From Nocardioides turkmenicus (GTDB taxonomy: Bacteria; Actinomycetota; Actinomycetes; Propionibacteriales; Nocardioidaceae), in NCBI RefSeq assembly GCF_011045035.1, contig NZ_JAALAA010000004.1:62001-126000 (forward strand): DNA of 64,000 nt, in the 5' to 3' direction. Made by a program: the position numbers and the translations under genes. A model generated the notes under the pieces. The model was not told where the DNA came from. It was given only the letters and a program-made list of their open reading frames with translations, and did no database searches. Within the stretch, counting starts at the first letter, position 1; every line of letters begins with the position of its first letter. This document shows positions 1 through 64,000 of this stretch, piece after piece.

Positions 1-1322
1 GCGAGCTCGGTGATCGGCAGCGTCGAGGTGTTGGAGCAGAGCACCGCGTCCTCGTTGACGAACGGGGCGATCTCGCTGAACACCTTCTGCTTCAGCGACA
101 CGTCCTCGAAGACCGCCTCGACGACGACGTCGACACCGGCGAAGTCCTCCGGTGCGACAGTCGGGGTGATCCGACCGAGGATCTCGTCGGCCTTCTCCTG
201 GGTGAGCTTGCCGCGGGAGACCGCCTTCTCGTTGAGCTTGGCGGTGTAGGCCTTGCCCCTTTCAGCCGCCTCGATCGCGACGTCCTTGAGGACGACCTCG
301 GCACCCGCACGTGCGAAGGAGTACGCGATGCCGGCACCCATCATCCCGGCACCGAGCACGCCGACCTTGGTCGCGGTGAACTTCTCGACGCCGTCCGGGC
401 GCAGGGTGCCGGCGCCGATGGCGCCGAGGTCGAAGAAGAACGCCTGGATCATGTTCTTCGACTGCTGGCCGGTGACCAGGGAGACGAAGTAGCGCGACTC
501 GATCCGGGTGGCGGTGTCGAAGTCGACCATCGCGCCCTCGACCGCGGCCGACAGGATCGCCTTCGGCGCACGCATGTCGGACTGCTTGAGCTGCTTGCGC
601 AGGATCGGCGGGAACGCGGGCAGGAAGCCAGCGAGAGCCGGCGAGGTCGGCTTGCCGCCGGGCATCTTGTAGCCGGGCTTGTCCCACGGCTGGGCGATCT
701 CGTCGGGGTTGGCCTTGATCCACGCCTTCGCGGCGGGCACGAGCTCATCGGGGGAGGAGACCAGCTCGTCGACCAGACCCTTCTCGAGGGCCGCGGCGGG
801 CTTGAACTTCGTGCCCTGGCCGAGGACGTCCATGAGCCCGGTCATCAGACCGAGCAGACGGACGACGCGGGTGACGCCGCCGCCACCGGGCAGCAGACCG
901 AGCGAGACCTCGGGCAGCCCGATGTCGTAGCGGGCGTCCAGCGCGATGCGGTGCTGGGTGGCCAGCGCGATCTCCAGGCCACCGCCGAGGGCGGCGCCGT
1001 TGATCGCCGCGACGACCGGCTTGGGGAACGTCTCCAGCTTGCGGAGGGTCGCCTTGATCGACTCGACCTCCTCGAAGACCTGGGCGGCGTTCTCCGGCCG
1101 CACCTGGATCATGTTCTTGAGGTCACCACCGGCGAAGAAGGTCTTCTTCGCGGAGGCGATCACGACGCCGGTCACGTCGTCCGCCTCGGCGTACAGCTTC
1201 TCGACGGCCTCCGCCATCGAGGTCTTGTACAGCTCGTTCATGGTGTTGGCCGACTGGTTCGGGTCGTCCAGGGTCAGCGTGACGATGCCGTCGGCATCCT
1301 TGTCGTACTTGACTGCACTCAT
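1..1322 (-). CDS. fadB: Fatty-oxidation multifunctional enzyme (enoyl-CoA hydratase / 3-hydroxyacyl-CoA dehydrogenase), 3' end outside window
   Basis: The first 440 codons are visible; the C-terminal part lies beyond the window edge. The enzyme hydrates enoyl-CoA and oxidises the 3-hydroxyacyl-CoA product during beta-oxidation in the cytoplasm. The N-terminal third is a crotonase domain, with an oxyanion-hole stretch FFAGGDL near residue 65 and a Gly-rich segment NGAALGGGLEIALA near residue 108. An NAD-binding Rossmann motif GVLGAGMMGAGIAYS follows near residues 320-335. The start is ATG at 1320-1322, 18 bp after the thiolase stop, so the two genes form an operon. The order thiolase then hydratase/dehydrogenase is the same as mycobacterial fadA-fadB. 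Family assignment is secure; chain-length specificity cannot be read from sequence. Confidence 0.93.
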   Translation of the reverse strand, partial: MSAVKYDKDADGIVTLTLDDPNQSANTMNELYKTSMAEAVEKLYAEADDVTGVVIASAKKTFFAGGDLKNMIQVRPENAAQVFEEVESIKATLRKLETFPKPVVAAINGAALGGGLEIALATQHRIALDARYDIGLPEVSLGLLPGGGGVTRVVRLLGLMTGLMDVLGQGTKFKPAAALEKGLVDELVSSPDELVPAAKAWIKANPDEIAQPWDKPGYKMPGGKPTSPALAGFLPAFPPILRKQLKQSDMRAPKAILSAAVEGAMVDFDTATRIESRYFVSLVTGQQSKNMIQAFFFDLGAIGAGTLRPDGVEKFTATKVGVLGAGMMGAGIAYSFARAGAEVVLKDVAIEAAERGKAYTAKLNEKAVSRGKLTQEKADEILGRITPTVAPEDFAGVDVVVEAVFEDVSLKQKVFSEIAPFVNEDAVLCSNTSTLPITEL

Positions 1323-1340
1323 AGCTCTTCAGATTCCCTT

Positions 1341-2552
1341 TCAGACCAGCTCGACGATCGTCGCGATACCCATGCCGCCACCGACGCACAGCGTGGCAAG
1401 GCCGCGCTGCTTGCCCTGACGCTCGAGCTCGTCGACCAGGGTGCCGAGGATGATGGCACCGGTCGCGCCCAGCGGGTGGCCCATGGCGATCGCACCGCCG
1501 TTGACGTTGGTGACCGACTCGTCGATGCCCATGTCCTTGATGAACCGCATCGCGACGGCGGCGAACGCCTCGTTGATCTCGAACAGGTCGATGTCGTCGA
1601 CGGTGAGGCCGGCCTTGGCCAGCGCCTTGCGCGAGGCGGGAGCCGGGCCGGTGAGCATGATCGTCGGGTCGGCGCCGGAGACGGCGGCCGAGACGATCCG
1701 GGCACGCGGGGTGAGGCCGTTGGCCTTGCCGGCCGCCTCGGAACCGATCAGCATCAGCGCGGAGCCGTCGACGATGCCGGAGGAGTTGCCGGCGTGGTGG
1801 ACGTGGTCGATCTTCTCGACCCAGTGGTACTTGGCCAGCGCGACATCGTCGAAGCCGGCCTCCTGGCCCTGCTGGAGGAAGGACGGCTTGAGGCCGGCCA
1901 GCGTCTCGGCGGTGGTGCCGGGGCGGATCAGCTCGTCGTGGTCGAGCACGGTCAGCCCGTTCTGGTCCACGACCGGGATGACGGCGTCCTTGAAGTAGCC
2001 GTTCTCCCAGGCGGCGGCCGCCCGGGCGTGCGACTGGGCGGCGTAGCGGTCGACGTCCGCACGGCTGAAGCCCTCGATGGTCGCGATCAGGTCGGCGCCG
2101 ATGCCCTGCGGGACGAAGCCGGTCTGCAGCGCGGTGTCGGGGTCCTGCGCCCAGGCGCCGCCGTCGCTGCCCATCGGCGCCTTGCTCATCGACTCCACGC
2201 CACCGGCGAGGATGAGGTCCTCGAAGCCGCCGCGTACGCGGGAGGCGGCCTGGTTGACGGCCTCCAGGCCGGAGGCGCAGAAACGGTTGAGCTGCACACC
2301 TGCGGTGGTCTCGGGGAGACCGGCCTTGATGGCGGCGGTCTTGGCGATGTCACCGCCCTGCTCGCCGACAGGGGTGACGACACCGAGGACGACGTCGTCG
2401 ATCAGCGCGGGGTCGAGGTTGGGGTTGCGCTTGCGAGCCTCATCGATCAGGCCGACCACCAGGTCGATCGGCTTGACCTCGTGGAGCGCTCCGGTCTTCT
2501 TACCCTTCCCGCGCGGCGTGCGCAGGTGGTCATAGATGAATGCTTCAGCCAT
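1341..2552 (-). CDS. fadA: Acetyl-CoA C-acyltransferase (3-ketoacyl-CoA thiolase)
   Basis: This 403-residue protein has the normal length for a degradative thiolase. It cleaves 3-ketoacyl-CoA with CoA to acetyl-CoA and a shortened acyl-CoA. The nucleophilic cysteine is C92 in [10 protein letters not shown]. The GHPLGATG histidine motif and the second cysteine in CVGGGMG (about residue 389) complete the active site. The ATG start at 2552 lies just below a perfect dyad (2562-2580) shared in part with the promoter region of the neighbouring MerR and acyl-CoA dehydrogenase genes. Thiolase and the downstream fadB-like gene are evidently co-transcribed. MerR control is inferred from the repeated dyad, not shown. 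Confidence 0.95.
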
Positions 2553-2561
2553 GCGCCGATT

Positions 2562-2583
2562 GTGACACTAAAACTGTCACAGT
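2562..2583. promoter_or_regulatory. Candidate MerR operator before fadA
   Basis: GTGACACTAAAACTGTCAC (2562-2580) is a 19-bp perfect dyad with 6-bp arms. It overlaps ACTGTCACAGT (2573-2583), itself palindromic around a central C. The same 11-mer occurs at 3242-3252, in front of merR and the divergent acyl-CoA dehydrogenase. Sharing between the two control regions of a beta-oxidation cluster that contains a MerR gene makes it a good operator candidate. Confidence 0.6.
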
Positions 2584-2605
2584 CAACAGGGTTGGACCGA
2601 AACCT

Positions 2606-3199
2606 TCACGACAGGTTCCGCGAGATCGTCCGGTTCACCGCGTCCTGGAAGCTCACCACGATCGCCTCGGTGGTCAGCTGCCGCAGCCGAGGGAGCACCT
2701 CCTCGAGGTGCTCGGCCTCCTCCGGGCTGTGGTGGGTGCGCCGGAACGGGTCGACGACCTGGTCACGGAGGATGACGTTGAGCTCGGCGGCGAGCTCGGC
2801 CATGTGACGTGAGGTGGCTGCGTACGCCGCTGCGAGGGCGTCACGGGGCAGCCCCAGCGCGATCAGCTCACGCCCGATCCTGGCCTGGATGTCCTCGGTG
2901 GGCTCCGTGGCCCAGGAGGTGATCATCGCGCGCTGCATCGCGAGATCCTCGCGGGTGATGTCGGCGGGGAGCCGGGCGAGGTAGCGCTCGATCGCCTGTA
3001 GCGTGAACCCGTGCGCCTGGAGCGCGGTGACGAGGTCGAGGCGGGCGCGGTGCTCGGGACCGTAGTAGGCCACCCGCCCGCGGCGGATCGGCGCCGGGAT
3101 CAGCCCGAGGCTCGCGTAGTAGCGCGTGGTGCGCACCGACAGTCCCGTGGCGGTCGACAGCTCATCGATCGTCATCAGCTCATCGGTCGTCTCGGTCAT
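2606..3199 (-). CDS. MerR-family transcriptional regulator
   Basis: The N-terminal winged-helix domain is a typical MerR fold: TIDELSTATGLSVRTTRYYASLGL is the recognition HTH plus wing region, followed by an AYYGPEHRARLDLV segment. The rest is a helical dimerisation/effector part without the cysteine clusters of metal sensors, so an organic ligand such as an acyl-CoA is more likely; that is inference. The ATG at 3199 is preferred over an ATG 10 codons upstream because the HTH begins almost at once. It is transcribed towards fadA-fadB and divergently from the acyl-CoA dehydrogenase; both flanking intergenic regions carry ACTGTCACAGT, suggesting autoregulation and control of the beta-oxidation genes. 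Confidence 0.88.
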   Translation of the reverse strand: MTETTDELMTIDELSTATGLSVRTTRYYASLGLIPAPIRRGRVAYYGPEHRARLDLVTALQAHGFTLQAIERYLARLPADITREDLAMQRAMITSWATEPTEDIQARIGRELIALGLPRDALAAAYAATSRHMAELAAELNVILRDQVVDPFRRTHHSPEEAEHLEEVLPRLRQLTTEAIVVSFQDAVNRTISRNLS

Positions 3200-3241
3200 G
3201 CCAGGGACCGTAGACCAAACCATTGCCACTTCGCCAGTGTT

Positions 3242-3252
3242 ACTGTCACAGT
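3242..3252. promoter_or_regulatory. Second ACTGTCACAGT operator candidate
   Basis: The palindrome ACTGTCACAGT lies in the 135-bp divergent region between merR and the acyl-CoA dehydrogenase, identical to the site before fadA. It is preceded by AGTGTT, which resembles a degenerate left arm of the longer dyad. It is placed where one bound regulator could affect both divergent promoters. Confidence 0.55.
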
Positions 3253-3334
3253 TGCTCCGTCGCCCATCACGACAATGCGGCCTGCGCCACAGTGGTGAGG
3301 CATCATTAACCGGGTACGTCTACGGAGGAGTGTC

Positions 3335-4483
3335 ATGCCCCAGAAGCCCACCATCTACGAAGCCGAGCACGAGGACTTCCGCGCCACCGCGAAGGCGTTC
3401 TTCGAGAAGGAGGTCGTCCCGTTCCACGACCAGTGGGAGAAGGACGGCATCGTCCCGCGCGAGCTGTGGAAGAAGGCCGGCGACACCGGGCTGCTCTGCT
3501 TCGACGTCGACGAGGAGTACGGCGGGCCGGGCATCAAGGACTTCCGGTTCAACGCGGTCCTCCACGAGGAGATGGCGAAGATCGGGGCCAGCGGCCCGGG
3601 CTTCTTCGTCCACACCGACATCATCGTCCCCTACATCTCCCACCTCGGGACGCCCGAGCAGAAGCAGCGCTGGCTGCCGGGCTGCGTCTCCGGCGACATT
3701 ATCACCGCCATCGCGATGACCGAGCCGGGCGCGGGCTCCGACCTCCAGGGCGTGCGCACCACCGCGGTCGACAAGGGGGACCACTACCTCCTCAACGGCT
3801 CGAAGACGTTCATCTCCAATGGCATCAACGCCGACCTCGTCATCGTGGTCGCCAAGACCAACCCCGAGGCCGGCGCCCACGGCATCTCCCTGCTCGTCGT
3901 CGAGCGCGGCATGGAGGGCTTCGAGCGCGGCCGCAACCTCGACAAGGTCGGCATGAAGGCGCAGGACACCGCCGAGCTCTCCTTCACCGACGTGGTCGTG
4001 CCGAAGGAGAACCTGCTCGGCGAGGAGGGCTCCGGCTTCATCTCGCTGATGACGCTGCTGCCGCAGGAGCGCATCTCGGTCGCCTCGATCGCGGTCGCCG
4101 CGGTCGAGCAGGTCCTCGAGCTGTCGTTGGACTACGCGCGCACCCGCGAGGCGTTCGGCCGTCCGATCGGCCGCTTCCAGAACACCGCGTTCACGCTCGC
4201 CGAGATGGCCACCGAGGCCTACCTCGCCCGCCTGTTCCTCAACGACGCCATCACCCAGCTCAACGCCGGCACCGCCGACACCGTCCTGGCCTCGATGGCG
4301 AAGTGGTGGACCACCGAGCTGCAGAAGAAGTTCGTCGACCAGGGCGTCCAGATCCACGGCGGCTACGGCTACATGATGGAATACCCGATCGCCAAGGCGT
4401 TCATCGACAGCCGCATCCAGACCATCTACGGCGGCACCACCGAGGTGCAGAAGCTGATCATCAGCCGCCACCTCGGGCTGTGA
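3335..4483 (+). CDS. Acyl-CoA dehydrogenase
   Basis: This 382-residue FAD enzyme performs the first step of acyl-CoA beta-oxidation. The FAD-contacting stretch TAMTEPGAGSDL (about residues 127-138) and the C-terminal YGGTTEVQKLIISRHLGL are typical. At the place where medium-chain enzymes have their catalytic Glu (YEGT) this protein has YGGT. The likely base is instead E245 in LLPQERIS, the helix-G position used by isovaleryl- and long-chain-type enzymes. The ATG is preceded by GGAGGAGTGTC, a strong ribosome site. It is divergent from MerR and ends 1 bp before the convergent proC stop. Substrate could be a branched, long-chain or modified acyl-CoA. Confidence 0.94.
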   Translation: MPQKPTIYEAEHEDFRATAKAFFEKEVVPFHDQWEKDGIVPRELWKKAGDTGLLCFDVDEEYGGPGIKDFRFNAVLHEEMAKIGASGPGFFVHTDIIVPYISHLGTPEQKQRWLPGCVSGDIITAIAMTEPGAGSDLQGVRTTAVDKGDHYLLNGSKTFISNGINADLVIVVAKTNPEAGAHGISLLVVERGMEGFERGRNLDKVGMKAQDTAELSFTDVVVPKENLLGEEGSGFISLMTLLPQERISVASIAVAAVEQVLELSLDYARTREAFGRPIGRFQNTAFTLAEMATEAYLARLFLNDAITQLNAGTADTVLASMAKWWTTELQKKFVDQGVQIHGGYGYMMEYPIAKAFIDSRIQTIYGGTTEVQKLIISRHLGL

Positions 4484-4484
4484 T

Positions 4485-5273
4485 CTAGGACAGCTCCTTG
4501 GAGCGTACGTAGGCGGCGCGGGTGGCCTCGAGGAAGGCCGCCCGCACGCCGTTCTGCTCGAGCGCGCCGAGGGCGGCGGCGGTGGTGCCGCCTGGGGAGG
4601 TGACCTGCTCGCGGAGGATCGCGGGGTGGGTGCCGCTCTCGAGCAGCTTGGCGGACCCGGTCAGCGTCTGGAGGACGAGCGTGGTCGCGTCGTCCCTGGT
4701 CAGGCCCAGGTGGACGGCCGCCTCGATCCAGGCCTCGGCGACGAGGAAGACGTACGCCGGGCCGGAGCCGCTGATCGCGGTGACGGCGTCGATCTGCGAC
4801 TCGGGGACGGTGACCACCTTGCCGACAGCACGCATCAGGTCGGCGGCGGTCTCGACCGCGTCCGGAGTCGCGTTGGCGCCACCGGCCACCGCGGACATGC
4901 CCTCGCCGACCAGCGCCGGCGTGTTGGGCATGACCCGTACGACCGAGACACCGTCGGGGACGGCGGGCTCCATGGCCGAGGTCGGGACCCCTGCGGCCAG
5001 TGAGACCACGGTGGTCCCCGCGCGCAGCGCGGAGGCGATCGACTCCAGCACGGGTACGACGCCGTAGGGCTTCACGCCCAGCACCACCACGTCGGCCTCG
5101 GCCACCGCCTCGGTGGCCGGCAGCGTACGGATGCCGTGCTCCTCGCGGAGCGCGGCCGCCTGCTCCTCGCGCGCCTCGACGACGATGACGCTCTCCGGGG
5201 AGTGACCCGCCTCGAGGAGCCCGGCCAGCACGGCCCCACCCATGTTGCCTGCACCGATGATCGCGATCGTCAT
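4485..5273 (-). CDS. proC: Pyrroline-5-carboxylate reductase
   Basis: This 262-residue enzyme reduces 1-pyrroline-5-carboxylate to proline with NAD(P)H. The N-terminus is a Rossmann nucleotide-binding motif (IAIIGAGNMGGAVLAGL). The substrate-site signatures AISGSGPAY and VTSPGGTTAAAL are intact. The ATG at 5273 is chosen over one 20 codons upstream because it puts the Rossmann beta strand directly at the N-terminus, as in the family. It stands alone; putA, the opposing proline-degrading enzyme, is 1.8 kb away. The gene ends 1 bp from the convergent acyl-CoA dehydrogenase stop, so no separate terminator fits between them. Confidence 0.95.
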   Translation of the reverse strand: MTIAIIGAGNMGGAVLAGLLEAGHSPESVIVVEAREEQAAALREEHGIRTLPATEAVAEADVVVLGVKPYGVVPVLESIASALRAGTTVVSLAAGVPTSAMEPAVPDGVSVVRVMPNTPALVGEGMSAVAGGANATPDAVETAADLMRAVGKVVTVPESQIDAVTAISGSGPAYVFLVAEAWIEAAVHLGLTRDDATTLVLQTLTGSAKLLESGTHPAILREQVTSPGGTTAAALGALEQNGVRAAFLEATRAAYVRSKELS

Positions 5274-5388
5274 GCTCGCCAGTCTCTCAGAGCGGATGAC
5301 CTGCAGGAATAACGCCCCACGGGACCCAAGCAACTGCTAGGTTGCGATACCCACACCCGTAACACGCGGCTGGTCATCGGGAGGCCAC

Positions 5389-7008
5389 ATGCGCATCAGA
5401 CCCTCGTCCCTGCTCGCTGTGGTCGCCCTCGCGGCGACGGTCGCGATGGTGGGACCGCCCGCGTCCGGCGACGACGTCGAGCGGCGGCTCCCGTCGCCGG
5501 AGTCCGAGGTGAACGTGACCGGTGAGCCCCGCACCGGCACCGGGCCGGGCGGCACGGTCGAGGGGCTCGTCGACGCCCACAGCCACATGTTCATGCAGGA
5601 CGGGATCGGTGGCGCGGCGGTCTGCGGGAAGGCGTGGTCGGCCACGGGCATCGCGGACGCGCTCAAGGACTGCCCCTCCCATGGGATCGCCGGCGAGACC
5701 GCGCTCCTGGAGAACCTGACCCGCTCGGGCAGCCCGCTCGGGTTCCACGACACCACCGGCTGGCCGTCGTTCAAGGACTGGCCGGCGTACGACTCGCTGA
5801 CCCACCAGCAGATGTACTACCGCTGGGTCGAGCGCGCCTGGCGCGCCGGTCAGCGCATCCTGGTGGTGCAGCTGACCAGCAACAAGGCGCTGTGCGCGAT
5901 CAACCCGGGCACCCACCAGTCCTGCGACGAGATGACCGCGGTGCGGAAGCAGGCCAAGGACGCGTACGACACCCAGGCGTTCATCGACGCGCAGTACGGC
6001 GGCGAGGGCCGCGGCTGGTACCGCATCGTCACCGACGCCGGCCAGGCTCGCGAGGTGATCGAGGACGGCAAGCTCGCCGTCGTGCTCGGCGTGGAGACCT
6101 CCGAGCCGTTCGGCTGCTCGCAGAAGCTGCGGCTGCCCTCGTGCACGCGGGCCAACATCGACGCGGGGCTCGACGAGCTGAAGTCGCTCGGGGTCTCGTC
6201 GATGTTCCTGTGCCACAAGTTCGACAACGCGCTGTGCGGGGTCCGCTACGACAAGGGCACCACCGGGCTGCTGGTCAACGCCGGGCAGTTCCTCACCACC
6301 GGGACGTTCTGGACGCCGAAGGCCTGTGACCCGAACCAGCCCCACGACAACAACCCCCGCGTGGTCGAGCGGCCCGCCGAGCTCGCCTGGCTGCCGCAGC
6401 CGCCGATCTACCCGTCGGGCACGGTGTGCAACCCGTACGGCCTCTCCGCCCTGGGTGAGTACGCCCTGCGGGGCCTGATCAAGCGGGGCATGATGGTCGA
6501 GGTCGACCACATGAGCGCCAAGGCCGCCGACCGCACCCTCGACATCCTCGAGGAGACCGACTACCCCGGTGCCCTCGCCAGCCACTCGTGGATGGACGAG
6601 CGCTACCTCGACCGGCTCTACGCCCTCGGCGGCTTCTCCACGATCTACGGCCACAGCACCGACCAGTTCCTGGCCGAGTACGTCCGCACCGCTCCCGTCC
6701 GCGACCGCTACGGCGCCGGCATCGGGTTCGGCTTCGACATGAACGGCTTCGGCGGCACGCCCGGGCCGGCGAAGACGCGGGTCAGCTACCCGTTCGAGGG
6801 CATCCTGGGTGACTCCGTCGTCGACCGCCAGGTCACCGGCCAGCGGATCTGGGACTACAACACCGACGGTGTCGCCCACTACGGGATGGTCCCCGACTAC
6901 CTCGAGGACCTCCGCCTCACCGGCGGCCAGGACGTCATCGACGACATCGTCCGCGGGTCTGAGTCGTATCTGCGTACGTGGGCGGGGGCTCAGGGCGCGG
7001 CTGGGTAG
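5389..7008 (+). CDS. Secreted amidohydrolase-superfamily protein, membrane-dipeptidase (M19)-like
   Basis: The 539-residue product begins with a Sec signal peptide (basic MRIRPSS, then a hydrophobic stretch to about residue 25). The mature part opens with GLVDAHSHMF, a metal-ligand HxH-type motif of amidohydrolases. Further candidate ligands are in VEVDHMSAKAADRTL and ALASHSWMD, an arrangement reminiscent of renal-dipeptidase-like enzymes but longer. Many cysteines suggest disulfides outside the cell. The start is ATG at 5389 behind CGGGAGGCCAC. It is monocistronic: divergent from proC and followed by a long hairpin. Substrate is unknown; dipeptidase is only the closest family description. 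Confidence 0.7.
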   Translation: MRIRPSSLLAVVALAATVAMVGPPASGDDVERRLPSPESEVNVTGEPRTGTGPGGTVEGLVDAHSHMFMQDGIGGAAVCGKAWSATGIADALKDCPSHGIAGETALLENLTRSGSPLGFHDTTGWPSFKDWPAYDSLTHQQMYYRWVERAWRAGQRILVVQLTSNKALCAINPGTHQSCDEMTAVRKQAKDAYDTQAFIDAQYGGEGRGWYRIVTDAGQAREVIEDGKLAVVLGVETSEPFGCSQKLRLPSCTRANIDAGLDELKSLGVSSMFLCHKFDNALCGVRYDKGTTGLLVNAGQFLTTGTFWTPKACDPNQPHDNNPRVVERPAELAWLPQPPIYPSGTVCNPYGLSALGEYALRGLIKRGMMVEVDHMSAKAADRTLDILEETDYPGALASHSWMDERYLDRLYALGGFSTIYGHSTDQFLAEYVRTAPVRDRYGAGIGFGFDMNGFGGTPGPAKTRVSYPFEGILGDSVVDRQVTGQRIWDYNTDGVAHYGMVPDYLEDLRLTGGQDVIDDIVRGSESYLRTWAGAQGAAG

Positions 7009-7015
7009 GAACTAG

Positions 7016-7103
7016 GAATACCCGGTCGACCGGGGATCCCTGGACTTGGCGGGTGTTTCAGTGCCCGTCAAGTCCAAGTTTCCCCGGTCAACCGGGTATC
7101 CAT
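7016..7103. terminator. Very long imperfect hairpin between convergent genes
   Basis: Two arms of about 40 nt (7016-7055 and 7061-7102) are complementary at most positions around a five-base loop. Each arm contains its own near-palindrome (CCCGGTCGACCGGGG, CCCCGGTCAACCGGG). It fills the space between the secreted amidohydrolase and putA, so it can serve as a bidirectional terminator, but it is much longer than the other terminators in this window. Confidence 0.65.
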
Positions 7104-7116
7104 GGGGCTGGTGTGA

Positions 7117-10100
7117 CTAGAAGAGGTTGTCCACCAGCGGCGTCGGGGAGCCGAAGCGGTGGGCGGTGACCGAGACGGCCTGCTCGTGCAGGAAGGTGAG
7201 CAGCTCGACGCGGCCGGCCTCGACGACGGGCTGGGCGTAGAGGGCGATGTCGACACGGCCCTGGCTCGCCTCGGCGAAGACCTCGCGCGACCCACCCAGG
7301 AGACGTACGCGGCTGGGCGCATGCGGTCCGGAGAGGATCGCGGCCCACGCGGCCATGTCCTCGACGACGTAGGTCGCGCCGGTCGCCTTCACCAGCGAGG
7401 CGGTCTCGTCGTCGAGAGCGGTGGCGACGGACACCGTCACCGGAGCCCCGGCGGCGACACCGGCCGCGAGGACACGCAGCAGGTGGGCGACGGGGCCACC
7501 CTCGTAGCGGATGGTGACCGGCACCGGCGAGTAGCGCAGCACGTTGACCTCGGCGGTCAGGCGGGAGACGTCGCGGGCGGCACCGAACTCGCGCTCCCAG
7601 GCGACGGCGTCGGACCCGGCGCCGCGCTGGAGCATCTCGATCCCCTCGATCCCCAGGCGACCGGCCCAGTCGACGAGCGACCGGACCGCGGGTGCCGGCG
7701 TGGCGAGCTCGGTGGCGGGAGCCGAGACCCAGTCGCTGAGGCCGACCAGATAGTTGGGCCCGCCGGCCTTCGTCCCGGCGCCGACGGCCGACTTCTTCCA
7801 GCCGCCGAACGGCTGGCGACGCACGATGGCGCCGGTGATGCCGCGGTTGACGTAGACGTTGCCCGCCTCCACCGACTCGAGCCACTGCGTGATCTCGGCC
7901 CGGTCGAGGCTGTGGATGCCCGCGGTGAGGCCGTAGTCGACCTGGTTCTGGATCTCGATCGCCTCGTCGAGCGAGGAGGCCGAGATCAGACCGAGGACCG
8001 GGCCGAAGTACTCGGTCAGGTGGAACTCGGAGCCACGCTTCACGCCGGTCTTCACGCCCGGCGACCAGAGCCGGCCGGTGTCGTCGAGCTGACGGGGCTT
8101 CACCAGCCACGACTCGCCCGGGGCGAGCGTGGTCAGGGCCTTGAGCAGCTTGCCGGAGGCAGGCTCGATGATCGGGCCCACCTGCACGGTCGGGTCGGTC
8201 GGGTAACCGACCTTGAGGGAGGTCACCGCGTCGATGAGCTGGTCGCGGAACCGACGCGAGGTGGCGACGGAGCCGACCAGGATGCCCAGCGATGCCGCGG
8301 AGCACTTCTGTCCGGCGTGGCCGAAGGCCGAGTAGACGAGGTCCTTGACCGCCAGGTCGAGGTCGGCGTCGGGCGTGACCACCAGCGCGTTCTTGCCGGA
8401 GGTCTCGGCCAGCAGCGGCAGGTCCGAGCGGAACGAGCGGAAGAGCTCGGCGGTGTCGAACGCACCGGTCAGGATCAGCCGGTCGACCAGCGGCGACGCG
8501 ATCAGCGCGCGACCGACCTCGTTCTCCGGCACGTGCACCAGCCGCAGGACCTCCTTCGGCACCCCGGCGGCCCACAGCGTCTCGACCAGCACGGAGCCGC
8601 ATCGCTGCGCCTGCGGAGCCGGCTTGATCACCACGGCCGAGCCGGCCGCGAGCGCCGCCGCGACACCACCGGTCGGGATGGCGAGCGGGAAGTTCCACGG
8701 CGGGGTGACCAGCGTCAACCGCACCGGCATCTGACGGGCGCCGTCCACGAGGTCGAGCTCCTCGGCCAGGCTGGCGTAGTAGTTGAGGAAGTCGATCGCC
8801 TCGGAGACCTCGGGGTCGCCCTGGTCGAGCGTCTTGCCACACTCGGACGCGCCGACCTCGAGCCACTCGGCACGACGCCGCTCGACCTCGACGGCCGCGG
8901 CGCGGAGCACGGCGGCCCGCTCGGCACCGGTCTTGCGACCCCAGTCGGCCTGGGCGCCGACGGCACCCTCGAGCACCGACTCCACGGCCTCGACCGAGGT
9001 CACGGTGTGGTCGGCGACGAGCTGCTCGCCCAGCGTCGAGGAGCCGACCCGAGCGATGATGGCCTGGCCCCACTCTCGGTTGCCCGGGAGGTGCGGGTCG
9101 GTGTCCGGGGTGTTCTCGAACGGCCGGGCCACCGGCAGGTCTGCCACCGGCTCGCGCCGGTCCTGGGTGCGGTTGGGCGCCGGCACGGAGTCGTCGACGG
9201 CGGCCAGGGAGCGTACGAACCGCTCCTTCTCGCGCTTGTAGAGCGCCTCGGAGGAGTTGAGGTCGAAGACGGCCGACATGAAGTTCTCGGTGCTCGCACC
9301 CTCCTCGAGGCGGCGCACGAGGTAGGCGATGGCGACGTCGAAGTCCTTCGGGTGCACGACCGGCACGTAGAGCAGGAGGCCACCCACGGTCTCCTTGACC
9401 GCCTCGGCCTGGCCCTCGGCCATGCCCAGCAGCATCTCGAACTCGACCGAGTCACGAACCCCGCGCTCACCAGCGAGGATCCAGGCGTACGCCACGTCGA
9501 ACAGGTTGTGGCCGGCGACGCCGAGCCGCACGTTGGCCATCCGCTCGGGCGTCAGCGCCCAGGACAGCACCCGCTTGTAGTTGGTGTCGGAGTCCTGCTT
9601 GGTCGACCAGGTGGCGACCGGCCAGCCGTGCAACGACGCCTCGACGTGCTCCATCGGCAGGTTGGCACCCTTGACCAGGCGGACCTTGATCGGCGCGCCC
9701 CCACGCGCACGCCGAGCAGCCGACCACTCCTGGAGCCGCATCATCGCCGACATCGCGTCGGGCAGGTAGGCCTGCAGGACGATGCCCGCCTCCAGGTCGG
9801 CCAGCTCGGGACGGTCGAGGAGCCGCGTGAAGACATCGATGGTCATGTCGAGGTCGCGGTACTCCTCCATGTCCAGGTTGATGAACTTCTTCGTCCCGGC
9901 GGCGGAGGAGTTCGCCGCGTAGGTGTAGAGCGGGAGGAGCCGCTCGACGACGTGCTCGACGGCCTCCTCGTACGCCCAGACCGCATGCGGCGCGACCGGC
10001 GAGGAGACCTTCACCGAGACGTAGTCGACGTCGTCGCGCGCGAGCAGCTTGCGGATGCCGGCCAGACGGCGGTCGGCCTCCTTCTGCCCGAGGACGGCCT

Positions 10101-10533
10101 CGCCGAGGAGGTTGATGTTGAGCGAGACGCCGCGCTCGCGAATCCGCTCGATCTGCTTGCCGAGACGCGCGTCGGAGGCGTCGATCAGCAGGTGGCCCAC
10201 CATCTGCCGCAGCGCGCGGCGCGCGACCGGGATGACGAACCACGGCGCGACCAGCGACATCAGCGCGCCGAGCTTCACGCCGAGCTTCAGGTGCCAGGGC
10301 AGGAACGAAGGTACGTTGCCGGCCAGCTCGCGGAGGCTGGCTGCCGCCACGCGTACGTCCTCGGGCCGGATCACCCGGTCGACGAACCCGACGGTGAAGT
10401 CGAGCCCGGACGGGTCCTTGAGTACGTCGGCGAGGCGCTGGGCGGCCGGCGCGGTCGGCTTGGTCGAAGCCTTCGCCAGCCAGCCGCGGACGAGGTGGTC
10501 GACCTCGGCGATGAGCGCGTCATTGGTGGTCAT
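7117..10533 (-). CDS. putA: Bifunctional proline dehydrogenase / glutamate-semialdehyde dehydrogenase
   Basis: This 1138-residue enzyme oxidises proline to pyrroline-5-carboxylate (FAD) and then to glutamate (NAD+). The N-terminal half is the proline dehydrogenase barrel (LNINLLGEAVLG, FINLDMEEYRDLDMT, IVLQAYLPDA, VRLVKGANLPMEH). The second half is an aldehyde dehydrogenase with PPWNFPLAIPTGG, catalytic E710 in LAETSGKN and nucleophile C744 in HAGQKCSAAS, ending in a further domain of roughly 170 residues. There is no ribbon-helix-helix DNA-binding N-terminus, so it is not a self-regulating PutA. The ATG at 10533 is used; longer upstream extensions lack family similarity. A divergent LysR gene starts 82 bp upstream and is the likely regulator. 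Confidence 0.95.
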   Translation of the reverse strand: MTTNDALIAEVDHLVRGWLAKASTKPTAPAAQRLADVLKDPSGLDFTVGFVDRVIRPEDVRVAAASLRELAGNVPSFLPWHLKLGVKLGALMSLVAPWFVIPVARRALRQMVGHLLIDASDARLGKQIERIRERGVSLNINLLGEAVLGQKEADRRLAGIRKLLARDDVDYVSVKVSSPVAPHAVWAYEEAVEHVVERLLPLYTYAANSSAAGTKKFINLDMEEYRDLDMTIDVFTRLLDRPELADLEAGIVLQAYLPDAMSAMMRLQEWSAARRARGGAPIKVRLVKGANLPMEHVEASLHGWPVATWSTKQDSDTNYKRVLSWALTPERMANVRLGVAGHNLFDVAYAWILAGERGVRDSVEFEMLLGMAEGQAEAVKETVGGLLLYVPVVHPKDFDVAIAYLVRRLEEGASTENFMSAVFDLNSSEALYKREKERFVRSLAAVDDSVPAPNRTQDRREPVADLPVARPFENTPDTDPHLPGNREWGQAIIARVGSSTLGEQLVADHTVTSVEAVESVLEGAVGAQADWGRKTGAERAAVLRAAAVEVERRRAEWLEVGASECGKTLDQGDPEVSEAIDFLNYYASLAEELDLVDGARQMPVRLTLVTPPWNFPLAIPTGGVAAALAAGSAVVIKPAPQAQRCGSVLVETLWAAGVPKEVLRLVHVPENEVGRALIASPLVDRLILTGAFDTAELFRSFRSDLPLLAETSGKNALVVTPDADLDLAVKDLVYSAFGHAGQKCSAASLGILVGSVATSRRFRDQLIDAVTSLKVGYPTDPTVQVGPIIEPASGKLLKALTTLAPGESWLVKPRQLDDTGRLWSPGVKTGVKRGSEFHLTEYFGPVLGLISASSLDEAIEIQNQVDYGLTAGIHSLDRAEITQWLESVEAGNVYVNRGITGAIVRRQPFGGWKKSAVGAGTKAGGPNYLVGLSDWVSAPATELATPAPAVRSLVDWAGRLGIEGIEMLQRGAGSDAVAWEREFGAARDVSRLTAEVNVLRYSPVPVTIRYEGGPVAHLLRVLAAGVAAGAPVTVSVATALDDETASLVKATGATYVVEDMAAWAAILSGPHAPSRVRLLGGSREVFAEASQGRVDIALYAQPVVEAGRVELLTFLHEQAVSVTAHRFGSPTPLVDNLF

Positions 10534-10561
10534 AGTGCCGAGTATGCGACCAGAGTCACGT

Positions 10562-10581
10562 AAGATAAAGCGATGTTTCTT
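10562..10581. promoter_or_regulatory. Candidate LysR operator between putA and lysR
   Basis: AAGATAAAGCGATGTTTCTT is an interrupted dyad in the AT-rich middle of the 82-bp divergent spacer (outer arms AAGA/TCTT, inner AA/TT). LysR proteins usually bind such interrupted dyads between divergent genes. No second copy was seen in the window. Confidence 0.4.
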
Positions 10582-10615
10582 GGAGAGTATCCGTAAGCAA
10601 ACCTGAAGGGTCGCG

Positions 10616-11533
10616 ATGCTCGAAGTCCGCCGCCTCCGCCTCCTCGCCGAGCTCGCCGCGCGCGGCACCCTGGCCGAGGTCGCCGAGGCCCTCCACCAGA
10701 GCCCGTCGTCGGTCTCCCAGCAGCTCGGCCAGCTCGAGCGGGAGGTCGGCGTCCCCCTGCTCACCAAGGCGGGACGACGGGTCCAGCTCACCGCCGCGGC
10801 CGAGGTGCTGGTCGAGCACACCACCGAGATCCTGGCCCGGCTCGAGGCGGCCGAGGCCGCGGTCACCGCGCTCGGCGACGAGACCGCCGGCACCGTGCGG
10901 GTCGCGGTCTTCCAGTCGGTCGCCCTCGCCTACATGCCGCAGGCGCTCGCCGACCTGACCCGGCGTCATCCGCGGCTGCGGGTGATGCTGTCCCAGCGCG
11001 CACCCGAGCAGGCGCTCCACGACCTCGCCCTGCGCGAGCTCGACCTGGTCGTCGCCGAGCACTACCCCGACCACGGCGCGCCCCACTTCGACGGTCTCGA
11101 CCGGCGGCCGCTCACCACCGACCGGCTCCGGCTGGCCCTCCCGCCTCGCGGCTCCGGGGCGATCTGGGACGACATCACCTCCCTCGCCGAAGCCGGTTGT
11201 GTCCCGTGGGCGATGGAGCCGCCGGGCACGGCGTCACGCCACTGGATCGAGGAGCAGTGCCGCCGCGCCGGCTTCGAGCCCGAGGTGCGCTACGAGACCG
11301 ACGACGTCGAGGCCCACGTCGCGCTGGTCGAGTCGGGCAACGCGGTCGCACTCCTCTCCGACCTGATGCGCGTGCGCCACCGGACCGCGGTGCGGCTCAT
11401 CGAGCTGCCGGGGTCGCCGCGGCGTACGGTCTTCACCGCCACCCGCACGGCCATCGCCGACTCGCCGGGGATCATCGCGTGCCGCGCCGCGCTGGCCCGG
11501 GTGGTGCCGGCAGATCTCGTATTGCCGACCTGA
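10616..11533 (+). CDS. LysR-family transcriptional regulator, probable putA regulator
   Basis: This 305-residue protein has the canonical LysR layout: an N-terminal HTH (EVRRLRLLAELAARGTLAEVAEALHQSPSSVSQQLGQLE), a linker helix to about residue 85, and a periplasmic-binding-like effector domain. The ATG at 10616 follows a GAAGGG ribosome site. It is divergent from putA with a short shared promoter region, the classic arrangement for a regulator of the adjacent catabolic gene, so proline or P5C is a plausible co-inducer. That is inference from context. It ends 7 bp from the convergent TetR gene. Confidence 0.9.
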   Translation: MLEVRRLRLLAELAARGTLAEVAEALHQSPSSVSQQLGQLEREVGVPLLTKAGRRVQLTAAAEVLVEHTTEILARLEAAEAAVTALGDETAGTVRVAVFQSVALAYMPQALADLTRRHPRLRVMLSQRAPEQALHDLALRELDLVVAEHYPDHGAPHFDGLDRRPLTTDRLRLALPPRGSGAIWDDITSLAEAGCVPWAMEPPGTASRHWIEEQCRRAGFEPEVRYETDDVEAHVALVESGNAVALLSDLMRVRHRTAVRLIELPGSPRRTVFTATRTAIADSPGIIACRAALARVVPADLVLPT

Positions 11534-11540
11534 CGCCCGA

Positions 11541-12209
11541 TCAGCCGAGGAGCTCCTCGAGCGGCTGGTCGTGGTCGATCGCCATTCCGTACGCCTTGGT
11601 GCGGGTGTCGATCATCGCCAGGACGGCCTCGGTGACGACCTCGGTCAGGTGCTCGGCGTCGGGGATGCCCTCGCCGAGGTGGACCCAGCGACGTACGGCA
11701 CCGAAGACCATCCCGATCAGGCCGTAGATGAGCGGGTCGACGGCCTTCTTGTCGATCTCGGAGACCTCGACGCCGGTCAGCTCGAACGCGGCCAGGATCA
11801 GTTCCTTGATCCGCTCCGCGACCCGGTCCAGCCCCTGCTGCAGCGGGCCGCTGCCGTTGGGCGCGGTGTCGACGTCGGCCACCTGGTGCAGGAGCGGATG
11901 CTCGAGCGCCCAGTTGACGTACGCCCCGACCGTGCGCGAGATGATCTGCCGGATCGATCCGGTCAGCTCCATCGCCGGGAAGAGCTTGGCCCACAGACCG
12001 TCGAGGATGTCGGCCTGGATGGCGAGGTCGAGCTCGCGCCGGTCGGCGAAGTGGCGGTAGACGACGGACCGGGAGAGCCCGGCGGCCTGGCCGATCGCCT
12101 GCAGGCTGACGTTGACGCCGTCGGTCTCGATCAGACCGATCGCGGCATCGACGATGCGCTTGCGCCGGTCATCGTTGTGACGCTTCCAGCGAACTGCCCT
12201 GCCATCCAT
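11541..12209 (-). CDS. TetR-family transcriptional regulator
   Basis: This 222-residue TetR protein has its HTH near residues 30-65 (VSLQAIGQAAGLSRSVVYRHFADRREL). The remaining helical domain is the ligand pocket and dimer interface. The ATG at 12209 directly abuts a perfect 7-7-7 dyad (12211-12231) that is almost surely its own operator. The gene lies 82 bp downstream of the EthA-like monooxygenase on the same strand. That pairing recalls mycobacterial ethR-ethA, although there the genes are divergent. The ligand is unknown. Confidence 0.88.
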   Translation of the reverse strand: MDGRAVRWKRHNDDRRKRIVDAAIGLIETDGVNVSLQAIGQAAGLSRSVVYRHFADRRELDLAIQADILDGLWAKLFPAMELTGSIRQIISRTVGAYVNWALEHPLLHQVADVDTAPNGSGPLQQGLDRVAERIKELILAAFELTGVEVSEIDKKAVDPLIYGLIGMVFGAVRRWVHLGEGIPDAEHLTEVVTEAVLAMIDTRTKAYGMAIDHDQPLEELLG

Positions 12210-12210
12210 G

Positions 12211-12231
12211 GTGGGACCATCGTAGTCCCAC
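12211..12231. promoter_or_regulatory. TetR operator at the start of the tetR gene
   Basis: GTGGGAC and GTCCCAC form perfect 7-bp inverted arms around CATCGTA, immediately upstream of the tetR start codon. The geometry (21 bp, odd spacer) is typical of TetR sites. A bound repressor would block its own transcription or initiation. No copy is present in front of the monooxygenase gene. Confidence 0.7.
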
Positions 12232-12256
12232 GTACTTCACGCCGGGCCTGGAATGC

Positions 12257-12266
12257 CTGTCACAGT
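12257..12266. promoter_or_regulatory. Third CTGTCACAGT copy
   Basis: CTGTCACAGT matches 10 of the 11 bases of the palindrome found at both beta-oxidation promoters (2573 and 3242). It lies between the monooxygenase stop and the tetR start. It may be a further site for the MerR regulator or a chance match. Confidence 0.25.
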
Positions 12267-12291
12267 AATCACAGACCCGGCGCCAAGGGGC

Positions 12292-13806
12292 TCAGGCGAA
12301 CCTGATCACGCCGTCGGCGACCGGCGCCCCGAGCCCCTTCATGTCCACCAGGTAGTTCTGCTTCGCGGCCCACGGAGCCCGGTCACCGGCCTTCGGCATC
12401 AGGTCCAGCGAACGCTGGATGTAGCCGGAGGCCAGATCCATGAACGGCCGCTCCTCGACGCTCGGGTCCCGGGAGACCGAGGCGACGTCGTAGCCGTTCT
12501 CCCCCATGAAGCCGAGCAGCCGGATCACGTAGTCGGTGACCAGGTCGGCCTTGAGCGTCCACGAGGCGTTGGTGTAGCCGATCGTATAGGCGAAGTTGGG
12601 CATCCCGGTGATCATCAGGCCCTTGTAGGCCATCTGGTCGGGCAGGTTGATCGGCTCGCCGTCGACGGTGAAGTCGAGTCCCCCGAAGAGCCGGAGGTTG
12701 AGCCCAGTGGCGGAGATGACGATGTCCGCCTCGAGCGTCTCGCCGGACTCGAGCTCGATGCCCTTCGGCACGAACGCCTTGATCCGGTCGGTCACCACGT
12801 CGGCGTACCCCTCCCGGATCGACTTCATCATGTCGCCGTCGGGGACGAAGCAGATGCGCTGGTCCCACGGGTTGTAGGGCGGGTTGAAGTGCTTGTCGAC
12901 GTACGCGATCGCCTCGTCCTTGGTCATCCCCGGACGACCATTTCGAGCCGTGAGGCCGTTGATCCACTGGTCGCGGATCACCTTCTTGACGACACCGGGG
13001 GCGCGGCGGGCGAGCTGGTAGGTGCCGACCGTGAGCATGATGTTCTCCCAGCGGACCGCCTCGTGGCCGATCTTCTCGCGCACCCGCTTGAACGGGAGCC
13101 GGCCGAGCAGGCTGAACGGCGCGGTCTTCAGCAGCGAGGCGATCGCGTCCTTCCCCGGCCGGGAGAGGATGTACGTCGGGGTGCGCTGCAGCATCGTGAC
13201 CTTCTCGGCCCGGTCGCTGCCGGCACCGGCCAGGTTGGGCAGCAGGGTGACCGCGGTCGCGCCGGAGCCGATGATGACGACCTTCTTGCCCGCGTAGTCG
13301 AGGTCCTCGGGCCAGTGCTGCGGGTGCACGAAGGTGCCCTCGTAGTCGTCGAGGCCGGCGAACTCCGGCTGATAGCCGTTGGCGTAGTCGTAGTAGCCCG
13401 AGCAGTTCCACAGGAAGCCGGCGGTGATCTCGGTGGGGCCGTCGGGGGTCTCGACGGAGACGGTCCACTGCTTGTCCTCGGAGCTCCACGCCGCACCGGT
13501 GACCTTGTGGCCGTAGCGGATCAGCTTGTCGACGCCGTAGTCCTCCGCCGTCTGCCGGAGGTAGTCACGGATCTGGTGACCGTCGGCGAGCGCCTGCGAG
13601 CTCTCCCACGGACGCCACTTGAAGGCGAAGGTGAACATGTCGGAGTCGGACCGGATGCCCGGGTAGCGGAAGAGGTCCCACGTGCCGCCACTGGCATCGC
13701 GCTGCTCGAGGATCGCGAGCGTCTTGCCGGGCAGGCGCTCACGGAGCTGTGCGGCCGCTCCGATGCCGGAGACGCCGGCACCGATGATCAGTACGTCGAC
13801 ATGCAT
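12292..13806 (-). CDS. FAD-dependent monooxygenase of the EthA / Baeyer-Villiger type
   Basis: The 504-residue protein resembles mycobacterial EthA along its length. The N-terminal FAD motif is VLIIGAGVSGIGAAAQL, followed by GGTWDLFRYPGIRSDSDMFTF, the NADPH-side motif VVIIGSGATAVTLLPNLAG, HPQHWPEDLDY, and late blocks NPWDQRICFVPDGD and AYTIGYTNASWTLKADL. Such enzymes insert oxygen next to ketones or at sulfur. The ATG at 13806 is chosen because the Rossmann strand starts four residues later. A TetR gene follows on the same strand. The natural substrate is unknown; in mycobacteria the homologue activates thioamide prodrugs, but activity here is not implied by sequence alone. Confidence 0.88.
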   Translation of the reverse strand: MHVDVLIIGAGVSGIGAAAQLRERLPGKTLAILEQRDASGGTWDLFRYPGIRSDSDMFTFAFKWRPWESSQALADGHQIRDYLRQTAEDYGVDKLIRYGHKVTGAAWSSEDKQWTVSVETPDGPTEITAGFLWNCSGYYDYANGYQPEFAGLDDYEGTFVHPQHWPEDLDYAGKKVVIIGSGATAVTLLPNLAGAGSDRAEKVTMLQRTPTYILSRPGKDAIASLLKTAPFSLLGRLPFKRVREKIGHEAVRWENIMLTVGTYQLARRAPGVVKKVIRDQWINGLTARNGRPGMTKDEAIAYVDKHFNPPYNPWDQRICFVPDGDMMKSIREGYADVVTDRIKAFVPKGIELESGETLEADIVISATGLNLRLFGGLDFTVDGEPINLPDQMAYKGLMITGMPNFAYTIGYTNASWTLKADLVTDYVIRLLGFMGENGYDVASVSRDPSVEERPFMDLASGYIQRSLDLMPKAGDRAPWAAKQNYLVDMKGLGAPVADGVIRFA

Positions 13807-14077
13807 GCGACTGAGGTTACCCGGAAGTATCTGATTGCGACACCCTGTCTCGCGAACTTTTGCAAGCGGACGTAGGAATCTTCGACTGAGGAACGGCTCG
13901 GTAACACAACCGGACCCCCCTACCCCGCGCGTAGGCGAGGTCACTACGCTGCGGTCTGCAGCCGTGGGGGCGGCACGCATCCACGGCGACTTCGGGGTCA
14001 CTCACCCGTCGCTTTCGATGGCTGAGGCTGCACTCGGGCCGCACGGCGCGGCCGCATGATCTTCGAAAGGTTTTCGA

Positions 14078-14893
14078 GTGTTGAGTTTCGTACGCGCCGG
14101 CGCGGTTGTCGCGGGCGTCTCCCTCGCCGGGTTCATCGCAGCGCCGGCGTTCGCCACCGGCGACCCGGCCGGCAACAACGGCACCGTCAAGGTGATCCAG
14201 CACGGCAACATCGACGATGTGCCGGAGAACCAGCCCCACGTCGGCTGCACCCTCGACATCGAGTGGTACGGCTTCGACGAGGGCGAGGACATCGTCTCGG
14301 AGATCGACTTCGAGCTGCACTCGCCGACCGACTCCGGTGAGCTCACCGTCGACGGCCCGAGCAAGGTCTTCGTGGGCGGCGACGCCGCGAGCGGCGCGGG
14401 CACCGACGACGGTCTGGACGGTCGCGAGACCTACACGCTGACCGCCACCGGCCTCGCCCACCCGAAGCAGGGCTTCCACGCGAAGGTCACCATCCACACC
14501 CCGGGCAGCATCGGCAACGACACCAAGACCAAGGTCTTCTGGTTCCAGAACTGCGCGGTCGAGGAGCCGACCCCGACGCCGACCCCCACCCCGACCGAGG
14601 AGCCCAGCCCCTCGGAGGAGCCGACCGAGGAGCCCACCGAGGAGCCCACCGAGGAGCCGACCGAGCCCGTCGTCCTCGAGGAGGAGCCGACCGAGTCCGA
14701 GTCCGCCGTCCCGACCGAGGAGTCCGACTCCGAGGTCCCGACCAACATCGACGCCGGTCTCGCCGGTGAGAGCGACTCCCCCGTGCCCGCGATGTGGCCG
14801 CTGCTGGCCATGCTCGCCGGCGCTGCCGCTGCCGGCACCGCGCTCGTCGTGGTCCTGCGCCGCCGCGCTGCCGCTCTGGTCCGCAAGGACTGA
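14078..14893 (+). CDS. Secreted, C-terminally membrane-anchored protein with Pro/Glu/Thr-rich stalk
   Basis: The 271-residue product starts at GTG 14078, eight bases after GAAAGG. A signal peptide covers about residues 1-27 (cut near AFATGDP). Residues 28-160 form an unrecognised extracellular domain with two cysteines. A low-complexity stalk follows, rich in TPTP and EEPTEEPTEEP repeats. The C-terminus is a hydrophobic helix and a basic tail (LRRRAAALVRKD). VPTNIDAGLAG precedes the helix by about 20 residues, where a sortase motif would sit, but it is not a canonical LPxTG. A 271-bp gene-free leader precedes it and a strong terminator follows. Function is unknown; a cell-surface role is inferred. 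Confidence 0.75.
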   Translation: MLSFVRAGAVVAGVSLAGFIAAPAFATGDPAGNNGTVKVIQHGNIDDVPENQPHVGCTLDIEWYGFDEGEDIVSEIDFELHSPTDSGELTVDGPSKVFVGGDAASGAGTDDGLDGRETYTLTATGLAHPKQGFHAKVTIHTPGSIGNDTKTKVFWFQNCAVEEPTPTPTPTPTEEPSPSEEPTEEPTEEPTEEPTEPVVLEEEPTESESAVPTEESDSEVPTNIDAGLAGESDSPVPAMWPLLAMLAGAAAAGTALVVVLRRRAAALVRKD

Positions 14894-14910
14894 GCCACCC
14901 CGCGTCACAC

Positions 14911-14956
14911 GGAACGGCGCGGCGTTCGACCTTCGGGTCGTGCGCCGCGCCGTTCC
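14911..14956 (+). terminator. Strong intrinsic terminator
   Basis: A perfect 14-bp stem (GGAACGGCGCGGCG, 14911-14924, with CGCCGCGCCGTTCC, 14943-14956) encloses a second small stem, GACC-TTCG-GGTC, with a stable UUCG loop. It sits between the surface-protein gene and the convergent CoA-transferase-family gene and can stop both transcripts. Confidence 0.9.
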
Positions 14957-14976
14957 TGCGTTTCCTCGGCCGGACG

Positions 14977-16155
14977 TCAGTCCTGGAACGCCGCGCCCTT
15001 CTCGATCAGGGCGTCGGCGTCGTCGATCCCCCACGCGGCCAGGGCCCCGCGGGTGTGCTGGCCGGCGCTGGCCGCCGGCGCCGCACCCAAGGTGGAGGCG
15101 GTGCGGCTGAACCGCGGAGCGGGAGCGGGCTGGGTGACACCGTGGTGGGTGACGTACGTCTGGCGGGCCTGCAGGTGCGGGTGGACAGCCGCCTCGGAGG
15201 GGGTGAGGACGGGGGCGACGCAGGCGTCGGTGCCCTCGAAGATCTCGGCCCACTCGGCCATCGTCTTCGACGCGAAGGTCTTGGCGAAGAGGTCGCGCAT
15301 CTCGTCGTAGCGCTCCATCTCGTACTGCCCCGGGCAGACCCCATCGAGCCCGAGCCGGGTGACCATCTCGGCGAAGAACTTGCCCTCCAGCGCACCGACC
15401 GCGACCTGGCGGCCGTCGGAGGTGTCGTAGAGCGCGTAGAACGGCATCGCGCCGTCGAGCAGATTGCTCTGCCGCGTCTCGTGCCAGGCACCGGAGGCAA
15501 GCATGCCGGAGATCATCGTGGCGAGGTGGGCGGTGCCGTCCACGATCGCGGCGTCGACCACCTGTCCCTCACCGGTCGTCCTGGCCTCGATCAGCGCGGC
15601 GAGGATGCCCATGACCAGGTAGGTCGAGCCCCCGCCGAAGTCACCGAGCAGGTTGAGCGGGAAATGAGGCCGGGCGCGGTCCTGGCCGAGACCGTTGAGC
15701 ACGCCGGTCGTGGCGATGTAGGTGAGGTCGTGACCCGCGGACTGCGCCAGCGGACCCTCCTGGCCCCAGCCGGTCATCCGGCCGTAGACGAGGCGCGGGT
15801 TGCGCTCCAGGCAGGCGTCGGGGCCCAGGCCGAGACGGTCGGTGACGCCCGGACGCAGCCCTTCGACGAGCACGTCGGCGGTCTCCACCAGACGCAGGAC
15901 GGTCTCGACCGCATCCGGGTTCTTGAGGTCGAGCGCGACGCTCGGGCGGCCCCGGGTGAGCAGGTCACCGGCACCGCCACCGAGCACGTTGCCGCCCGGC
16001 CGGTCGACCCGGATCACGTCCGCGCCCATGTCCGCGAGGATCGTGCAGGCGTGCGGCCCCGGCCCGATCCCCGCCAGCTCGACGACCTTGACCCCGCGGA
16101 GGGGGCCGGTGCCCTGGCCCAATGTCACTGTGGATTTCTCCGTCGACTCAGTCAT
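14977..16155 (-). CDS. CaiB/BaiF-family protein, alpha-methylacyl-CoA racemase-like
   Basis: This 392-residue protein belongs to the family III CoA-transferase fold. GVKVVELAGIGPGPHACTILADMGADVIRVDRP and the block MTGWGQEGPLAQSAGHDLTYIA match alpha-methylacyl-CoA racemases, with the paired acid/base His and Asp in that block (AGHD). Racemases epimerise 2-methylacyl-CoA so that branched chains can enter beta-oxidation, which would fit the beta-oxidation genes at the window start. The ATG at 16155 is preferred to the ATG three codons upstream because GCGAGGA then lies at a proper distance. CoA transferase activity is the main alternative. Confidence 0.85.
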   Translation of the reverse strand: MTESTEKSTVTLGQGTGPLRGVKVVELAGIGPGPHACTILADMGADVIRVDRPGGNVLGGGAGDLLTRGRPSVALDLKNPDAVETVLRLVETADVLVEGLRPGVTDRLGLGPDACLERNPRLVYGRMTGWGQEGPLAQSAGHDLTYIATTGVLNGLGQDRARPHFPLNLLGDFGGGSTYLVMGILAALIEARTTGEGQVVDAAIVDGTAHLATMISGMLASGAWHETRQSNLLDGAMPFYALYDTSDGRQVAVGALEGKFFAEMVTRLGLDGVCPGQYEMERYDEMRDLFAKTFASKTMAEWAEIFEGTDACVAPVLTPSEAAVHPHLQARQTYVTHHGVTQPAPAPRFSRTASTLGAAPAASAGQHTRGALAAWGIDDADALIEKGAAFQD

Positions 16156-16279
16156 GTCGGCCATCCTCGCAGGATCCGGACCCGCAGAGTCTGGAACCCT
16201 CCGCCCGGCATGATCGGATCGTGGCGCGGAGTCCGATACGCTCCGAGACACACTCGCCGGTGCCACAGGAGCAGAGAAG

Positions 16280-17770
16280 TTGTCTCGGGAAATCCCCACA
16301 TCCCCCCAGTCCGCCGCCACCCAGGCCAGCCCTGTCAATCCGGTCAGCCCGCTGACCGCGAACGATCCCCGCGAGATCGGTCCGTACCGGCTCACCGGCC
16401 GCCTCGGCCACGGCGGCATGGGCGTCGTCTACCTGGGTGAGGACGCGGCGGGCATGAAGGCGGCGGTGAAGGCGATCCTTCCCGAGCTCACCTCCGACCC
16501 GGGCTTCCGGGCGCGGTTCGAGCGGGAGATCGAGGCCGCCAAGAGGGTGGAGAGCCGGTTCACCGCGCGGGTCCTCGACGCCGACCCCGACGCCGAACAG
16601 CCCTGGATGGCGAGCGAGTACGTCGCCGACCCACCCCTCAACAAGCTGATCGGCTCCGGTCGGCGCCTGACCGAGATCGACGTACGTCAACTGGTCGCCG
16701 GTGTCGCGGAGGCGCTCGCCGCGGTGCATGCTGCCGGGCTCGTCCACCGCGACATCAAGCCCGGCAACATCCTCTACGGCGACACCGACCCGTGCGTGAT
16801 CGACATGGGCATCGCCCGCTCCGTCGACGGCACCGCGCTGACCCAGACCGGCAAGGCGGTCGGCACCTACGGCTACCAGGCGCCCGAGCAGGTCCAGACC
16901 GGCACCTTCTCCAGTGCGGTCGACATCTGGGCGCTCGGTCTAGTCGCGTTCGTCGCCGCCACCGGCCGCTGGCCGTTCAGCGGCGAGATCGGCTCGATGG
17001 GCCATCTCCTCAAGGGCGAGTCGCCCAACCTGAGCCTCTGCCCGGTCTACCTGCGGCCGCTGGTCGCCGCATGCCTGGCCGACGAGCCGACCGCTCGGCC
17101 CTCCGCCGCCGACATCCTGGCCACCAACGGCGACTGGACCCTGCTGCCGGCCCCTATCACCTCGGAGGCGGAGACGACGGTCGGCGCGCTGCCACCGTCG
17201 CTCACCGGCACCGGGATCACCCGCGCACCGCGGCCTGCCGCGAGCCTCGCGGGACCCGGCAACACCGCCGACCTGCCCACCCATGCCCCCACCTTCGCCG
17301 AGCCGACCCAGCCGCCCGGACGCCGCTGGAAGGTCGCCGTGATGGCCGCAGCAGCGGTGGTCCTGGTCTCGGCCGGTGTGGCCGTCGCGGCCAACCCCGA
17401 CCTGCTCCCCGGTCAGGACGACGAACCGCGGGTCAGCGAGGTCACGCCGTCGGCCGAGCCCAGCACCGGCGAGAGAAGCACGGCGCCGAGCACTCCGGTC
17501 GGCGGGACCGTGGACACGGGGACGGATCCCGAGTTCGACGAGGAGCCCGCCGACGAGCGTCCCGAGGACGACGGCGAGATCGTCCCGAGCGAGGGCGCCG
17601 CCAGCGGCGACGCGACACCTTCGGAGTCGCCGGAGCCGACCGAGACGGTGCCGAGCGACCCGGCGAGCGAGACCGTCACCGAGACGCCGACCGCCGAGCC
17701 GACCGAGACCGCGACGGCGGAGCCGACCGAGGATCCCGTCGAGGAGCCGACGGCGACCGCCTCTCCCTGA
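16280..17770 (+). CDS. Membrane-anchored eukaryotic-like serine/threonine kinase
   Basis: The 496-residue protein starts at TTG 16280 behind AGGAG. The kinase domain spans about residues 34-290: Gly loop GRLGHGGMGVVYLG, ATP lysine in AAVKAIL, catalytic loop HRDIKPGNIL, and APEQ in the P+1 region. The metal-binding DFG is DMG here (VIDMGIAR), which keeps the essential Asp. A linker leads to one membrane helix (about residues 352-372) and an external tail rich in Pro, Glu and Thr instead of PASTA repeats. It is divergent from the racemase-like gene. The extracellular signal and substrates are unknown. A short GC stem (17818-17832) downstream may be a weak terminator. Confidence 0.92.
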   Translation: MSREIPTSPQSAATQASPVNPVSPLTANDPREIGPYRLTGRLGHGGMGVVYLGEDAAGMKAAVKAILPELTSDPGFRARFEREIEAAKRVESRFTARVLDADPDAEQPWMASEYVADPPLNKLIGSGRRLTEIDVRQLVAGVAEALAAVHAAGLVHRDIKPGNILYGDTDPCVIDMGIARSVDGTALTQTGKAVGTYGYQAPEQVQTGTFSSAVDIWALGLVAFVAATGRWPFSGEIGSMGHLLKGESPNLSLCPVYLRPLVAACLADEPTARPSAADILATNGDWTLLPAPITSEAETTVGALPPSLTGTGITRAPRPAASLAGPGNTADLPTHAPTFAEPTQPPGRRWKVAVMAAAAVVLVSAGVAVAANPDLLPGQDDEPRVSEVTPSAEPSTGERSTAPSTPVGGTVDTGTDPEFDEEPADERPEDDGEIVPSEGAASGDATPSESPEPTETVPSDPASETVTETPTAEPTETATAEPTEDPVEEPTATASP

Positions 17771-17946
17771 CCGCATCACGCAGCTCGTTCGGGGCTGCTC
17801 GCGGGGGTTCGGGAGACCCGGGTCACACCCGGTCCGAGGTTGGATCGATCAAGGTGGCCCGGGCTCTGGTGATGCCGATAATCGAGCCTGGCGGGGTGTG
17901 CCGCCCGCCGTAGGCCAAGCCTTCCCGAGCAACTGAAAGTTGAGCT

Positions 17947-19392
17947 GTGAGCGACACCGACGAGACCTTCAACGACTGGCAGCACCGCGAGGAGCTCGCG
18001 GAGACGATGATCCCGATCATCGGCAAGCTCTACCGCGAGAAGGATGTCACCATCCTGGTCCACAGCCGGTCGCTGGTGAGCAAGTCCGACATCTCGATCC
18101 TGAAGGCGCACCGGTTCGCGCGCCAGATCGAGGGCGAGGAGCTCTCGGTCACCGACACGTTCCCGCTGCTCCAGGCGGTCGCCAAGCTCGACCTCGGCCC
18201 CTCGAAGGTCGACCTGGGCCTGCTCGCGGTCCAGTACGCCGAGAACGAGCGCGGCCTCTCCGTCGACGACTTCGTCGCCGAGAAGCTGGCCGGAGCCACC
18301 GGCGACAACAAGCTCGAGCGCAACGGTGGCCAGGACGTCGTGCTCTACGGCTTCGGCCGGATCGGCCGCCTCGTCGCGCGGCTCCTCGTCGAGAAGGCGG
18401 GCTCGCGCCACGGTCTGCGGCTGAAGGCCGTCGTCGTCCGCAAGGGTGGCGAGGACGACCTCATCAAGCGCGCCTCGCTGCTGCGCCGCGACTCGATCCA
18501 CGGCCAGTTCGCCGGCACCATCACGGTGGACGAGAAGAACGGCGTGCTCGTCGCCAACGGCAACCCGATCCAGTTCATCTACTCCAACGACCCGACCACG
18601 GTCGACTACACGGCGTACGGCATCAAGGACGCCATCCTCATCGACAACACCGGCAAGTGGCGTGACCGCGAGGGCCTCTCGCAGCACCTGCGCCCGGGCA
18701 TCAAGAAGGTCCTGCTGACCGCGCCGGGCAAGGGCGACGTCCCCAACATCGTCCACGGCGTCAACCACCAGACCCTCACCGGCGACGAGGAGGTCATCTC
18801 CTGCGCGTCCTGCACGACCAACGCGATCGTGCCGCCGCTGAAGCTGATGGAGGACCGTTTCGGCATCGTCCGCGGTCACGTCGAGACGGTGCACTCGTTC
18901 ACCAACGACCAGAACCTGCTCGACAACTACCACAAGGCCGACCGCCGCGGCCGCTCCGCACCGCTCAACCTGGTCCTCACCGAGACCGGTGCGGCCTCCG
19001 CCGTCGCCAAGGCGCTGCCGGACCTGAAGGCGAAGATCACCGGCAACTCGATCCGCATCCCGACCCCCGACGTCTCGATCGCGATCCTGTCGCTCTCCCT
19101 CAAGGGTGAGACCTCCAAGGAAGAGGTCGTCGACTACCTCCGCGAGGCCTCGCTGACCGGCGAGCTGCGTCGCCAGGTGGACTTCACCACCGCCCGCGAC
19201 GCGGTCTCCTCCGACTTCATCGGCTCCCGCGCCGCCTCGATCATCGACGGCAACGCCACCATCGTCGACGGCGACTCCGCGATCCTCTACGTCTGGTACG
19301 ACAACGAGTTCGGCTACTCCTGCCAGGTCGTCCGCACCGTGCAGTCGATCTCGGGCGTCGAGTACCCGACCTTCCCGGTCCCGGCTGTCTGA
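17947..19392 (+). CDS. gapB: Glyceraldehyde-3-phosphate dehydrogenase, long GapB type
   Basis: At 481 residues it is about 140 longer than glycolytic GAPDH, the extra part being an N-terminal helical extension before the nucleotide-binding strand (VVLYGFGRIGRLVARLL, about residue 132). The nucleophile is C289 in SCASCTTN, and NEFGYSCQVVR near the C-terminus is intact. This long type corresponds to GapB of corynebacteria, which works in the gluconeogenic direction with NADPH; cofactor preference here is inferred. The start is GTG 17947 after GAAAG. A GATAAT hexamer at 17877-17882 is a possible -10. It is monocistronic and followed by a very strong terminator. Confidence 0.92.
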   Translation: MSDTDETFNDWQHREELAETMIPIIGKLYREKDVTILVHSRSLVSKSDISILKAHRFARQIEGEELSVTDTFPLLQAVAKLDLGPSKVDLGLLAVQYAENERGLSVDDFVAEKLAGATGDNKLERNGGQDVVLYGFGRIGRLVARLLVEKAGSRHGLRLKAVVVRKGGEDDLIKRASLLRRDSIHGQFAGTITVDEKNGVLVANGNPIQFIYSNDPTTVDYTAYGIKDAILIDNTGKWRDREGLSQHLRPGIKKVLLTAPGKGDVPNIVHGVNHQTLTGDEEVISCASCTTNAIVPPLKLMEDRFGIVRGHVETVHSFTNDQNLLDNYHKADRRGRSAPLNLVLTETGAASAVAKALPDLKAKITGNSIRIPTPDVSIAILSLSLKGETSKEEVVDYLREASLTGELRRQVDFTTARDAVSSDFIGSRAASIIDGNATIVDGDSAILYVWYDNEFGYSCQVVRTVQSISGVEYPTFPVPAV

Positions 19393-19408
19393 GCCGCTCG
19401 AACGGTCT

Positions 19409-19655
19409 CTACGCCGCCCCGTCTCGTCCGGTCTCCGGACGAGACGGGGCGTTTCGGTTCCACGCCATGAGGATCGCTTCGGTGTCGGTCAGCCCGACCT
19501 GCGCCACGTCGCGGAGGACCGGCGCCGACCGGAGCCACATCTCGTACTCGATCTGCTTCTTCTGCTTCTCGGTATCCGCCCTGAGCCAGTCGACGTCATG
19601 CAACGGGCCGTTCGTCGTCGGCCTGCTCCTCCCAGGTCTGCGTGGTGATGCCCAT
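19409..19655 (-). pseudogene. Small hypothetical gene interrupted by a +1 frame change
   Basis: From ATG 19655 (AGGG nine bases upstream) the frame reads MGITTQTWEEQADDERP and then stops at 19596. Skipping one G after the CCC codon (about 19604) continues into 64 more codons (LHDVDWLRADTEKQKKQIEYE...) down to 19409. The second piece alone could start only at a TTG without a ribosome site. The two pieces together give one plausible charged protein of about 81 residues. Either the gene is broken, the base is a sequencing error, or CCC-G is a programmed +1 shift site. The C-terminal codons overlap the gapB terminator. The family is not recognised. Confidence 0.5.
19415..19451 (+). terminator. 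gapB terminator
   Basis: Seventeen perfect base pairs (19415-19431 with 19435-19451) around a TCT loop, followed by TTTCGGTT on the plus strand. It lies 22 bp after the gapB stop and is nearly symmetrical, so it may also act on the convergent small gene. Confidence 0.92.
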
Positions 19656-19782
19656 GGCCACGGACCCTAGGAACCGGCTGTTGCCCAAGCGAGCGAAATC
19701 AAGATCCTGTGGATGACTCTGTGGAAACCATCCGCGGGACGTCAACGGCAGGGTCGGATACCGGGGTCCGCGCCAGCCTGCC

Positions 19783-20529
19783 TCAGGAGCGGACGCGGGC
19801 GAGGAAGGCGCGGGTGCGCTCCTCGACGGGGTCGCCGAAGAGCTGCTCCGGCGGACCCTGCTCAAGGACGCGACCACCGTCGAGGAAGCAGACCTTGGTG
19901 GCGACCTCGCGGGCGAACGACATCTCGTGGGTGGCGAGGACGAGGGTGGTGCCCGCCTCCGCCTCGGCCCGGACGATCTCCAGCACCTCACCGACGAGCT
20001 CGGGGTCGAGGGCGGCGGTGATCTCGTCGAGGAGCAGCAGACGAGGCCGCGTGCACATCGCCCGGACCAGCGCGACCCGCTGCTGCTGGCCCCCGGAGAG
20101 CGCGTCGGGGTGGGCATCGGCCTTGTCGGCGAGACCGAACCGGGCCAGCAGCGCTCGGGCCCGATCGGCCGCCTCACCTGCGGGAACACCGTGGACGCGC
20201 ACCTGGGCCAGCGTGCAGTTGTCGAGCACGGAGAGATGGGGAAAGAGGTTGTACGCCTGGAAGACCATCCCGATCTCCCGGCGGACCGAGCGCGGGTCGA
20301 CGAGCGGGTCCGAGATCTCCCGGCCGTCGAACCTGATGATCCCGTCGTCGATCGTCTCCAGCAGATTCAGGCAGCGCAGCAGGGTCGACTTCCCCGACCC
20401 GGACGCACCGATCAGGCAGACCACGTCGTGCTCGGCCACCACCAGGTCCAGGCCGTCGAGCACAACGCGGCCTCGATAGGACTTCCGCAGGGCCTTGGCC
20501 TCCAGCAACCCCGACACCGTCGCAGTCAT
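19783..20529 (-). CDS. Amino-acid ABC transporter ATP-binding protein
   Basis: This 248-residue ATPase has Walker A (GASGSGKST), Q-loop (MVFQAYNLFPH), signature LSGGQQQRVA and Walker B (LLLLDEITAALDPE). These features are those of the polar amino-acid (HisP/GlnQ-like) subfamily. The D-loop region has EITAALD in place of the usual EPTSALD. The ATG at 20529 overlaps the permease stop as ATGA, so translation is coupled. It is the last gene of a three-gene operon: binding protein, permease, ATPase. Confidence 0.93.
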   Translation of the reverse strand: MTATVSGLLEAKALRKSYRGRVVLDGLDLVVAEHDVVCLIGASGSGKSTLLRCLNLLETIDDGIIRFDGREISDPLVDPRSVRREIGMVFQAYNLFPHLSVLDNCTLAQVRVHGVPAGEAADRARALLARFGLADKADAHPDALSGGQQQRVALVRAMCTRPRLLLLDEITAALDPELVGEVLEIVRAEAEAGTTLVLATHEMSFAREVATKVCFLDGGRVLEQGPPEQLFGDPVEERTRAFLARVRS

Positions 20530-21365
20530 CGACCCTGCTCCTTCTCGATCTGTCGCCGCATCAGCCAGTCGGTGAGCCGGGTGAGCGGCACCGCGACGAC
20601 GAGGAAGTACGCCGCCGCGACCAGCAGCGGCGTGCCGTTGAAGTTGTAGCCCTGGTAGTCCTGGGCCGCCCGGAGCGCCTCGAAGACACCCACCGCCGAG
20701 ATCAGCGCGGTGTCCTTCTGCAGCGAGACGAGATCGTTCATGAGGGGCGGTACGACGCGGCGTACGGCCTGCGGGAGGACCACGAAGCGCATCGTCTGGG
20801 CCCGCGTCAGCGCCAGCGCCTCGGCCGAGGCGACCTGGGTGGGATGGATCGCCAGGATGCCGGCGCGGAAGACCTCCGCGACGTAAGCGCCGTAGCAGAG
20901 CACGAGGGCGAACGTGGTCAGCCAGAAGAGCGAGCTGGTCACCCCCGACAGGCCCAGAGCCGGGATCCCGATGCCGCAGATGACCACCACCATGATCGAC
21001 GGAATCCCGCGGAACAGGTCGGTGTAGCCGGTGGCCAGGAGCCGTAGCGGCGCCAGCCACGGGGAGGTCGTCTGCCGGGCGATGGCGACGAGTGCGCCGA
21101 GGACGAGTACGCACGGCTCGGCGACCAGGAAGATCCGGATGTTGATCCAGAACCCCTCGGCGATCGCCGCGAACGAGTCCCGCGCGTGGGACCAGCTCAG
21201 GAAGTAGTCCCGGACCCGGTCCCACCCGGGTGAGGAGACCACCAGCAGCACCAGCCCCACCGCGACCACGACGGTCACCACGGTGGCGATGGCAGTTTGC
21301 TGGAGCCTCAGCCGGCGGCGTACTGCCTGTCTCTCGAGCTCCCGCTCGCTGGGCGCCCAGGTCAC
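20526..21365 (-). CDS. Amino-acid ABC transporter permease
   Basis: The 279-residue product has an N-terminal cytoplasmic segment and about six membrane helices. The EAA coupling loop for the ATPase is EALALTRAQTMRFVVLPQAVRRVVPPLMND. The start is GTG 21365, overlapping the binding-protein stop as GTGA, and it overlaps the ATPase start at the other end. A single permease gene implies a homodimeric pore. The family (HisMQ type) imports polar or charged amino acids; the actual substrate cannot be decided here. Confidence 0.92.
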   Translation of the reverse strand: MTWAPSERELERQAVRRRLRLQQTAIATVVTVVVAVGLVLLVVSSPGWDRVRDYFLSWSHARDSFAAIAEGFWINIRIFLVAEPCVLVLGALVAIARQTTSPWLAPLRLLATGYTDLFRGIPSIMVVVICGIGIPALGLSGVTSSLFWLTTFALVLCYGAYVAEVFRAGILAIHPTQVASAEALALTRAQTMRFVVLPQAVRRVVPPLMNDLVSLQKDTALISAVGVFEALRAAQDYQGYNFNGTPLLVAAAYFLVVAVPLTRLTDWLMRRQIEKEQGR

Positions 21366-22216
21366 TTCAAGACCGGCACGGAGACGACGTCCGACAGCCA
21401 CTCCTTCTCGAGCGCGGCGAGGGTGCCGTCCTCCTCGAGTGCGGTCAGGGCCTCGTCGAGGCACGGCGCCAGGCCGCTGTCCTTCTCGGTCAGCAGGCCG
21501 AACTCCTCCGGCTTCTCGCTGCTCTCGAACTGACCGGTGATCGTGCTGCCCTCGATCTCGGCGGCGGTGATGTAGAACGCGGTCGGCAGGTCGAAGACGA
21601 GCGCGTCGACCTGGCCGTTGAGCAGCGCCTGCTTGGCCTGGTCGCTGGTGTCGAACACCAGCGGGTCCTTGGTCGGCTTCACGTCCTCGCGGATCGCGGT
21701 GAGCGACGTGGTCGCGGTCTGGGCACCGAGCTTGAGTCCCTTCAGATCCTCCAGCGATGCCGCCTGGGCCGCGTCCTCCTCCATCGTCACGACCGCCTGC
21801 GAAGCCGTGTAGTAGCCCTTCGAGAAGTCGACGACACCCGCACGCTCGGGGGTGATCGAGATCTGGTTGATGTCGAAGTCGAACTTCTTCTCGCCCGGCG
21901 TGTAGGAGGTGTTGAACGCCTGCTTGACCCAGACGACGTCCTCCTTCGCGAACCCGAGCTGCTCGGCGACGGCATAGGCGACCGCCGACTCGAAGCCCTT
22001 GCCGTTGCTGGGGTCGTCCTCGGAGAACCACGGCTCGTACGCCGGGGAGTCGGTGCCGACGGTCAGCTTGCCGTCCTGCTTCAGCGGCAGGTCCGCAGCC
22101 TCGCACGAGGCGGGGGCGCCCCCATTGGCGCTGGTGTCGCCCTCGCTTCCGCACGCGGTCAAGACGGCGGCGAGAGCGAGCGGAACGACGAGAAGGGGAG
22201 TAAGGCGAGTGCGCAT
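21362..22216 (-). CDS. Amino-acid ABC transporter substrate-binding lipoprotein
   Basis: The 284-residue protein begins with a lipoprotein signal peptide whose lipobox LTAC places the lipidated cysteine at residue 22. The mature part is a family 3 solute-binding protein (LTVGTDSPAYEPWFSEDD, then DFDINQISITPERAGVVDFSKGYY). The ATG at 22216 is preferred to one 16 codons upstream, which would give an unusually long n-region. It heads the importer operon. The spacer to the divergent fadH carries a perfect palindrome (22258-22269). Confidence 0.93.
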   Translation of the reverse strand: MRTRLTPLLVVPLALAAVLTACGSEGDTSANGGAPASCEAADLPLKQDGKLTVGTDSPAYEPWFSEDDPSNGKGFESAVAYAVAEQLGFAKEDVVWVKQAFNTSYTPGEKKFDFDINQISITPERAGVVDFSKGYYTASQAVVTMEEDAAQAASLEDLKGLKLGAQTATTSLTAIREDVKPTKDPLVFDTSDQAKQALLNGQVDALVFDLPTAFYITAAEIEGSTITGQFESSEKPEEFGLLTEKDSGLAPCLDEALTALEEDGTLAALEKEWLSDVVSVPVLK

Positions 22217-22257
22217 GTGCGGAATCGTAGATGGAACCAGCACTGGCCGCTTCTTAT

Positions 22258-22269
22258 TACTCATGAGTA
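22258..22269. promoter_or_regulatory. Perfect 12-bp palindrome between importer and fadH
   Basis: TACTCATGAGTA is fully symmetrical and lies 10 bp before the fadH start and 41 bp before the binding-protein start. It is in the only AT-rich stretch of this 63-bp divergent spacer. An operator acting on one or both promoters is plausible. Confidence 0.4.
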
Positions 22270-22279
22270 GCATACGGCC

Positions 22280-24280
22280 ATGGCGTACGAATCCCTGCTC
22301 TCTCCGCTCACCATCGGGCCGCTCACCCTGCGCAACCGGGTGGTGATGGGGTCGATGCACACCGGTCTCGAGGACCACGCCTGGGACATCCCCAAGCTCG
22401 CGGCCTACTTCGCCGAGCGCGCACGCGGAGGCACCGGGCTGATCATCACCGGCGGCTATGCGCCGAACAAGCGCGGCTGGCTCAAGCCGTTCGCGAGCGA
22501 GATGAGCTCCCGGCTGCACGCCGCCCAGCACCGCCGGGTCACCGGCGCGGTGCACGAGGAGGGCGGCGCGATCGCCATGCAGATCCTGCACGCCGGCCGC
22601 TACGCCTACACGCCGTTCTCGGTCAGCGCCTCCGCCGTCCAGGCGCCGATCAACCCGTTCAAGCCCGCGGCCCTCTCCGACAAGGCCGTCGACGCGACCG
22701 TCTCCGACTTCGCCAAGAGCGTCGCGCTGGCGAAGAAGGCGGGTTACGACGCGGTCGAGATCATGGGCTCCGAGGGCTACCTGATCAACCAGTTCCTCGC
22801 CGAGCGGACCAACCAGCGCGAGGACCGCTGGGGCGGCACCCTGACGAACCGGATGCGGTTCCCGGTCGAGATCGTGCGGCGCTCGCGAGAACTGGTCGGT
22901 GACGACTTCCCGATCATCTTCCGGCTCTCGATCCTCGACCTGGTCGACGACGGTCAGACCTGGGAGGAGACGGTCGAGCTCGCGTACGCGCTGCAGGACG
23001 CCGGCGTCTCCGTCTTCAACACCGGCATCGGCTGGCACGAGGCGCGGGTGCCGACCATCATCACCCAGGTCCCGCGCGGTGCCTGGCTGGACATGACCGC
23101 GCGCCTCAAGGCCGAGGTGGACATCCCGGTCTGCGCCTCCAACCGGATCAACACCCCCGAGCTCGCCGAGGCGGCGATCGCCGAGGGCAAGGCCGACCTG
23201 GTCTCGATGGCCCGGCCGCTGCTGGCCGACCCCGAGTTCGCCAAGAAGACCGCCGAGGGCCGCACCGACGAGATCAACACCTGCATCGCCTGCAACCAGG
23301 CCTGCCTCGACCACGCCTTCTCCAACAAGGCCGCCTCCTGCCTGGTCAACCCGCGTGCCGCACGCGAGACGACCCTGGTGCTCTCCCCGACCCGGGTGAA
23401 GGCGACCGTGGCCGTCGTCGGCGCCGGCCCGGCCGGCCTCGCCGCCGCCACCTCGGCCGCCGAGCGCGGCTTCGAGGTGACGCTGTTCGAGAAGTCCTCG
23501 CAGATCGGCGGTCAGTTCCGCCTCGCCATGGCGGTGCCGGGCAAGGAGGACTTCAAGGACACGCTGCGCTACTTCGGCCGGCGTCTCGAGGTGCTGGGCG
23601 TCGACGTACGTCTCGACACCGAGGCAACCACCGCCGACCTCAAGCCCTTCGACCACGTCATCGTCTCCACCGGCGTCACGCCGCGGGTGCCGCAGATCGC
23701 CGGCTCCGAGGACGAGCGGGTCGTGACGTACGCCGATGTGCTCTCCGGCCGGGTCGTCCCGGGCCGCCGGGTCGCGGTGATCGGTGCAGGCGGCATCGGC
23801 GTCGACGTGTCCGCCTGGCTGACCCACCGGCCCGAGACCCTCGACGAGTGGAAGGCCCGCTGGGGCGTCGGCGACCCGGCGACCTTCCGCGGCGGTCTCA
23901 CCACGCCGGTCCTCGAGGCCCCGGCCCGTCAGGTGACCCTGCTGCAGCGGAAGTCCACCCCGATCGGCATCAGGCTCGGCAAGACCTCCGGCTGGGCTCA
24001 CCGCGCCCACCTGAAGCAGGACGGCGTCAAGCAGGTCCGAGGTGCGACGTACGACAAGATCGAGGCGGGCGACGACGCCGTCACGCTCCACTACGCCGTC
24101 GACGGCCAGCCGCACACGCTCGAGGTCGACCACGTCATCCTCTGCGCCGGCCAGGAGTCGGTGCGCAACCTCTGGACGGAGCGTGACAACTGGCATCTGA
24201 TCGGTGGCGCCGACGTCGCGGCCGAGCTCGACGCGAAGCGCGCGATCAAGCAGGGCACCGAGGTCGCCGCCGGACTGTAG
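22280..24280 (+). CDS. fadH: 2,4-dienoyl-CoA reductase (NADPH), FMN/Fe-S/FAD type
   Basis: This 666-residue protein has the two-part FadH structure. Residues 1-340 form an old-yellow-enzyme barrel (MGSMHTGLED, AMQILHAGRYAY, EIMGSEGYLINQFLAERTN). The 4Fe-4S cysteines are in CIACNQACLDHAFSNKAASCLVNPR. The C-terminal half binds FAD and NADPH (VAVVGAGPAGLAAATSAAERG; VAVIGAGGIGVDVSAWL). FadH removes 2,4-double bonds from unsaturated acyl-CoAs so that they can re-enter beta-oxidation. The ATG at 22280 is close to a palindrome that may control it. The HIT gene follows 10 bp later on the same strand. Confidence 0.93.
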   Translation: MAYESLLSPLTIGPLTLRNRVVMGSMHTGLEDHAWDIPKLAAYFAERARGGTGLIITGGYAPNKRGWLKPFASEMSSRLHAAQHRRVTGAVHEEGGAIAMQILHAGRYAYTPFSVSASAVQAPINPFKPAALSDKAVDATVSDFAKSVALAKKAGYDAVEIMGSEGYLINQFLAERTNQREDRWGGTLTNRMRFPVEIVRRSRELVGDDFPIIFRLSILDLVDDGQTWEETVELAYALQDAGVSVFNTGIGWHEARVPTIITQVPRGAWLDMTARLKAEVDIPVCASNRINTPELAEAAIAEGKADLVSMARPLLADPEFAKKTAEGRTDEINTCIACNQACLDHAFSNKAASCLVNPRAARETTLVLSPTRVKATVAVVGAGPAGLAAATSAAERGFEVTLFEKSSQIGGQFRLAMAVPGKEDFKDTLRYFGRRLEVLGVDVRLDTEATTADLKPFDHVIVSTGVTPRVPQIAGSEDERVVTYADVLSGRVVPGRRVAVIGAGGIGVDVSAWLTHRPETLDEWKARWGVGDPATFRGGLTTPVLEAPARQVTLLQRKSTPIGIRLGKTSGWAHRAHLKQDGVKQVRGATYDKIEAGDDAVTLHYAVDGQPHTLEVDHVILCAGQESVRNLWTERDNWHLIGGADVAAELDAKRAIKQGTEVAAGL

Positions 24281-24290
24281 CCTTCCTCGC

Positions 24291-24710
24291 ATGAGCGATC
24301 CCGACTGCCTGTTCTGCAACATCGTCGCGGGCAACATCCCGTCGACGAAGGTCTACGAGGACGACGAGACGTACGCCTTCATGGACATCGCACCGGCCGC
24401 CGAGGGCCACACCGTGGTGGTGCCGAAGACGCACACCAAGGACGTCCTGGAGGCCGACCCGGCGGTCTACGCCGCGACCGCGAAGGCCGCCCAGGCGGTC
24501 GCCAGGCGAGCGGTCGACGTGCTGCAGGCCGACGGGGTCAACGTGCTCAACAACTGCGGGCCGGCCGCGTGGCAGACGGTCTTCCACCTGCACTTCCACG
24601 TGATCCCGCGCTACACGGACAAGTCCAAGGACTCGCTCACCCTCCCGTGGGTGCCACACCCGGGCGACATGGACGCGATCAAGGCGATCGGCGAGAAGCT
24701 GGCCTTCTAG
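24291..24710 (+). CDS. HIT-family nucleotide-binding hydrolase
   Basis: The 139-residue protein is a histidine-triad enzyme with HLHFHVIPR near residue 103, where the middle His is the nucleophile. The N-terminal CLFCNIVAG holds two cysteines of the zinc site often found in bacterial HIT proteins. They hydrolyse purine nucleoside phosphoramidates or dinucleotides; the physiological substrate is uncertain. The ATG is 10 bp after the fadH stop, so read-through transcription is likely. It ends 8 bp before the convergent GH1-like gene. Confidence 0.92.
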   Translation: MSDPDCLFCNIVAGNIPSTKVYEDDETYAFMDIAPAAEGHTVVVPKTHTKDVLEADPAVYAATAKAAQAVARRAVDVLQADGVNVLNNCGPAAWQTVFHLHFHVIPRYTDKSKDSLTLPWVPHPGDMDAIKAIGEKLAF

Positions 24711-24718
24711 GAGATGCT

Positions 24719-25969
24719 CTAGCCGGTGGGCGCTCCTTCGGCGTGGGCGGCGACCATTTCGGCGTACCACCCGAAGGAGCGCTTCGGCGTACGCACCCCC
24801 GCGGCGTCGACGTGCACCAAGCCGTACTTCCCGCCCACGCCGTCCTCCCAGTCCTTGCCGGTGAACGGCGCCTCCCAGCCGTCGCGGTCGAGCAGGGTGT
24901 AGGCGTAGAAGCCGCGTACGTCGACACCACGCTCTATCGCGGCCGAGACCGCCTCCAGGTGGGCCTCGAGGTAGTCGATCCGGGCCTGGTCGTCGACCTC
25001 GCCGTCCACCACCGGGGCGTCGTACGCAGCACCGCACTCGGTCACCACGATCGGCGGCATCGCGGCGCGATAGCGGGATCGGGTGATGATCAGCCACTCC
25101 CGCAGCGCGGTCGGCACCACGCCCCAGCCGGTGTCGGTGGCGGGGTAGCCGACGAGCGGCACCATCCGGAACGGGATCTCGTCGCCCTCGGCCGAGGCGC
25201 CGATGCGCTGCGGGGCGAAGAAGTTGACGCCGTAGAAGTCCAGGGGCGACCGGATCGCGGCCATGTCGCCCGGCATCACGACCTCGTCGGCCAGGCCGGC
25301 GAGGTCACGTGGGTAGCGGCCCATCAGCATCGCCTCGAGCGGGACCGCGTTCCAGGCCAGGTCGACGAGCTTGGCGGCGCCGACGTCGGCCGGGTCCTCC
25401 GAGAGCGGCCAGATCGGCTCGTGGTGCGTGGCGCACCCGACGGTCGCCACTCCAGCGGCCCGCAGCACCTGCACGCCGCGGCCGTGGGCCAGGAGCAGGT
25501 GGTGCATCGCAGCGACGACTCCCCAGCCGGCCCGGCGCCCGGGCGCGATCGTGCCGAGGCCGTAGCCGAGGTAGGCGCCCACGTTGGGGTCCTGGACCGG
25601 CACCCACTCCGGGACCCGGTCGCCGATCAGGTCGGCGACCGTCTGGGCGTATTCACCGAACGCGTCGACCGTGGCGCGGTTGAGCCAGCCGCCGTCGGCC
25701 GCCAGCGGCTCGGGCAGCTCGCCGGCGTAGAGCGTTGCGGAGGGGCGCAGGCCGGCGTCGAGCAGCTCGTCGACCAGGCGGTCGTAACGAGCGCGGGCAT
25801 CGGGATCGAAGACACCGCGCCCACCCGGCTGAAGCTCGCTCCAGGAGACGGCGAACCGGTATCCCGGCGCACCGAGACGCGTGAGCAGCGCAACGTCCTG
25901 CTCGCCCCCCGGCCGGGTGGCGTCTGCAGTGCCGAACACGAAGCCAGTCGGGAACTTGGGAAACGCCAC
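24719..25969 (-). CDS. Glycoside hydrolase family 1-like protein with altered active site
   Basis: This 416-residue protein has a GH1 barrel but departs from beta-glucosidases at most sugar-contact motifs. The usual NEP holding the acid/base Glu is Q126-D127-P. The nucleophile motif T-E-N-G is T-E-C-G with E311 retained. The segment that normally carries YQIEGA and a variable loop is shortened by about 35 residues (FGTADATRPGGEQDVALL). HWDLP is AGELP and NFEW is RDGW. It could be a divergent hydrolase with Asp as acid, or a non-catalytic relative. GTG at 25969 is the assumed start; the divergent pirin gene begins only 10 bp away, so the true start may be further inside. Confidence 0.78.
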   Translation of the reverse strand: MAFPKFPTGFVFGTADATRPGGEQDVALLTRLGAPGYRFAVSWSELQPGGRGVFDPDARARYDRLVDELLDAGLRPSATLYAGELPEPLAADGGWLNRATVDAFGEYAQTVADLIGDRVPEWVPVQDPNVGAYLGYGLGTIAPGRRAGWGVVAAMHHLLLAHGRGVQVLRAAGVATVGCATHHEPIWPLSEDPADVGAAKLVDLAWNAVPLEAMLMGRYPRDLAGLADEVVMPGDMAAIRSPLDFYGVNFFAPQRIGASAEGDEIPFRMVPLVGYPATDTGWGVVPTALREWLIITRSRYRAAMPPIVVTECGAAYDAPVVDGEVDDQARIDYLEAHLEAVSAAIERGVDVRGFYAYTLLDRDGWEAPFTGKDWEDGVGGKYGLVHVDAAGVRTPKRSFGWYAEMVAAHAEGAPTG

Positions 25970-25978
25970 GGCACAATC

Positions 25979-26668
25979 ATGACTGTGACTGCCCAGATCC
26001 GCCGAGGAACCGCCCGATTCACGGAACGTCCACCCGGCCTCCGGCCAGGAAAAATCACCTGGCACACCTACTCCTTCGGCCCCCACTACGACCCCAACCG
26101 CGTCGGCTTCGGCCCGATCGTGACCTACGACGAGCACCTGTTGCGCAACGGGGAGGGATTCGAGGACCATCACCATGCCGGGGTCACGATCGTCACCTGG
26201 CCGATCTCCGGCGAGGTGACCCACGCCGACTCGACCGGCGCCACCGGGACCGTCTCCCGCGGCCAGGTCGGTGTCTTCACGACCGGCGACGGCGTCGACC
26301 ACTCCGAGTTCGCCTCCGCCGCCGGCACCCGCTTCATCCAGGTCTGGGTCTCCGGCAGCACCGGCGAGCCGGCGTACGCCGTCCACGACGTCACCCCGGT
26401 CGAGGGCGAGTGGGTCGAGGCGGTCCACCTGGACCAGGGGTCGCTGTGGGTCGGCCACGTCGGCACCGACGGGCCCGCCGAGATCACCCTCCCGGAGGGC
26501 CGCCTCCGCCATCTCCACGTCGCCACCGGCGCCCTGCTGCGTAGCGGCATGGCCGAGCCGCTGACCGCCGGAGACGCCTTCGAGATCACCGCCGGCGAGG
26601 ACCTGCCGCCGGCGTTCACGGTCAGTGCAGGCGTACCGACCGAGCTTCTTCTCTGGACCTTCGAATAG
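25979..26668 (+). CDS. Pirin-family cupin protein
   Basis: The 229-residue product has the pirin/YhaK bicupin pattern. The metal-ligand region is in FEDHHHAGVTIVTWPISGEVTHAD, with a later VDHSEF segment, and the C-terminal cupin half is more diverged. Pirins include quercetin dioxygenases and redox-sensing cofactors; the role here is undetermined. ATG 25979 was used; a GTG six bases further on is an alternative. The gene is divergent from the GH1-like gene with almost no spacer, so the promoters must overlap coding sequence or one start is wrong. Confidence 0.85.
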   Translation: MTVTAQIRRGTARFTERPPGLRPGKITWHTYSFGPHYDPNRVGFGPIVTYDEHLLRNGEGFEDHHHAGVTIVTWPISGEVTHADSTGATGTVSRGQVGVFTTGDGVDHSEFASAAGTRFIQVWVSGSTGEPAYAVHDVTPVEGEWVEAVHLDQGSLWVGHVGTDGPAEITLPEGRLRHLHVATGALLRSGMAEPLTAGDAFEITAGEDLPPAFTVSAGVPTELLLWTFE

Positions 26669-26748
26669 GGCGGACAAGCCCCCGGCTCCACGGATAAAGT
26701 CCGCACCAGACTGCTGCTCAGTGTGGAGACTCTGCCGAAAGGTTTGGC

Positions 26749-27264
26749 GTGACGACGTTTCTGATCATCGGAGCCGTCGGGTTGGGCCTCCTGCTGGTGT
26801 CACTGGTGATCGGCGACCTCCTCGACGGCTTCCTCGGCGGCGCGCTCGATGCCGACTGGTTCTCGACCGCCGCGATCGGCGGGTTCGTGTCCGCGTTCGG
26901 GTTCGGTGGCGCGCTGGCCGTCGGTCCGCTCGGCACGATCCCGGCCATCGGGATCGGGGTCCTGGGCGGCGCGCTCTTCGCCTGGTTCGCGCTGTGGCTG
27001 ACCCGCCTGCTGAAGGAGGAGCACACCGACGCGGTGCCCTCGGGCGACGCCGCCGTCGGGCTGGACGCCGCCGTGATCACCACGATCCCGGCCGGTGGGT
27101 TCGGCGTGGTGCGGGTCGCCCTCGGGGGCCACACGGTGACCTACAACGCCAAGGCGCCCGACCTCGACGAGGAGATCACGCCTGGCACCGCCGTGCACGT
27201 GACCGGGGTCCTCTCACCGACGGCAGTCACCGTCGCGCCGACGTGGCGCGAGATCACCTCCTGA
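26749..27264 (+). CDS. NfeD/YuaF-like membrane protein paired with flotillin
   Basis: The 171-residue protein has two or three membrane helices in the first 85 residues and then a small beta-rich domain (VGLDAAVITTIPAGGFGVVRVALGG...TPGTAVHVTGV) typical of NfeD-type OB folds. The GTG start at 26749 follows CCGAAAGG at a good distance. It ends 15 bp before the flotillin gene, the same gene pair as yuaF-floT of Bacillus. The partner protein helps organise or process flotillin assemblies; that role is inferred from the family. Confidence 0.85.
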   Translation: MTTFLIIGAVGLGLLLVSLVIGDLLDGFLGGALDADWFSTAAIGGFVSAFGFGGALAVGPLGTIPAIGIGVLGGALFAWFALWLTRLLKEEHTDAVPSGDAAVGLDAAVITTIPAGGFGVVRVALGGHTVTYNAKAPDLDEEITPGTAVHVTGVLSPTAVTVAPTWREITS

Positions 27265-27279
27265 CCTGAAGGGGTCCCC

Positions 27280-28797
27280 ATGGAACCGCTGGTGCCGATC
27301 GCCGGCCTTGTCGTACTCGTCATCCTGCTCCTGCTGCTGGTCACCAGCCGCTACAAGGTCGCCGGGCCCAACCAGGCCTTCATCGTCACCGGCCGCAAGG
27401 GCAAGGCGGTCCTCAACCCGGAGACCGGCCAGCTCACCACCGACCTGTCGGGCCAGAAGGTCGTGCTCGGTGGCGGTGTCTTCGTGGTCCCGTTCGTCCA
27501 GAAGCTGGCGGTCATGGATCTCTCCTCGCGCCGGATCTCGGTGCAGATCCGCGGCGCGGTCTCCGGACAGGGCATCAAGCTCAACCTCGAAGGGGTCGCG
27601 ATCGTGAAGGTCGGCGGCAACGCCGACCAGATCCGACTGGCCGCGCAGCGATTCCTCTCCCAGCAGGAGGAGATCGAGCCGTTCACGCAGGAGGTGCTCG
27701 CCGGCGCGCTGCGGTCGATCGTCGGCGGTCTGACCGTCGAGCAGATCATCCGTGACCGGGCCGCGTTCGCCCAGCGGGTCGCCGACGAGTCCGAGTCGTC
27801 GCTCACCGGCCAGGGCCTGATCCTGGACACCTTCCAGATCCAGGACGTCACCGACGACGGCTCCTACCTGACCAACCTCGGCCGTCCCGAGGCCGCCCGC
27901 ATCACCCAGGCCGCCTCGATCGCCGAGGCGGAGGCTCGCCGTGCCGCCGAGCAGGCCCGGATCAAGGCCGAGGAGGAGATCGCGGTCGCCCAGCGTGCCC
28001 TCGCGCTGAAGCAGGCCGAGATCAAGGCCGAGACCGACGCTGCCGCCGCCACCGCGGCCGGTCCGCTGGCCCAGGCCGACCGCGACCAGGCCATCCTCAC
28101 CGAGCAGGAGAAGGTAGCCGTACGCCAGGCGGCGCTGACCGAGCGCCAGCTCGAGACGCAGGTCCGCAAGCCCGCCGACGCCGAGCGCTACCGCGTCGAG
28201 CAGGAGGCGGAGGCTCGCCGCAACTCCGAGATCGCCGCTGCGGAAGCCCGCAAGGCCGCCACGATCGCCGCCGCCGAGGCGGACGCCGAGCAGGCCCGAC
28301 TCACCGGTGAGGCGGAGAAGGCCCGCCGTGCCGCGCTGGCCGAGGCCGAGGCCATCGAGGGGGCCAAGCGCGGTGACGCGCAGAAGGCGCTGCGTCTGGC
28401 CGGCGCCGAGGCCACCCGGGCCGAGGGTGAGGCGAGCGCTGCCGCCACCCTGGCCGTCGGTCAGGCCGAGGCCGAGGCGATGGACAAGCGCGCTGCGGCG
28501 TTCGCGTCCTACAACGACGCCGCCGTGCTGCAGATGCTGATCGAGGTGCTGCCCCGGATCGCCAAGGAGGTCGCCGCGCCGATCAGCGCCATCGACAGCC
28601 TCACCGTCCTCTCCACCGAGGGTGCCGGCGCGATCCCGAAGCAGGTCAACGACAACGTCGTCCAGACCCTCAACATGCTCAAGACGACCACCGGTGTCGA
28701 CCTCGGGTCGATGCTCCGCAAGGCGGTCGCCACGACCACCGAGAACGACACCGAGATCGGCACCGCGGAGATCCCCTCCAACCACGTCCCTCAGTGA
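27280..28797 (+). CDS. floT: Flotillin-like membrane scaffold protein
   Basis: The 505-residue protein begins with a short hydrophobic membrane hairpin (residues 3-22). A SPFH/band-7 domain follows to about residue 210 (VFVVPFVQKLAVMDLSSRRISV; GLILDTFQIQDVTDDGSYL). The next 170 residues are a long Ala/Glu-rich coiled coil with many AEAEA/AEARR repeats, and the C-terminal region (MLIEVLPRIAKEVAAPISAIDSL) is the conserved flotillin oligomerisation part. Flotillins scaffold ordered membrane regions. It is co-transcribed with the NfeD-like gene. No terminator lies directly after it; the next hairpin belongs to the small-RNA candidate. Confidence 0.93.
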   Translation: MEPLVPIAGLVVLVILLLLLVTSRYKVAGPNQAFIVTGRKGKAVLNPETGQLTTDLSGQKVVLGGGVFVVPFVQKLAVMDLSSRRISVQIRGAVSGQGIKLNLEGVAIVKVGGNADQIRLAAQRFLSQQEEIEPFTQEVLAGALRSIVGGLTVEQIIRDRAAFAQRVADESESSLTGQGLILDTFQIQDVTDDGSYLTNLGRPEAARITQAASIAEAEARRAAEQARIKAEEEIAVAQRALALKQAEIKAETDAAAATAAGPLAQADRDQAILTEQEKVAVRQAALTERQLETQVRKPADAERYRVEQEAEARRNSEIAAAEARKAATIAAAEADAEQARLTGEAEKARRAALAEAEAIEGAKRGDAQKALRLAGAEATRAEGEASAAATLAVGQAEAEAMDKRAAAFASYNDAAVLQMLIEVLPRIAKEVAAPISAIDSLTVLSTEGAGAIPKQVNDNVVQTLNMLKTTTGVDLGSMLRKAVATTTENDTEIGTAEIPSNHVPQ

Positions 28798-28853
28798 TCG
28801 ATCCACAGCTTGCCAACACTCGGTCACGAAGGCTGTAGAAAAGGGACATAAAC

Positions 28854-28883
28854 GTGACAGCCAGATTCAAGTCTGGTTATGTA
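28854..28883 (+). promoter_or_regulatory. Promoter of the candidate small RNA, with dyad in the spacer
   Basis: GTGACA (28854-28859) and TATGTA (28878-28883) are separated by 18 bp, a good fit to a housekeeping promoter. The spacer holds CCAGATTCAAGTCTGG, with 5-bp inverted arms filling nearly the entire gap, so a repressor or a spacer-bending activator could bind there. The predicted start is near 28890. No reading frame follows. Confidence 0.55.
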
Positions 28884-28889
28884 TCCACG

Positions 28890-29047
28890 TCGACGTAGGG
28901 AGGGAGCACTCCAAGCCTCGACCGGGCCTCGCGGCCGAAAGGCCGCCAGGCTCGCCTCTCGAGTCTCTCTACTGTTCCCCCCGTCGGTGGAGAGACACCG
29001 AGGGACATCGATTGTGGCCCGGCCTCACGGCCGGGCCACATTCTATT
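28890..29047 (+). ncRNA. Candidate structured small RNA
   Basis: A promoter-like pair and a strong terminator bracket about 155 nt without a convincing reading frame, between floT and the convergent leuA. A central hairpin is strong: GCCT-c-GCGGCC-GAAA-GGCCGC-c-AGGC (28926-28951), with a GNRA-type loop. CTCTCTAC (28965-28972) can pair either with GTAGGGAG (28895-28902) or with GTGGAGAG (28987-28994), each 8 bp with one G-U. A third option, TCGGTG/CACCGA around 28985-29001, competes with the latter. It does not match 4.5S, RNase P or tmRNA signatures that I know. It could alternatively be the floT 3' UTR. Confidence 0.5.
29013..29047 (+). terminator. Terminator of the candidate small RNA
   Basis: TGTGGCCCGGCC (29013-29024) and GGCCGGGCCACA (29029-29040) form 12 perfect pairs around TCAC. 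The plus-strand tail TTCTATTT gives the orientation. The distance of more than 200 bp from floT makes it more natural for a separate short transcript. Confidence 0.85.
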
Positions 29048-29057
29048 TCGCCAGCCC

Positions 29058-30842
29058 TCAGCTCTCCGCGGCCTGGACGAGGGTCCCGGCGGTGGCGCGC
29101 GCAGCGTGGAGCACGGCTCGCACACTGGCCATCAGCACGGACCGGTCTCGTCCCGCGGCCCAGTGGACGCCGACTCCGTTGCGGAACTCGATGACGGTCA
29201 GGGCTTCGCTGTCGTTCCCGGACCTGAGCGAGGACTGGTGCAGGGACAGGATGTCGACGCCGATGCGCTGCTCCGCCAGCAGTTGGGCGGTGGCTTCGAC
29301 GGGCCCGACGTCGTAGGAACCGCTGTGCTCCACTCCATCGATGCGAAGACGGATATCCGTACGGCTGGTGCCGTCGCGGCTCCCGGACTCGAGGTCGACC
29401 AGCTCGATGCCATCCGTCTCGCCGGTGAGGTAGACGGCCTCGAAGAGCTCGAGCAGCTGTGCCGGGTCGATCTCGCGACCCGTGGCGTCGGTGTGTTCCT
29501 GCACTCGACGTGCGAAGTCGATCTGGAGACGTCGCGGCAGCTCGATGCCGTACTCGGATGCGAGGAGGTAGGCGATACCACCCTTGCCCGACTGCGAGTT
29601 GACGCGGATGACTGCGTCGTAGCTCCGTCCGATGTCAGCAGGATCGATCGGCAGGTAGGGCACTCGCCACTCGATCTCGCTCCCCTGGCGGTCCTCGCCC
29701 GCAGCCCTGCCCTCGTGCTCGGCGAAGCCCTTCTTGATCGCGTCCTGGTGGGTGCCGCTGAAGGCGGTGTGCACGAGGTCGCCGACGTACGGATGACGCG
29801 GATGCACCTCGAGCTGGTTGCAGTGCTCGACGGTGCGTCGGATCTCGTCGATGTCGGAGAAGTCGATCATCGGGTCGATGCCCTGCGCATGCAGGTTCAG
29901 CGCCAGCGTGGCGATGTCGACGTTGCCGGTGCGCTCTCCGTTGCCGAAGAGGCAGCCCTCGACACGCTGTGCGCCGGCCAGCACCGCAAGCTCTGCGCAC
30001 GCGATTCCGGTGCCGCGATCGTTGTGCGGGTGCACCGAGAGGATCACGCTGTCACGGCGAGCAAGGTTCTTGTGCATGTACTCGATCTGATCGGCGTACA
30101 CGTTCGGCGTGGCGACTTCGACGGTTGCGGGCAGGTTGAGGATCACAGGCCGCTCAGGCGTCGCGTCCCACAGCGTCGTGATGGCATCGCAGATGTCGAG
30201 GGCGTAGTCGGGCTCCGTGAGATTGAAGACCTCGGGAGAGAATTCGAACCTCACGTTCGGCATGTCGTCAGCGAGCTCCAGAACGTCTCGACCACCGCGG
30301 AGGATGAGCTCCTTCACCTCATCGGCCGGGCGTCCGAGCACGACGTCGCGCCAGGTCGGGGCCGTAGCGGTGTACATGTGGATCACCACCTGATTCGCGA
30401 TGCCACGGATCGACTCCACCGTTCGCGCGATCAGGTCCCGGCGGGCCGGCGTGAAGACCACGATGGTGACGTCGGCAGGCGCGATGTCCGACTCTGCGAC
30501 GAGGCGTACGAAGTCGAAGTCGGTCTGAGAAGCGGAGGGGTATCCGATCTCGATCTCCTTGTAGCCCATCGCCACCATCAGCTCGAAGAAGCGGCGCTTT
30601 CGCCCGGGATCCATCGGTTCGGGCAGTGCCTGGTTTCCGTCTCGCAGGTCCACCGGCACCCACAGCGGAGCCTGGGTCAGTCGGCGGGTGGGCCAGTCTC
30701 GTTCGGCCAAGGGGACCTCGACGCGGGCATGGACGTCGCGATAACGGTACGACGGCATCTGAGACCGACGCTGCCGGTTCCAGACAGGAGCGTCGTCCGC
30801 GACGGGACCTGAGGGCGTGGCGATGGTGGGAAAGCTGGGCAT
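29058..30842 (-). CDS. leuA: 2-isopropylmalate synthase
   Basis: The 594-residue enzyme condenses 2-oxoisovalerate with acetyl-CoA, the first step of leucine synthesis. It matches the long mycobacterial Leu[18 protein letters not shown], the catalytic-barrel start [10 protein letters not shown] (metal Asp), [60 protein letters not shown] (His-x-His metal ligands), a subdomain with [10 protein letters not shown], and a C-terminal regulatory domain from about residue 440. The ATG at 30842 has AGGAGG ten bases upstream. The leader carries a Leu-rich peptide and alternative hairpins. Feedback inhibition by leucine through the C-terminal domain is expected from the family. Confidence 0.95.
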
Positions 30843-30848
30843 GCTGGT

Positions 30849-30916
30849 GGTTCCTCCTCTTCGGGGATCAGAGATGAACCGGCGCATGTCTCGACTCCAC
30901 GGTGAGGAGCCGGTTC
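30849..30916 (-). promoter_or_regulatory. leuA attenuator: alternative hairpins over the ribosome site
   Basis: On the minus-strand transcript, segment 1 (GAACCGGC, 30909-30916) can pair perfectly with segment 2 (GCCGGTTC, 30876-30883). Segment 2 can instead pair through GGTTC with segment 3 (GGAGGAACC, 30849-30857), which contains the leuA ribosome site. CTCCTC at 30904-30909 is also complementary to that site. A ribosome at the leader stop codon (30919) would cover segment 1 and favour the closed form; stalling at the Leu codons would free it. This is a translational attenuation model read from sequence. Confidence 0.7.
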
Positions 30917-30918
30917 GA

Positions 30919-30966
30919 CTAGGCCCCGCCGTGGCACAGAAGGAGAAGCACCTGCTGGATCAGCAC
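30919..30966 (-). CDS. leuL: Leucine leader peptide of leuA
   Basis: The 16-codon frame GTG...TAG encodes [15 protein letters not shown], with four consecutive leucine codons (CTT CTC CTT CTG) and five leucines in fifteen residues. There is no ribosome site at usable distance. The predicted transcription start, seven bases after the -10 hexamer, falls on the G of the GTG, so the peptide is probably translated as a leaderless message. It stops three bases before the first attenuator segment. Leaderless leader peptides of this sort are known for amino-acid operons in actinobacteria. Confidence 0.75.
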
Positions 30967-30972
30967 ACGGCC

Positions 30973-31001
30973 ACGCTACAACTCCTCAGACAAGTAGACA
31001 A
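30973..31001 (-). promoter_or_regulatory. leuA promoter
   Basis: Minus-strand TTGTCT (30996-31001) and TAGCGT (30973-30978) are 17 bp apart. TAGCGT fits the actinobacterial TAnnnT -10 consensus. The -35 overlaps the tandem repeat 30989-31004, so a protein bound there would compete with polymerase. Confidence 0.65.
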
Positions 31002-31004
31002 GTA
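30989..31004 (+). repeat. Tandem GACAAGTA repeat over the leuA -35
   Basis: GACAAGTA occurs twice in immediate succession, followed by GAG. It covers the leuA -35 hexamer and lies 11 bp before the divergent epimerase-like gene. A GntR regulator is encoded two genes along, making it a candidate binding protein, although the repeat does not match the standard FadR-type operator. Confidence 0.5.
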
Positions 31005-31014
31005 GAGTGCTTCC

Positions 31015-31656
31015 ATGAGCGATCGACCAGTCATCACATCCGCTGAGGTGCCCACCCTGAGAGTCTTCGTCGCCGGAGCGACCGGGGTGATCGGATCGCG
31101 CCTGCTGCCCCTGCTCGCCGCAGCCGGCCACACCGTGGCCGGAATGACCCGCACCGCGTCGAAGACGGAACTGGTCCGGGAGCTCGGTGCCGAGCCCGTG
31201 CTGTGCGACGTCTACGACACCGCGGCTCTCACCGCGGCGACGACGGCCTTCCGACCTGACCTGATCCTCCACCAGCTCACCGACCTCCCCGACGCCGCCG
31301 AGGAGCTACCAGAGCGACGAGACGACAACGCGCGCATCCGGATCGAGGGGACGCACAACCTCATCGCGGCGGCCACAGCGGCCGGATGCACGCGCCTCCT
31401 CGCTCAGAGCGTGGCCTGGGACCTGCCGCCCGGAGGCGGTGCCGACGCCGTGCGGGCACTCGAGGACGCCGTCCTCGGCTACGGCGGCACGGTGCTGCGT
31501 TACGGACAGTTCTACGGCCCTGGGACGTTCTACCCCGACGCCCTCCCCGCCGGCCCTAGCATCCAGGTCGACGCCGCCGCGGAGCGCACGGTCGCCGCGC
31601 TGGACCGTCCCAGCGGGATCCTCACGATCACCGACGACACCGACCTCGCGGTCTGA
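31015..31656 (+). CDS. NAD(P)-dependent epimerase/reductase-like protein
   Basis: This 213-residue protein has an extended-SDR Rossmann start (RVFVAGATGVIGSRLLPLLAAAGHTVAGMTR). It is about 90 residues shorter than full nucleotide-sugar epimerases and lacks a clear YxxxK: the only candidate region is YGQFYGPGTFYPD. It may bind NAD(P) without classical epimerase chemistry. It is first in a three-gene plus-strand cluster with GntR and an ABC ATPase, and is divergent from leuA. The function is unknown. Confidence 0.72.
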   Translation: MSDRPVITSAEVPTLRVFVAGATGVIGSRLLPLLAAAGHTVAGMTRTASKTELVRELGAEPVLCDVYDTAALTAATTAFRPDLILHQLTDLPDAAEELPERRDDNARIRIEGTHNLIAAATAAGCTRLLAQSVAWDLPPGGGADAVRALEDAVLGYGGTVLRYGQFYGPGTFYPDALPAGPSIQVDAAAERTVAALDRPSGILTITDDTDLAV

Positions 31657-31668
31657 GAGGAGCGGGTG

Positions 31669-32355
31669 ATGGGACAGGTGCAGCGGACCTCGCTGGCTGA
31701 TCAGGCCGCGAAGCTCCTCCTCGAGCGGATCCGTGCCGGCGAGTGGCAGATCGGGGCGAAGCTCCCCGGCGAGACCACGCTGGGTCCCCAGCTGGGCGTC
31801 GGCCGTTCGACGGTTCGCGAAGCGATCCGACAGCTGGCGGGCCGCGGCGTACTCCAGACACGGCAGGGTGCCGGCGTCTTCGTCACCGCACTCGACGTCA
31901 GCGACGACTGGGACGTCGTCCTGCGTCAGGCAGACATCGCTGCGGTCATCGAGGGCCGGATCGCCATCGAGACCGAGGCCGCCGCACTGGCTGCGCAGCG
32001 GCGTACGGCAGCGGATGTGCGAGCCATGCGACGCGCTCTGGCGCGGCGTGTCGTGGCCGGCCAGAGCACCGAGGAGTACGTCGACGCCGACATGGTGGTG
32101 CACCGCACCGTCGTGGCCGCTGCCCACAACATCGTCCTGCTGGACCTCTTCGACGGGTTCGTGCCACGCGTCCGCGAGGCGATGATCGACATGCTCGATC
32201 TCCGTCCGGCCGAGACCCCGTGCGATGCGAACTCATCAGGGGATGATCACGAAGCACATGCCGAGCTCGTGCAAGCGATCATCGACCGCGATCGGGCAGC
32301 GGCGGCGCGACTCAGCCGCGCCCACCTCACCGGACTGAAGGCGGCCCTGGGGTGA
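31669..32355 (+). CDS. GntR-family regulator, FCD (FadR) subgroup
   Basis: The 228-residue protein has an N-terminal winged HTH (LPGETTLGPQLGVGRSTVREAIRQLAGRGVLQTRQGAGVFV). The C-terminal all-helical FCD domain begins near residue 85 and has likely metal/ligand residues in VDADMVVHRTVVAAAHN and HAELVQAIIDRD. ATG 31669 is chosen over the adjacent GTG 31666 because AGGAG is then six bases away. It is followed by an ABC ATPase overlapping at GTGA. Direct control of this cluster, perhaps through the GACAAGTA repeat, is inferred. Confidence 0.88.
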   Translation: MGQVQRTSLADQAAKLLLERIRAGEWQIGAKLPGETTLGPQLGVGRSTVREAIRQLAGRGVLQTRQGAGVFVTALDVSDDWDVVLRQADIAAVIEGRIAIETEAAALAAQRRTAADVRAMRRALARRVVAGQSTEEYVDADMVVHRTVVAAAHNIVLLDLFDGFVPRVREAMIDMLDLRPAETPCDANSSGDDHEAHAELVQAIIDRDRAAAARLSRAHLTGLKAALG

Positions 32356-33164
32356 CGACCGGGAGTATGACCCAGCCACCGCCGGTCATCGAGCTCACCG
32401 ACGTCACGTTCCGGCGCGGCGAGCGGACCATCCTCGACGCCATCAGCTTCGCGGTCCGCCCGGGCGAGCACTGGGCGCTCATCGGTCCCAACGGTGCCGG
32501 CAAGAGCACCATCCTGGGATTCTGCGGTGCGCTCACGCATCCCACGTCCGGGACGGTCGATGTCCTCGGCCACCGGGTCGGTCGCGTCGAGCTGCAAGCA
32601 CTGCGCCGTTCGATCGGTCATGTCAATCCACGACACCCGCTAACCTCGCCGCTCACGCTTCGCGAGGTCGTGCTGACGGGGCTCACCGGCTCCATCGAGC
32701 TACCGCCGCGCTGGCGGCCCACAAGCGACCAGGTCCGCGCCGCAGACGCCCTGATCGAGCAGATCGGCTTGGCGGGGAAGCACGAGGCGAAGTGGCCGAC
32801 TCTGTCGCAGGGTGAACGCGGCCGCACCCTGATCGCTCGTGCGCTCGTCTGCGAGCCCGTCCTGCTCCTGCTGGACGAGCCGACCACCGGTCTCGACGTG
32901 GCGGCGCGTGAGCAGCTGTTGGTGACCATCGCAGCGCTCGAGCACACGCACCCCGAGCTGGCCTCGATCCTGGTCACCCACCACCTCGAAGAGCTCCCGC
33001 CGAGCAGCTCGCACGCGGTTCTCCTCAACGACGGACGCATCGTCAGGTCCGGTCCGATCACGGACGTCCTCACAACCGAGCATGTGTCGCTCGCCTTCGC
33101 CTACCCCATCCAGGTCGGACAGCACGGGAGACGATGGTTCGCGCGGGCGGCGTCGGCTGCCTAG
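32352..33164 (+). CDS. Orphan ABC transporter ATP-binding protein
   Basis: The 270-residue ATPase has Walker A GPNGAGKST, signature LSQGERGR, Walker B LLLLDEPTTGLD and the H-loop ILVTHHLEEL. The sequence resembles stand-alone ATPases of the ModF-like group rather than a nutrient importer. No permease gene is near, so it may work with a distant membrane partner or in a non-transport role. The start is GTG 32352, coupled to the GntR stop (GTGA); ATG 32367 is an alternative. The stop codon shares a CTAG with the convergent penicillin-binding-protein gene. Confidence 0.85.
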   Translation: MTTGSMTQPPPVIELTDVTFRRGERTILDAISFAVRPGEHWALIGPNGAGKSTILGFCGALTHPTSGTVDVLGHRVGRVELQALRRSIGHVNPRHPLTSPLTLREVVLTGLTGSIELPPRWRPTSDQVRAADALIEQIGLAGKHEAKWPTLSQGERGRTLIARALVCEPVLLLLDEPTTGLDVAAREQLLVTIAALEHTHPELASILVTHHLEELPPSSSHAVLLNDGRIVRSGPITDVLTTEHVSLAFAYPIQVGQHGRRWFARAASAA

Positions 33165-35047
33165 CGCTCGTTGACCATCCGCAGGAACGCCTCGACGAGC
33201 GGACCCGAGGTGGCCGCGCCGTTCTCGCCCTCGTCGACGTAGACCGCCACGGCCAGGTCGCCCTGCGCCGCGATCATCCAGGTGTGGGTGAGGCGCTTGC
33301 CGTTGCGGTCGAACTCGGCGGTGCCGGTCTTGGCGATCACCGGCTTGCCCGGCACGTCGGCCAGGCCGCGCCCGGTGCCGTCGGTGACCACGCTCCGGAA
33401 GATCGTACGCAGCTCCGCAGCCTCGGCGGCGGCGAGCGGCTTCACGCCCGACGGTTTGGCGGTCTGGCCCTGGACGAGGTTCGGGACCACGGTGTGACCT
33501 GCCTGGATGGAGCCGATGACGGTGGCCATCACGAGCGGGGAGGCGAGCACCTTGCCCTGTCCGATCAGGTCGGCGGCGTGCTCGGTCTCGACCGCGGGCT
33601 CGGGAATCTGGCCGAAGTAGGAGGTGAAGCCGGCGTCGCGGTCGATGCCGAAGCCCAGGGAGGCGGCCGCGGAGGCGATCTCGGCGTGGCCGACCTCGCT
33701 CGCTGCGCCGACCATGGCCGTGTTGCAGGACTCGGCGACGGCGTGGGCGAGCGTGATCTCGCCGAGGGCGGACTTCGGGTACCAGGAGTCGTTCTTGAAG
33801 GTCTTGCCGTCGACGGTCGCCTTGGCGGGGCACGTGACCCGGCTGTCGGCGTGGAGACCCTTGCGCAGCAGGGCCAGCGTGGTCGCGGCCTTGAAGGTCG
33901 ATCCCGGGGCTGCCTGACCGTAGGTGGCCAGGTTCATCTTGTTGTCGACGCCGTTGGCGGCGACCAGCACCGCGCCGTCGCTCGGCCGGATCGCGACCAG
34001 GGCGCTCTCGGGCTTGACCTGCTTCAGGATCTTCTCGGCGCTCTTCTGCATCCGCGCGTCGAGGGTGATGGTCAGAGACTTCCCGTCGATCGGATCGGTG
34101 CTGAAGAGCTTCTTGAGCACCTCGCCCTCGTCACCGAGCACCGAGACCTGCAGCCCGGGCTTGCCCCGCAGCTGGTCGTCGTAGCGCGCCTGCAACCCGG
34201 AGAGGCCGACGAGGTCGCCAGGGAGGTAGGTGCCGGGCTTCTTCTTCATCATCTCGGCCGTCACCTCACCGACGATGCCGACGACCGGGGAGGCGAACTC
34301 CTTGGTCGGGCCGAGCGGAAGGGTCCGGTTGAGCATCGCCGCGCCCTTGATCCGGCCGATCTTGGCCGCCTTGGCCTTCGTCATCATCGGCTTGCGGATC
34401 GAGATCGCCTCGACGAAGGCCTTGTCGCCGGCCGCGCGGACCCGCTTGGCGTAGCGCTTCGGGTTGATGCCGACGATCGCGGCGACGTCTCGAGCGGCCG
34501 CGGGCGCCGCGACCGGGTCGATCAGGGTCTTGTCGATGCCGACCGTGACGACCGGCCGGTCAGCGACGAGGGTCTCTCCCGACGTGCTCAGGATCTCGCC
34601 GCGCTGCTGCTGGACGGTCTCGACGTGCAGGCTGCGACCCTCGGCGAGCGTCGGCGCGACCACGGTCGGTGCCCAGACGAACTCCCACTTCTCGCCGGTC
34701 TTGCGGAGCTCGACCTCCGACTCGTAGGTCCACCGGCCACCCGGCAGCCCCCACGCCCACCTGAGCGTCGACTTCGCGCTGTCAGTGCCGTGGCCGGTGA
34801 AGGTCGGCTTGGTCGCGGACACGTCGGGCGCCCCGAGCTTCCCGAACAGGTTGCCGGTGAGGTCGTCGTAGTCCGCGGCAACGGCGGCTGGGTCGGTCTT
34901 CGCCACGAAGTCGACCTTCGTGAACGTGCCGCTCTCCAGCGCGGTGGTCAGGGTCGACATGCTCGGACCCGGGTCCTTGGCCCCACCGCAGGCAGCAAGC
35001 AGCGGTAGAGCAACAGCAAGGGCCGCTATGCCCCGGGAGACTCGCAT
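33161..35047 (-). CDS. Penicillin-binding lipoprotein (transpeptidase with MecA-type N-domain)
   Basis: The 628-residue protein starts with a lipoprotein signal (LLAAC, cysteine 20). An NTF2-like MecA_N domain follows (about residues 27-145), then a dimerisation domain (QQQRGEILSTSGETLVADRPVVTV) and a transpeptidase domain. The catalytic motifs are S383 in APGSTFKAA, SCN (VAESCNTAM), and KTGTAEF near residue 575. This is the architecture of PBP2a-like class B enzymes and of the mycobacterial penicillin-binding lipoprotein. It cross-links peptidoglycan outside the membrane. MecA-like architecture does not by itself imply beta-lactam resistance. Confidence 0.92.
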   Translation of the reverse strand: MRVSRGIAALAVALPLLAACGGAKDPGPSMSTLTTALESGTFTKVDFVAKTDPAAVAADYDDLTGNLFGKLGAPDVSATKPTFTGHGTDSAKSTLRWAWGLPGGRWTYESEVELRKTGEKWEFVWAPTVVAPTLAEGRSLHVETVQQQRGEILSTSGETLVADRPVVTVGIDKTLIDPVAAPAAARDVAAIVGINPKRYAKRVRAAGDKAFVEAISIRKPMMTKAKAAKIGRIKGAAMLNRTLPLGPTKEFASPVVGIVGEVTAEMMKKKPGTYLPGDLVGLSGLQARYDDQLRGKPGLQVSVLGDEGEVLKKLFSTDPIDGKSLTITLDARMQKSAEKILKQVKPESALVAIRPSDGAVLVAANGVDNKMNLATYGQAAPGSTFKAATTLALLRKGLHADSRVTCPAKATVDGKTFKNDSWYPKSALGEITLAHAVAESCNTAMVGAASEVGHAEIASAAASLGFGIDRDAGFTSYFGQIPEPAVETEHAADLIGQGKVLASPLVMATVIGSIQAGHTVVPNLVQGQTAKPSGVKPLAAAEAAELRTIFRSVVTDGTGRGLADVPGKPVIAKTGTAEFDRNGKRLTHTWMIAAQGDLAVAVYVDEGENGAATSGPLVEAFLRMVNER

Positions 35048-35106
35048 GGGACGGTTCTATCAGCCTTGCCCCCAAGATTGGGTTACACCTGTCCAACGCG
35101 GAGGTT

Positions 35107-35146
35107 GTGAAGCCGGGCGCGGCCAGTGGCCCACGCCCGGCTTCAC
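35107..35146 (-). terminator. Terminator of the SGNH hydrolase gene
   Basis: GTGAAGCCGGGCG (35107-35119) and CGCCCGGCTTCAC (35134-35146) pair perfectly over 13 bp. The hairpin lies directly after the hydrolase stop on the minus strand. Confidence 0.85.
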
Positions 35147-35157
35147 CGCCGGTTCGA

Positions 35158-36177
35158 TCAGTGTGTCGCCAGCCAGGCGTCCAGATCGATCCCGCGCTGG
35201 TCCGCGAGCTTCTGCAGACTCTCACGGGTCGGCGGCTGGAACACCTTCGGCTCGATGTGGCGGTCGAGAGCGGCGTACTTTCTCTGCTTGGCGGCCTGCG
35301 CGGGGCCGGTCGCCTCGGCGGCGGCGACCACCGACGGGCTCGCGGTGACGGCGGCACCGGTGAGCGGCGTACTCACCAGCGGGGTGTAGCCGTCGCGGTG
35401 GCCGGCGGTGTTGGCGTGGTACGACTCCTCGACCGGGTTGGAGAGGCCGTTGATCCACTCCACGTCGTCGCAGACCGCGTGGCCGGTGAACCGGCTGATC
35501 GGGTTGACGTACGTGAACCCGGCGGCGCTCGCGCGCGAGGCCGTGGTGTTGTTCAGGAGCACGGCGGTGTCGTTGAGGATCGCCTCGTCCTCCGGGCTGA
35601 ACCAGGTGAAGGCGTTGCAGTCCTCGCCCATGAACAGCTTCGGATAGCCCACGACCACCACCTTGGCGTTGGGCGCGGCCGAACGGATCCGGGAGTAGAG
35701 CGTCCCGAGGCTGCCCGGGAGCGTGTTGCGGATGTAGCTCTGCGCACCCGCGACCGCTCCCGCGCAGTCGCTCGCCCAGGCGGGCAGAGCGCACTCGGTG
35801 ATCACGTCGGCGAAGCCGGCGTCGTTGCCGCCGACCGAGATCGTCACGTAGCGCGTCGAGCTGGACAGGGCGCTGAGCTGGCTGTTGACGACGTCGGCGA
35901 CGACCGCACCGGAGCAGGCGCGGAAGTTGAGGCTGTAGCTCTTCGCGGCGGCGACCAGGCTCGGGTACGCCAGGGTCGACCGCTTGCACTCGCTGCCGTC
36001 GTTGATGTAGCTGCGGGTGCCTACCCCGGAGGAGTAGGAGTCACCCAGGGCGACGTAAGGCTCCCCAGCCGCGGCGGCTGGGGAGCCTGGGGCGACGGCG
36101 AGGCCGACGCCGAGAAGGGCGATGGATGTGAGGGAGACCGCGAGGCGGACTTTGGACAGGCGGAAGATCACGTTCAT
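35158..36177 (-). CDS. Secreted SGNH/GDSL-type esterase or lipase
   Basis: The 339-residue protein has a signal peptide (about residues 1-37, ending APGSPAAAAG). The SGNH blocks are intact: nucleophile Ser in ALGDSYSSGVG, the oxyanion Gly in FRACSGA, GGNDAGF, and the Asp/His pair near YHANTAGHRDGY. Cysteines in CKR, RACSG, ECALPAWASDC and CNAF/CDD suggest three disulfides, as in Streptomyces secreted lipases of this family. A C-terminal extension of about 60 residues is not part of the fold. ATG 36177 follows GGGAGTTGCC. Confidence 0.88.
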   Translation of the reverse strand: MNVIFRLSKVRLAVSLTSIALLGVGLAVAPGSPAAAAGEPYVALGDSYSSGVGTRSYINDGSECKRSTLAYPSLVAAAKSYSLNFRACSGAVVADVVNSQLSALSSSTRYVTISVGGNDAGFADVITECALPAWASDCAGAVAGAQSYIRNTLPGSLGTLYSRIRSAAPNAKVVVVGYPKLFMGEDCNAFTWFSPEDEAILNDTAVLLNNTTASRASAAGFTYVNPISRFTGHAVCDDVEWINGLSNPVEESYHANTAGHRDGYTPLVSTPLTGAAVTASPSVVAAAEATGPAQAAKQRKYAALDRHIEPKVFQPPTRESLQKLADQRGIDLDAWLATH

Positions 36178-36302
36178 GGCAACTCCCGAAAGCCAGGGGC
36201 CACCGGTGGCGGCCCTTCCCTTCGGTTGTACGCGCCCTTACGTGCCTCCGCAGGAAATTTGTTTCACGTCCAAGTAACTGTCCGGAACCCGCTTACCCGG
36301 GT

Positions 36303-38396
36303 TCATTCGACGTTCTGGAGGCGCGGCAGGATCCGGTCGAGCCACCCCGGCAGCCACCACGCCCGGGCCCCGAGCAGCCGCATCACGGCGGGCACCACGA
36401 GACACCGCACCACGACCGCGTCGAGCAGCACGGCGACCGCCATCACGAAGCCCATCTCCTGCAGCATCCGGTCCGGGCTGAACCAGAAGGCGCCGAAGAC
36501 CACGACCATGATCGCGGCGGCCGCGGTGATGACGCCGCCGGTGTGCGCCAGCCCCTCCCGGACCGCCTCCTGGGCGTCACCGCTGCGCAGCCACTCCTCG
36601 CGCATCCGCGAGATCAGGAAGACCTCGTAGTCCATCGAGAGGCCGAAGACGATCGCGAAGGTCATCACCGGCAGGAACGCCTCGATCGGCCCCGGCTCGA
36701 CCCCGAGCAGCCCCTCCTGGAAGACGTACGTCATCGCGCCCATCGAGGCGCCGATCGAGATCACATTCAGGATCGCCGCCTTGATCGCCACCGCGACCGA
36801 GCGGAAGACGCACATCAGCAGCAGCGCGGAGAGCCCGACCACGAGCCCGATGAAGAGCGGCAGCCTCTTCGCGACCGCATCGGAGTAGTCGATCAGCGCC
36901 GCGGTCGAGCCGCCGACGAGGACGTCGTCGCCGAGGTCCGCGCGCAGCTCCTTGACCAGTTCGGTCGTCTCGGCGTCCTGCGGGCCGGTCTCCGGGAAGG
37001 CGATGGAGGTGAACACCGCGCCGTCCGCCGACGGCTGCGGCGGCGTCACGGCGGCCACACCTGCGTACCCCTGGAGCTTCTCGTACGCCGCGACCGCCTG
37101 CCCCTGCGAGCCCTCGGTCATGACGATGAGCGGGCCGTTGGCACCGGGACCGAACTTGTCGCTGACCAGGTCGTAGGCCTTCCGCGTCGTCGAGGAGGTG
37201 TCGTCGTTGCCGGCGTCGGCGAAGCCGAGCTGGAGCCCGAGGACCGGGGTGGCGAGGGCGCCGAGAGCCACCAGAGAGACGACCAGCGCGGCCCACGGGT
37301 GCCGCTGGACGCCGCCTGCCCAGGCACGCCACCGCTGACCGGGCTCGCGGCGGGAGCGAGCGGCGTGGCGGCGTACGGACTTCTCCAGGCGCTTGCCGAA
37401 GAGCGTCAGCAGCGACGGGAGCAGGGTGACCGCGGCGATCATGGTCATCAGGACGGTGAGCGCGACACCGAGCACGACCCCCTGGATCGAGGTCAGCTGC
37501 AGCACGTAGAGGCCACAGAGCGCCAGGATGACGCTGACGCCGGCAAAGAGCACCGAGCGGCCGGCGGTGTCGATCGCGGTCGAGGTGGCGTCCTCGCGGG
37601 TGGCGCCGTGGAGCAGCTCGCTGCGGTAGCGGGAGAAGACCAGCAGCGCATAGTCGATGCCCACCCCGAGCCCGACGATCATCAGCATCGGCGCGGTGTA
37701 GTCCGGGATCGTGGTCAGGTGGGAGAGCAGCGTGACCACGCCGAACGTGGTGCCGACGGCGAAGATCGCGGTGATCAGCGGCAGGCTCGCAGCCAGGAAC
37801 GATCCGAACATGAACAGCATGATCACCAGCGCGGCGAGCATGCCGATCCCCTCGGAGCTGCCGCCCTCGCCCTCGTTCACCTCACGCATCGAGTCGCCGG
37901 CCATCTCCACCTGGAGGTCGTCGGTCGTGGTCTCGTCCGCGATCTCGAGGAACGGCTCGTACGCGCTGATCGGGAGCTCACCCGGCTCGGCGTCCATGAC
38001 GATGGTGACCAGCGCGGTCGTACCGTCCTCGCTCACCGACCCACGCTGCGGGTCGGCGGCCTCGACGCTCTCGACGTGCGGGACCTCGGCGAGGTCGGCG
38101 AGCAGGTCGTCGACGGCCTGCTGGTCGGTGTCCCAGCCGCGCTCGTCGTGGATGACCGCGCGCACCTCGTCGCCGGTCGACCCGCCGTGCTTCGCGTGGA
38201 GGTCGGCCATCTCCTGCGACTGCGTGCCGGGGATGTCGAAGGAGTTGCGGTAGTCGTCGCCGATGCCCTGCGCCGCCGCGGTCACGCCGACGAGCACCAC
38301 CACCCACAGCAGCAATGCGGTCCAGTGGTGGCGTTGGGAGAACGACGCCAGCCGCCGCAGCGGACTGGGTCTCGTGGTCGTCTGGACGGTCATCAT
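36303..38396 (-). CDS. MMPL-family RND exporter
   Basis: The 697-residue transporter has about 12 membrane helices in two similar halves, with large external loops after helices 1 and 7. Diagnostic stretches are LMIVGLGVGIDYALLVFSRYR and FGLSMDYEVFLISRMREEW, each carrying the Asp-Tyr pair of MMPL/RND proton relay helices. The family exports lipids or drugs. ATG 38396 is directly followed by a second ATG. A PadR repressor gene is divergent across an 85-bp spacer rich in inverted repeats, implying repression lifted by a small ligand. Confidence 0.92.
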   Translation of the reverse strand: MMTVQTTTRPSPLRRLASFSQRHHWTALLLWVVVLVGVTAAAQGIGDDYRNSFDIPGTQSQEMADLHAKHGGSTGDEVRAVIHDERGWDTDQQAVDDLLADLAEVPHVESVEAADPQRGSVSEDGTTALVTIVMDAEPGELPISAYEPFLEIADETTTDDLQVEMAGDSMREVNEGEGGSSEGIGMLAALVIMLFMFGSFLAASLPLITAIFAVGTTFGVVTLLSHLTTIPDYTAPMLMIVGLGVGIDYALLVFSRYRSELLHGATREDATSTAIDTAGRSVLFAGVSVILALCGLYVLQLTSIQGVVLGVALTVLMTMIAAVTLLPSLLTLFGKRLEKSVRRHAARSRREPGQRWRAWAGGVQRHPWAALVVSLVALGALATPVLGLQLGFADAGNDDTSSTTRKAYDLVSDKFGPGANGPLIVMTEGSQGQAVAAYEKLQGYAGVAAVTPPQPSADGAVFTSIAFPETGPQDAETTELVKELRADLGDDVLVGGSTAALIDYSDAVAKRLPLFIGLVVGLSALLLMCVFRSVAVAIKAAILNVISIGASMGAMTYVFQEGLLGVEPGPIEAFLPVMTFAIVFGLSMDYEVFLISRMREEWLRSGDAQEAVREGLAHTGGVITAAAAIMVVVFGAFWFSPDRMLQEMGFVMAVAVLLDAVVVRCLVVPAVMRLLGARAWWLPGWLDRILPRLQNVE

Positions 38397-38412
38397 GTCT
38401 CCTTGTCCGTGA

Positions 38413-38481
38413 TTGTCTGGCTACCTGTAGACAGACAACATGTATGAAGACAATGTACGCCGGGCTGTGTAGGCTGTCTAC
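38413..38481. promoter_or_regulatory. PadR operator region between MMPL and padR
   Basis: The divergent spacer contains TTGTCTG (38413-38419) inverted as CAGACAA (38432-38438), and CTGTAGACAG (38425-38434) with an inverted half site CTGTCTAC just before the padR start (38474-38481). ATGT/ACAT-type elements lie between them (ACATGTAT, ACAATGTAC). This density of dyads is typical for PadR control of an adjacent pump. Confidence 0.55.
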
Positions 38482-38802
38482 ATGAAAGCCGACGCCCTCC
38501 GTGGCCACCTCGACTCGCTGATCCTGGCCGTCGTCGAGAAGCAGCCCCTCCACGGCTACGCGATCATCGAGGCCCTCAGCGCCCGTAGCGGTGGCGAGCT
38601 CGACCTCCCCACCGGCACCATCTACCCGGCTCTGCGCCGCCTGGAGAAGGCCGGCTACCTCGACAGCTCCTGGTCCGAGGTCGGCGGCCGCAAGCGCCGC
38701 ACCTACGAGCTCTCCTCCGCCGGCCGCAACGCCCTCGCCGCCCACCGCCAGGAGTGGCGCACCTTCGCCAAGGTGGTCTCCGGCGTGCTCGGCGAAGCCT
38801 GA
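38482..38802 (+). CDS. PadR-family transcriptional regulator
   Basis: The 106-residue protein is a short subgroup-2 PadR. Its winged HTH fills most of the length (LRGHLDSLILAVVEKQPLHGYAIIEAL; LPTGTIYPALRRLEKAGYLDSSW; RKRRTYELSSAGRNAL), with one C-terminal dimer helix. It is divergent from the MMPL pump, its likely target. The downstream membrane-protein gene lies beyond an array of 21-bp repeats. Confidence 0.92.
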   Translation: MKADALRGHLDSLILAVVEKQPLHGYAIIEALSARSGGELDLPTGTIYPALRRLEKAGYLDSSWSEVGGRKRRTYELSSAGRNALAAHRQEWRTFAKVVSGVLGEA

Positions 38803-38806
38803 CCCG

Positions 38807-38911
38807 CCGAGGCGTCACCCCCGTCGCCCGAGACGGCACCCCCGTCGGCCGAAACGGCACTTACGTCGGCCGAGACGGCACTTCTGGGGGCCGAACCCGC
38901 AGTTGTGGAGA
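38807..38911 (+). repeat. Five exact 21-bp tandem repeat units (array 1)
   Basis: Units begin at 38807, 38828, 38849, 38870 and 38891, each 21 bp and each starting with CCGA; most end in CGTCG or GTCGG. The best-preserved units read CCGAGACGGCACTTC or similar, and the last is degenerate. Joined unit ends create TCGGCCGA palindromes. No gene is read through it. A second array with the same unit follows the next gene. Confidence 0.8.
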
Positions 38912-38967
38912 CCCATTCAGGGAGTTCCCTGATGTGGCCAACACGGCCGGCGGCAGAAGATGGGCGC

Positions 38968-39606
38968 ATGAGCGCCGTCGACGTCTACCTTGCGGACCTG
39001 CGCGCCGCGATCCCCGGCCCGAGCTGGACCCGGCGCGACCTGCTGCGCGAGGCCGGCGACCACCTCGAGGACGCGACCGCCGCCTACACCGCGGCGGGTT
39101 ACACGACGGCCGAGGCCGAGGCCCTGGCGCTGCGCGACTTCGGCTCCGTCGACGACATTGCTCCCGGCTTCCGCGACACCGTCGCGATCGATGCCGCCCG
39201 GCGTACGGCGATCCTGCTCGTCCTCGTCATGATCCCCCAGGCGTTCCTGTGGGACGGCGGGATCGACCTCGGCGCGAGCGCCCACTCCGTCGCTCCCGAC
39301 AGCGGCCTGTTCCACGTGCTCGACATCGTCATCGCGTACGTCGGCACAGCAGGCACCGTCGGCGCCGTCATCGCCCTGGCGGTGACCGCGATCGGTCAGC
39401 GCTGGCTGCCGGTCGGGCGCCGTACTGCCCGCCTCACCGCGACCTGGTCGCTGGCCACCGCCATGGTCGTACCGATCATCGGTTTCACCATGCTCGTCCT
39501 GACCGGCGGCCTCACCGTGATCCTGGCACTCTGCGCGCTCGCCTTCATGGCCGCCCCGTTCGCGCTGGTCGCCCTCTCAGCTCAGCGCACCCTCGCCGCC
39601 TGCTGA
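38968..39606 (+). CDS. Membrane protein with N-terminal HAAS-like signalling domain
   Basis: The 212-residue protein begins with a helical region (VDVYLADLRAAIPGPSWTRRDLLREAGDHLEDATAAYTAAGYTTAEAEALALRDFGSVDDIAPGF) like the HAAS domain commonly encoded next to PadR regulators. Four hydrophobic helices follow from about residue 75. ATG 38968 is chosen because the domain starts there; an upstream ATG adds 21 unlike residues. In this family the membrane protein and PadR act in one signalling unit, so a link to the nearby PadR is plausible though array 1 separates them. Both sides are flanked by 21-bp repeats. Confidence 0.75.
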   Translation: MSAVDVYLADLRAAIPGPSWTRRDLLREAGDHLEDATAAYTAAGYTTAEAEALALRDFGSVDDIAPGFRDTVAIDAARRTAILLVLVMIPQAFLWDGGIDLGASAHSVAPDSGLFHVLDIVIAYVGTAGTVGAVIALAVTAIGQRWLPVGRRTARLTATWSLATAMVVPIIGFTMLVLTGGLTVILALCALAFMAAPFALVALSAQRTLAAC

Positions 39607-39612
39607 CTTCTG

Positions 39613-39703
39613 CCGAGACGTCACTCCGGTCGGCCGACATGTCACCATCGGGCCGGTTCGACCGACGCGCGTGACGCTTCGGCCGACGCGGGCGACTTCT
39701 CGG
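39613..39703 (+). repeat. Four 21-bp repeat units (array 2)
   Basis: Units at 39613-39633, 39634-39654, 39662-39682 and 39683-39703 share the CCGA start with array 1. A 7-bp insert separates the second and third. The unit CCGAGACGTCACTCCGGTCG is closest to array 1. The array fills the gap between the membrane-protein gene and the convergent helicase gene and ends 1 bp before the helicase stop codon. Confidence 0.75.
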
Positions 39704-39704
39704 G

Positions 39705-41555
39705 TCAGTCGAACTTGCGCTTCTGCCGCGGCTTCCGAGGACGCTCGCCGGCGTCGGGCTTCCCGTAACGCGCGCTCTTGTCGAAGCGGCCACCCGAGCG
39801 ACGCACGGGGCCGCCGGAGTCCTCCGAGAGCTCGATGAGCTTCCCGGAAATGCGGGTCGACTCGAGCGCCTTCCAGGTCTCGGGGGCCAGATCGGCGGGG
39901 AGCTCGACCAGCGAGAAGTCGTTGCGGATGGAGATGTTGCCGAAGTCGGCGCGGCGCAGGCCACCCTCGTTGGCGATGGCGCCGACGATCTGGCGCGGCT
40001 CGACGCGGTGACGCTTCCCCACCTGGATCTTGTACGTCGCCAGCGGCTGCCCGTTGCCACGCGAGCGCGAGGACTCGCGACGCTCACCGGACCCACGCTC
40101 GCCCCGGTCGTCGCGGTCGCGACGGCCCCGGCGCTCGTCGTACGCGGGCTTCTCCGGTTCCGGCTCGAGGAGCAGCGGCTCCTCGCCGTGGAGGACGGCA
40201 GCCAGCGCGGCGGCGACGTCGACCTCGGGCACGTCGTGCTCCTCGACGTAGTGACGCACCACGTCGCGGAAGAACTCGATCTTCTCGCCCTCCTGGAGGG
40301 CGGCGGTGATGCCGTCGTCGAAGCGGGAGAGGCGGGTCGCGTTGACCTCATCGACCGAGGGCAGCTGCATCTGGACCGGCTGCGCCTTGGTGTGCTTCTC
40401 GATCGCGCGCAGCAGCCACCGCTCACGCGGGGTGACGAACGAGATCGCGTCGCCGGTGCGGCCGGCGCGACCCGTACGACCGATGCGGTGGACGTAGGCC
40501 TCGACATCGGTCGGCAGGTCGTAGTTGACGACGTGCGAGATCCGCTCGACATCGAGGCCACGAGCCGCGACATCGGTCGCCACCAGGATGTCCAAGGACC
40601 CGTCCTTGAGCTGGTTGACGGTCTTCTCGCGCTGGGCCTGGGCGATGTCGCCGTTGATCGCGGTCGCGGCGAAGCCACGTGCGCGCAGCTTCTCGGCCAG
40701 CGACTCGGTCTCGGACTTGGTGCGCGTGAAGACGATCATGCCCTCGAAGTTCTCGACCTCGAGGATGCGGGTGAGGGCGTCGACCTTCTGGGGGTAGGAC
40801 ACCATCAGGTAGCGCTGGGTGATGTTGGTGTTGGTCTGCGTCTTCGCCTTGACCGAGATCTCCTCGGCGTCGCGCAGGTACTTCTTCGACAGCCGGCGGA
40901 TCTGGGCAGGCATGGTCGCGGAGAAGAGCGCGACCTGCTTGTCCTCGGGGGTCTCGGCGAGGATCGTCTCGACGTCCTCCGCGAAGCCCATGTTGAGCAT
41001 CTCGTCGGCCTCGTCGAGCACCAGGAAGCGCAGCTGCGACAGGTCCAGCGTGCCCTTCTCCAGGTGGTCCATGATCCGGCCGGGCGTGCCGACGACGACG
41101 TGGACGCCGCGGCGGAGGGCGGTCAGCTGCGGGCCGTAGCCCTGGCCGCCGTAGACCGGCAGGATGCGGACGCCGTCGATGTTGGACGCGTAGCGCTCGA
41201 ACGCCTCGCACACCTGCAGGGCCAGCTCGCGCGTCGGCGCGAGCACCAGCGCCTGCGGCGCGTTCTGGTAGACGTCGAGGTTGGAGAGCACCGGCAGCGC
41301 GAACGCCGCGGTCTTTCCGGTGCCGGTCTGAGCGAGACCGACGACGTCGCGGCCCCGGAGCAGGGTGGGGATGGTCGCGGCCTGGATCGCGCTCGGCGTC
41401 TCGTAGCCGAGGGCCTTCACAGCCTCGAGGACGCTCGCGGACAGACCGAGTGAGTCGAAGGTCGGACCCTGGTCCGCCTCCACGCTGGACGCACCACTGG
41501 GCTCCTCGGGCGCGGAGGTGGTGGATACGGCAGAATCAGCGTCGGTGCTCACCAT
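39705..41555 (-). CDS. deaD: DEAD-box RNA helicase (DeaD/CsdA type)
   Basis: The 616-residue protein has all helicase motifs: Q motif (GYETPSAIQAATIP), AQTGTGKT, PTRELALQ, TPGRIMDH, LDEADEML, SAT, and HRIGRTGRAGR. After residue 450 there is an Arg/Asp/Gly-rich linker (RRGRRDRDDRGERG) and a DbpA-like RNA-binding domain (KIQVGKRHRVEPRQIVGAIANEGGL). It is likely a cold-stress and ribosome-assembly helicase. ATG 41555 is preferred to an upstream ATG 27 codons away because CTTATA read on the minus strand (TATAAG, 41569-41574) is a likely -10 and places the start of transcription next to this codon. Confidence 0.93.
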   Translation of the reverse strand: MVSTDADSAVSTTSAPEEPSGASSVEADQGPTFDSLGLSASVLEAVKALGYETPSAIQAATIPTLLRGRDVVGLAQTGTGKTAAFALPVLSNLDVYQNAPQALVLAPTRELALQVCEAFERYASNIDGVRILPVYGGQGYGPQLTALRRGVHVVVGTPGRIMDHLEKGTLDLSQLRFLVLDEADEMLNMGFAEDVETILAETPEDKQVALFSATMPAQIRRLSKKYLRDAEEISVKAKTQTNTNITQRYLMVSYPQKVDALTRILEVENFEGMIVFTRTKSETESLAEKLRARGFAATAINGDIAQAQREKTVNQLKDGSLDILVATDVAARGLDVERISHVVNYDLPTDVEAYVHRIGRTGRAGRTGDAISFVTPRERWLLRAIEKHTKAQPVQMQLPSVDEVNATRLSRFDDGITAALQEGEKIEFFRDVVRHYVEEHDVPEVDVAAALAAVLHGEEPLLLEPEPEKPAYDERRGRRDRDDRGERGSGERRESSRSRGNGQPLATYKIQVGKRHRVEPRQIVGAIANEGGLRRADFGNISIRNDFSLVELPADLAPETWKALESTRISGKLIELSEDSGGPVRRSGGRFDKSARYGKPDAGERPRKPRQKRKFD

Positions 41556-41568
41556 CCAACGGTAGGCC

Positions 41569-41574
41569 CTTATA
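41569..41574 (-). promoter_or_regulatory. -10 box of the helicase gene
   Basis: TATAAG on the minus strand lies 13 bp before the chosen helicase ATG, giving a very short leader. No good -35 hexamer is visible at the usual distance. Confidence 0.4.
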
Positions 41575-41610
41575 GCACTATCTCGACATTCCTCGGCGCG
41601 GTGGCCCCCG

Positions 41611-42426
41611 TCACTCCGAGACGACGACCTCGTCACCCACCGCGATCTCGCCGGGATGGACGACGGCGAGGTGTATCGCCGCCCAGACCTTGCCGTCCCA
41701 CTTGCGATGCACCGCGAGCGTACGCAGCGGGTCCTTGCCGCTCGTCAGCGTCTCCGGATCGATGGTGGTCATCACGCAGCGGTCGATCGGCGCGGCGACA
41801 CGGAACCGGGCGCCGCCGATCGCGACCTCCTTCCAGTCGTCCTCTGCGAAGGCCGCCGCGACGCCGCCGATCAGCAGGTTGGCCCGGAACCGCCCGACGG
41901 GGACGTCGTCGTCGGCCCACTCGTCGATCTGAGCGGCCGAGGCGTCCGAGATCAGCGACACCGGCGAGGAGTCGTGGAAGGACGCATACTCACCGGGCCG
42001 GTATTTGGCCGGGTTCATCGGCCGCTTCGCCGGGTCGGCGCACCACATCAGCCTCAGGTCGTCGCGGCCGAGCGCCTTCCTCACCCAGGCGTCCGCGGCA
42101 TCGCCGACGGCACGCGCGGTGAGCGCCTTCTCGAAGAGCCGTACGTCGACCATCGGCGCTTCCTCCCCGGGCGCCGACACCTCCAGCGGGTCCATGCCGG
42201 CGCGGCTCAGCAGCAGGTCCACGCCGTCGGGACCACCGGTCGCCGGAGTGTCGGCCACGACCGTGAACAGCTCCCGCATCTCACGCGCCGTCACCAGCTT
42301 GCCGCTGCCGTCGACGACCATCCACTCCCGGTCACCCACGATCCCGGCCCTGCCGACGTACGCCTCCTCCACCGGTCTGATCGCCGTGGACTTCACCGGA
42401 TGGAGATTGATCGCCGCCAGATGCAT
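41611..42426 (-). CDS. MOSC-domain molybdenum-cofactor-binding protein
   Basis: The 271-residue protein has an N-terminal MOSC beta-barrel (INLHPVKSTAIRPVEEAYVGRAGIVGDREWMVVD) and a C-terminal MOSC domain (GRFRANLLIGG; APIDRCVMTTIDPETLTSGKDPLRTL). The Cys in IDRC is in the position that ligates molybdenum in mARC-type proteins. Members reduce N-hydroxylated compounds or transfer sulfur; the electron donor is not encoded nearby. It starts 22 bp downstream of glmS on the same strand and may be co-transcribed with it. Confidence 0.9.
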   Translation of the reverse strand: MHLAAINLHPVKSTAIRPVEEAYVGRAGIVGDREWMVVDGSGKLVTAREMRELFTVVADTPATGGPDGVDLLLSRAGMDPLEVSAPGEEAPMVDVRLFEKALTARAVGDAADAWVRKALGRDDLRLMWCADPAKRPMNPAKYRPGEYASFHDSSPVSLISDASAAQIDEWADDDVPVGRFRANLLIGGVAAAFAEDDWKEVAIGGARFRVAAPIDRCVMTTIDPETLTSGKDPLRTLAVHRKWDGKVWAAIHLAVVHPGEIAVGDEVVVSE

Positions 42427-42448
42427 GGCCTGATTGAACCGCTATCGG

Positions 42449-44272
42449 CTACTCGACCGTTACCGATTTTGCAAGGTTCCGCGGCTTGTCGACGTCGTGG
42501 CCGAGGGCCTTGGCGGCATGGAAGGCGATCAGCTGGAGCGGGATGGTCAGCAGGATCGGGTCGAGCTCGACCTCGTTCTTCGGTACGTCCACCCGCAGTG
42601 CGTCGAGCTCGCCGAGGTCGACCTCGGGGTGGGTGACGACGACCAGGGGCCCGCGGCGAGCGCTGATCTCGTGGAGTGCCGCGACGTTGCGGTCGGTCAG
42701 CTCGTCCTGCGGCACGATCGCGACCGTCGGCACCGACTCCGAGATCAGCGCGAGCGGACCGTGCTTCAGCTCGGAGGTCTGGTAGGCCTCCGCGTGCCGG
42801 TAGGAGATCTCCTTCAGCTTCTGCGCCCCTTCGCGGGCGACCGGGTAGCCGCGCACGCGGCCGACGAAGAACATCGACTCCGCCTCGGCCAGGCGCGCCG
42901 CGACCTCCTCGAGGTGGGACTCGCTCTTGAGGATCTCCTCGATCTGGGTCGGCAGCGCCTGCAGGCCGGAGATCAGCCGCTTCCCGTCGGCGATCGAGAG
43001 GTCGCGGACGCGACCGAGCTGGAGCGCGAGCAGGGAGAACGCGACGTACATGTTGGTCAGCGCCTTGGTCGAGGCGACCGCGATCTCCGGGCCGGCGTGC
43101 AGGTAGATCCCGCCGTCGACGGCGCGCGCGATCGCCGAGCCGACGACGTTGACGACACCGAGCACGCGCCCGCCCTTGCGGCGGATCTCCTGGACCGCGA
43201 GCAGGGTGTCGATGGTCTCCCCGGACTGGGAGACGGCGACGTAGAGGGTGTCGGGCTCGATGATCGGATTGCGGTAGCGGAACTCCGAGGCCGCCTCGGC
43301 GTCGGCGGGGATCCGGGCGAGCTCCTCGATCAGCCCGGCACCCATCTGACCGACGTAGTAGGCGGATCCGCAGCCCAGGATCTTCACCCGGCGGATCGCG
43401 CGCAGCTCGCGCGGGTCGAGGTTGAGCCCGCCGAGGTGCGCGGTGCCGAACCGCTCGTCGAGCCGGCCACGCAGCGCCCGCTCGACCGAGGACGGCTGCT
43501 CCAGGATCTCGGTGAACATCCGCGGCTCGTCGGCGAGCTCGCCGTACTCGTACGCCGACGGGTCCACGTCGACCTCCCGAGCCGTCGTGGTGGTCGTCGT
43601 CAGGTCCTGGCGGAACGTCGTGAAGCCGGTCGCGGTGACCGTCGCCAGCTCACCGTCGTCGAGGTGGGCGACGGTGGTGGTGTGGCGTACGACCGCGGCG
43701 AGGTCAGAGGCGACGTACATCTCGCCGTCGCCGACGCCGACGATCAGCGGCGAGCCGTTGCGGGCGACGACCATCCGGTCGGGGAAGTCGGCGTGCACGA
43801 CGGCCAGACCCCAGGTGCCCTCGACCTGAGAGAGCGCGTCGACGACCTTCGCCTCCAGATTGTCTGCAGTCGACAATCCGATCAGGTGGGCGAAGACCTC
43901 GGTGTCGGTGTCACTGACCAGCTCGACGCCCGCCTCCGTGAGCCGCTCTCGCAGCGAGGCGGCATTGTCGACAATCCCGTTGTGGACAACCGCCACCTTG
44001 CCGTCGGCGGAGACGTGCGGATGCGCGTTGGTGTCGTTCGCCGGGCCGTGCGTCGCCCACCGGGTGTGCCCGATGCCGACCTTGCCGGCGAACCGCTTCG
44101 GCAGCGCATCGACCAGATCGCGCACCCGCCCGGCCTTCTTCACCACCTGCAGCCTGCTGCCGAGCACGGCGACTCCCGCCGAGTCATAGCCCCGGTGCTC
44201 GAGCCGGGCCAACCCCTCGGTGAGCAGACCCGCAGCCTGCTGGGGCCCGATGTAGCCGACGATTCCGCACAT
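42449..44272 (-). CDS. glmS: Glutamine-fructose-6-phosphate aminotransferase (isomerising)
   Basis: The 607-residue enzyme makes glucosamine-6-phosphate from fructose-6-phosphate and glutamine, the entry to cell-wall amino sugars. The N-terminal glutaminase starts at Cys2 (MCGIVGYIG), with RLEHRGYDSAG, HTRWATHG and NGIVDN. Two SIS sugar-phosphate domains follow (GCGSAYYVGQMG; SQSGETIDTL; ELKHGPLALI), ending in KPRNLAKSVTVE. It is preceded by a small hypothetical gene 14 bp upstream. No glmS ribozyme is visible in the upstream region, which has a gene instead. Confidence 0.97.
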   Translation of the reverse strand: MCGIVGYIGPQQAAGLLTEGLARLEHRGYDSAGVAVLGSRLQVVKKAGRVRDLVDALPKRFAGKVGIGHTRWATHGPANDTNAHPHVSADGKVAVVHNGIVDNAASLRERLTEAGVELVSDTDTEVFAHLIGLSTADNLEAKVVDALSQVEGTWGLAVVHADFPDRMVVARNGSPLIVGVGDGEMYVASDLAAVVRHTTTVAHLDDGELATVTATGFTTFRQDLTTTTTTAREVDVDPSAYEYGELADEPRMFTEILEQPSSVERALRGRLDERFGTAHLGGLNLDPRELRAIRRVKILGCGSAYYVGQMGAGLIEELARIPADAEAASEFRYRNPIIEPDTLYVAVSQSGETIDTLLAVQEIRRKGGRVLGVVNVVGSAIARAVDGGIYLHAGPEIAVASTKALTNMYVAFSLLALQLGRVRDLSIADGKRLISGLQALPTQIEEILKSESHLEEVAARLAEAESMFFVGRVRGYPVAREGAQKLKEISYRHAEAYQTSELKHGPLALISESVPTVAIVPQDELTDRNVAALHEISARRGPLVVVTHPEVDLGELDALRVDVPKNEVELDPILLTIPLQLIAFHAAKALGHDVDKPRNLAKSVTVE

Positions 44273-44286
44273 GTGTCCTGTCCGTC

Positions 44287-44568
44287 CTATCCGTAGATGA
44301 GCCGTCGCAGCTGCCGCTCGGTCAGCTGCGGGGCGGCAACGACCCGCCCCCGAAGCTCCTCGGTCAGCCGCGCGAAGATCGCGTCGTTCTTCGCGCCGTA
44401 CGTCTTCAGCTGTGCATGCCGGCGGCGTACGTAGGCCTCGACCGGTTCGTCGAAGTACGCCACCACGTCCTCGATCACTCGAGCCGCCTCCGCGGGCGGG
44501 AGCCCGGTGGTGGCGACCAGGTGATCGATCAGCGCTTGCTCAGCAGTCACCCACCAACTGTGGGCCAC
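44287..44568 (-). CDS. Small conserved-looking hypothetical protein upstream of glmS
   Basis: This protein of up to 93 residues is mostly helical and charged (LPPAEAARVIEDVVAYFDEPVEAYVRRRHAQLKTYGAKNDAIFARLTEELRGRVVAAPQLTERQLRRLIYG), without cysteine clusters or membrane segments. Codon use resembles its neighbours. The start is GTG 44568 or, six codons on, GTG 44550; neither has a clear ribosome site. It ends 14 bp before glmS, so they form an operon. A perfect palindrome lies 21 bp upstream of the first GTG. No function is recognised. Confidence 0.7.
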   Translation of the reverse strand: MAHSWWVTAEQALIDHLVATTGLPPAEAARVIEDVVAYFDEPVEAYVRRRHAQLKTYGAKNDAIFARLTEELRGRVVAAPQLTERQLRRLIYG

Positions 44569-44588
44569 TCACAGGACGGCGTTCAAAT

Positions 44589-44610
44589 TTCTGCCCGATT
44601 TCGGGCAGAA
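44589..44610. promoter_or_regulatory. Perfect 10-bp-arm palindrome upstream of the glmS operon
   Basis: TTCTGCCCGA and TCGGGCAGAA are perfect inverted arms around TT. It is 21 bp before the hypothetical gene that starts the glmS operon. Position and tight spacing favour an operator over a terminator: the two-base centre is too small for an RNA loop without losing pairs. Confidence 0.5.
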
Positions 44611-44625
44611 CTGACCGGTTAACGA

Positions 44626-44680
44626 CCAAGTGGGGCGGACGACGCGAACTACACCCGCTCCCGCACCGCCAAGTGGGGCG
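44626..44680 (+). repeat. Direct repeat CCAAGTGGGGCG
   Basis: Two exact copies (44626-44637 and 44669-44680) are 43 bp apart in the spacer between the glmS operon and the 43-residue protein gene. They might be regulator half sites or members of a dispersed repeat. No further copies were seen. Confidence 0.4.
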
Positions 44681-44703
44681 CACCGCGCCGTCTAGCCAAC
44701 TAC

Positions 44704-44753
44704 TTGGACATACGGGTGGGGGTGCGGTACCTTAGGTGAACACAAGGTGAACA
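44704..44753 (+). promoter_or_regulatory. Promoter with tandem AGGTGAACA for the 43-residue protein
   Basis: TTGGAC (44704-44709) and TACCTT (44728-44733) are 18 bp apart. Directly downstream, AGGTGAACA occurs twice with an 11-bp period (44734, 44745), about one helical turn, which suits a regulator binding head-to-tail. Confidence 0.5.
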
Positions 44754-44764
44754 GGAGGTGTCTG

Positions 44765-44896
44765 ATGAACGGAAATAAAGTGACTGGCAAGCTCGAGCTG
44801 CGCTGGCTCCCTGTCGTCGACCGCCGCGGCCGCAAGCACATGGAGGCCCGCTGGGTCGAAGTCAGTGCCCCCGCGACCACTCGTCACGCTGCCTGA
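44765..44896 (+). CDS. 43-residue basic small protein
   Basis: ATG 44765 follows AGGAGGTG, the best ribosome site in the window, at ideal spacing. The protein reads MNGNKVTGKLELRWLPVVDR onward, then RGRKHMEARWVEV and a short tail ending RHAA. It is basic, Trp-containing, with no cysteine or membrane helix; an amphipathic beta-rich small fold is possible. It has its own promoter and its own strong terminator, so it is a dedicated single-gene unit. No family is recognised with confidence. Confidence 0.8.
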   Translation: MNGNKVTGKLELRWLPVVDRRGRKHMEARWVEVSAPATTRHAA

Positions 44897-44914
44897 CAAC
44901 CGCTCAAAGCTTCC

Positions 44915-44945
44915 GAGGCCCGCTCCCGACAGGGGAGCGGGCCTC
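44915..44945 (+). terminator. Terminator of the 43-residue protein gene
   Basis: GAGGCCCGCTCCC (44915-44927) and GGGAGCGGGCCTC (44933-44945) pair over 13 bp, followed by GTGTGTTT. Confidence 0.9.
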
Positions 44946-45084
44946 GTGTGTTTGGGGATAGCGTTGTCACTGCAACCAATCTTCCGCTGCCGTCGGAAAC
45001 ACCCACGAGAGCGGGAACATTGGGCGAGATTCCCCCGTTATGATGCTTGCAGTTTCAACCAATTCTTCCAGGAGCGCACCCGCC

Positions 45085-45696
45085 ATGGGCATTTTCAGCA
45101 AGAAGGACACGGCCCCCGCCGAGACCGAGTTCGACACCCCGACCGCCGCCATCGACGACATCTCGGGTGACTACACCCTCGACGTCGCCCACACCCGCCT
45201 GGGCTTCTCGGCTCGCCACGCGATGGTGACCACGGTCCGCGGCTCGTTCAAGGAGTTCGAGGGCACCGCGACGATCGACACCGCCGAGCCGGCCAAGTCC
45301 AAGGTCTCGCTCACGATCAACGCCAACTCGATCGACACCGGCAACGCCGACCGCGACGGTCACCTGCTCTCCGGTGACTTCTTCGAGAACGAGACCTACC
45401 CCACGATCACCTTCGAGTCGACCGCGGTCGAGTTCGACGGCGAGACCTGGAACATCACCGGTGACCTGACCATCAAGGGCACCACCAAGTCGGTCACCGT
45501 CCCGTTCGAGCAGACCGGCTCCGCCAAGGACCCGTTCGGCAACACCCGCGTCGGCTTCGAGGGTGCCGTGGCGATCAACCGCACCGACTGGGGCCTGTCC
45601 TTCAACGCCGCCCTCGAGACCGGTGGCGTGCTCGTCTCCGAGAAGATCAAGCTCGAGTTCGACATCTCCGCGATCAAGAACGTCGACGAGGCCTGA
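45085..45696 (+). CDS. YceI-family lipid-binding protein
   Basis: The 203-residue protein has the YceI lipocalin-like barrel from about residue 27 (GDYTLDVAHTRLGFSARHAMVTTVRGSFKEFEGTATID; NADRDGHLLSGDFFENETYPTITFEST; GDLTIKGTTKSVTVPFE). It binds isoprenoid or fatty-acyl chains in the family. No signal peptide is present; the first 25 residues are polar and acidic, so it is probably cytoplasmic. ATG 45085 is chosen for its CCAGGAG; an upstream ATG overlaps a TATGAT -10-like element (45039-45044). A near-repeat CAACCAATCTTCC/CAACCAATTCTTCC (44973, 45056) frames the promoter. Confidence 0.92.
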   Translation: MGIFSKKDTAPAETEFDTPTAAIDDISGDYTLDVAHTRLGFSARHAMVTTVRGSFKEFEGTATIDTAEPAKSKVSLTINANSIDTGNADRDGHLLSGDFFENETYPTITFESTAVEFDGETWNITGDLTIKGTTKSVTVPFEQTGSAKDPFGNTRVGFEGAVAINRTDWGLSFNAALETGGVLVSEKIKLEFDISAIKNVDEA

Positions 45697-45718
45697 TCTC
45701 GGCCACACGTAGACCACG

Positions 45719-45755
45719 ATCGGGGGCCACCGGGAACATCCCGGTGGCCCCCGAT
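45719..45755. terminator. Terminator after yceI
   Basis: Seventeen perfect pairs (45719-45735 with 45739-45755) around ACA, followed by GTGTCT on the plus strand. It separates yceI from the convergent secreted-protein gene and probably serves both. Confidence 0.92.
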
Positions 45756-45778
45756 GTGTCTCGTAGCCGTCCGGCCGA

Positions 45779-46228
45779 TCAGGGCTTGCCGACGGCCTGC
45801 CCAGCCGGGACGTGGTAGTGCTTCTCCGCCCCGATCCGAACCGTGGCGACGACGTCCATGGACGAGGCGTCACCGGTGGAGCCCCCGGCCACCCCGATCA
45901 GGTCGGAGTCGAGATCGGCGTCGCGGCCGCGACGCAGGGGCGACCCGGTGTCCTCGTCATGGTGGACCACACCGGCGGTCGCGTTGTCGATCGGGGACTC
46001 GAGGTGCCCGCGGCCGCTGATCACCACGGCCGTACCGTCGGTCGTCACCGTCACGGCACCGTCACTCCCCGCCGCCTCTCCCGAGATGGTCATCGGACCG
46101 ACGGGCCCACGATCCGGAGCCTTGATCGAGTCGGCGCAGGCGACGCCGGCACCGGCGGCCACGAAGGCACCCGCCAACAGCGTCACCACCACCGACCGCC
46201 GCAGTCCCCCGAGGATCTTCGAGCTCAT
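45779..46228 (-). CDS. Small secreted hypothetical protein
   Basis: The 149-residue protein has a signal peptide (MSSKILGGLRRSVVVTLLAG..., cut near VACADS). The mature part of about 115 residues is acidic, with one HYH motif near the end (EKHYHVPAGQAVGKP) and predicted beta strands. No family is recognised. ATG 46228 follows AGGAGAACACA. The region upstream has a long-range inverted repeat that could fold in the 5' leader. Confidence 0.7.
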   Translation of the reverse strand: MSSKILGGLRRSVVVTLLAGAFVAAGAGVACADSIKAPDRGPVGPMTISGEAAGSDGAVTVTTDGTAVVISGRGHLESPIDNATAGVVHHDEDTGSPLRRGRDADLDSDLIGVAGGSTGDASSMDVVATVRIGAEKHYHVPAGQAVGKP

Positions 46229-46649
46229 TGTGTTCTCCTGACGTCAGTGCACGGCATGGGGATACGGGACCCCGTCAGCGCCTACACCCGGCGCCCGAGC
46301 GCTCGGGGATCGCGGCGGCGCGGACGGGGTCCCGCCGGGCAGGGCGAGCGCCGTCCTGGTCGCGCTCATAGCCCCGCCCATCGGACCGGGCGGATCGGCA
46401 GTCCCGAGGACCTGCCCCTGTCACGCCCGGTGGTAGATCCACACAGACGACGCCCCCCGGCGCCCGATCGCCTGCGTGGATCCGTTGCTCGTCGAGGACC
46501 TGGAGTCGGGCGCGGCGAGCCGCCACAACGGCGGTCACTGCCTCATCGCCCCACATGGATGCCCCCGAGATCGGTCCGGATCAGACCCTTTCCATACCTG
46601 TTACGTACTTCCGCGCGTTGGCGTTGCACTTACTTCAGAAATATGCGAC
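46229..46649. other. Gene-free stretch with a long-range inverted repeat
   Basis: No credible gene was found; a 93-codon minus-strand frame (46275-46556) lacks a ribosome site and reads as low-complexity Arg/Gly. CGGGACCCCGTC (46265-46276) and GACGGGGTCCCG (46323-46334) are perfect 12-bp inverted arms 46 bp apart, close to the secreted-protein start, so they may form a structured leader. An AT-richer part near 46585-46650 probably holds the promoter. Confidence 0.5.
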
Positions 46650-46690
46650 AAGTCCCGCAAACACGCCACTGGGACGTGTTTGCGGGACTT
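46650..46690 (-). terminator. Terminator of the symporter operon
   Basis: AAGTCCCGCAAACACG (46650-46665) and CGTGTTTGCGGGACTT (46675-46690) form 16 perfect pairs around a nine-base loop, 9 bp after the symporter stop. Confidence 0.9.
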
Positions 46691-46699
46691 TGCTCAGGG

Positions 46700-48340
46700 T
46701 CAGCGCACCTCGGTCGTCGAGATCAGCTCGTCGACGACACCCTCGTCGCCCGCGTCGACCGTGTAGTCCGACGCCACCGTGGCGTCCTCACCGTCGGGCA
46801 CCTTGAGCGCCCTCAGGATCGGAGTCAGCACCACGACCACGATGATGTTCAGCAGGAACGCGGTGAGCGCGATGTAGATCGGGGTCTCCGTGCCCGGGAA
46901 CGGCGCCAGCGGCCCGCCGAAGTGCTCCTGGGTCGGTGAGGAGACGCCGTACGCCACGATCGTCCCGTATGCCATCCCGACCGCCCAGCCGGCCATGACC
47001 GCCCAGCGGTGGAACCACCGGGTGTAGAGCCCGACGACGATCGCCGGCAGCGTCTGCAGGATCCAGACACCGCCGAGCAGCTGCAGGTTGATGGCGTACG
47101 ACTTCGACAGTGCGAGCACGAAGATCAGGGCCCCGAACTTCACGATCAGGGACACGATCTTGGCCTGCTTGGCCTCGTCCTCAGGGGTCGCCTCGGGCTT
47201 GAGGTAGGCCTTGTAGATGTTGCGCGTCCACAGGTTCGCCGCCGCGATCGACATGATCGCCGCCGGCACCAGCGCACCGATGATGATCGCCGCGTACGCC
47301 ACGCCCGCGAACCACGCCGGGAACTGGTCCTCGAAGAGCTGCGGGATCGCGAGCTGCGGGTTCGGCGGGTCGCCGACCATGACGCCGGCCGCGAGGGCGA
47401 CGAACCCGAGCAGCGCCAGCAGGCCCAGCAGGAACGAGTAGGCCGGCAGCAGCGAGGCGTTGCGGCGGATCACGTTGCGGCTGCGGGTGGAGAGCACGCC
47501 GGTGATGGAGTGCGGGTACATGAACAGCGCCAGCGCCGAGCCGAGCGCGAGCGAGGCGTAGGCCCACTGGCCCGCCGCCTGCGTCGGGAACAGCGCCTTC
47601 GGTGTGGCCTCGCCGGCCGCGATCGCGTCCGCGTTCTCGGTGTTGAACGTGTCGAAGCTGGCCTGCACCGTATCGAAGATGTTGGCCCAGCCACCGATCT
47701 GCGAGGGGATGTAGACGATCGCCACGATGATCACGATGTAGATCAGCGAGTCCTTCACGAACGCGATCAGCGCCGGCGCCCGCAGCCCGGACGAGTACGT
47801 GTAGGCAGCAAGCACCGCGAACGCGATGAAGAGCGGCAGGTCCCGGATGAACCAGTTCGAGGAGTCGCTCTGCAGGCCCATCACCTCGAGCACGACCTCC
47901 ATGCCCACCAGCTGCAGCGCGATGTAGGGCATCGTGGCGAGCAGGCCGGTCAGCGCGACCACGAGGCCGAGGGACTTGGACCCGTAGCGGCCGGTGACGA
48001 AGTCGGCCGGGGTGACGTACCCGTGCTTGTGCGAGACCGACCACAGCTTCGGCAGGAACGCGAAGATGATCGGGTAGACGAGGATCGTGTAGGGGACGGC
48101 GAAGAAGCCGACTGCGGCGCCGGCGAACAGCGTCGCGGGGACCGCGATGAAGGTGTACGCCGTGTAGAGGTCGCCTCCGATGAGGAACCAGGCCACGAAC
48201 GTACCGAACCCACGACCGCCCAGGCCCCACTCGTCGAGATTGTCCAACGACTTCGCCCGGCGCCAGCGCGCAGCGGAGAAGCCGAGGATCGTGACCAGCA
48301 GGAACAGGAAGGCGAAGACGGAGACTGCGACCGCGCTCAC
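46700..48340 (-). CDS. Sodium:solute symporter, monocarboxylate/acetate type
   Basis: The 546-residue transporter has about 13 membrane helices and sodium-symporter signatures (GGRGFGTFVAWFLIGGDLYTAYTFIAVPATLF; GYVTPADFVTGRYGS; AAIIIGALVPAAIMSIAAANLWTRNIY). It resembles MctC-like monocarboxylate uptake systems. GTG 48340 overlaps the DUF3311 stop as GTGA, with AAGGAGGG at ideal distance; an ATG six codons upstream would lack this. DUF3311 genes commonly precede such symporters. A perfect CRP-type site lies before the operon, fitting carbon-source control. Pyruvate, acetate or propionate are likely substrates; panthothenate-type transport is less likely. Confidence 0.88.
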   Translation of the reverse strand: MSAVAVSVFAFLFLLVTILGFSAARWRRAKSLDNLDEWGLGGRGFGTFVAWFLIGGDLYTAYTFIAVPATLFAGAAVGFFAVPYTILVYPIIFAFLPKLWSVSHKHGYVTPADFVTGRYGSKSLGLVVALTGLLATMPYIALQLVGMEVVLEVMGLQSDSSNWFIRDLPLFIAFAVLAAYTYSSGLRAPALIAFVKDSLIYIVIIVAIVYIPSQIGGWANIFDTVQASFDTFNTENADAIAAGEATPKALFPTQAAGQWAYASLALGSALALFMYPHSITGVLSTRSRNVIRRNASLLPAYSFLLGLLALLGFVALAAGVMVGDPPNPQLAIPQLFEDQFPAWFAGVAYAAIIIGALVPAAIMSIAAANLWTRNIYKAYLKPEATPEDEAKQAKIVSLIVKFGALIFVLALSKSYAINLQLLGGVWILQTLPAIVVGLYTRWFHRWAVMAGWAVGMAYGTIVAYGVSSPTQEHFGGPLAPFPGTETPIYIALTAFLLNIIVVVVLTPILRALKVPDGEDATVASDYTVDAGDEGVVDELISTTEVR

Positions 48341-48591
48341 TGGCCGCCCTCCTTCCATGGGCGCCCGGCGGCGGCACGGTCACGCCGGAACGCGGCCTTG
48401 GCGACGAAGTAGGCGATGGTCGTGAACAGGACCGAGCAGGGGATCAGGACGAGCTGGAACCAGAAGTAGAACGGGAATCCGGCGAGCGTCGGATCCTCCT
48501 TCGCGTACAGCGGCACCGCGAGTGACGGTGCTGCCGCCGCGAACAGGAGGATCCCGACAAGGATCCACGAGCCCTTGGACGAGGACGGCAT
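48337..48591 (-). CDS. DUF3311 small membrane protein, symporter partner
   Basis: The 84-residue protein has two membrane helices (ILVGILLFAAAAPSLAVPLYA; YFWFQLVLIPCSVLFTTIAYFVA) and a basic tail, the DUF3311 pattern. It is translationally coupled to the symporter (GTGA overlap). In this family the small protein is presumed to be an accessory subunit, but its role is not established. ATG 48591 follows GGAGGTGACCC. A CRP-like site is centred about 48 bp upstream. Confidence 0.88.
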   Translation of the reverse strand: MPSSSKGSWILVGILLFAAAAPSLAVPLYAKEDPTLAGFPFYFWFQLVLIPCSVLFTTIAYFVAKAAFRRDRAAAGRPWKEGGQ

Positions 48592-48631
48592 GGGTCACCT
48601 CCGAGATCTGTCGAAGTGGGGTTGGACGATG

Positions 48632-48647
48632 TGTGACCTTGGTCACA
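48632..48647. promoter_or_regulatory. Perfect CRP/GlxR-type site
   Basis: TGTGACCTTGGTCACA matches the TGTGA-N6-TCACA consensus exactly. It is 41 bp upstream of the DUF3311-symporter operon. In actinobacteria the CRP homologue (GlxR) controls carbon uptake genes through such sites. Confidence 0.75.
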
Positions 48648-48683
48648 TTGAGCCACGGTGTCCAGTCCCCATCGACCAACACG

Positions 48684-48719
48684 ACGACGAACGGTCGATC
48701 TGCCACGACGAACGGTCGA
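48684..48719 (+). repeat. ACGACGAACGGTCGA direct repeats, 21-bp period
   Basis: Two exact 15-bp copies begin at 48684 and 48705, two helical turns apart. TCGACC at 48672 is inverted relative to their GGTCGA ends. They lie between the symporter operon and namZ and could be sites for a regulator of either. Confidence 0.45.
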
Positions 48720-48837
48720 CCCGTCGGACACCCGGGCATCGGCGGCCTCGGCCGGGCGGCCCAGGAATTCCCCTCCCAAACGCCGTCGGCAGGGCTAGCC
48801 TGCAAGGTGATCCTCCCCCTCGGCACAGGAGCACCCC

Positions 48838-50166
48838 ATGAACAATGAAGTTCCCAGGATCGACCGACGCCGCCTGCTCGGTGCCGTCGCGGCCGGCGCC
48901 GCGGCGACTCCGCTGATCACGGGTTCGTCCGGCGCGGCGGGCGCGACGGAGACCCCCGCCCCGACGGTCGAGCCGCTCGGGCGGGAGGCCGTCCGGCCCG
49001 GAGCCGACCGGGCCGCCTCCGAGGGCTGGTCGGTGCTGTCCGGCGAGCGCGTCGGCATCATCACCAACCCGACCGGCGTGCTCCGCAACCTGCGCAACAT
49101 CGTCGACGAGATGCACGAGTCCGGGGCCGTGCAGATCGCCGGTGTCTTCGGCCCTGAGCACGGCTTCCGCGGCACCGCCCAGGCCGGCGGCTCGGAGGGC
49201 ACCTTCGTCGACGAGCGCACCGGGCTGACCGTCTACGACGCCTATGGCGCGAACGTCGCGAAGATGCGCGAGCTGTTCACGACCGCCGACGTGGAGACCG
49301 TCGTCTTCGACATCCAGGACGTCGGCTCCCGGTTCTACACCTACATCTGGACGATGTGGACGGCGATGCAGGCGGCGGTCGCGACCGGCAAGCGCTTCGT
49401 GGCCCTCGACCGTCCCAACCCCGTGGGCGGGGTCGCTCGCGGACCGATGATGACCGCGGCGTACACCTCGGGCGTCGGCGCCCGCGAGATCGTCCAGCAG
49501 CACGGGATGTCGGTCGGCGAGCTGGCCCGGTTCTTCGACGGCGAGTTCCTCGAGGAGCACGCCGGCGGGCGGCTGGCGCAGCTCGACATCGTGCAGGTCT
49601 CCGGGTGGCGGAGAAGGACGTTGTACGCCGACACCGGGCTCGACTTCGTCCTGCCGAGCCCCAACATGCCGACGCCGGACACCGCGCTGGCCTACCCCGG
49701 CACCTGCATGTTCGAGGGCACCAACCTCTCCGAGGGACGCGGCACCACCAAGCCGTTCGAGCTGATCGGGGCGCCGTTCGTCGACCACCGTTGGGCCGCA
49801 GCGCTGGAGGAGGCCGGGCTTCCGGGCGTGACGTTCCGCGAGGCCTACTTCAACCCGTCGGTCAACAAGCACGCCGGCAAGGTCTGCGGCGGCGTACAGG
49901 TCACCATCCAGGACCGCGACCGGTTCGACCCGATCCGCGCCGGGGTCGAGATGCTGGTCACCGCGAAGGCGCTCTATCCGGAGTTCGCCTGGCGCCAGGA
50001 CTCCTGGGACACCGCCCGCCCGTTCTGGATCGACAAGCTCACCGGATCAACGAGGCTGCGTACGCAGATCGACGCCGGCGCCACCGGCGACGAGGTCGAG
50101 GCGGCATGGCGCGACGAGCTGGCCGCCTTCGACACAACCCGCCGCCAATACCTGATCTACCGCTAA
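48838..50166 (+). CDS. namZ: Secreted exo-beta-N-acetylmuramidase NamZ-like (DUF1343, GH171)
   Basis: The 442-residue protein has a Tat-like signal peptide (DRRRLLGAVAAGAAATPLITG). The mature part matches DUF1343/NamZ: GERVGIITNPTGV, GVFGPEHGFRGTAQAG, VVFDIQDVGSRFYTYIWTM, LDRPNPVGG, EGTNLSEGRGTTKPFELIGAPF. NamZ releases terminal N-acetylmuramic acid from cell-wall fragments, consistent with export. Twin-arginine export implies folding before secretion. It is monocistronic, starting at ATG 48838 behind ACAGGAGCACCCC, and is followed by an unusual nested repeat. Confidence 0.9.
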   Translation: MNNEVPRIDRRRLLGAVAAGAAATPLITGSSGAAGATETPAPTVEPLGREAVRPGADRAASEGWSVLSGERVGIITNPTGVLRNLRNIVDEMHESGAVQIAGVFGPEHGFRGTAQAGGSEGTFVDERTGLTVYDAYGANVAKMRELFTTADVETVVFDIQDVGSRFYTYIWTMWTAMQAAVATGKRFVALDRPNPVGGVARGPMMTAAYTSGVGAREIVQQHGMSVGELARFFDGEFLEEHAGGRLAQLDIVQVSGWRRRTLYADTGLDFVLPSPNMPTPDTALAYPGTCMFEGTNLSEGRGTTKPFELIGAPFVDHRWAAALEEAGLPGVTFREAYFNPSVNKHAGKVCGGVQVTIQDRDRFDPIRAGVEMLVTAKALYPEFAWRQDSWDTARPFWIDKLTGSTRLRTQIDAGATGDEVEAAWRDELAAFDTTRRQYLIYR

Positions 50167-50169
50167 CCA

Positions 50170-50285
50170 GCCGAGTCGGCGCGTCAGTCCCAGAAAATCG
50201 GGTCGAGTCGGCGCATCTGCCCCAAGGGCGTGGGACAGATGCGCCGACTCGGCACGCTGAGGCGGGGCAGTAGCGCCGACTCGGC
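50170..50285. repeat. Nested four-copy inverted/direct repeat
   Basis: GCCGAGTCGGCGC-type units occur twice in direct order (50170 and about 50202, period 32) and twice inverted (about 50241 and 50273, period 32). The inner pair, 50204-50219 with 50236-50251, gives 16 perfect base pairs; the outer pair, 50170-50182 with 50273-50285, gives 13. It lies between convergent namZ and eda and is a capable bidirectional terminator. The unit continues as ATCTGyCCC and resembles the 21-bp repeats at 38.8 and 39.6 kb. Confidence 0.8.
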
Positions 50286-50295
50286 AGGGGTTGGG

Positions 50296-50925
50296 TCAGC
50301 GGAGGGCGGCGGTGGCGGCTGCGAGCGCGGTGACGCGGTCCCAGTCGCCGGAGGCGAGCGCGTCGGCGGGGGTGAGCCAGGAGCCGCCGACACAGCCGAC
50401 GTTGCGGAGGCTGAGGTAGCTCGGGGCGGTGGCGAGCGAGATGCCGCCGGTGGGGCAGAAGCGTGCGTCGGGCAGCACCGACGGCAGCGAGCCCAGGAAC
50501 TTGGCGCCGCCCGAGGCCTCGGCCGGGAAGAACTTCATCGCGGTGTGACCGGTCTCGAGCACCGCGAGGGCCTCGGACACGGTCGCGGTGCCGGGCAGGA
50601 ACGGCAGGCCGGTGTCGCGCATCGCACCGAGCAGCGTCGGAGTGGCACCCGGCGAGACCAGGAACTGGGCCCCGGCCGCCGCGGCCTCCTTGGCGAGCAG
50701 CGGCGTGGTCACCGTGCCGGCGCCGATCAGCACCTCCGGCACCTCGGCGGCGATGGCCCGGATGGCGTCGAGCGCCACCGGCGTACGCAGCGTCAGCTCG
50801 ACCACGGGCACGCCACCCTCGGCGAGGGCGCGGGCCACCGGCACCGCCTGGTCGATCGCGTCGACGACCACGACCGGGATCACCGGGGAGAGGTCGAGCA
50901 GGTCGGTGGACTTCAGGTCAGACAT
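50296..50925 (-). CDS. eda: 2-dehydro-3-deoxy-phosphogluconate aldolase
   Basis: The 209-residue class I aldolase splits KDPG to pyruvate and glyceraldehyde-3-phosphate. The Schiff-base lysine is in [10 protein letters not shown], the acid/base Glu in VVELTLRTP, and the phosphate site in [17 protein letters not shown] 50925 has AGGAGAG upstream and lies within the end of edd, an 8-bp overlap that ensures coupling. With edd it completes the Entner-Doudoroff route, feeding the GAPDH step. A ROK regulator is divergent from the operon. Confidence 0.95.
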
Positions 50926-52783
50926 GGACGGGGCTCTCCTGGGACGATGCGGCGAACTGGAAGACAGAGGCGCCGGTGTCGGCGGAACCGACGGTGGCAC
51001 GGAAGGCGCTGAAGAGCTCGCGGCCGGTGCCACGCCACTCGGCGTCGAGCGGCGCGCGGCCGGTCGCCGGGCGGTGCGCGAACTCGTCGGCGTCGACTCC
51101 GATCGAGAGCGTACCGGCGACGGCGTCGACGGTGATCAGGTCGCCGTCCTGCACCCGCGCGAGCGGTCCGCCGAGCGCGGCCTCGGGGGTGAGGTGGATG
51201 GCGGCCGGCACCTTGCCGGACGCGCCGGACATCCGGCCATCGGTGACGATGGCGACGTGCTGGCCGCGGTCCTGCATGACACCGAGGGCCGGGGTGAGCT
51301 TGTGCAGCTCGGGCATCCCGTTGGCCGCCGGGCCCTGGTAGCGGACCACCGCGACGAAGTCGCGACCGTCGAGGCGACCCTCGGAGAAGGCGGTGAGGAA
51401 GTCGGCCTGGTCGTCGAAGACGACCGCGGGGGCGGAGACGACCCGGTGCTCGGGCGCGACCGCGGAGGTCTTGATGACCGCGGTGCCGAGCTCGCCGGTC
51501 AGCACCCGCAGGCCACCGTCAGGCGAGAAGGGATCCGAAGCCGGCCGGAGCACGTCGAGGTCGCCGGAGACCGGCGCGCCCTCGACCAGCTCGACGTCGC
51601 CGTCGCGGGTGAGTCGCAGCTCCTGGGTGTAGGTCGACAGCCCCGGCCCCAGGATCGTGGTGACGTCCTCGTGGAGCAGCCCGGCCTCGAGCAGGGTGCG
51701 GATCAGGAAGCTCACGCCGCCGGCCGCGTGGAAGTGGTTCACGTCGGCGGAGCCGTTGGGGTACATCCGGGTGAGCAGCGGCACGACCGGCGACAGGTCG
51801 GAGATGTCACCCCAGGTCAGCTGGATCCCGGCGGCGCGCGCGATGGCGACCAGGTGCATCGTGTGGTTGGTCGAGCCGCCCGAGGCGAGCAGCGCGACGC
51901 AGGCGTTGATGATCGACTTCTCGTCGATCATCTCGCCCACACCCGGACCACCGCTCAGCGCCAGCTCGGTCGCACGCGCGGCGGCTGCGCGGGTGAGCGC
52001 GGCCCGCAGCAGGGTGTCCGGGGAGGCGAACGAGGAGCCCGGCAGGTGCAGACCGAGCACCTCCATCAGCAGCTGGTTGGAGTTGGCGGTGCCGTAGAAG
52101 GTGCAGGTGCCGCGGGAGTGGTAGCTGGCGGCCTCGGCCTCGAGCAGCTCTTCGCGGGTGGCCTCGCCGGCTGCGTACCGCTGGCGAACGCGGGCCTTCT
52201 CCTTGTTGGGGAGGCCGGAGGACATCGGGCCGGCCGGCACGAAGACGGTCGGCAGGTGGCCGAACGAGAGGGCGCCGATCAGCAGACCCGGCACGATCTT
52301 GTCGCACACGCCCAGCATCAGCGCCGAGTCGAACATATCGTGGGAGAGTGCGATCCCGGCCGACATCGCGATCACGTCGCGGGAGAAGAGCGAGACCTGC
52401 ATGCCGTCGCGGCCCTGGGTGATGCCGTCGCACATCGCGGGTACGCCACCGGCGACCTGCGCCAGCCCGCCGGCCCGCATCACCGCGGCCTTGAGGAGCG
52501 GCGGGTAGGTCTCGTAGGGCGCGTGCGCCGAGAGCATGTCGTTGTAGGAGGTCACGATCGCGACGTTGGGCTTCGCCGCCGGGGTGATCACCTTGAGCTC
52601 GGCCTTGGTCGGCGCGGTGGAGGCCGCGAAACCGTGCGCGAGGTTGCTGCACGCGAGCCGACCGCGGGCGGGCCCGGCGACACGGGCGGCCGCGATGCGA
52701 GCCAGGTAGTCGGCCCGGGTGGCGGCGGAACGCTCGACGAGACGAGCGGTGACGTCGGCGACGGTGGGGGAAACGGCAGTCAC
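50918..52783 (-). CDS. edd: 6-phosphogluconate dehydratase
   Basis: The 621-residue enzyme dehydrates 6-phosphogluconate to KDPG. The Fe-S cysteines of the IlvD/Edd family are in [21 protein letters not shown] (also the metal site) and LGVCDKI. The substrate/phosphate segment is [25 protein letters not shown]. The C-terminal barrel ends with [22 protein letters not shown]. The start is GTG 52783 behind GGAGG. It is the first gene of the edd-eda operon, and the spacer to the ROK gene is full of regularly spaced motifs. Confidence 0.95.
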
Positions 52784-52799
52784 GGGTCCTCCAAAAGGC

Positions 52800-52855
52800 T
52801 GTGTGCTTTGGCACACAATGTCACGATCTTTGGATCGATACAAGTAAATCTTTGG
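52800..52855. promoter_or_regulatory. edd/rok control region: dyad and three CTTTGG at 22-bp steps
   Basis: TGTGTGCTTTGGCACACA (52800-52817) is a dyad with 6-bp arms resembling a CRP or ROK site. CTTTGG recurs at 52806, 52828 and 52850, exactly 22 bp apart, the last two as ATCTTTGG. Regular two-turn spacing suggests a protein binding several times on one face of the DNA, probably the ROK regulator encoded alongside. Confidence 0.6.
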
Positions 52856-52889
52856 TACGTCGAAGACATAAGTGGCGTAGGCTCGCCTC

Positions 52890-54053
52890 ATGCCCGAGAT
52901 GACAACCGCCGCCGACGTCCTCGATCTGGTGCGCTCCGGACGCGCCGTGACCCGCAGCGATCTGCAGAAGACGACCGGCCTGTCGCGTACGGCCGTGGTC
53001 TCGCGGGTCTCGGCCCTCGTCGACGCCGGGCTGCTCCTCACCGGCGAGGAGCTCGCCTCCACCGGTGGCCGACCGCCGGGGTCGCTGAGCTTCAACGCCG
53101 ACGCCGGAGTCGTCCTGGCGGTGGCGATCGGGCGCTCCCGCAGCCAGCTGGCCGTCTTCGACCTCGACGGCCGCGAGCTCGCCGGGGACACCCGCGACCA
53201 CGAGGTCGGGATCGCCGCCGACGACCTGATGCCTGACGTGACCGACCGGCTCGAGCGACTCCTGGAGGGCATCGAGCCGCCGGTGCTCGGCGTCGGGATG
53301 AGCCTGCCCGGCGTGGTCGACCCGGTCCGCCGGGTCTCGGTCGACTCACCGGTGATGCGGGGCTGGGACGGCGTCGCGCTCGACCCCTACTTCGAGCGGC
53401 TCACCGACGGCCCGCTGGTGCTCGTGAACGACACCGATGCCCTGGCCACGGCCGAGCTCTTCGGCAGCGGGCTCCACCCGCGCGACGCGCTCGTCGTCAA
53501 GGCGTCCACCGGCCTCGGCCTGGCGGTCATCGCCGACGGCAAGGTGCTGCGCGGCCACGCCGGCGCCGTCGGCGAGATCGGCCACACCCGGGTCGAGTCC
53601 GCCGGCGAGCGCCCCTGCCGCTGCGGGGCGACCGGCTGCCTGGAGACCGTCGCGGCCGGCTGGGCGCTGACCCAGGGCCTGGTCGACTCCGGCGTCTCCG
53701 CCGGCCACATCCGCGATCTCGTCGCCGCCGCACTCGCCGGCGACGCGATCGCCCGCGGCCTGCTGCGCGAGGCCGGCCGCCAGCTCGGCGAGGTGCTGGC
53801 GATCGCGATCAACCTGCTCAACCCCGAGGTCGTCGTCATCGGCGGCGACATGGCGGCCGCCTTCGACCTGTTCACCGCGGGCGTGCGCGAGACGGTCTAC
53901 TCCCGCTCGACCGCGCTGGCCACCCGCGACCTCACCTTCGTACCCTCCACCCACGCCGACTCCACCGGCATGGTCGGCTGCGCCGCGGTGGCCATCAACC
54001 ACCTGCTCTCCCCCGAGCGTCTCGACGCCCAGCTGGGTGCCGCTGCCAAGTAG
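52890..54053 (+). CDS. ROK-family transcriptional regulator, probable Entner-Doudoroff regulator
   Basis: The 387-residue protein has an N-terminal winged HTH ([33 protein letters not shown]) and a ROK sugar-kinase-like domain. It keeps the zinc motif [10 protein letters not shown] and GHTRVE, but its ATP and catalytic residues look regulatory ([16 protein letters not shown]). It would bind a sugar or phosphosugar and control divergent edd-eda. ATG 52890 is used; an ATG four codons later is possible. It ends 11 bp before a convergent SIMPL gene. Confidence 0.9.
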
Positions 54054-54064
54054 CCCGTCAACGG

Positions 54065-54730
54065 TCAGGAGGTGACCGTGAAGGCGGCCTCGACCTCGGC
54101 GTTGACCGTGATGTCGTCGGGATCGAAGGCCAGGTCAGGAGCGGTCGAGCCCCGATGCATCTTGGGCGCGGCCGCCATCTCCATGGCCGCCGACGCGTAC
54201 GCGACCTCATGGCTGACGCCGACGTCGTTGATGCTCCGGACCGCGACCGGCCCGAGGTCGAGCGCATCGGCGTAGTCCTGCGCACGCACCTTCGCCTGGC
54301 GCACCGCCTCCTGACGTACGTCCCGCTCGACCTTCAGGCGGCTGTCCTTGGTCAGGCGCCACTCGATGTGGTGGACCTGGAGACCGTCGTCGGCCGCGGT
54401 GCGGCCGACCCAGGCCGACAGCGCCGTGAAGTCGACGAACTCGGCCGTGAGCCCCACGGACGCCCGGTGCACGAGCGGCAGCTGCTTTCCGTCCTGGCTC
54501 CACGGCCGCTCCGCCGACGTACGAACCCGCTGGACGACGAACCGCTCGATCGCGCCATCCCGCTCGAGGCGCTCGAGCTCCGCCCGCACGCCGTGCAGTC
54601 CCCGCTGCACCCGCTCCATCACCGGCTCCGGCGAGGACCCGTCGAACACGACCTCGGCCGACACCACCCCGCGCTCCGGCGCCACCTCGACGCTGTGTGA
54701 CCCACGCACCTTGATCAGGATGTCGCTCAT
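54065..54730 (-). CDS. SIMPL (DUF541) domain protein
   Basis: The 221-residue protein has the SIMPL pattern: IKVRGSHSVEVAPERGVVSAEVVF at the N-terminus, repeated beta-alpha units, and the segment RLKVERDVRQEAVRQAKVRAQDYADALDLGPVAVRSIND. There is no signal peptide, so it appears cytoplasmic, unlike several secreted relatives. The family function is poorly understood (stress, oxidative damage). ATG 54730 was used; only 39 bp separate it from the divergent ltrA gene. Confidence 0.85.
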   Translation of the reverse strand: MSDILIKVRGSHSVEVAPERGVVSAEVVFDGSSPEPVMERVQRGLHGVRAELERLERDGAIERFVVQRVRTSAERPWSQDGKQLPLVHRASVGLTAEFVDFTALSAWVGRTAADDGLQVHHIEWRLTKDSRLKVERDVRQEAVRQAKVRAQDYADALDLGPVAVRSINDVGVSHEVAYASAAMEMAAAPKMHRGSTAPDLAFDPDDITVNAEVEAAFTVTS

Positions 54731-54769
54731 GCCACGAAACGTACGCTCCCAGGTCCTATCCTCACCAGG

Positions 54770-56002
54770 GTGAATGCAACGAGCCGCCTGCGGCAGATGA
54801 CCGGACGCGACCCGCACGAGGACCATCGGGCCGCCACCCCCTTGGAGCTGCTCTTCGACCTCACCTTCGTGGTGGCCTTCGGGGTGAGCGGCAACGAGCT
54901 GGCCCATCAGCTCGCGGAAGGACACATCGCGGCGGGGATCGTGGCGTTCTGCTTCGCCTCGTTCGCGATCTGCTGGGCCTGGATCAACTACTCCTGGATG
55001 GCCTCGGCCTACGACACCGACGACTGGGCGTTCCGGCTGCTCACGATGGTGCAGATGGTCGGTGTGATCATCATGGCGCTCGGCCTGCCGGAGCTGTTCG
55101 AGAGCATCCACGAGGGTCACCGGCTCCACAACGAGATCGTGATCGTCGGGTACGTCGTGATGCGGGTCGCGCTCTGCGGCCAATGGATGCGCGCCTGGCG
55201 TCAGGACCCGGCCCGACGCCCCGCGCACCGGGTCTACCTGATCACGATCCTCACGGCGCAGGTGCTCTGGTGCATCATCGCCATCCTGCCGCTGACCGTG
55301 TCCGTCGCGTTCGCGGCGATGCTGGTGCCCCTGGTGATCGAGCTGGTCGGTCCGTTCATCGCCGAGCGCCACTTCGGCGGCACACCCTGGCACGCCCACC
55401 ACATCGCCGAGCGCTACGGCCTGCTGACGATCATCACCCTCGGCGAGGGCGTGATCGGCACCGTCGCGGTGATGTCCGCGATCGTCCACGAGCCGGAGCT
55501 CGGGTGGAGCCTCGACGCGATCCTGCTGCTCACGGCCGGGATCGGCCTGACCTTCGGCCAGTGGTGGACCTACTTCACGATCCCCTGGGCAGAGGTGCTC
55601 CACCGCCGTCGCGACCGCTCGTTCCTGTGGGGCTACGGCCACATCCTGCTCTTCGCCTCGATCGCAGCCACCGGCGCCGGCCTCCACGTGGCCGCCTACC
55701 TGCTCGAGCACCACTCCAAGCTCGGCGAGGTCGGCACGGTCGCGTCCGTGACGATCCCGGTCGCGGCCTACGCCCTGCTCCTGTACGTCCTCTACAACTC
55801 GTTCATGCACGTGATCGACCCGTTCCACATCCTCCTGGTCGGGCTCACCGCCGCCGTGCTGATCGCGAGCATCGTGATGGCGGTCGCGGGCGTGCCGGTG
55901 GCGTGGTGCCTCATCGTCGTCGCGCTGGCGCCGGTGGTCACCATCGTCGGCTACGAAGCCGTCGGCCACCGCCACATGGTCGACCACCTCGACGCCCTCT
56001 GA
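54770..56002 (+). CDS. ltrA: LtrA-family membrane protein
   Basis: The 410-residue protein has about 11 membrane helices and the diagnostic N-terminal block ATPLELLFDLTFVVAFGVSGNELAHQ plus HIAERYGLLTIITLGEGVIGT. LtrA was named for low-temperature growth in Listeria; the molecular activity is unknown. The start is GTG 54770. A strong hairpin follows the stop. The gene is divergent from the SIMPL gene and convergent with a PadR-type regulator. Confidence 0.9.
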   Translation: MNATSRLRQMTGRDPHEDHRAATPLELLFDLTFVVAFGVSGNELAHQLAEGHIAAGIVAFCFASFAICWAWINYSWMASAYDTDDWAFRLLTMVQMVGVIIMALGLPELFESIHEGHRLHNEIVIVGYVVMRVALCGQWMRAWRQDPARRPAHRVYLITILTAQVLWCIIAILPLTVSVAFAAMLVPLVIELVGPFIAERHFGGTPWHAHHIAERYGLLTIITLGEGVIGTVAVMSAIVHEPELGWSLDAILLLTAGIGLTFGQWWTYFTIPWAEVLHRRRDRSFLWGYGHILLFASIAATGAGLHVAAYLLEHHSKLGEVGTVASVTIPVAAYALLLYVLYNSFMHVIDPFHILLVGLTAAVLIASIVMAVAGVPVAWCLIVVALAPVVTIVGYEAVGHRHMVDHLDAL

Positions 56003-56018
56003 GTCGGCCGCGAATTGA

Positions 56019-56054
56019 GCAGGTGCCCCACGCTCGGGAGCGTGGGGCACCTGC
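56019..56054. terminator. Bidirectional terminator between ltrA and padR-type gene
   Basis: GCAGGTGCCCCACGCT (56019-56034) and AGCGTGGGGCACCTGC (56039-56054) form 16 perfect pairs around CGGG. It sits midway between convergent stop codons. Confidence 0.92.
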
Positions 56055-56066
56055 CGTTGCTGGAGA

Positions 56067-56912
56067 TCAGGCCTTCGGGTCGGGGCCGGGGTCGTCGCCG
56101 TCGTCCGTCTCCTCGGCCTCGTCGATCTGCTCGGCGGTGATGGTGTGCTCATCGTCGCCGGCCGCGAGGAGGCCGTAGAGCTTGCGGCGGGTGTCGGCGA
56201 GGATGTCGGCGGCGGCCTGGCGCTGGGCGTCGGTGCCGGAGGTGGCGAGCTGCCACACGGCCGGGAGCACCTGGGCGAGCTCGCCGCCGAGGACTCCGAA
56301 GCCGGCCAGGTCACCCAGACCACCGGGACCACCACGGCCGCCGCGGCTCTGCTCGCGGGCGTTGTCGACGGCCTTGTCGAACGGCTTCCAAACCGCCGCC
56401 AGCTCGTCGCTGTGCTCAGTGGCGTAGGTCTTGCCGGCCTCGGTCAGCCGGATCGCCCGGCGGCCGTGCTCGTCGTCGGACTCCACGAGACCCTCGTCCT
56501 CGAGCTGCTGGATGGTCGGGTAGACCGAGCCGGGGCTCGGCCGCCACTCACCCGAGCTGCGCTCGGAGATCTGCTGGATCACCTGGTAGCCGTTGATCAC
56601 CTGGCCCTGCTCGGCCGCTTCGGCCATCACGTAGATGATGGCGGAGCGTACGTCGCCACGACGGACCCGGGGACCGGGCCGCTGCGGGGGCTGGTTGTCG
56701 AAGCCGAGCAGCGCCGCGATCCAGGGCGGCGGGCCGGCCGGTCCGCGTCCGCGACCGTGGTGGCCGCCCTGCCATCCGGGTCCACCCCAACCAGGTCCGC
56801 CCCAGCCGGGACCACCCTGCCAGCCATGGGAGCGGCGCGGGCCGCCCTTGCCGAACTCTCGACCGATCTGGTCGATCCACTCACCCCACGGGTTGCTGTT
56901 GTTGTACGTCAT
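56067..56912 (-). CDS. PadR-type regulator with Gly/Trp-rich N-terminus
   Basis: The 281-residue protein has an unusual N-terminal 75 residues rich in Gly, Trp and Pro with three GGPGW repeats, then a PadR winged HTH (RGDVRSAIIYVMAEAAEQGQVINGYQVIQQISERSSGEWRPSPGSVYPTIQQLEDEGLV). A Gly-rich linker and a helical part that may dimerise follow. The ATG at 56912 is preceded by GAAAGAGAG; 24 residues upstream are not needed. A CGATATATCG site lies 40 bp upstream. The Gly/Trp region could phase-separate or contact membranes, but that is speculation. The regulated gene is unknown; the neighbour downstream is convergent. Confidence 0.85.
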   Translation of the reverse strand: MTYNNSNPWGEWIDQIGREFGKGGPRRSHGWQGGPGWGGPGWGGPGWQGGHHGRGRGPAGPPPWIAALLGFDNQPPQRPGPRVRRGDVRSAIIYVMAEAAEQGQVINGYQVIQQISERSSGEWRPSPGSVYPTIQQLEDEGLVESDDEHGRRAIRLTEAGKTYATEHSDELAAVWKPFDKAVDNAREQSRGGRGGPGGLGDLAGFGVLGGELAQVLPAVWQLATSGTDAQRQAAADILADTRRKLYGLLAAGDDEHTITAEQIDEAEETDDGDDPGPDPKA

Positions 56913-56951
56913 CGGGTTCTCTCTTTCAGAAGTCTCGATCGCGTTCCTTCG

Positions 56952-56961
56952 CGATATATCG
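56952..56961. promoter_or_regulatory. CGATATATCG palindrome, PadR operator candidate
   Basis: The perfect 10-bp palindrome CGATATATCG, flanked as TTCG...TGATCG, lies 40 bp upstream of the PadR-type gene. TA-rich symmetrical sites of this kind stand out strongly against the GC-rich background and are common autoregulatory sites of this regulator group. Confidence 0.6.
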
Positions 56962-57003
56962 TGATCGTACGCCGCTCCACACACCCGTTCAAGCGAAATG
57001 GAA

Positions 57004-57031
57004 GGGAGCCCCCGGAAATCCGGGGGCTCCC
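57004..57031 (-). terminator. Terminator of the TM-helix protein gene
   Basis: GGGAGCCCCCGGA (57004-57016) and TCCGGGGGCTCCC (57019-57031) pair over up to 13 bp with a small AA-centred loop, just beyond the stop of the conserved-TM-helix gene on the minus strand. Confidence 0.85.
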
Positions 57032-57061
57032 TGAGTCAGACCCTGACGGTCGTCGCTGCGA

Positions 57062-58378
57062 TCAGACGCCGGGCGTCTGGGGCGGCGGCGGGGTCGTCGG
57101 CGGGGTCTGGGGCGTGGTCGGCGTGGTCGCCGCGCGCGCACCACCCTGCGCCTGGAGGCGCTCCAGCTGACGGGCGGCAGCGTCGCGACCACCCAGGCCG
57201 AAGGCGAGCGCCGCGGCAGCGGCACCACCGACGACCACGGCACCGAAGCCGAGGTTGATGATCGAGTCGGCCAGACCCATGAACTTGAGCCCGATGGCGA
57301 CGAACAGCGCGATCGTGGCGTACTTCAGGATCTGCGAGGCCGCGCCGGAGACCAGCTTGGCGATCGTGGTGGCGATGAAGAAGCCGGCAGCGATGATCGC
57401 CGCACCGAAGATGACCTTGCCGCCCAGCTCGAGCACCTCGCTGATGAACGCGGTGATCTGCGGGAAGTCGAGCATCTGCGCGGCCATCACGGCGAAGAAC
57501 AGCACGATGCCGATCTGCACGATCTTGGTGATCGCCGGGGTGGCGCTCTTGTCGGCGGGGAGCACGTCCATGGAGTGCAGCGAACGGTCCAGGCCGACGC
57601 CGTCGACGATGCCACCGATCAGGTCAGCGGCGAAGCGGGCGATGAAGACGCCGATCGCGAGCAGGATGCCCGCGGCGATGATCTTCGGGATGGCGGCCAG
57701 GATCATGTCGAGCATGTCGGTCGCCGGGTCGGAGATCGACCGGATGCCGAGGATCTGCAGGGCGGCGATCGCGACCACGATCATGATCATCGAGTAGAGG
57801 ACCAGGCCGATGACCTTGACGATCTGGCGACCCTGCGAGGCACCCGTGGCGGCCGCGGATCCCGGCGGCGCGGTGCCCGGCGCCTGACCGGACACTCGGG
57901 TGCGGTTCGGGTCGACCCCGACTGTGGCGTCCATCGTGTCGCTCGCCTTGCGCGCGCCGTCACCGAGCCAACGGTCCCAGGGCAGAGCCCCGAGGGCGGT
58001 CTCGACGAGCTGGCGCACCACCTTCGCGAGCAGCGCACCGACGATGAACACGAAGATGGCCCCGATGAGGTTCGGCAGGAACCCGAGGATCCCGTCGAGC
58101 AGCCCCTGGATCGGTGCGAGCACCTGCGAGAGCCCAAAGAGCTGTAGCAGCGCAATCAGGCCGAACAGCCAGACGAGTAGGGCTGCCACCGAGCCGAGAC
58201 TCGCGCCGATGCTGTCACCGTCCGAGCCGGCCTTCTGGAGCACTCCGATCTTCGAGGTCAGCTTCTTGAACGCCCACGCGACGATCTTGGCGATGATCCA
58301 CGTGACGACGAGGATGGCGATGGCGGCAAGCACTTTGCCCCCGAGAGCCACCCAGTCGATGTCCTTCAAGGCATCCAT
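57062..58378 (-). CDS. Conserved TM-helix repeat protein (CmpX-like, mechanosensitive-channel-related)
   Basis: The 438-residue membrane protein has repeated units of the form ...ILGFLPNLIGAIFVFIVGALLAKVVRQLVE and ...ILAAIPKIIAAGILLAIGVFIARFAADLIG, each a TM_helix module, plus further helices (about ten in all). The C-terminus is a Pro/Thr/Gln-rich tail. Such proteins are often annotated as mechanosensitive channels, but the MscS beta domain is absent. ATG 58378 follows GGGGGAGAG. The 238-bp spacer upstream carries several GACGC motifs and a GACGCA/TGCGTC dyad at 58519-58533. Osmotic or membrane-stress roles are guesses. Confidence 0.8.
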   Translation of the reverse strand: MDALKDIDWVALGGKVLAAIAILVVTWIIAKIVAWAFKKLTSKIGVLQKAGSDGDSIGASLGSVAALLVWLFGLIALLQLFGLSQVLAPIQGLLDGILGFLPNLIGAIFVFIVGALLAKVVRQLVETALGALPWDRWLGDGARKASDTMDATVGVDPNRTRVSGQAPGTAPPGSAAATGASQGRQIVKVIGLVLYSMIMIVVAIAALQILGIRSISDPATDMLDMILAAIPKIIAAGILLAIGVFIARFAADLIGGIVDGVGLDRSLHSMDVLPADKSATPAITKIVQIGIVLFFAVMAAQMLDFPQITAFISEVLELGGKVIFGAAIIAAGFFIATTIAKLVSGAASQILKYATIALFVAIGLKFMGLADSIINLGFGAVVVGGAAAAALAFGLGGRDAAARQLERLQAQGGARAATTPTTPQTPPTTPPPPQTPGV

Positions 58379-58518
58379 CTATCTCTCCCCCTATGCGGGT
58401 ATTGAATTCAGGGTGCCTGGGAATCGACGCGCAGTCCCGAGTGGCGCACGCAACAGGCACCTCTGCTGTAGAGACGTTTACCCAGCGAGGCTCAAGACGC
58501 AAGTTTGCCGCTCCAACG

Positions 58519-58533
58519 GACGCAAAATGCGTC
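58519..58533. promoter_or_regulatory. GACGCA-AAA-TGCGTC dyad upstream of the TM-helix gene
   Basis: A 15-bp dyad with 6-bp perfect arms lies in the 238-bp spacer between the M3 peptidase stop and the TM-helix gene start. Further GACGC copies occur around 58425, 58495 and 58550. A regulator site is plausible, but no regulator is identifiable. Confidence 0.35.
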
Positions 58534-58616
58534 AACCTTTACGAAAATTGACGCCCAGAGCCCTGCTACATCTCCGCCGCAGACGTACCCGTACTTGCCG
58601 CCTTTTATGCGAACCG

Positions 58617-60545
58617 TCAGGCGACCAACCAGGCGGCGTAGGCGTCGAACCCATAGGGACGGCCTAGGAAATCGGCCACCAGATCGGCCGCATCCTTCTC
58701 GCCACCACGAGCCAGCACGAGGTCGCGATAACGCCCGGCCACCTCGGGATCGAACAGGTTCTCGCGGTCGAAAGCACTGAAGAGATCCTTGGCGATCACC
58801 AGCGACCACATATACGTGTAATACCCCGAGGAGTAACCGCCGAGGTGGCCGAAATTGGCGAAGAAGTGAGTGCCGTCGATGTAGGGATAGGGAGAGTACG
58901 CCGCCTGCAGCTCCTGCAGCCGCTTGGTGAGATCCTCGGGCTGCTCCTTGTGGAACCAGTAGGAGATCGCGGCATAGAACATCTGCTGCCGCGCGTGGTA
59001 GCCCTTGCCGAAGTCGTCCGCGGCCCGCATCCGGACCACCAGGTCGGCGGGGATCGGCTCGCCGGCGTCGTTGGTCGCGAAGGTCTGGAGCACGTCGGCG
59101 TCCCAGGCCCACTCCTCCAGCATCTGGCTGGGAGCCTCGACGAAGTCCCACTCCGTCGCCACACCGGAGAACCGCGCCCACTCGCCCTGGCCGCCCAGGA
59201 CGTGGTGGATCAGGTGGCCGAACTCGTGGAAGAGGGTCACCACGTGGTCGTGCTCCATCAGGCCGCGGGAGAAGTTGCAGACCAGCACGCCCTCGGGCAG
59301 CTGCCGTCCCTTCACCCCGGGAGCCAGGTCGAACTGCGCCGCATGCTTGTACTTGCCCTCGCGCGGGTGGAGGTCGAGGTAGATGCGCCCGAGACGCTCC
59401 CCGCCGTCGTGCGGATAGACGTCGAAGACGGTCACGTCCTCGTGCCATGTGACGCCGTCGGAGACGGGCTCGTAGCGCAGGCCGAAGAGCCGGCCGGTGA
59501 CGTCGAGCAGACCCTGGTGGACCTTCGCGAAGTCGAAGTACGTACGCACCACCTGGCTGTCGACGCCGTACTTCTCCTGTCGCACCAGCTCCTCGTAGTA
59601 GAGCGCGTCGGCCGCGGACACCGCGCTGGCCCCCGGGACGTCGCGCTCGTAGCGGTCGAGGAGCACCTCGAGGTCGCGCTTCATCCGCCCCTCGGCGGCG
59701 CTGGCGATCTTGTCGATGAACTCCGGGATCGCCCGCCCCTCGCCGATCATCTTCACCTCGGCGTCGAAGGCCGGCCAGTCCTCGTAGCCGACCAGGGTGG
59801 CCAGCTCGTGCCGGAGCGCGAACATCTCCTTGAGGACCGCGTCGTTGTGGGGCCAGCCGCGCTCGAGCCCGGCGATCGTGACGGCGCGACGGATCGCGGG
59901 GTCCTTGACGAACATCCGCGCCGGGAGCGCGTCGGGGTAGTCGGTGGTGATCTCCACCAGCCCCTGGCCGTTGACCGGGTGGGCCTCCAACCAGTCGGCC
60001 GGCATGCCGTCGAGCTGCTCCGGGGTGGCTGTGGTGATGCGTACATCGTCCCTGGTGACGCGGGAGAACTCCAGGTTGAGCTCGGTGAGCCGCTCGTTGA
60101 TCTCGGTGAGCCGGGCGCGGGTGGCGTCGTCGCGGTCGACGCCGGCGCGAGTGAAGTCCTGCAGCGTCTTCTCGAGGAGCCGAGCGGCGAGCGGGTCGAG
60201 AGCATCGGTCTGGTCCGCCGGCAGGTCTGCGAAGACCTGGTAGAGCGCCCGGTCCTGGGTGAGCTCCGTGCGCAGCCGGTCGACCTCGACCTCGGTGTCC
60301 TCGCACGCCGTGCGGACCGCCTCGACGGGGTGGACGTTGGCGAGCAGGCCGGCCAGCCCGCCGAGCGAGCCGAGCTCGAGGGAGAGCTGGTCCCAGGCCT
60401 TCAGCACCTCCAGCGCCTGGCTCGGCGGCGCGCTCCGCAGCTGCTCCGCCAGCTCACGCACGTGGGTCAGCGTCTGCGAGGTACGCTCCTTGACCCAGGT
60501 CTCCGCGTTGTCGGTCTCGGGCAGGGCAAGCGGCGCTGGCGTCAT
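58617..60545 (-). CDS. M3-family zinc oligopeptidase
   Basis: The 642-residue peptidase has the thimet-oligopeptidase/Dcp fold. The zinc motif H440-E441-F-G-H444 is in FHEFGHLIHH, with the third ligand Glu in EWDFVEAPSQMLEEWAWD. The late motif GGYSSGYYTYMW forms the substrate gate. No signal peptide is present, so it degrades peptides in the cytoplasm. ATG 60545 is chosen as family N-terminus. The length is close to actinobacterial relatives. It stands alone on the minus strand, with a terminator of the next operon 25 bp upstream. Confidence 0.92.
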   Translation of the reverse strand: MTPAPLALPETDNAETWVKERTSQTLTHVRELAEQLRSAPPSQALEVLKAWDQLSLELGSLGGLAGLLANVHPVEAVRTACEDTEVEVDRLRTELTQDRALYQVFADLPADQTDALDPLAARLLEKTLQDFTRAGVDRDDATRARLTEINERLTELNLEFSRVTRDDVRITTATPEQLDGMPADWLEAHPVNGQGLVEITTDYPDALPARMFVKDPAIRRAVTIAGLERGWPHNDAVLKEMFALRHELATLVGYEDWPAFDAEVKMIGEGRAIPEFIDKIASAAEGRMKRDLEVLLDRYERDVPGASAVSAADALYYEELVRQEKYGVDSQVVRTYFDFAKVHQGLLDVTGRLFGLRYEPVSDGVTWHEDVTVFDVYPHDGGERLGRIYLDLHPREGKYKHAAQFDLAPGVKGRQLPEGVLVCNFSRGLMEHDHVVTLFHEFGHLIHHVLGGQGEWARFSGVATEWDFVEAPSQMLEEWAWDADVLQTFATNDAGEPIPADLVVRMRAADDFGKGYHARQQMFYAAISYWFHKEQPEDLTKRLQELQAAYSPYPYIDGTHFFANFGHLGGYSSGYYTYMWSLVIAKDLFSAFDRENLFDPEVAGRYRDLVLARGGEKDAADLVADFLGRPYGFDAYAAWLVA

Positions 60546-60569
60546 GCAGCAAGCCTGCCACGACCTGAA

Positions 60570-60599
60570 ACGCTTCGCCGCCGAGATCCGGCGAAGCGT
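60570..60599 (-). terminator. Terminator of the second DGPF gene
   Basis: ACGCTTCGCCG (60570-60580) and CGGCGAAGCGT (60589-60599) form 11 perfect pairs; on the minus strand the stem is followed by TTTC. It lies 18 bp after the DGPF gene stop. Confidence 0.8.
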
Positions 60600-60616
60600 C
60601 GGATCAGGTCTGCAAC

Positions 60617-60982
60617 TCACTCCTCGATGCGCGGCGGTCCCGGGAAGCGGTGGATCTCCTGCGGCCAGTCGAGCGCGACCGCCATCTTGCCGGCCCAGTA
60701 GCGCGCGGTCTCGTCGTCGGGCACGTCGATGACGAAGAAGCCGCCGAGGTGCTCCTTGGTCTCCACGTACGGGCCATCGGTGAACACGGGCTCGCCGTCG
60801 TCGCCGAGCTCGACGCTGCAGATCGCGGTCGAGGCGTCGATCCCGCCGTTGCCGTAGACGAAGACCCCCGCGTCCTTCATCTCCTTGGTCACGGCCATCG
60901 AGGTGTCGCGCTTGTGGATCAGCTGCTCCATGGTGTGCTCGGCGACCCACTCGTCGTTGAACGCGATGATGTACTCCGGCAT
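60617..60982 (-). CDS. YCII-related (DGPF) protein, second copy
   Basis: The 121-residue protein belongs to the YCII/DGPF family that accompanies ECF42 sigma factors: it has YIIAFNDEW at the start and the signature F-x-D-G-P-Y (VFTDGPYVETKEHLGGFFVIDVP). These proteins are dimeric ferredoxin-like folds; their activity is not known. ATG 60982 follows AGGAGAGAAG. The upstream promoter motif and leader closely match those of the other DGPF gene beyond the sigma factor, so both belong to one regulon. A hairpin terminator follows. Confidence 0.88.
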   Translation of the reverse strand: MPEYIIAFNDEWVAEHTMEQLIHKRDTSMAVTKEMKDAGVFVYGNGGIDASTAICSVELGDDGEPVFTDGPYVETKEHLGGFFVIDVPDDETARYWAGKMAVALDWPQEIHRFPGPPRIEE

Positions 60983-61038
60983 TTCGCTCTTCTCTCCTGT
61001 GTCGTCGGCGGCGGCCCGGTGACCGCCGTTCACCTCTT

Positions 61039-61066
61039 CTACGAACGCACCCGCGCCGATCCGACA
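61039..61066 (-). promoter_or_regulatory. ECF42-type promoter copy 2
   Basis: On the minus strand, TGTCGGAT, 11 bp, CGTTCGTAG. This equals the motif at 62767-62794 in both halves and spacing while the 11-bp spacer differs. It lies 57 bp before the second DGPF start. The TGTCG -35 fits the known ECF42 target type. The downstream leader also resembles the other copy (GGCGGTCACCG then GGCCGCC). Confidence 0.75.
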
Positions 61067-61088
61067 GCCTCGGACGAATTTCTTCGGA

Positions 61089-62333
61089 TCATCTCCCGAG
61101 CTGGTCCCTGCGCCTGGTCAGCAGCGCGACCTCGGCGGCGTTCTCGGCGAGCTCGATGGCCCGGTCGTACGCCGCCCGCGACTCACCGCTGCGACCGAGC
61201 CGGCGCAGCAGGTCGGCCCGGGTGGCGTGGAAGGCGTGGTAGTCGTCCAGGCTGGATCCGAGGTGCCGGTCGATCTCGGCCAGCGCGACCTCGGGACCGT
61301 CCAGCTCGGCGACCGCGATCGCACGGTTGAGCCGGACGATCGGCGAGGCGTCGACGCGGAGCATCTGGTCGTAGAGCGCGACGATCTGGGACCAGTCGGT
61401 GTCGCGGGCATCGCGCACCGAGGTGTGGACGGCGTTGATGGCGGCCAGGATCTGGTAGCGGCCGGGCCGCGATCCGCCGTTCGCGACGGCCGCGAGCCGC
61501 TCGCGCACCAGCGCGTGGCCCTCGGCGATCAGCGCGAGGTCCCAGGAGCCGCGATCCTGCTCGTCGAGCCGGACCAGCTCGCCGGTCGCCGAGACCCGAG
61601 CCGTACGCCGCGCCTCGATCAGCAGCATCAGGGCCAGCAGACCGGCGACCTCGCCGTCGTCGGGCAGCAGCGCACGGACCAGCCGGGTCAGCCGGATCGC
61701 CTCGGCGGTCAGGTCGCCGCGTACGGAGTTCTCGTGGTCGCCGGAGGAGAGATAGCCCTCGTTGAAGACCAGGAAGAGGACCGCCAGGACGCCCGAGACC
61801 CGCTCGGGGAGGTCAGCCGCCTCCGGGACCCGATAGGGGATGTGAGCGGCCTTGATCTTGTTCTTCGCGCGGGTGATCCGCTGGCCCATGGTGGTCTCCT
61901 GGACCAGGAAGGCCTTGGCGATCTCGGGCACGGTCAGACCGCCGACCATGCGCAGCGTCAGCGCGACCCGGGCCTCGGGCGCGAGCGCGGGGTGGCAGCA
62001 GGTGAACAGCAGCCGGAGCCGGTCGTCCTCGATCGCGCCGAGAGGCTCGTGCGGGGTGTCATCGTGCATCGCGACGGCCTCCTTCTGCTTGTCGTCACGC
62101 TTGGACTCGCGGCGGATCCGGTCGATCGCCTTGCGGTTGGCGGTGGTGGTGAGCCAGGCGCCGGGGTTGGGAGGTATGCCGTCGAGCGGCCAGCGCTCGA
62201 CAGCCACCGTGAACGCCTCGGCCGCCGCGTCCTCGGCGATGTCGAGATCGCCGAAGCGCTTGGCGAGGCTGGCGACCACCCGTGCCCACTCCTCCTGGTG
62301 GGCCCGGGTGATCGCCTCATCGACCTCGATCAA
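61089..62333 (-). CDS. ECF sigma factor of group ECF42 with C-terminal helical repeat domain
   Basis: The 414-residue protein has region 2 (DLDIAEDAAAEAFTVAVERWPLDGIPPNPGAWLTTTANRKAIDRIRRESK) and region 4 (LTVPEIAKAFLVQETTMGQRITRAKNKI). A long C-terminal extension of about 230 residues, including TPR-like helices (DDYHAFHATRADLLRRLGRSGESRAAYDRAIELAENA), replaces an anti-sigma factor in this group. It sits between two DGPF genes, the hallmark of ECF42. The start is TTG 62333, 7 bp after the first DGPF stop, since no in-frame ATG or GTG with a site exists. Autoregulation through the shared promoter is inferred. Confidence 0.92.
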   Translation of the reverse strand: MIEVDEAITRAHQEEWARVVASLAKRFGDLDIAEDAAAEAFTVAVERWPLDGIPPNPGAWLTTTANRKAIDRIRRESKRDDKQKEAVAMHDDTPHEPLGAIEDDRLRLLFTCCHPALAPEARVALTLRMVGGLTVPEIAKAFLVQETTMGQRITRAKNKIKAAHIPYRVPEAADLPERVSGVLAVLFLVFNEGYLSSGDHENSVRGDLTAEAIRLTRLVRALLPDDGEVAGLLALMLLIEARRTARVSATGELVRLDEQDRGSWDLALIAEGHALVRERLAAVANGGSRPGRYQILAAINAVHTSVRDARDTDWSQIVALYDQMLRVDASPIVRLNRAIAVAELDGPEVALAEIDRHLGSSLDDYHAFHATRADLLRRLGRSGESRAAYDRAIELAENAAEVALLTRRRDQLGR

Positions 62334-62340
62334 CGGCGGT

Positions 62341-62715
62341 TCACGCCTCGGGGCCGGTCTGCATCGGACGCACCTCGACCTTGCCGAGGCACGCGGCCGA
62401 CGCCTCGGCGGCCAGCTTGAGCGCGACGTCGAGGTCGGGGACGTCGATGATCCAGAAGCCGGCCATGTATTCCTTGGCCTCTGCGTAGGGGCCGTCGGTG
62501 ATGATCGGCTTGTCGCCCTGGCCGTCGACGACGGTCGCGGTCTTGGCGGCGTCGAGGCCGTCGGCGAAGACGAAGTAACCCTCCTGCTGCAGCTTCTCGT
62601 TGAACTTCCCGGTCGCCTCGAACGAGGCCATCATCTCCTCCTGCGAGGCGTAGCCGTAGTGCTCCTTCTCGTAGTCCGAGTCGGGACCCCAGACAGACAT
62701 CAGGTACTTGGCCAT
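62341..62715 (-). CDS. YCII-related (DGPF) protein, first copy
   Basis: The 124-residue protein has the DGPF signature (IITDGPYAEAKEYMAGFWIIDVP) and a start KYLMSVWGPDSDYE. It heads the operon with the ECF42 sigma gene (7 bp apart). ATG 62715 is preferred over a GTG three codons upstream because GAAGGAG is then at the right distance. Paralogous to the second DGPF gene, sharing promoter and leader but with clearly diverged protein sequence. The family may modulate or be the output of ECF42; its function is unknown. Confidence 0.88.
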   Translation of the reverse strand: MAKYLMSVWGPDSDYEKEHYGYASQEEMMASFEATGKFNEKLQQEGYFVFADGLDAAKTATVVDGQGDKPIITDGPYAEAKEYMAGFWIIDVPDLDVALKLAAEASAACLGKVEVRPMQTGPEA

Positions 62716-62766
62716 GGTGCTCACTCCTTCGTGTCGGGCGGCCTCGGTGACCGCCTCTCACCCTTG

Positions 62767-62794
62767 CTACGAACGTCTACCTCGGTATCCGACA
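62767..62794 (-). promoter_or_regulatory. ECF42-type promoter copy 1
   Basis: On the minus strand, TGTCGGAT, 11 bp, CGTTCGTAG, 52 bp before the DGPF-sigma operon. Both conserved halves and their spacing equal those of the copy at 61039-61066, which strongly suggests recognition by the same sigma factor. Confidence 0.75.
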
Positions 62795-62845
62795 CCCCAC
62801 ATCAGAATTTCTCCAGGTAAATTCATTCGTTTAGCATCGGTAACC

Positions 62846-62869
62846 ATGTCGAAGACCGCACAGCGATGA
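62846..62869 (+). CDS. Seven-residue upstream mini-frame overlapping the MFS start
   Basis: ATG TCG AAG ... TGA encodes MSKTAQR, and its TGA overlaps the ATG of the MFS gene as ATGA. The MFS start has no ribosome site of its own, so re-initiation from this mini-frame may matter. It may also be chance; a leaderless start is the alternative. Confidence 0.35.
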   Translation: MSKTAQR

Positions 62870-64000
62870 GCATCACCGCCAGACTCAGGGGTGCCGTAGC
62901 CGACACCCGCCCCCTCCAGGAGCCGCACTTCCGGCGCCTGTGGATCGCCGGGATCATCACCATGATCGGCGCGCAGCTGACCGTGGTCGCGGTGCCGGCG
63001 CAGATCTACGCCGACACCGGCTCGAGCGCGTATGTCGGGCTGACCGGTGTCTTCGGCCTGGTCCCGCTGATCATCTTCGGCCTCTACGGCGGCGCGCTCG
63101 CGGACCACTTCGACCGGCGTACGATCCTGCTGGTCTCGACCATCGGGCTGATCGCCACCAGCGCGCTCTTCTGGCTCCAGTCCGCGCTCGGCAACACCAA
63201 CGTCTGGGTGCTGCTGTCGCTCTTCTCGGTGCAGCAGGCCTTCTTCGCGGTCAACCAGCCGACCCGGTCGGCACTGCTCCCCAAGATCCTGCCGGCGCAC
63301 CTGCTCCCGGCCGCCAACTCGCTCAGCATGACGGTCTTCCAGGCCGGCGCGATCGCCGGACCCCTGGTCGCCGGCGTGATGCTGCCGCTGACCGGCTTCA
63401 CCTGGCTGTACGCCATCGACACCGTCACGCTCTTCGCGACCCTCTACGCGGTCGTGCTGCTGCCGAAGATCCCCGTCGAGGGCGCCGGCTCGAAGGTGCC
63501 CGGGCTGCGGTCGGTGTGGGACGGCTTCGCCTACCTGCGCCACCAGCCGGTGCTGCTGATGAGCTTCGTGGTCGACCTGATCGCGATGGTCTTCGCGATG
63601 CCGCGGGCGCTGTTCCCGCAGATCGCGCACGAGTCCTTCGGCGGGCCCGCGGAGGGCGGCATCGCGTTCGCGCTGCTCTTCGCGGCCATCCCGGCGGGCG
63701 CGGTGGTCGGCGGGATCTTCTCCGGCTGGGTCTCCCGCATCGAGGCCCAGGGGAAGGTGGTCATCTGGTGCATCGCGGTGTGGGCACTGGGGATCACCCT
63801 GTTCGGGCTCACGATCGCGTTCGCGGACCACGTCACGACGATCATGCTGGGGCTCGGCGTGCTCTTCCTGATGGTCGCCGGCGCTGCCGACGTGGCCTCC
63901 GCCGCCATCCGGATGTCGATGCTGCAGTCGGCGGCCGACGACAACGTACGCGGCCGGCTGCAGGGCGTCTTCACGGTCGTCGTCGCGGGCGGCCCACGGG
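62866..64000 (+). CDS. MFS exporter (EntS-like), 3' end outside window
   Basis: The visible 378 residues contain at least nine membrane helices. The N-terminal half has RLWIAGIITMIGAQLTVVAVPAQIYADTGSSAYVGLTGVFGLVPLIIFGLYGGALADHFDRRTIL, where the GGALADHFDRR loop is the MFS motif A. The overall pattern is that of enterobactin/macrolide-type exporters (EntS/MdfA group). The substrate is unknown. The start ATG 62866 overlaps an upstream mini-frame. The AT-rich promoter region has a GAATTT/AAATTC dyad (62805-62824). The gene is divergent from the ECF42 module. Confidence 0.88.
   Translation, partial: MSITARLRGAVADTRPLQEPHFRRLWIAGIITMIGAQLTVVAVPAQIYADTGSSAYVGLTGVFGLVPLIIFGLYGGALADHFDRRTILLVSTIGLIATSALFWLQSALGNTNVWVLLSLFSVQQAFFAVNQPTRSALLPKILPAHLLPAANSLSMTVFQAGAIAGPLVAGVMLPLTGFTWLYAIDTVTLFATLYAVVLLPKIPVEGAGSKVPGLRSVWDGFAYLRHQPVLLMSFVVDLIAMVFAMPRALFPQIAHESFGGPAEGGIAFALLFAAIPAGAVVGGIFSGWVSRIEAQGKVVIWCIAVWALGITLFGLTIAFADHVTTIMLGLGVLFLMVAGAADVASAAIRMSMLQSAADDNVRGRLQGVFTVVVAGGPR

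Follow-up and report, generated by a model that had tools for sequence, protein, structure and literature searches.

A LEU element with a predicted leaderless leader peptide precedes the second leuA copy of Nocardioides turkmenicus in the stretch of DNA analysed here (64,000 nucleotides; hereafter the window). A leaderless leucine leader that acts on leuA, with no terminator-like site, is well supported by the comparison of 125 leuA loci. With moderate confidence, we regard the feature as a LEU-element translational attenuator, in which the run of Leu codons would lock the leuA Shine-Dalgarno (SD) and ribosome stalling would open it. New here are this lock-and-stall reading and a GntR-linked leuA2 module; the LEU element itself was already known.

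The LEU element upstream of actinobacterial leuA was described in 2005 (Seliverstov et al., PMC1262725), with a Leu-run leader, a pseudoknot, a base stem between Leu run and SD, and an alternative hairpin. Its authors left the mechanism open, preferring a binding protein, and according to them earlier S. coelicolor mutants (Craster 1999) misfit classical attenuation. Among the papers searched, this was the only one in which the LEU element is treated together with leuA. Similar to that element, the window has a Leu-run leader before leuA and a helix H1 with an S1:S2 pseudoknot, while the leaderless start, the Leu codon choice and the GntR-linked second leuA are additions here to what PMC1262725 describes. 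The descriptions consulted do not settle its mechanism (PMC1262725), and no Rfam covariance model, those of T-boxes and riboswitches included, matches the window element: the whole window gave no match at the gathering score, and 30780-31100 gave none even with E allowed up to 5. The comparison frames a specific question, namely whether the Leu codons act via decoding, via SD pairing, or via both.

The leader and its promoter across leuA loci

On the minus strand of the window, a -35-like hexamer TTGTCT (30996..31001) is followed after 17 nt by the -10 hexamer TAGCGT (30973..30978), and six nt further by the leader start, GTG 30966-30964. The leader (30919..30966) has 15 codons and a stop TAG at 30921-30919, and reads GTG CTG ATC CAG CAG GTG CTT CTC CTT CTG TGC CAC GGC GGG GCC TAG, with the Leu run CTT CTC CTT CTG at 30937..30948. 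The leuA SD, AGGAGG, lies at 30853..30858. Frame, hexamers and SD are all located where the sequence-only reading of this DNA had placed them. The gene downstream encodes a 2-isopropylmalate synthase (leuA2, 29058..30842; NF002991, 762 bits, above cut-off). A longer frame begins at ATG 30887, and the leuA start was taken as the ATG at 30842 because an SD is present and related proteins start nearby.

A sigma-70 scan at its threshold did not report the window promoter; the -35 hexamer was therefore judged weak, and the promoter call depends on comparison. The terminator scan of the window leader gave 0 terminator-like sites, i.e. no predicted Rho-independent terminator between the leader and leuA. 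The fold of the 137-nt leader was no more stable than that of shuffled sequences (z -0.82).

A DNA search using the leader as query matched only 2 of 58 genomes (the window's own and G014), and therefore the LeuA protein was used as query. With its N-terminus, a match at E 1e-40 was obtained in 77 of 98 genus genomes, and 45 genus loci (L005-L034, L115-L129), a subset of these matches, were analysed. From a named genome collection the best 80 of 588 confirmed stretches were used, which leans to LeuA proteins close to the window's. The 125 leuA loci, including 15 extra stretches and these best 80 of 588, were thus picked by protein and not by leader. The leuA2 clade comprises 33 loci (at least 65% identity), and the other leuA loci number 92. 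P values from this set are too strong, because the loci are related.

The leader was anchored in 122 of the 125 loci, a set that includes the best 80 of 588: 118 by an LLL pattern, and four by hand (L037, L051, L054, L059). This Leu-run anchoring replaced a regular expression on the H1 arm, which missed 23 of the 125 loci. Among the leaders anchored by hand, the Leu run is shorter or interrupted in L051 and L059; in L037 the stop codon comes immediately behind LLL, and the leader of L054 is very long. In L084, one of the three unanchored loci, the element was spotted by eye and has ILL; no leader was found in L038 (Microbacterium) or L060 (Frankia). The Leu run occurs in the leuA leaders of the close relatives L006-L009; its absence there would have counted against the sequence-only reading. 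A TANNNT box is located 6-10 nt upstream of an in-frame leader start in 115 of the 118 LLL loci (misses: L015, L039, L101), compared with a mean of 8.7 and a maximum of 17 after shuffling of the 100 nt upstream, counted at 4-10 nt. Since 122 of 125 leaders were anchored, and since the box count stands so far above the shuffled mean, leader and promoter are beyond chance. This is in agreement with the leaderless Leu leader acting on leuA of the sequence-only reading. Just 8 of 115 loci have a motif resembling an SD at 4-16 nt ahead of the leader start; in the window, GAGGAG finishes 16 nt upstream of the leader start, within a candidate operator. In 104 of 116 loci the distance between the end of the Leu run and the stop is exactly 18 nt. 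Judging by the promoter spacing, the leader at 30966 is probably translated from the first mRNA base.

Two of the loci deviate in other ways. In L038 (Microbacterium sp. SH_68_12), where leader and LEU element were not found, the leuA ATG directly follows the same promoter motif and the GntR gene is retained, as if leuA itself had turned leaderless. In L054 (Kribbella monticola) the leader frame consists of tandem leucine-rich units, with a greatly expanded Leu run, before an ordinary LEU element.

Leaders of this kind are described in several actinobacteria. Similar to the window leader, LeuL1 of S. lividans TK24 has 15 residues, five of them leucines, and precedes leuA (PMC8079986). This peptide, MRFGLLLLSCRGEGL, is leaderless by RNA-seq and has no typical Rho-independent terminator; its start was mapped experimentally, whereas that of the window is predicted from sequence (PMC8079986). 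In C. glutamicum, leuL/cg4015 also has four consecutive leucines before leuA, but its peptide, MTSRANLLLLRRGGSQRS, has a longer tail and its control is termed transcriptional attenuation (PMC4046766, PMC8709942). Leaders of leuA in corynebacteria are reported in PMC5784534, PMC4046766 and PMC8709942, and a leuA uORF is among the ribosome-protected uORFs of M. abscessus (PMC4974804). The polycysteine attenuators of mycobacteria (Canestrari 2020, via PMC13236596) are leaderless short ORFs that sense an amino acid, as proposed here, although cysteine rather than leucine; PMC13236596 calls this translation attenuation.

The Leu codons of the leuA leaders are 45% CTC, 43% CTT and 11% CTG, whereas the leuA genes downstream use 66% CTG, 29% CTC and 1% CTT. 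The last Leu codon of the run is CTT in 78% of the leaders. When the real run was ranked among its CTC/CTT alternatives for SD pairing, the rank was 0.373 (0.5 = random), a weak effect. In the genus, a short ORF with LL behind a TANNNT box precedes leuS in 27 of 29 loci, and 17 of 30 ilvB loci have a leader with at least three consecutive I/L/V, often ATT/CTT-CTC-GTA; both searches demanded the box and are uninformative on the share of box-less leaders. The 79 Leu codons of the leuS leaders comprise 45 CTT, 18 CTC and 16 CTG; the last of them is CTT in 26 of the 27 leaders, and CTG is most frequent third from the end. Since the leuS leaders, unconnected to a leuA SD, favour CTT too, the preference points to decoding, hence to translation of the leader, and need not reflect SD pairing. 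The window's own genome carries leaderless-type leaders before ilvB (L140, MLHSILVLIRRVA) and leuS (L174, MQMSVLLLRQPR).

RNA fold of the leader and pairing of the leuA SD

Helix H1 is formed by a 5′ arm at 30924..30934 and a 3′ arm at 30897..30907 (30934-30924 with 30907-30897), and appears in the clade and all-locus alignments. In the window 10 of its 11 pairs form, the mismatch being C 30928 against A 30903. Across 118 distinct sequences from 122 loci, 97.4% of the H1 cells are paired, and at least 9 of 11 pairs form in 117 of 122 loci (exceptions: L029, L049, L050, L052, L095). Segment S1 (GAACCGGC, 30909..30916) lies within the H1 loop, and its pseudoknot partner S2 (GCCGGTTC, 30876..30883) follows the helix; all 8 of their pairs form in the window. 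The S1:S2 cells are paired to 92.6% in the window's clade (31 sequences) vs 72.9% over the 118 distinct rows, a figure partly lowered by the alignment, which slips one column at S1 in many native sequences. Relative to the clade consensus GACCGGC/GCCGGTC, the window has an extra A in S1 that is matched by an extra U in S2.

Changes on both sides of a pair were found at 5 pairs of H1 and at 4 pairs of S1:S2 (118 distinct rows). Such cells number 164 vs 46.1 after shuffling over all 118 rows, and 20 vs 2.9 in the window's clade, and in both cases 0 of 500 shuffles were as high; counted instead by pairs, double changes occur at 9 (118 rows), a figure reached in 119 of 500 shuffles. A register-free comparison of the H1 loop with the sequence after H1 gave a mean longest pair run of 6.69, vs 5.28 for shuffled sequences and 6.06 for swapped partners, with runs of at least 6 pairs in 85 of 122 loci. 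The S1:S2 pseudoknot is real in the window's clade, where it covaries and is well supported; over all loci its support is lower. An earlier alignment, A1, holds 79 of the 122 anchored loci and was hand-picked, with duplicates, long loops and a divergent Microbacteriaceae type among the omitted rows. This selection flattered S1:S2 (83.2%), and therefore the figures given are those from all 122 loci (118 distinct). In the native leuA leader of the window's own genome (L115, ~2390-2415), the H1 loop holds extra bases at the usual place of S1; the leaders of L012, L016, L021 and L022, otherwise almost the same, do not have them.

In the window, 30947-30940 of the Leu run can pair with 30859-30852 across the SD (8 bp possible, -10.6 kcal/mol). 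In the duplex test (119 loci, 3 of 122 dropped), pairing of the Leu run with its own SD region came to -9.51 kcal/mol, and to -5.88 kcal/mol once the SD region was shuffled. A comparison of each run's own SD region with swapped ones was also tried as a measure of covariation and rejected, as z was -5.1 overall and 0.40 within leuA2, which was read as clade structure.

Masks were applied in 116 loci (L052, L059, L070, L082, L088 and L095 of the 122 were dropped), with a folding program that handles no pseudoknots. A 12-nt mask that finished where the Leu run finishes raised the mean predicted SD access by 0.121, with 49 loci up and 4 down by more than 0.1, and one that finished six nt later gave +0.081; nine other positions gave -0.029 to +0.029. 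The effect of the Leu-run mask points the same way in the leuA2 loci, the genus loci and the other native loci. When the mask was made ribosome-sized, SD access averaged 0.307 for a ribosome on the last Leu codon, 0.227 for one at the stop and 0.190 with no mask, and the mask on the last Leu codon moved 55 loci up and 15 down. According to the duplex test and these scans, the conserved predicted partner of the SD is the Leu codon run, matching the 2005 drawing (PMC1262725), and a stalled ribosome may remove this SD lock directly. For the window alone the response is smaller: the 12-nt mask over the Leu run changed SD access by +0.003, and the ribosome-sized mask gave 0.290 with none, 0.335 at the last Leu codon and 0.295 at the stop. 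In the window's predicted fold, where a local hairpin pairs the SD, masking the run fails to open it, and neither version of the switch is convincing there.

Proposed mechanism and its alternatives

In the attenuator that we favour, transcription would begin at or beside GTG 30966, and a ribosome would load at the 5′ end of the mRNA and read the 15-codon leader, as the promoter spacing suggests. The four-Leu-codon run, complementary to the leuA SD, would lock it, while H1 and the S1:S2 pseudoknot would fold the leader and bring run and SD together. When leucine is abundant, the ribosome would pass quickly, the run would be freed again and leuA translation would stay low. When charged tRNA-Leu is scarce, the ribosome would stall on the run and cover it, and the SD would be exposed. 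We infer this stalling, and likewise the direction and size of the effect on leuA; the frame, the conserved promoter spacing, the covarying helices, the codon bias and the complementarity are observed. The lower S1:S2 figure over all loci leaves the standing of this mechanism unchanged, because its basis is the Leu run together with the counts from the clade itself.

The sequence-only reading had drawn the switch differently, with three segments in exclusive pairings: a ribosome at the stop would cover S1, so that S2 pairs with GGAACC (30854-30849) and hides the SD, and stalling would let S1:S2 form and leave the SD open. All segments are in place, and the S1:S2 half of that proposal stands, with 8 bp that are conserved and covary in the clade. 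The best unconstrained fold of the window also contains a local hairpin in which S2 pairs with the SD stretch, and the higher SD access at the last Leu codon than at the stop (0.307 vs 0.227, 116 loci) fits this order of events. A mask that finishes 18 nt beyond the Leu run lowers SD access slightly, by -0.064 in leuA2 and -0.054 in the genus, but gives +0.037 in other native loci. The S2:SD half did no better than shuffled sequences: S2 against the stretch to the leuA start gave -9.54 kcal/mol vs -10.14 kcal/mol shuffled (119 loci), with no excess pairing, and predicted SD access was 0.357 with S2 and 0.364 without it (117 loci, 5 of 122 dropped). On these two null tests S2:SD sequestration was rejected as a conserved switch, and the detailed switch that had been proposed finds no support at the level of the family. 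In the window itself, removal of S2 gave 0.27 vs 0.33, and S2 held under a stalled ribosome gave 0.165, both in the wrong direction, and we consider the three-segment switch unlikely.

Quite unlikely, in our estimation, is also that transcription is attenuated instead, with Rho or pausing ending transcripts in the leader, or with a terminator that the scan missed. Leucine control of C. glutamicum leuA carries this name (PMC8709942), but neither the window leader, by the scan, nor S. lividans LeuL1, as described in PMC8079986, has a typical terminator, an absence that is compatible with Rho. Finally, PMC1262725 proposed from the earlier mutant data and the phylogenetic distribution that the LEU element is a protein-binding RNA, with the leader peptide incidental. 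Such an RNA would have no need of the conserved promoter-to-start spacing, the run-to-stop distance or the unusual Leu codons, and we hold this proposal to be very improbable.

The second leuA, its GntR neighbour and other leucine genes

The genome of the window carries two leuA genes. An RNA model (R1) was built from A1 with the window leader included, so that its match to this leader is by construction; on the own genome it scored the two leuA leaders at 65.7 and 64.4 bits and the next match at 27.6. A copy 76-100% identical to the window's across the matched N-terminus was present in 5 of 98 genus genomes, including the window's. A tree by a quick method, from 73 of 109 sufficiently long rows and with 32 of the 33 leuA2 loci, places the 32 leuA2 rows, the window's among them, on one side of a branch with SH-aLRT 100. 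There the leuA2 rows of the genus intermingle, at poor resolution, with those of Microbacteriaceae, Gordonia, Tsukamurella and Arthrobacter, which suggests that leuA2 spread horizontally. The LeuA_dimer (allosteric) domain scores 41 bits in the window's protein vs 115 in native LeuA, and therefore feedback control of the enzyme may differ.

Divergent from leuA2, on the plus strand, the window encodes a GntR-FCD regulator (31666..32355; PF00392 and PF07729 above cut-off). A GntR-FCD relative was found in the fetched flank of 30 of the 33 leuA2 loci (missing: L006, L008, L055) vs 0 of the 92 other leuA loci. The promoter region holds an imperfect palindrome, CTTGTCTGAGGAG (30982..30994, minus strand). 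With up to 2 mismatches allowed, it is present in 31 of the 33 leuA2 loci (missing: L060, L061) vs 0 of the 92 others; in L053 the motif, CTTGTCTGACAAG, is a perfect palindrome about one base. This clade-specific motif is a candidate GntR-FCD operator that the regulator may bind, and through it leuA2 transcription is probably also GntR-controlled, in what looks like control by a repressor. The titles and abstract openings searched held nothing fitting on a GntR-linked leuA. Such a second leuA suggests how actinobacteria may gain an additional way into leucine synthesis that is controlled separately. Between leuA2 and gntR, on the plus strand, lies an epimerase-like gene (31015..31656), whose match to PF01370 is confined to the first half of the profile (positions 1-112 of 240). 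The fetched flanks of the 32 other leuA2-clade loci yielded no counterpart, and the gene may have been inserted here or be truncated.

Tentatively, and as somewhat less than probable, we propose a wider picture. The Leu codons would serve as both sensor and lock (anti-SD), with the pseudoknot as scaffold; leuA, leuA2, leuB and leuC would form one regulon; and leuA2, the GntR gene, the operator and the LEU element would be a module mobile between actinobacterial families.

The 27.6-bit match in the own genome (E 0.03; L191, contig C43, 1486-1536) is a weak LEU-like element upstream of leuB (NF002898, 577 bits), with the leader MRSIFLVLECRDGARR behind TACCGT. A hairpin after this leader was seen by eye, and the terminator scan reports none. 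In the phylum search, LEU elements were found before other leucine genes in 3 of 29 loci (L197-L225): before leuB in L209 (1489-1530, leader MRHALILRCRGGA), and before leuC in L215 (1486-1536, leader MRRVVLLLSSRDETSF) and L217 (1483-1536, leader MRAPRRLLLRCRGGASI).
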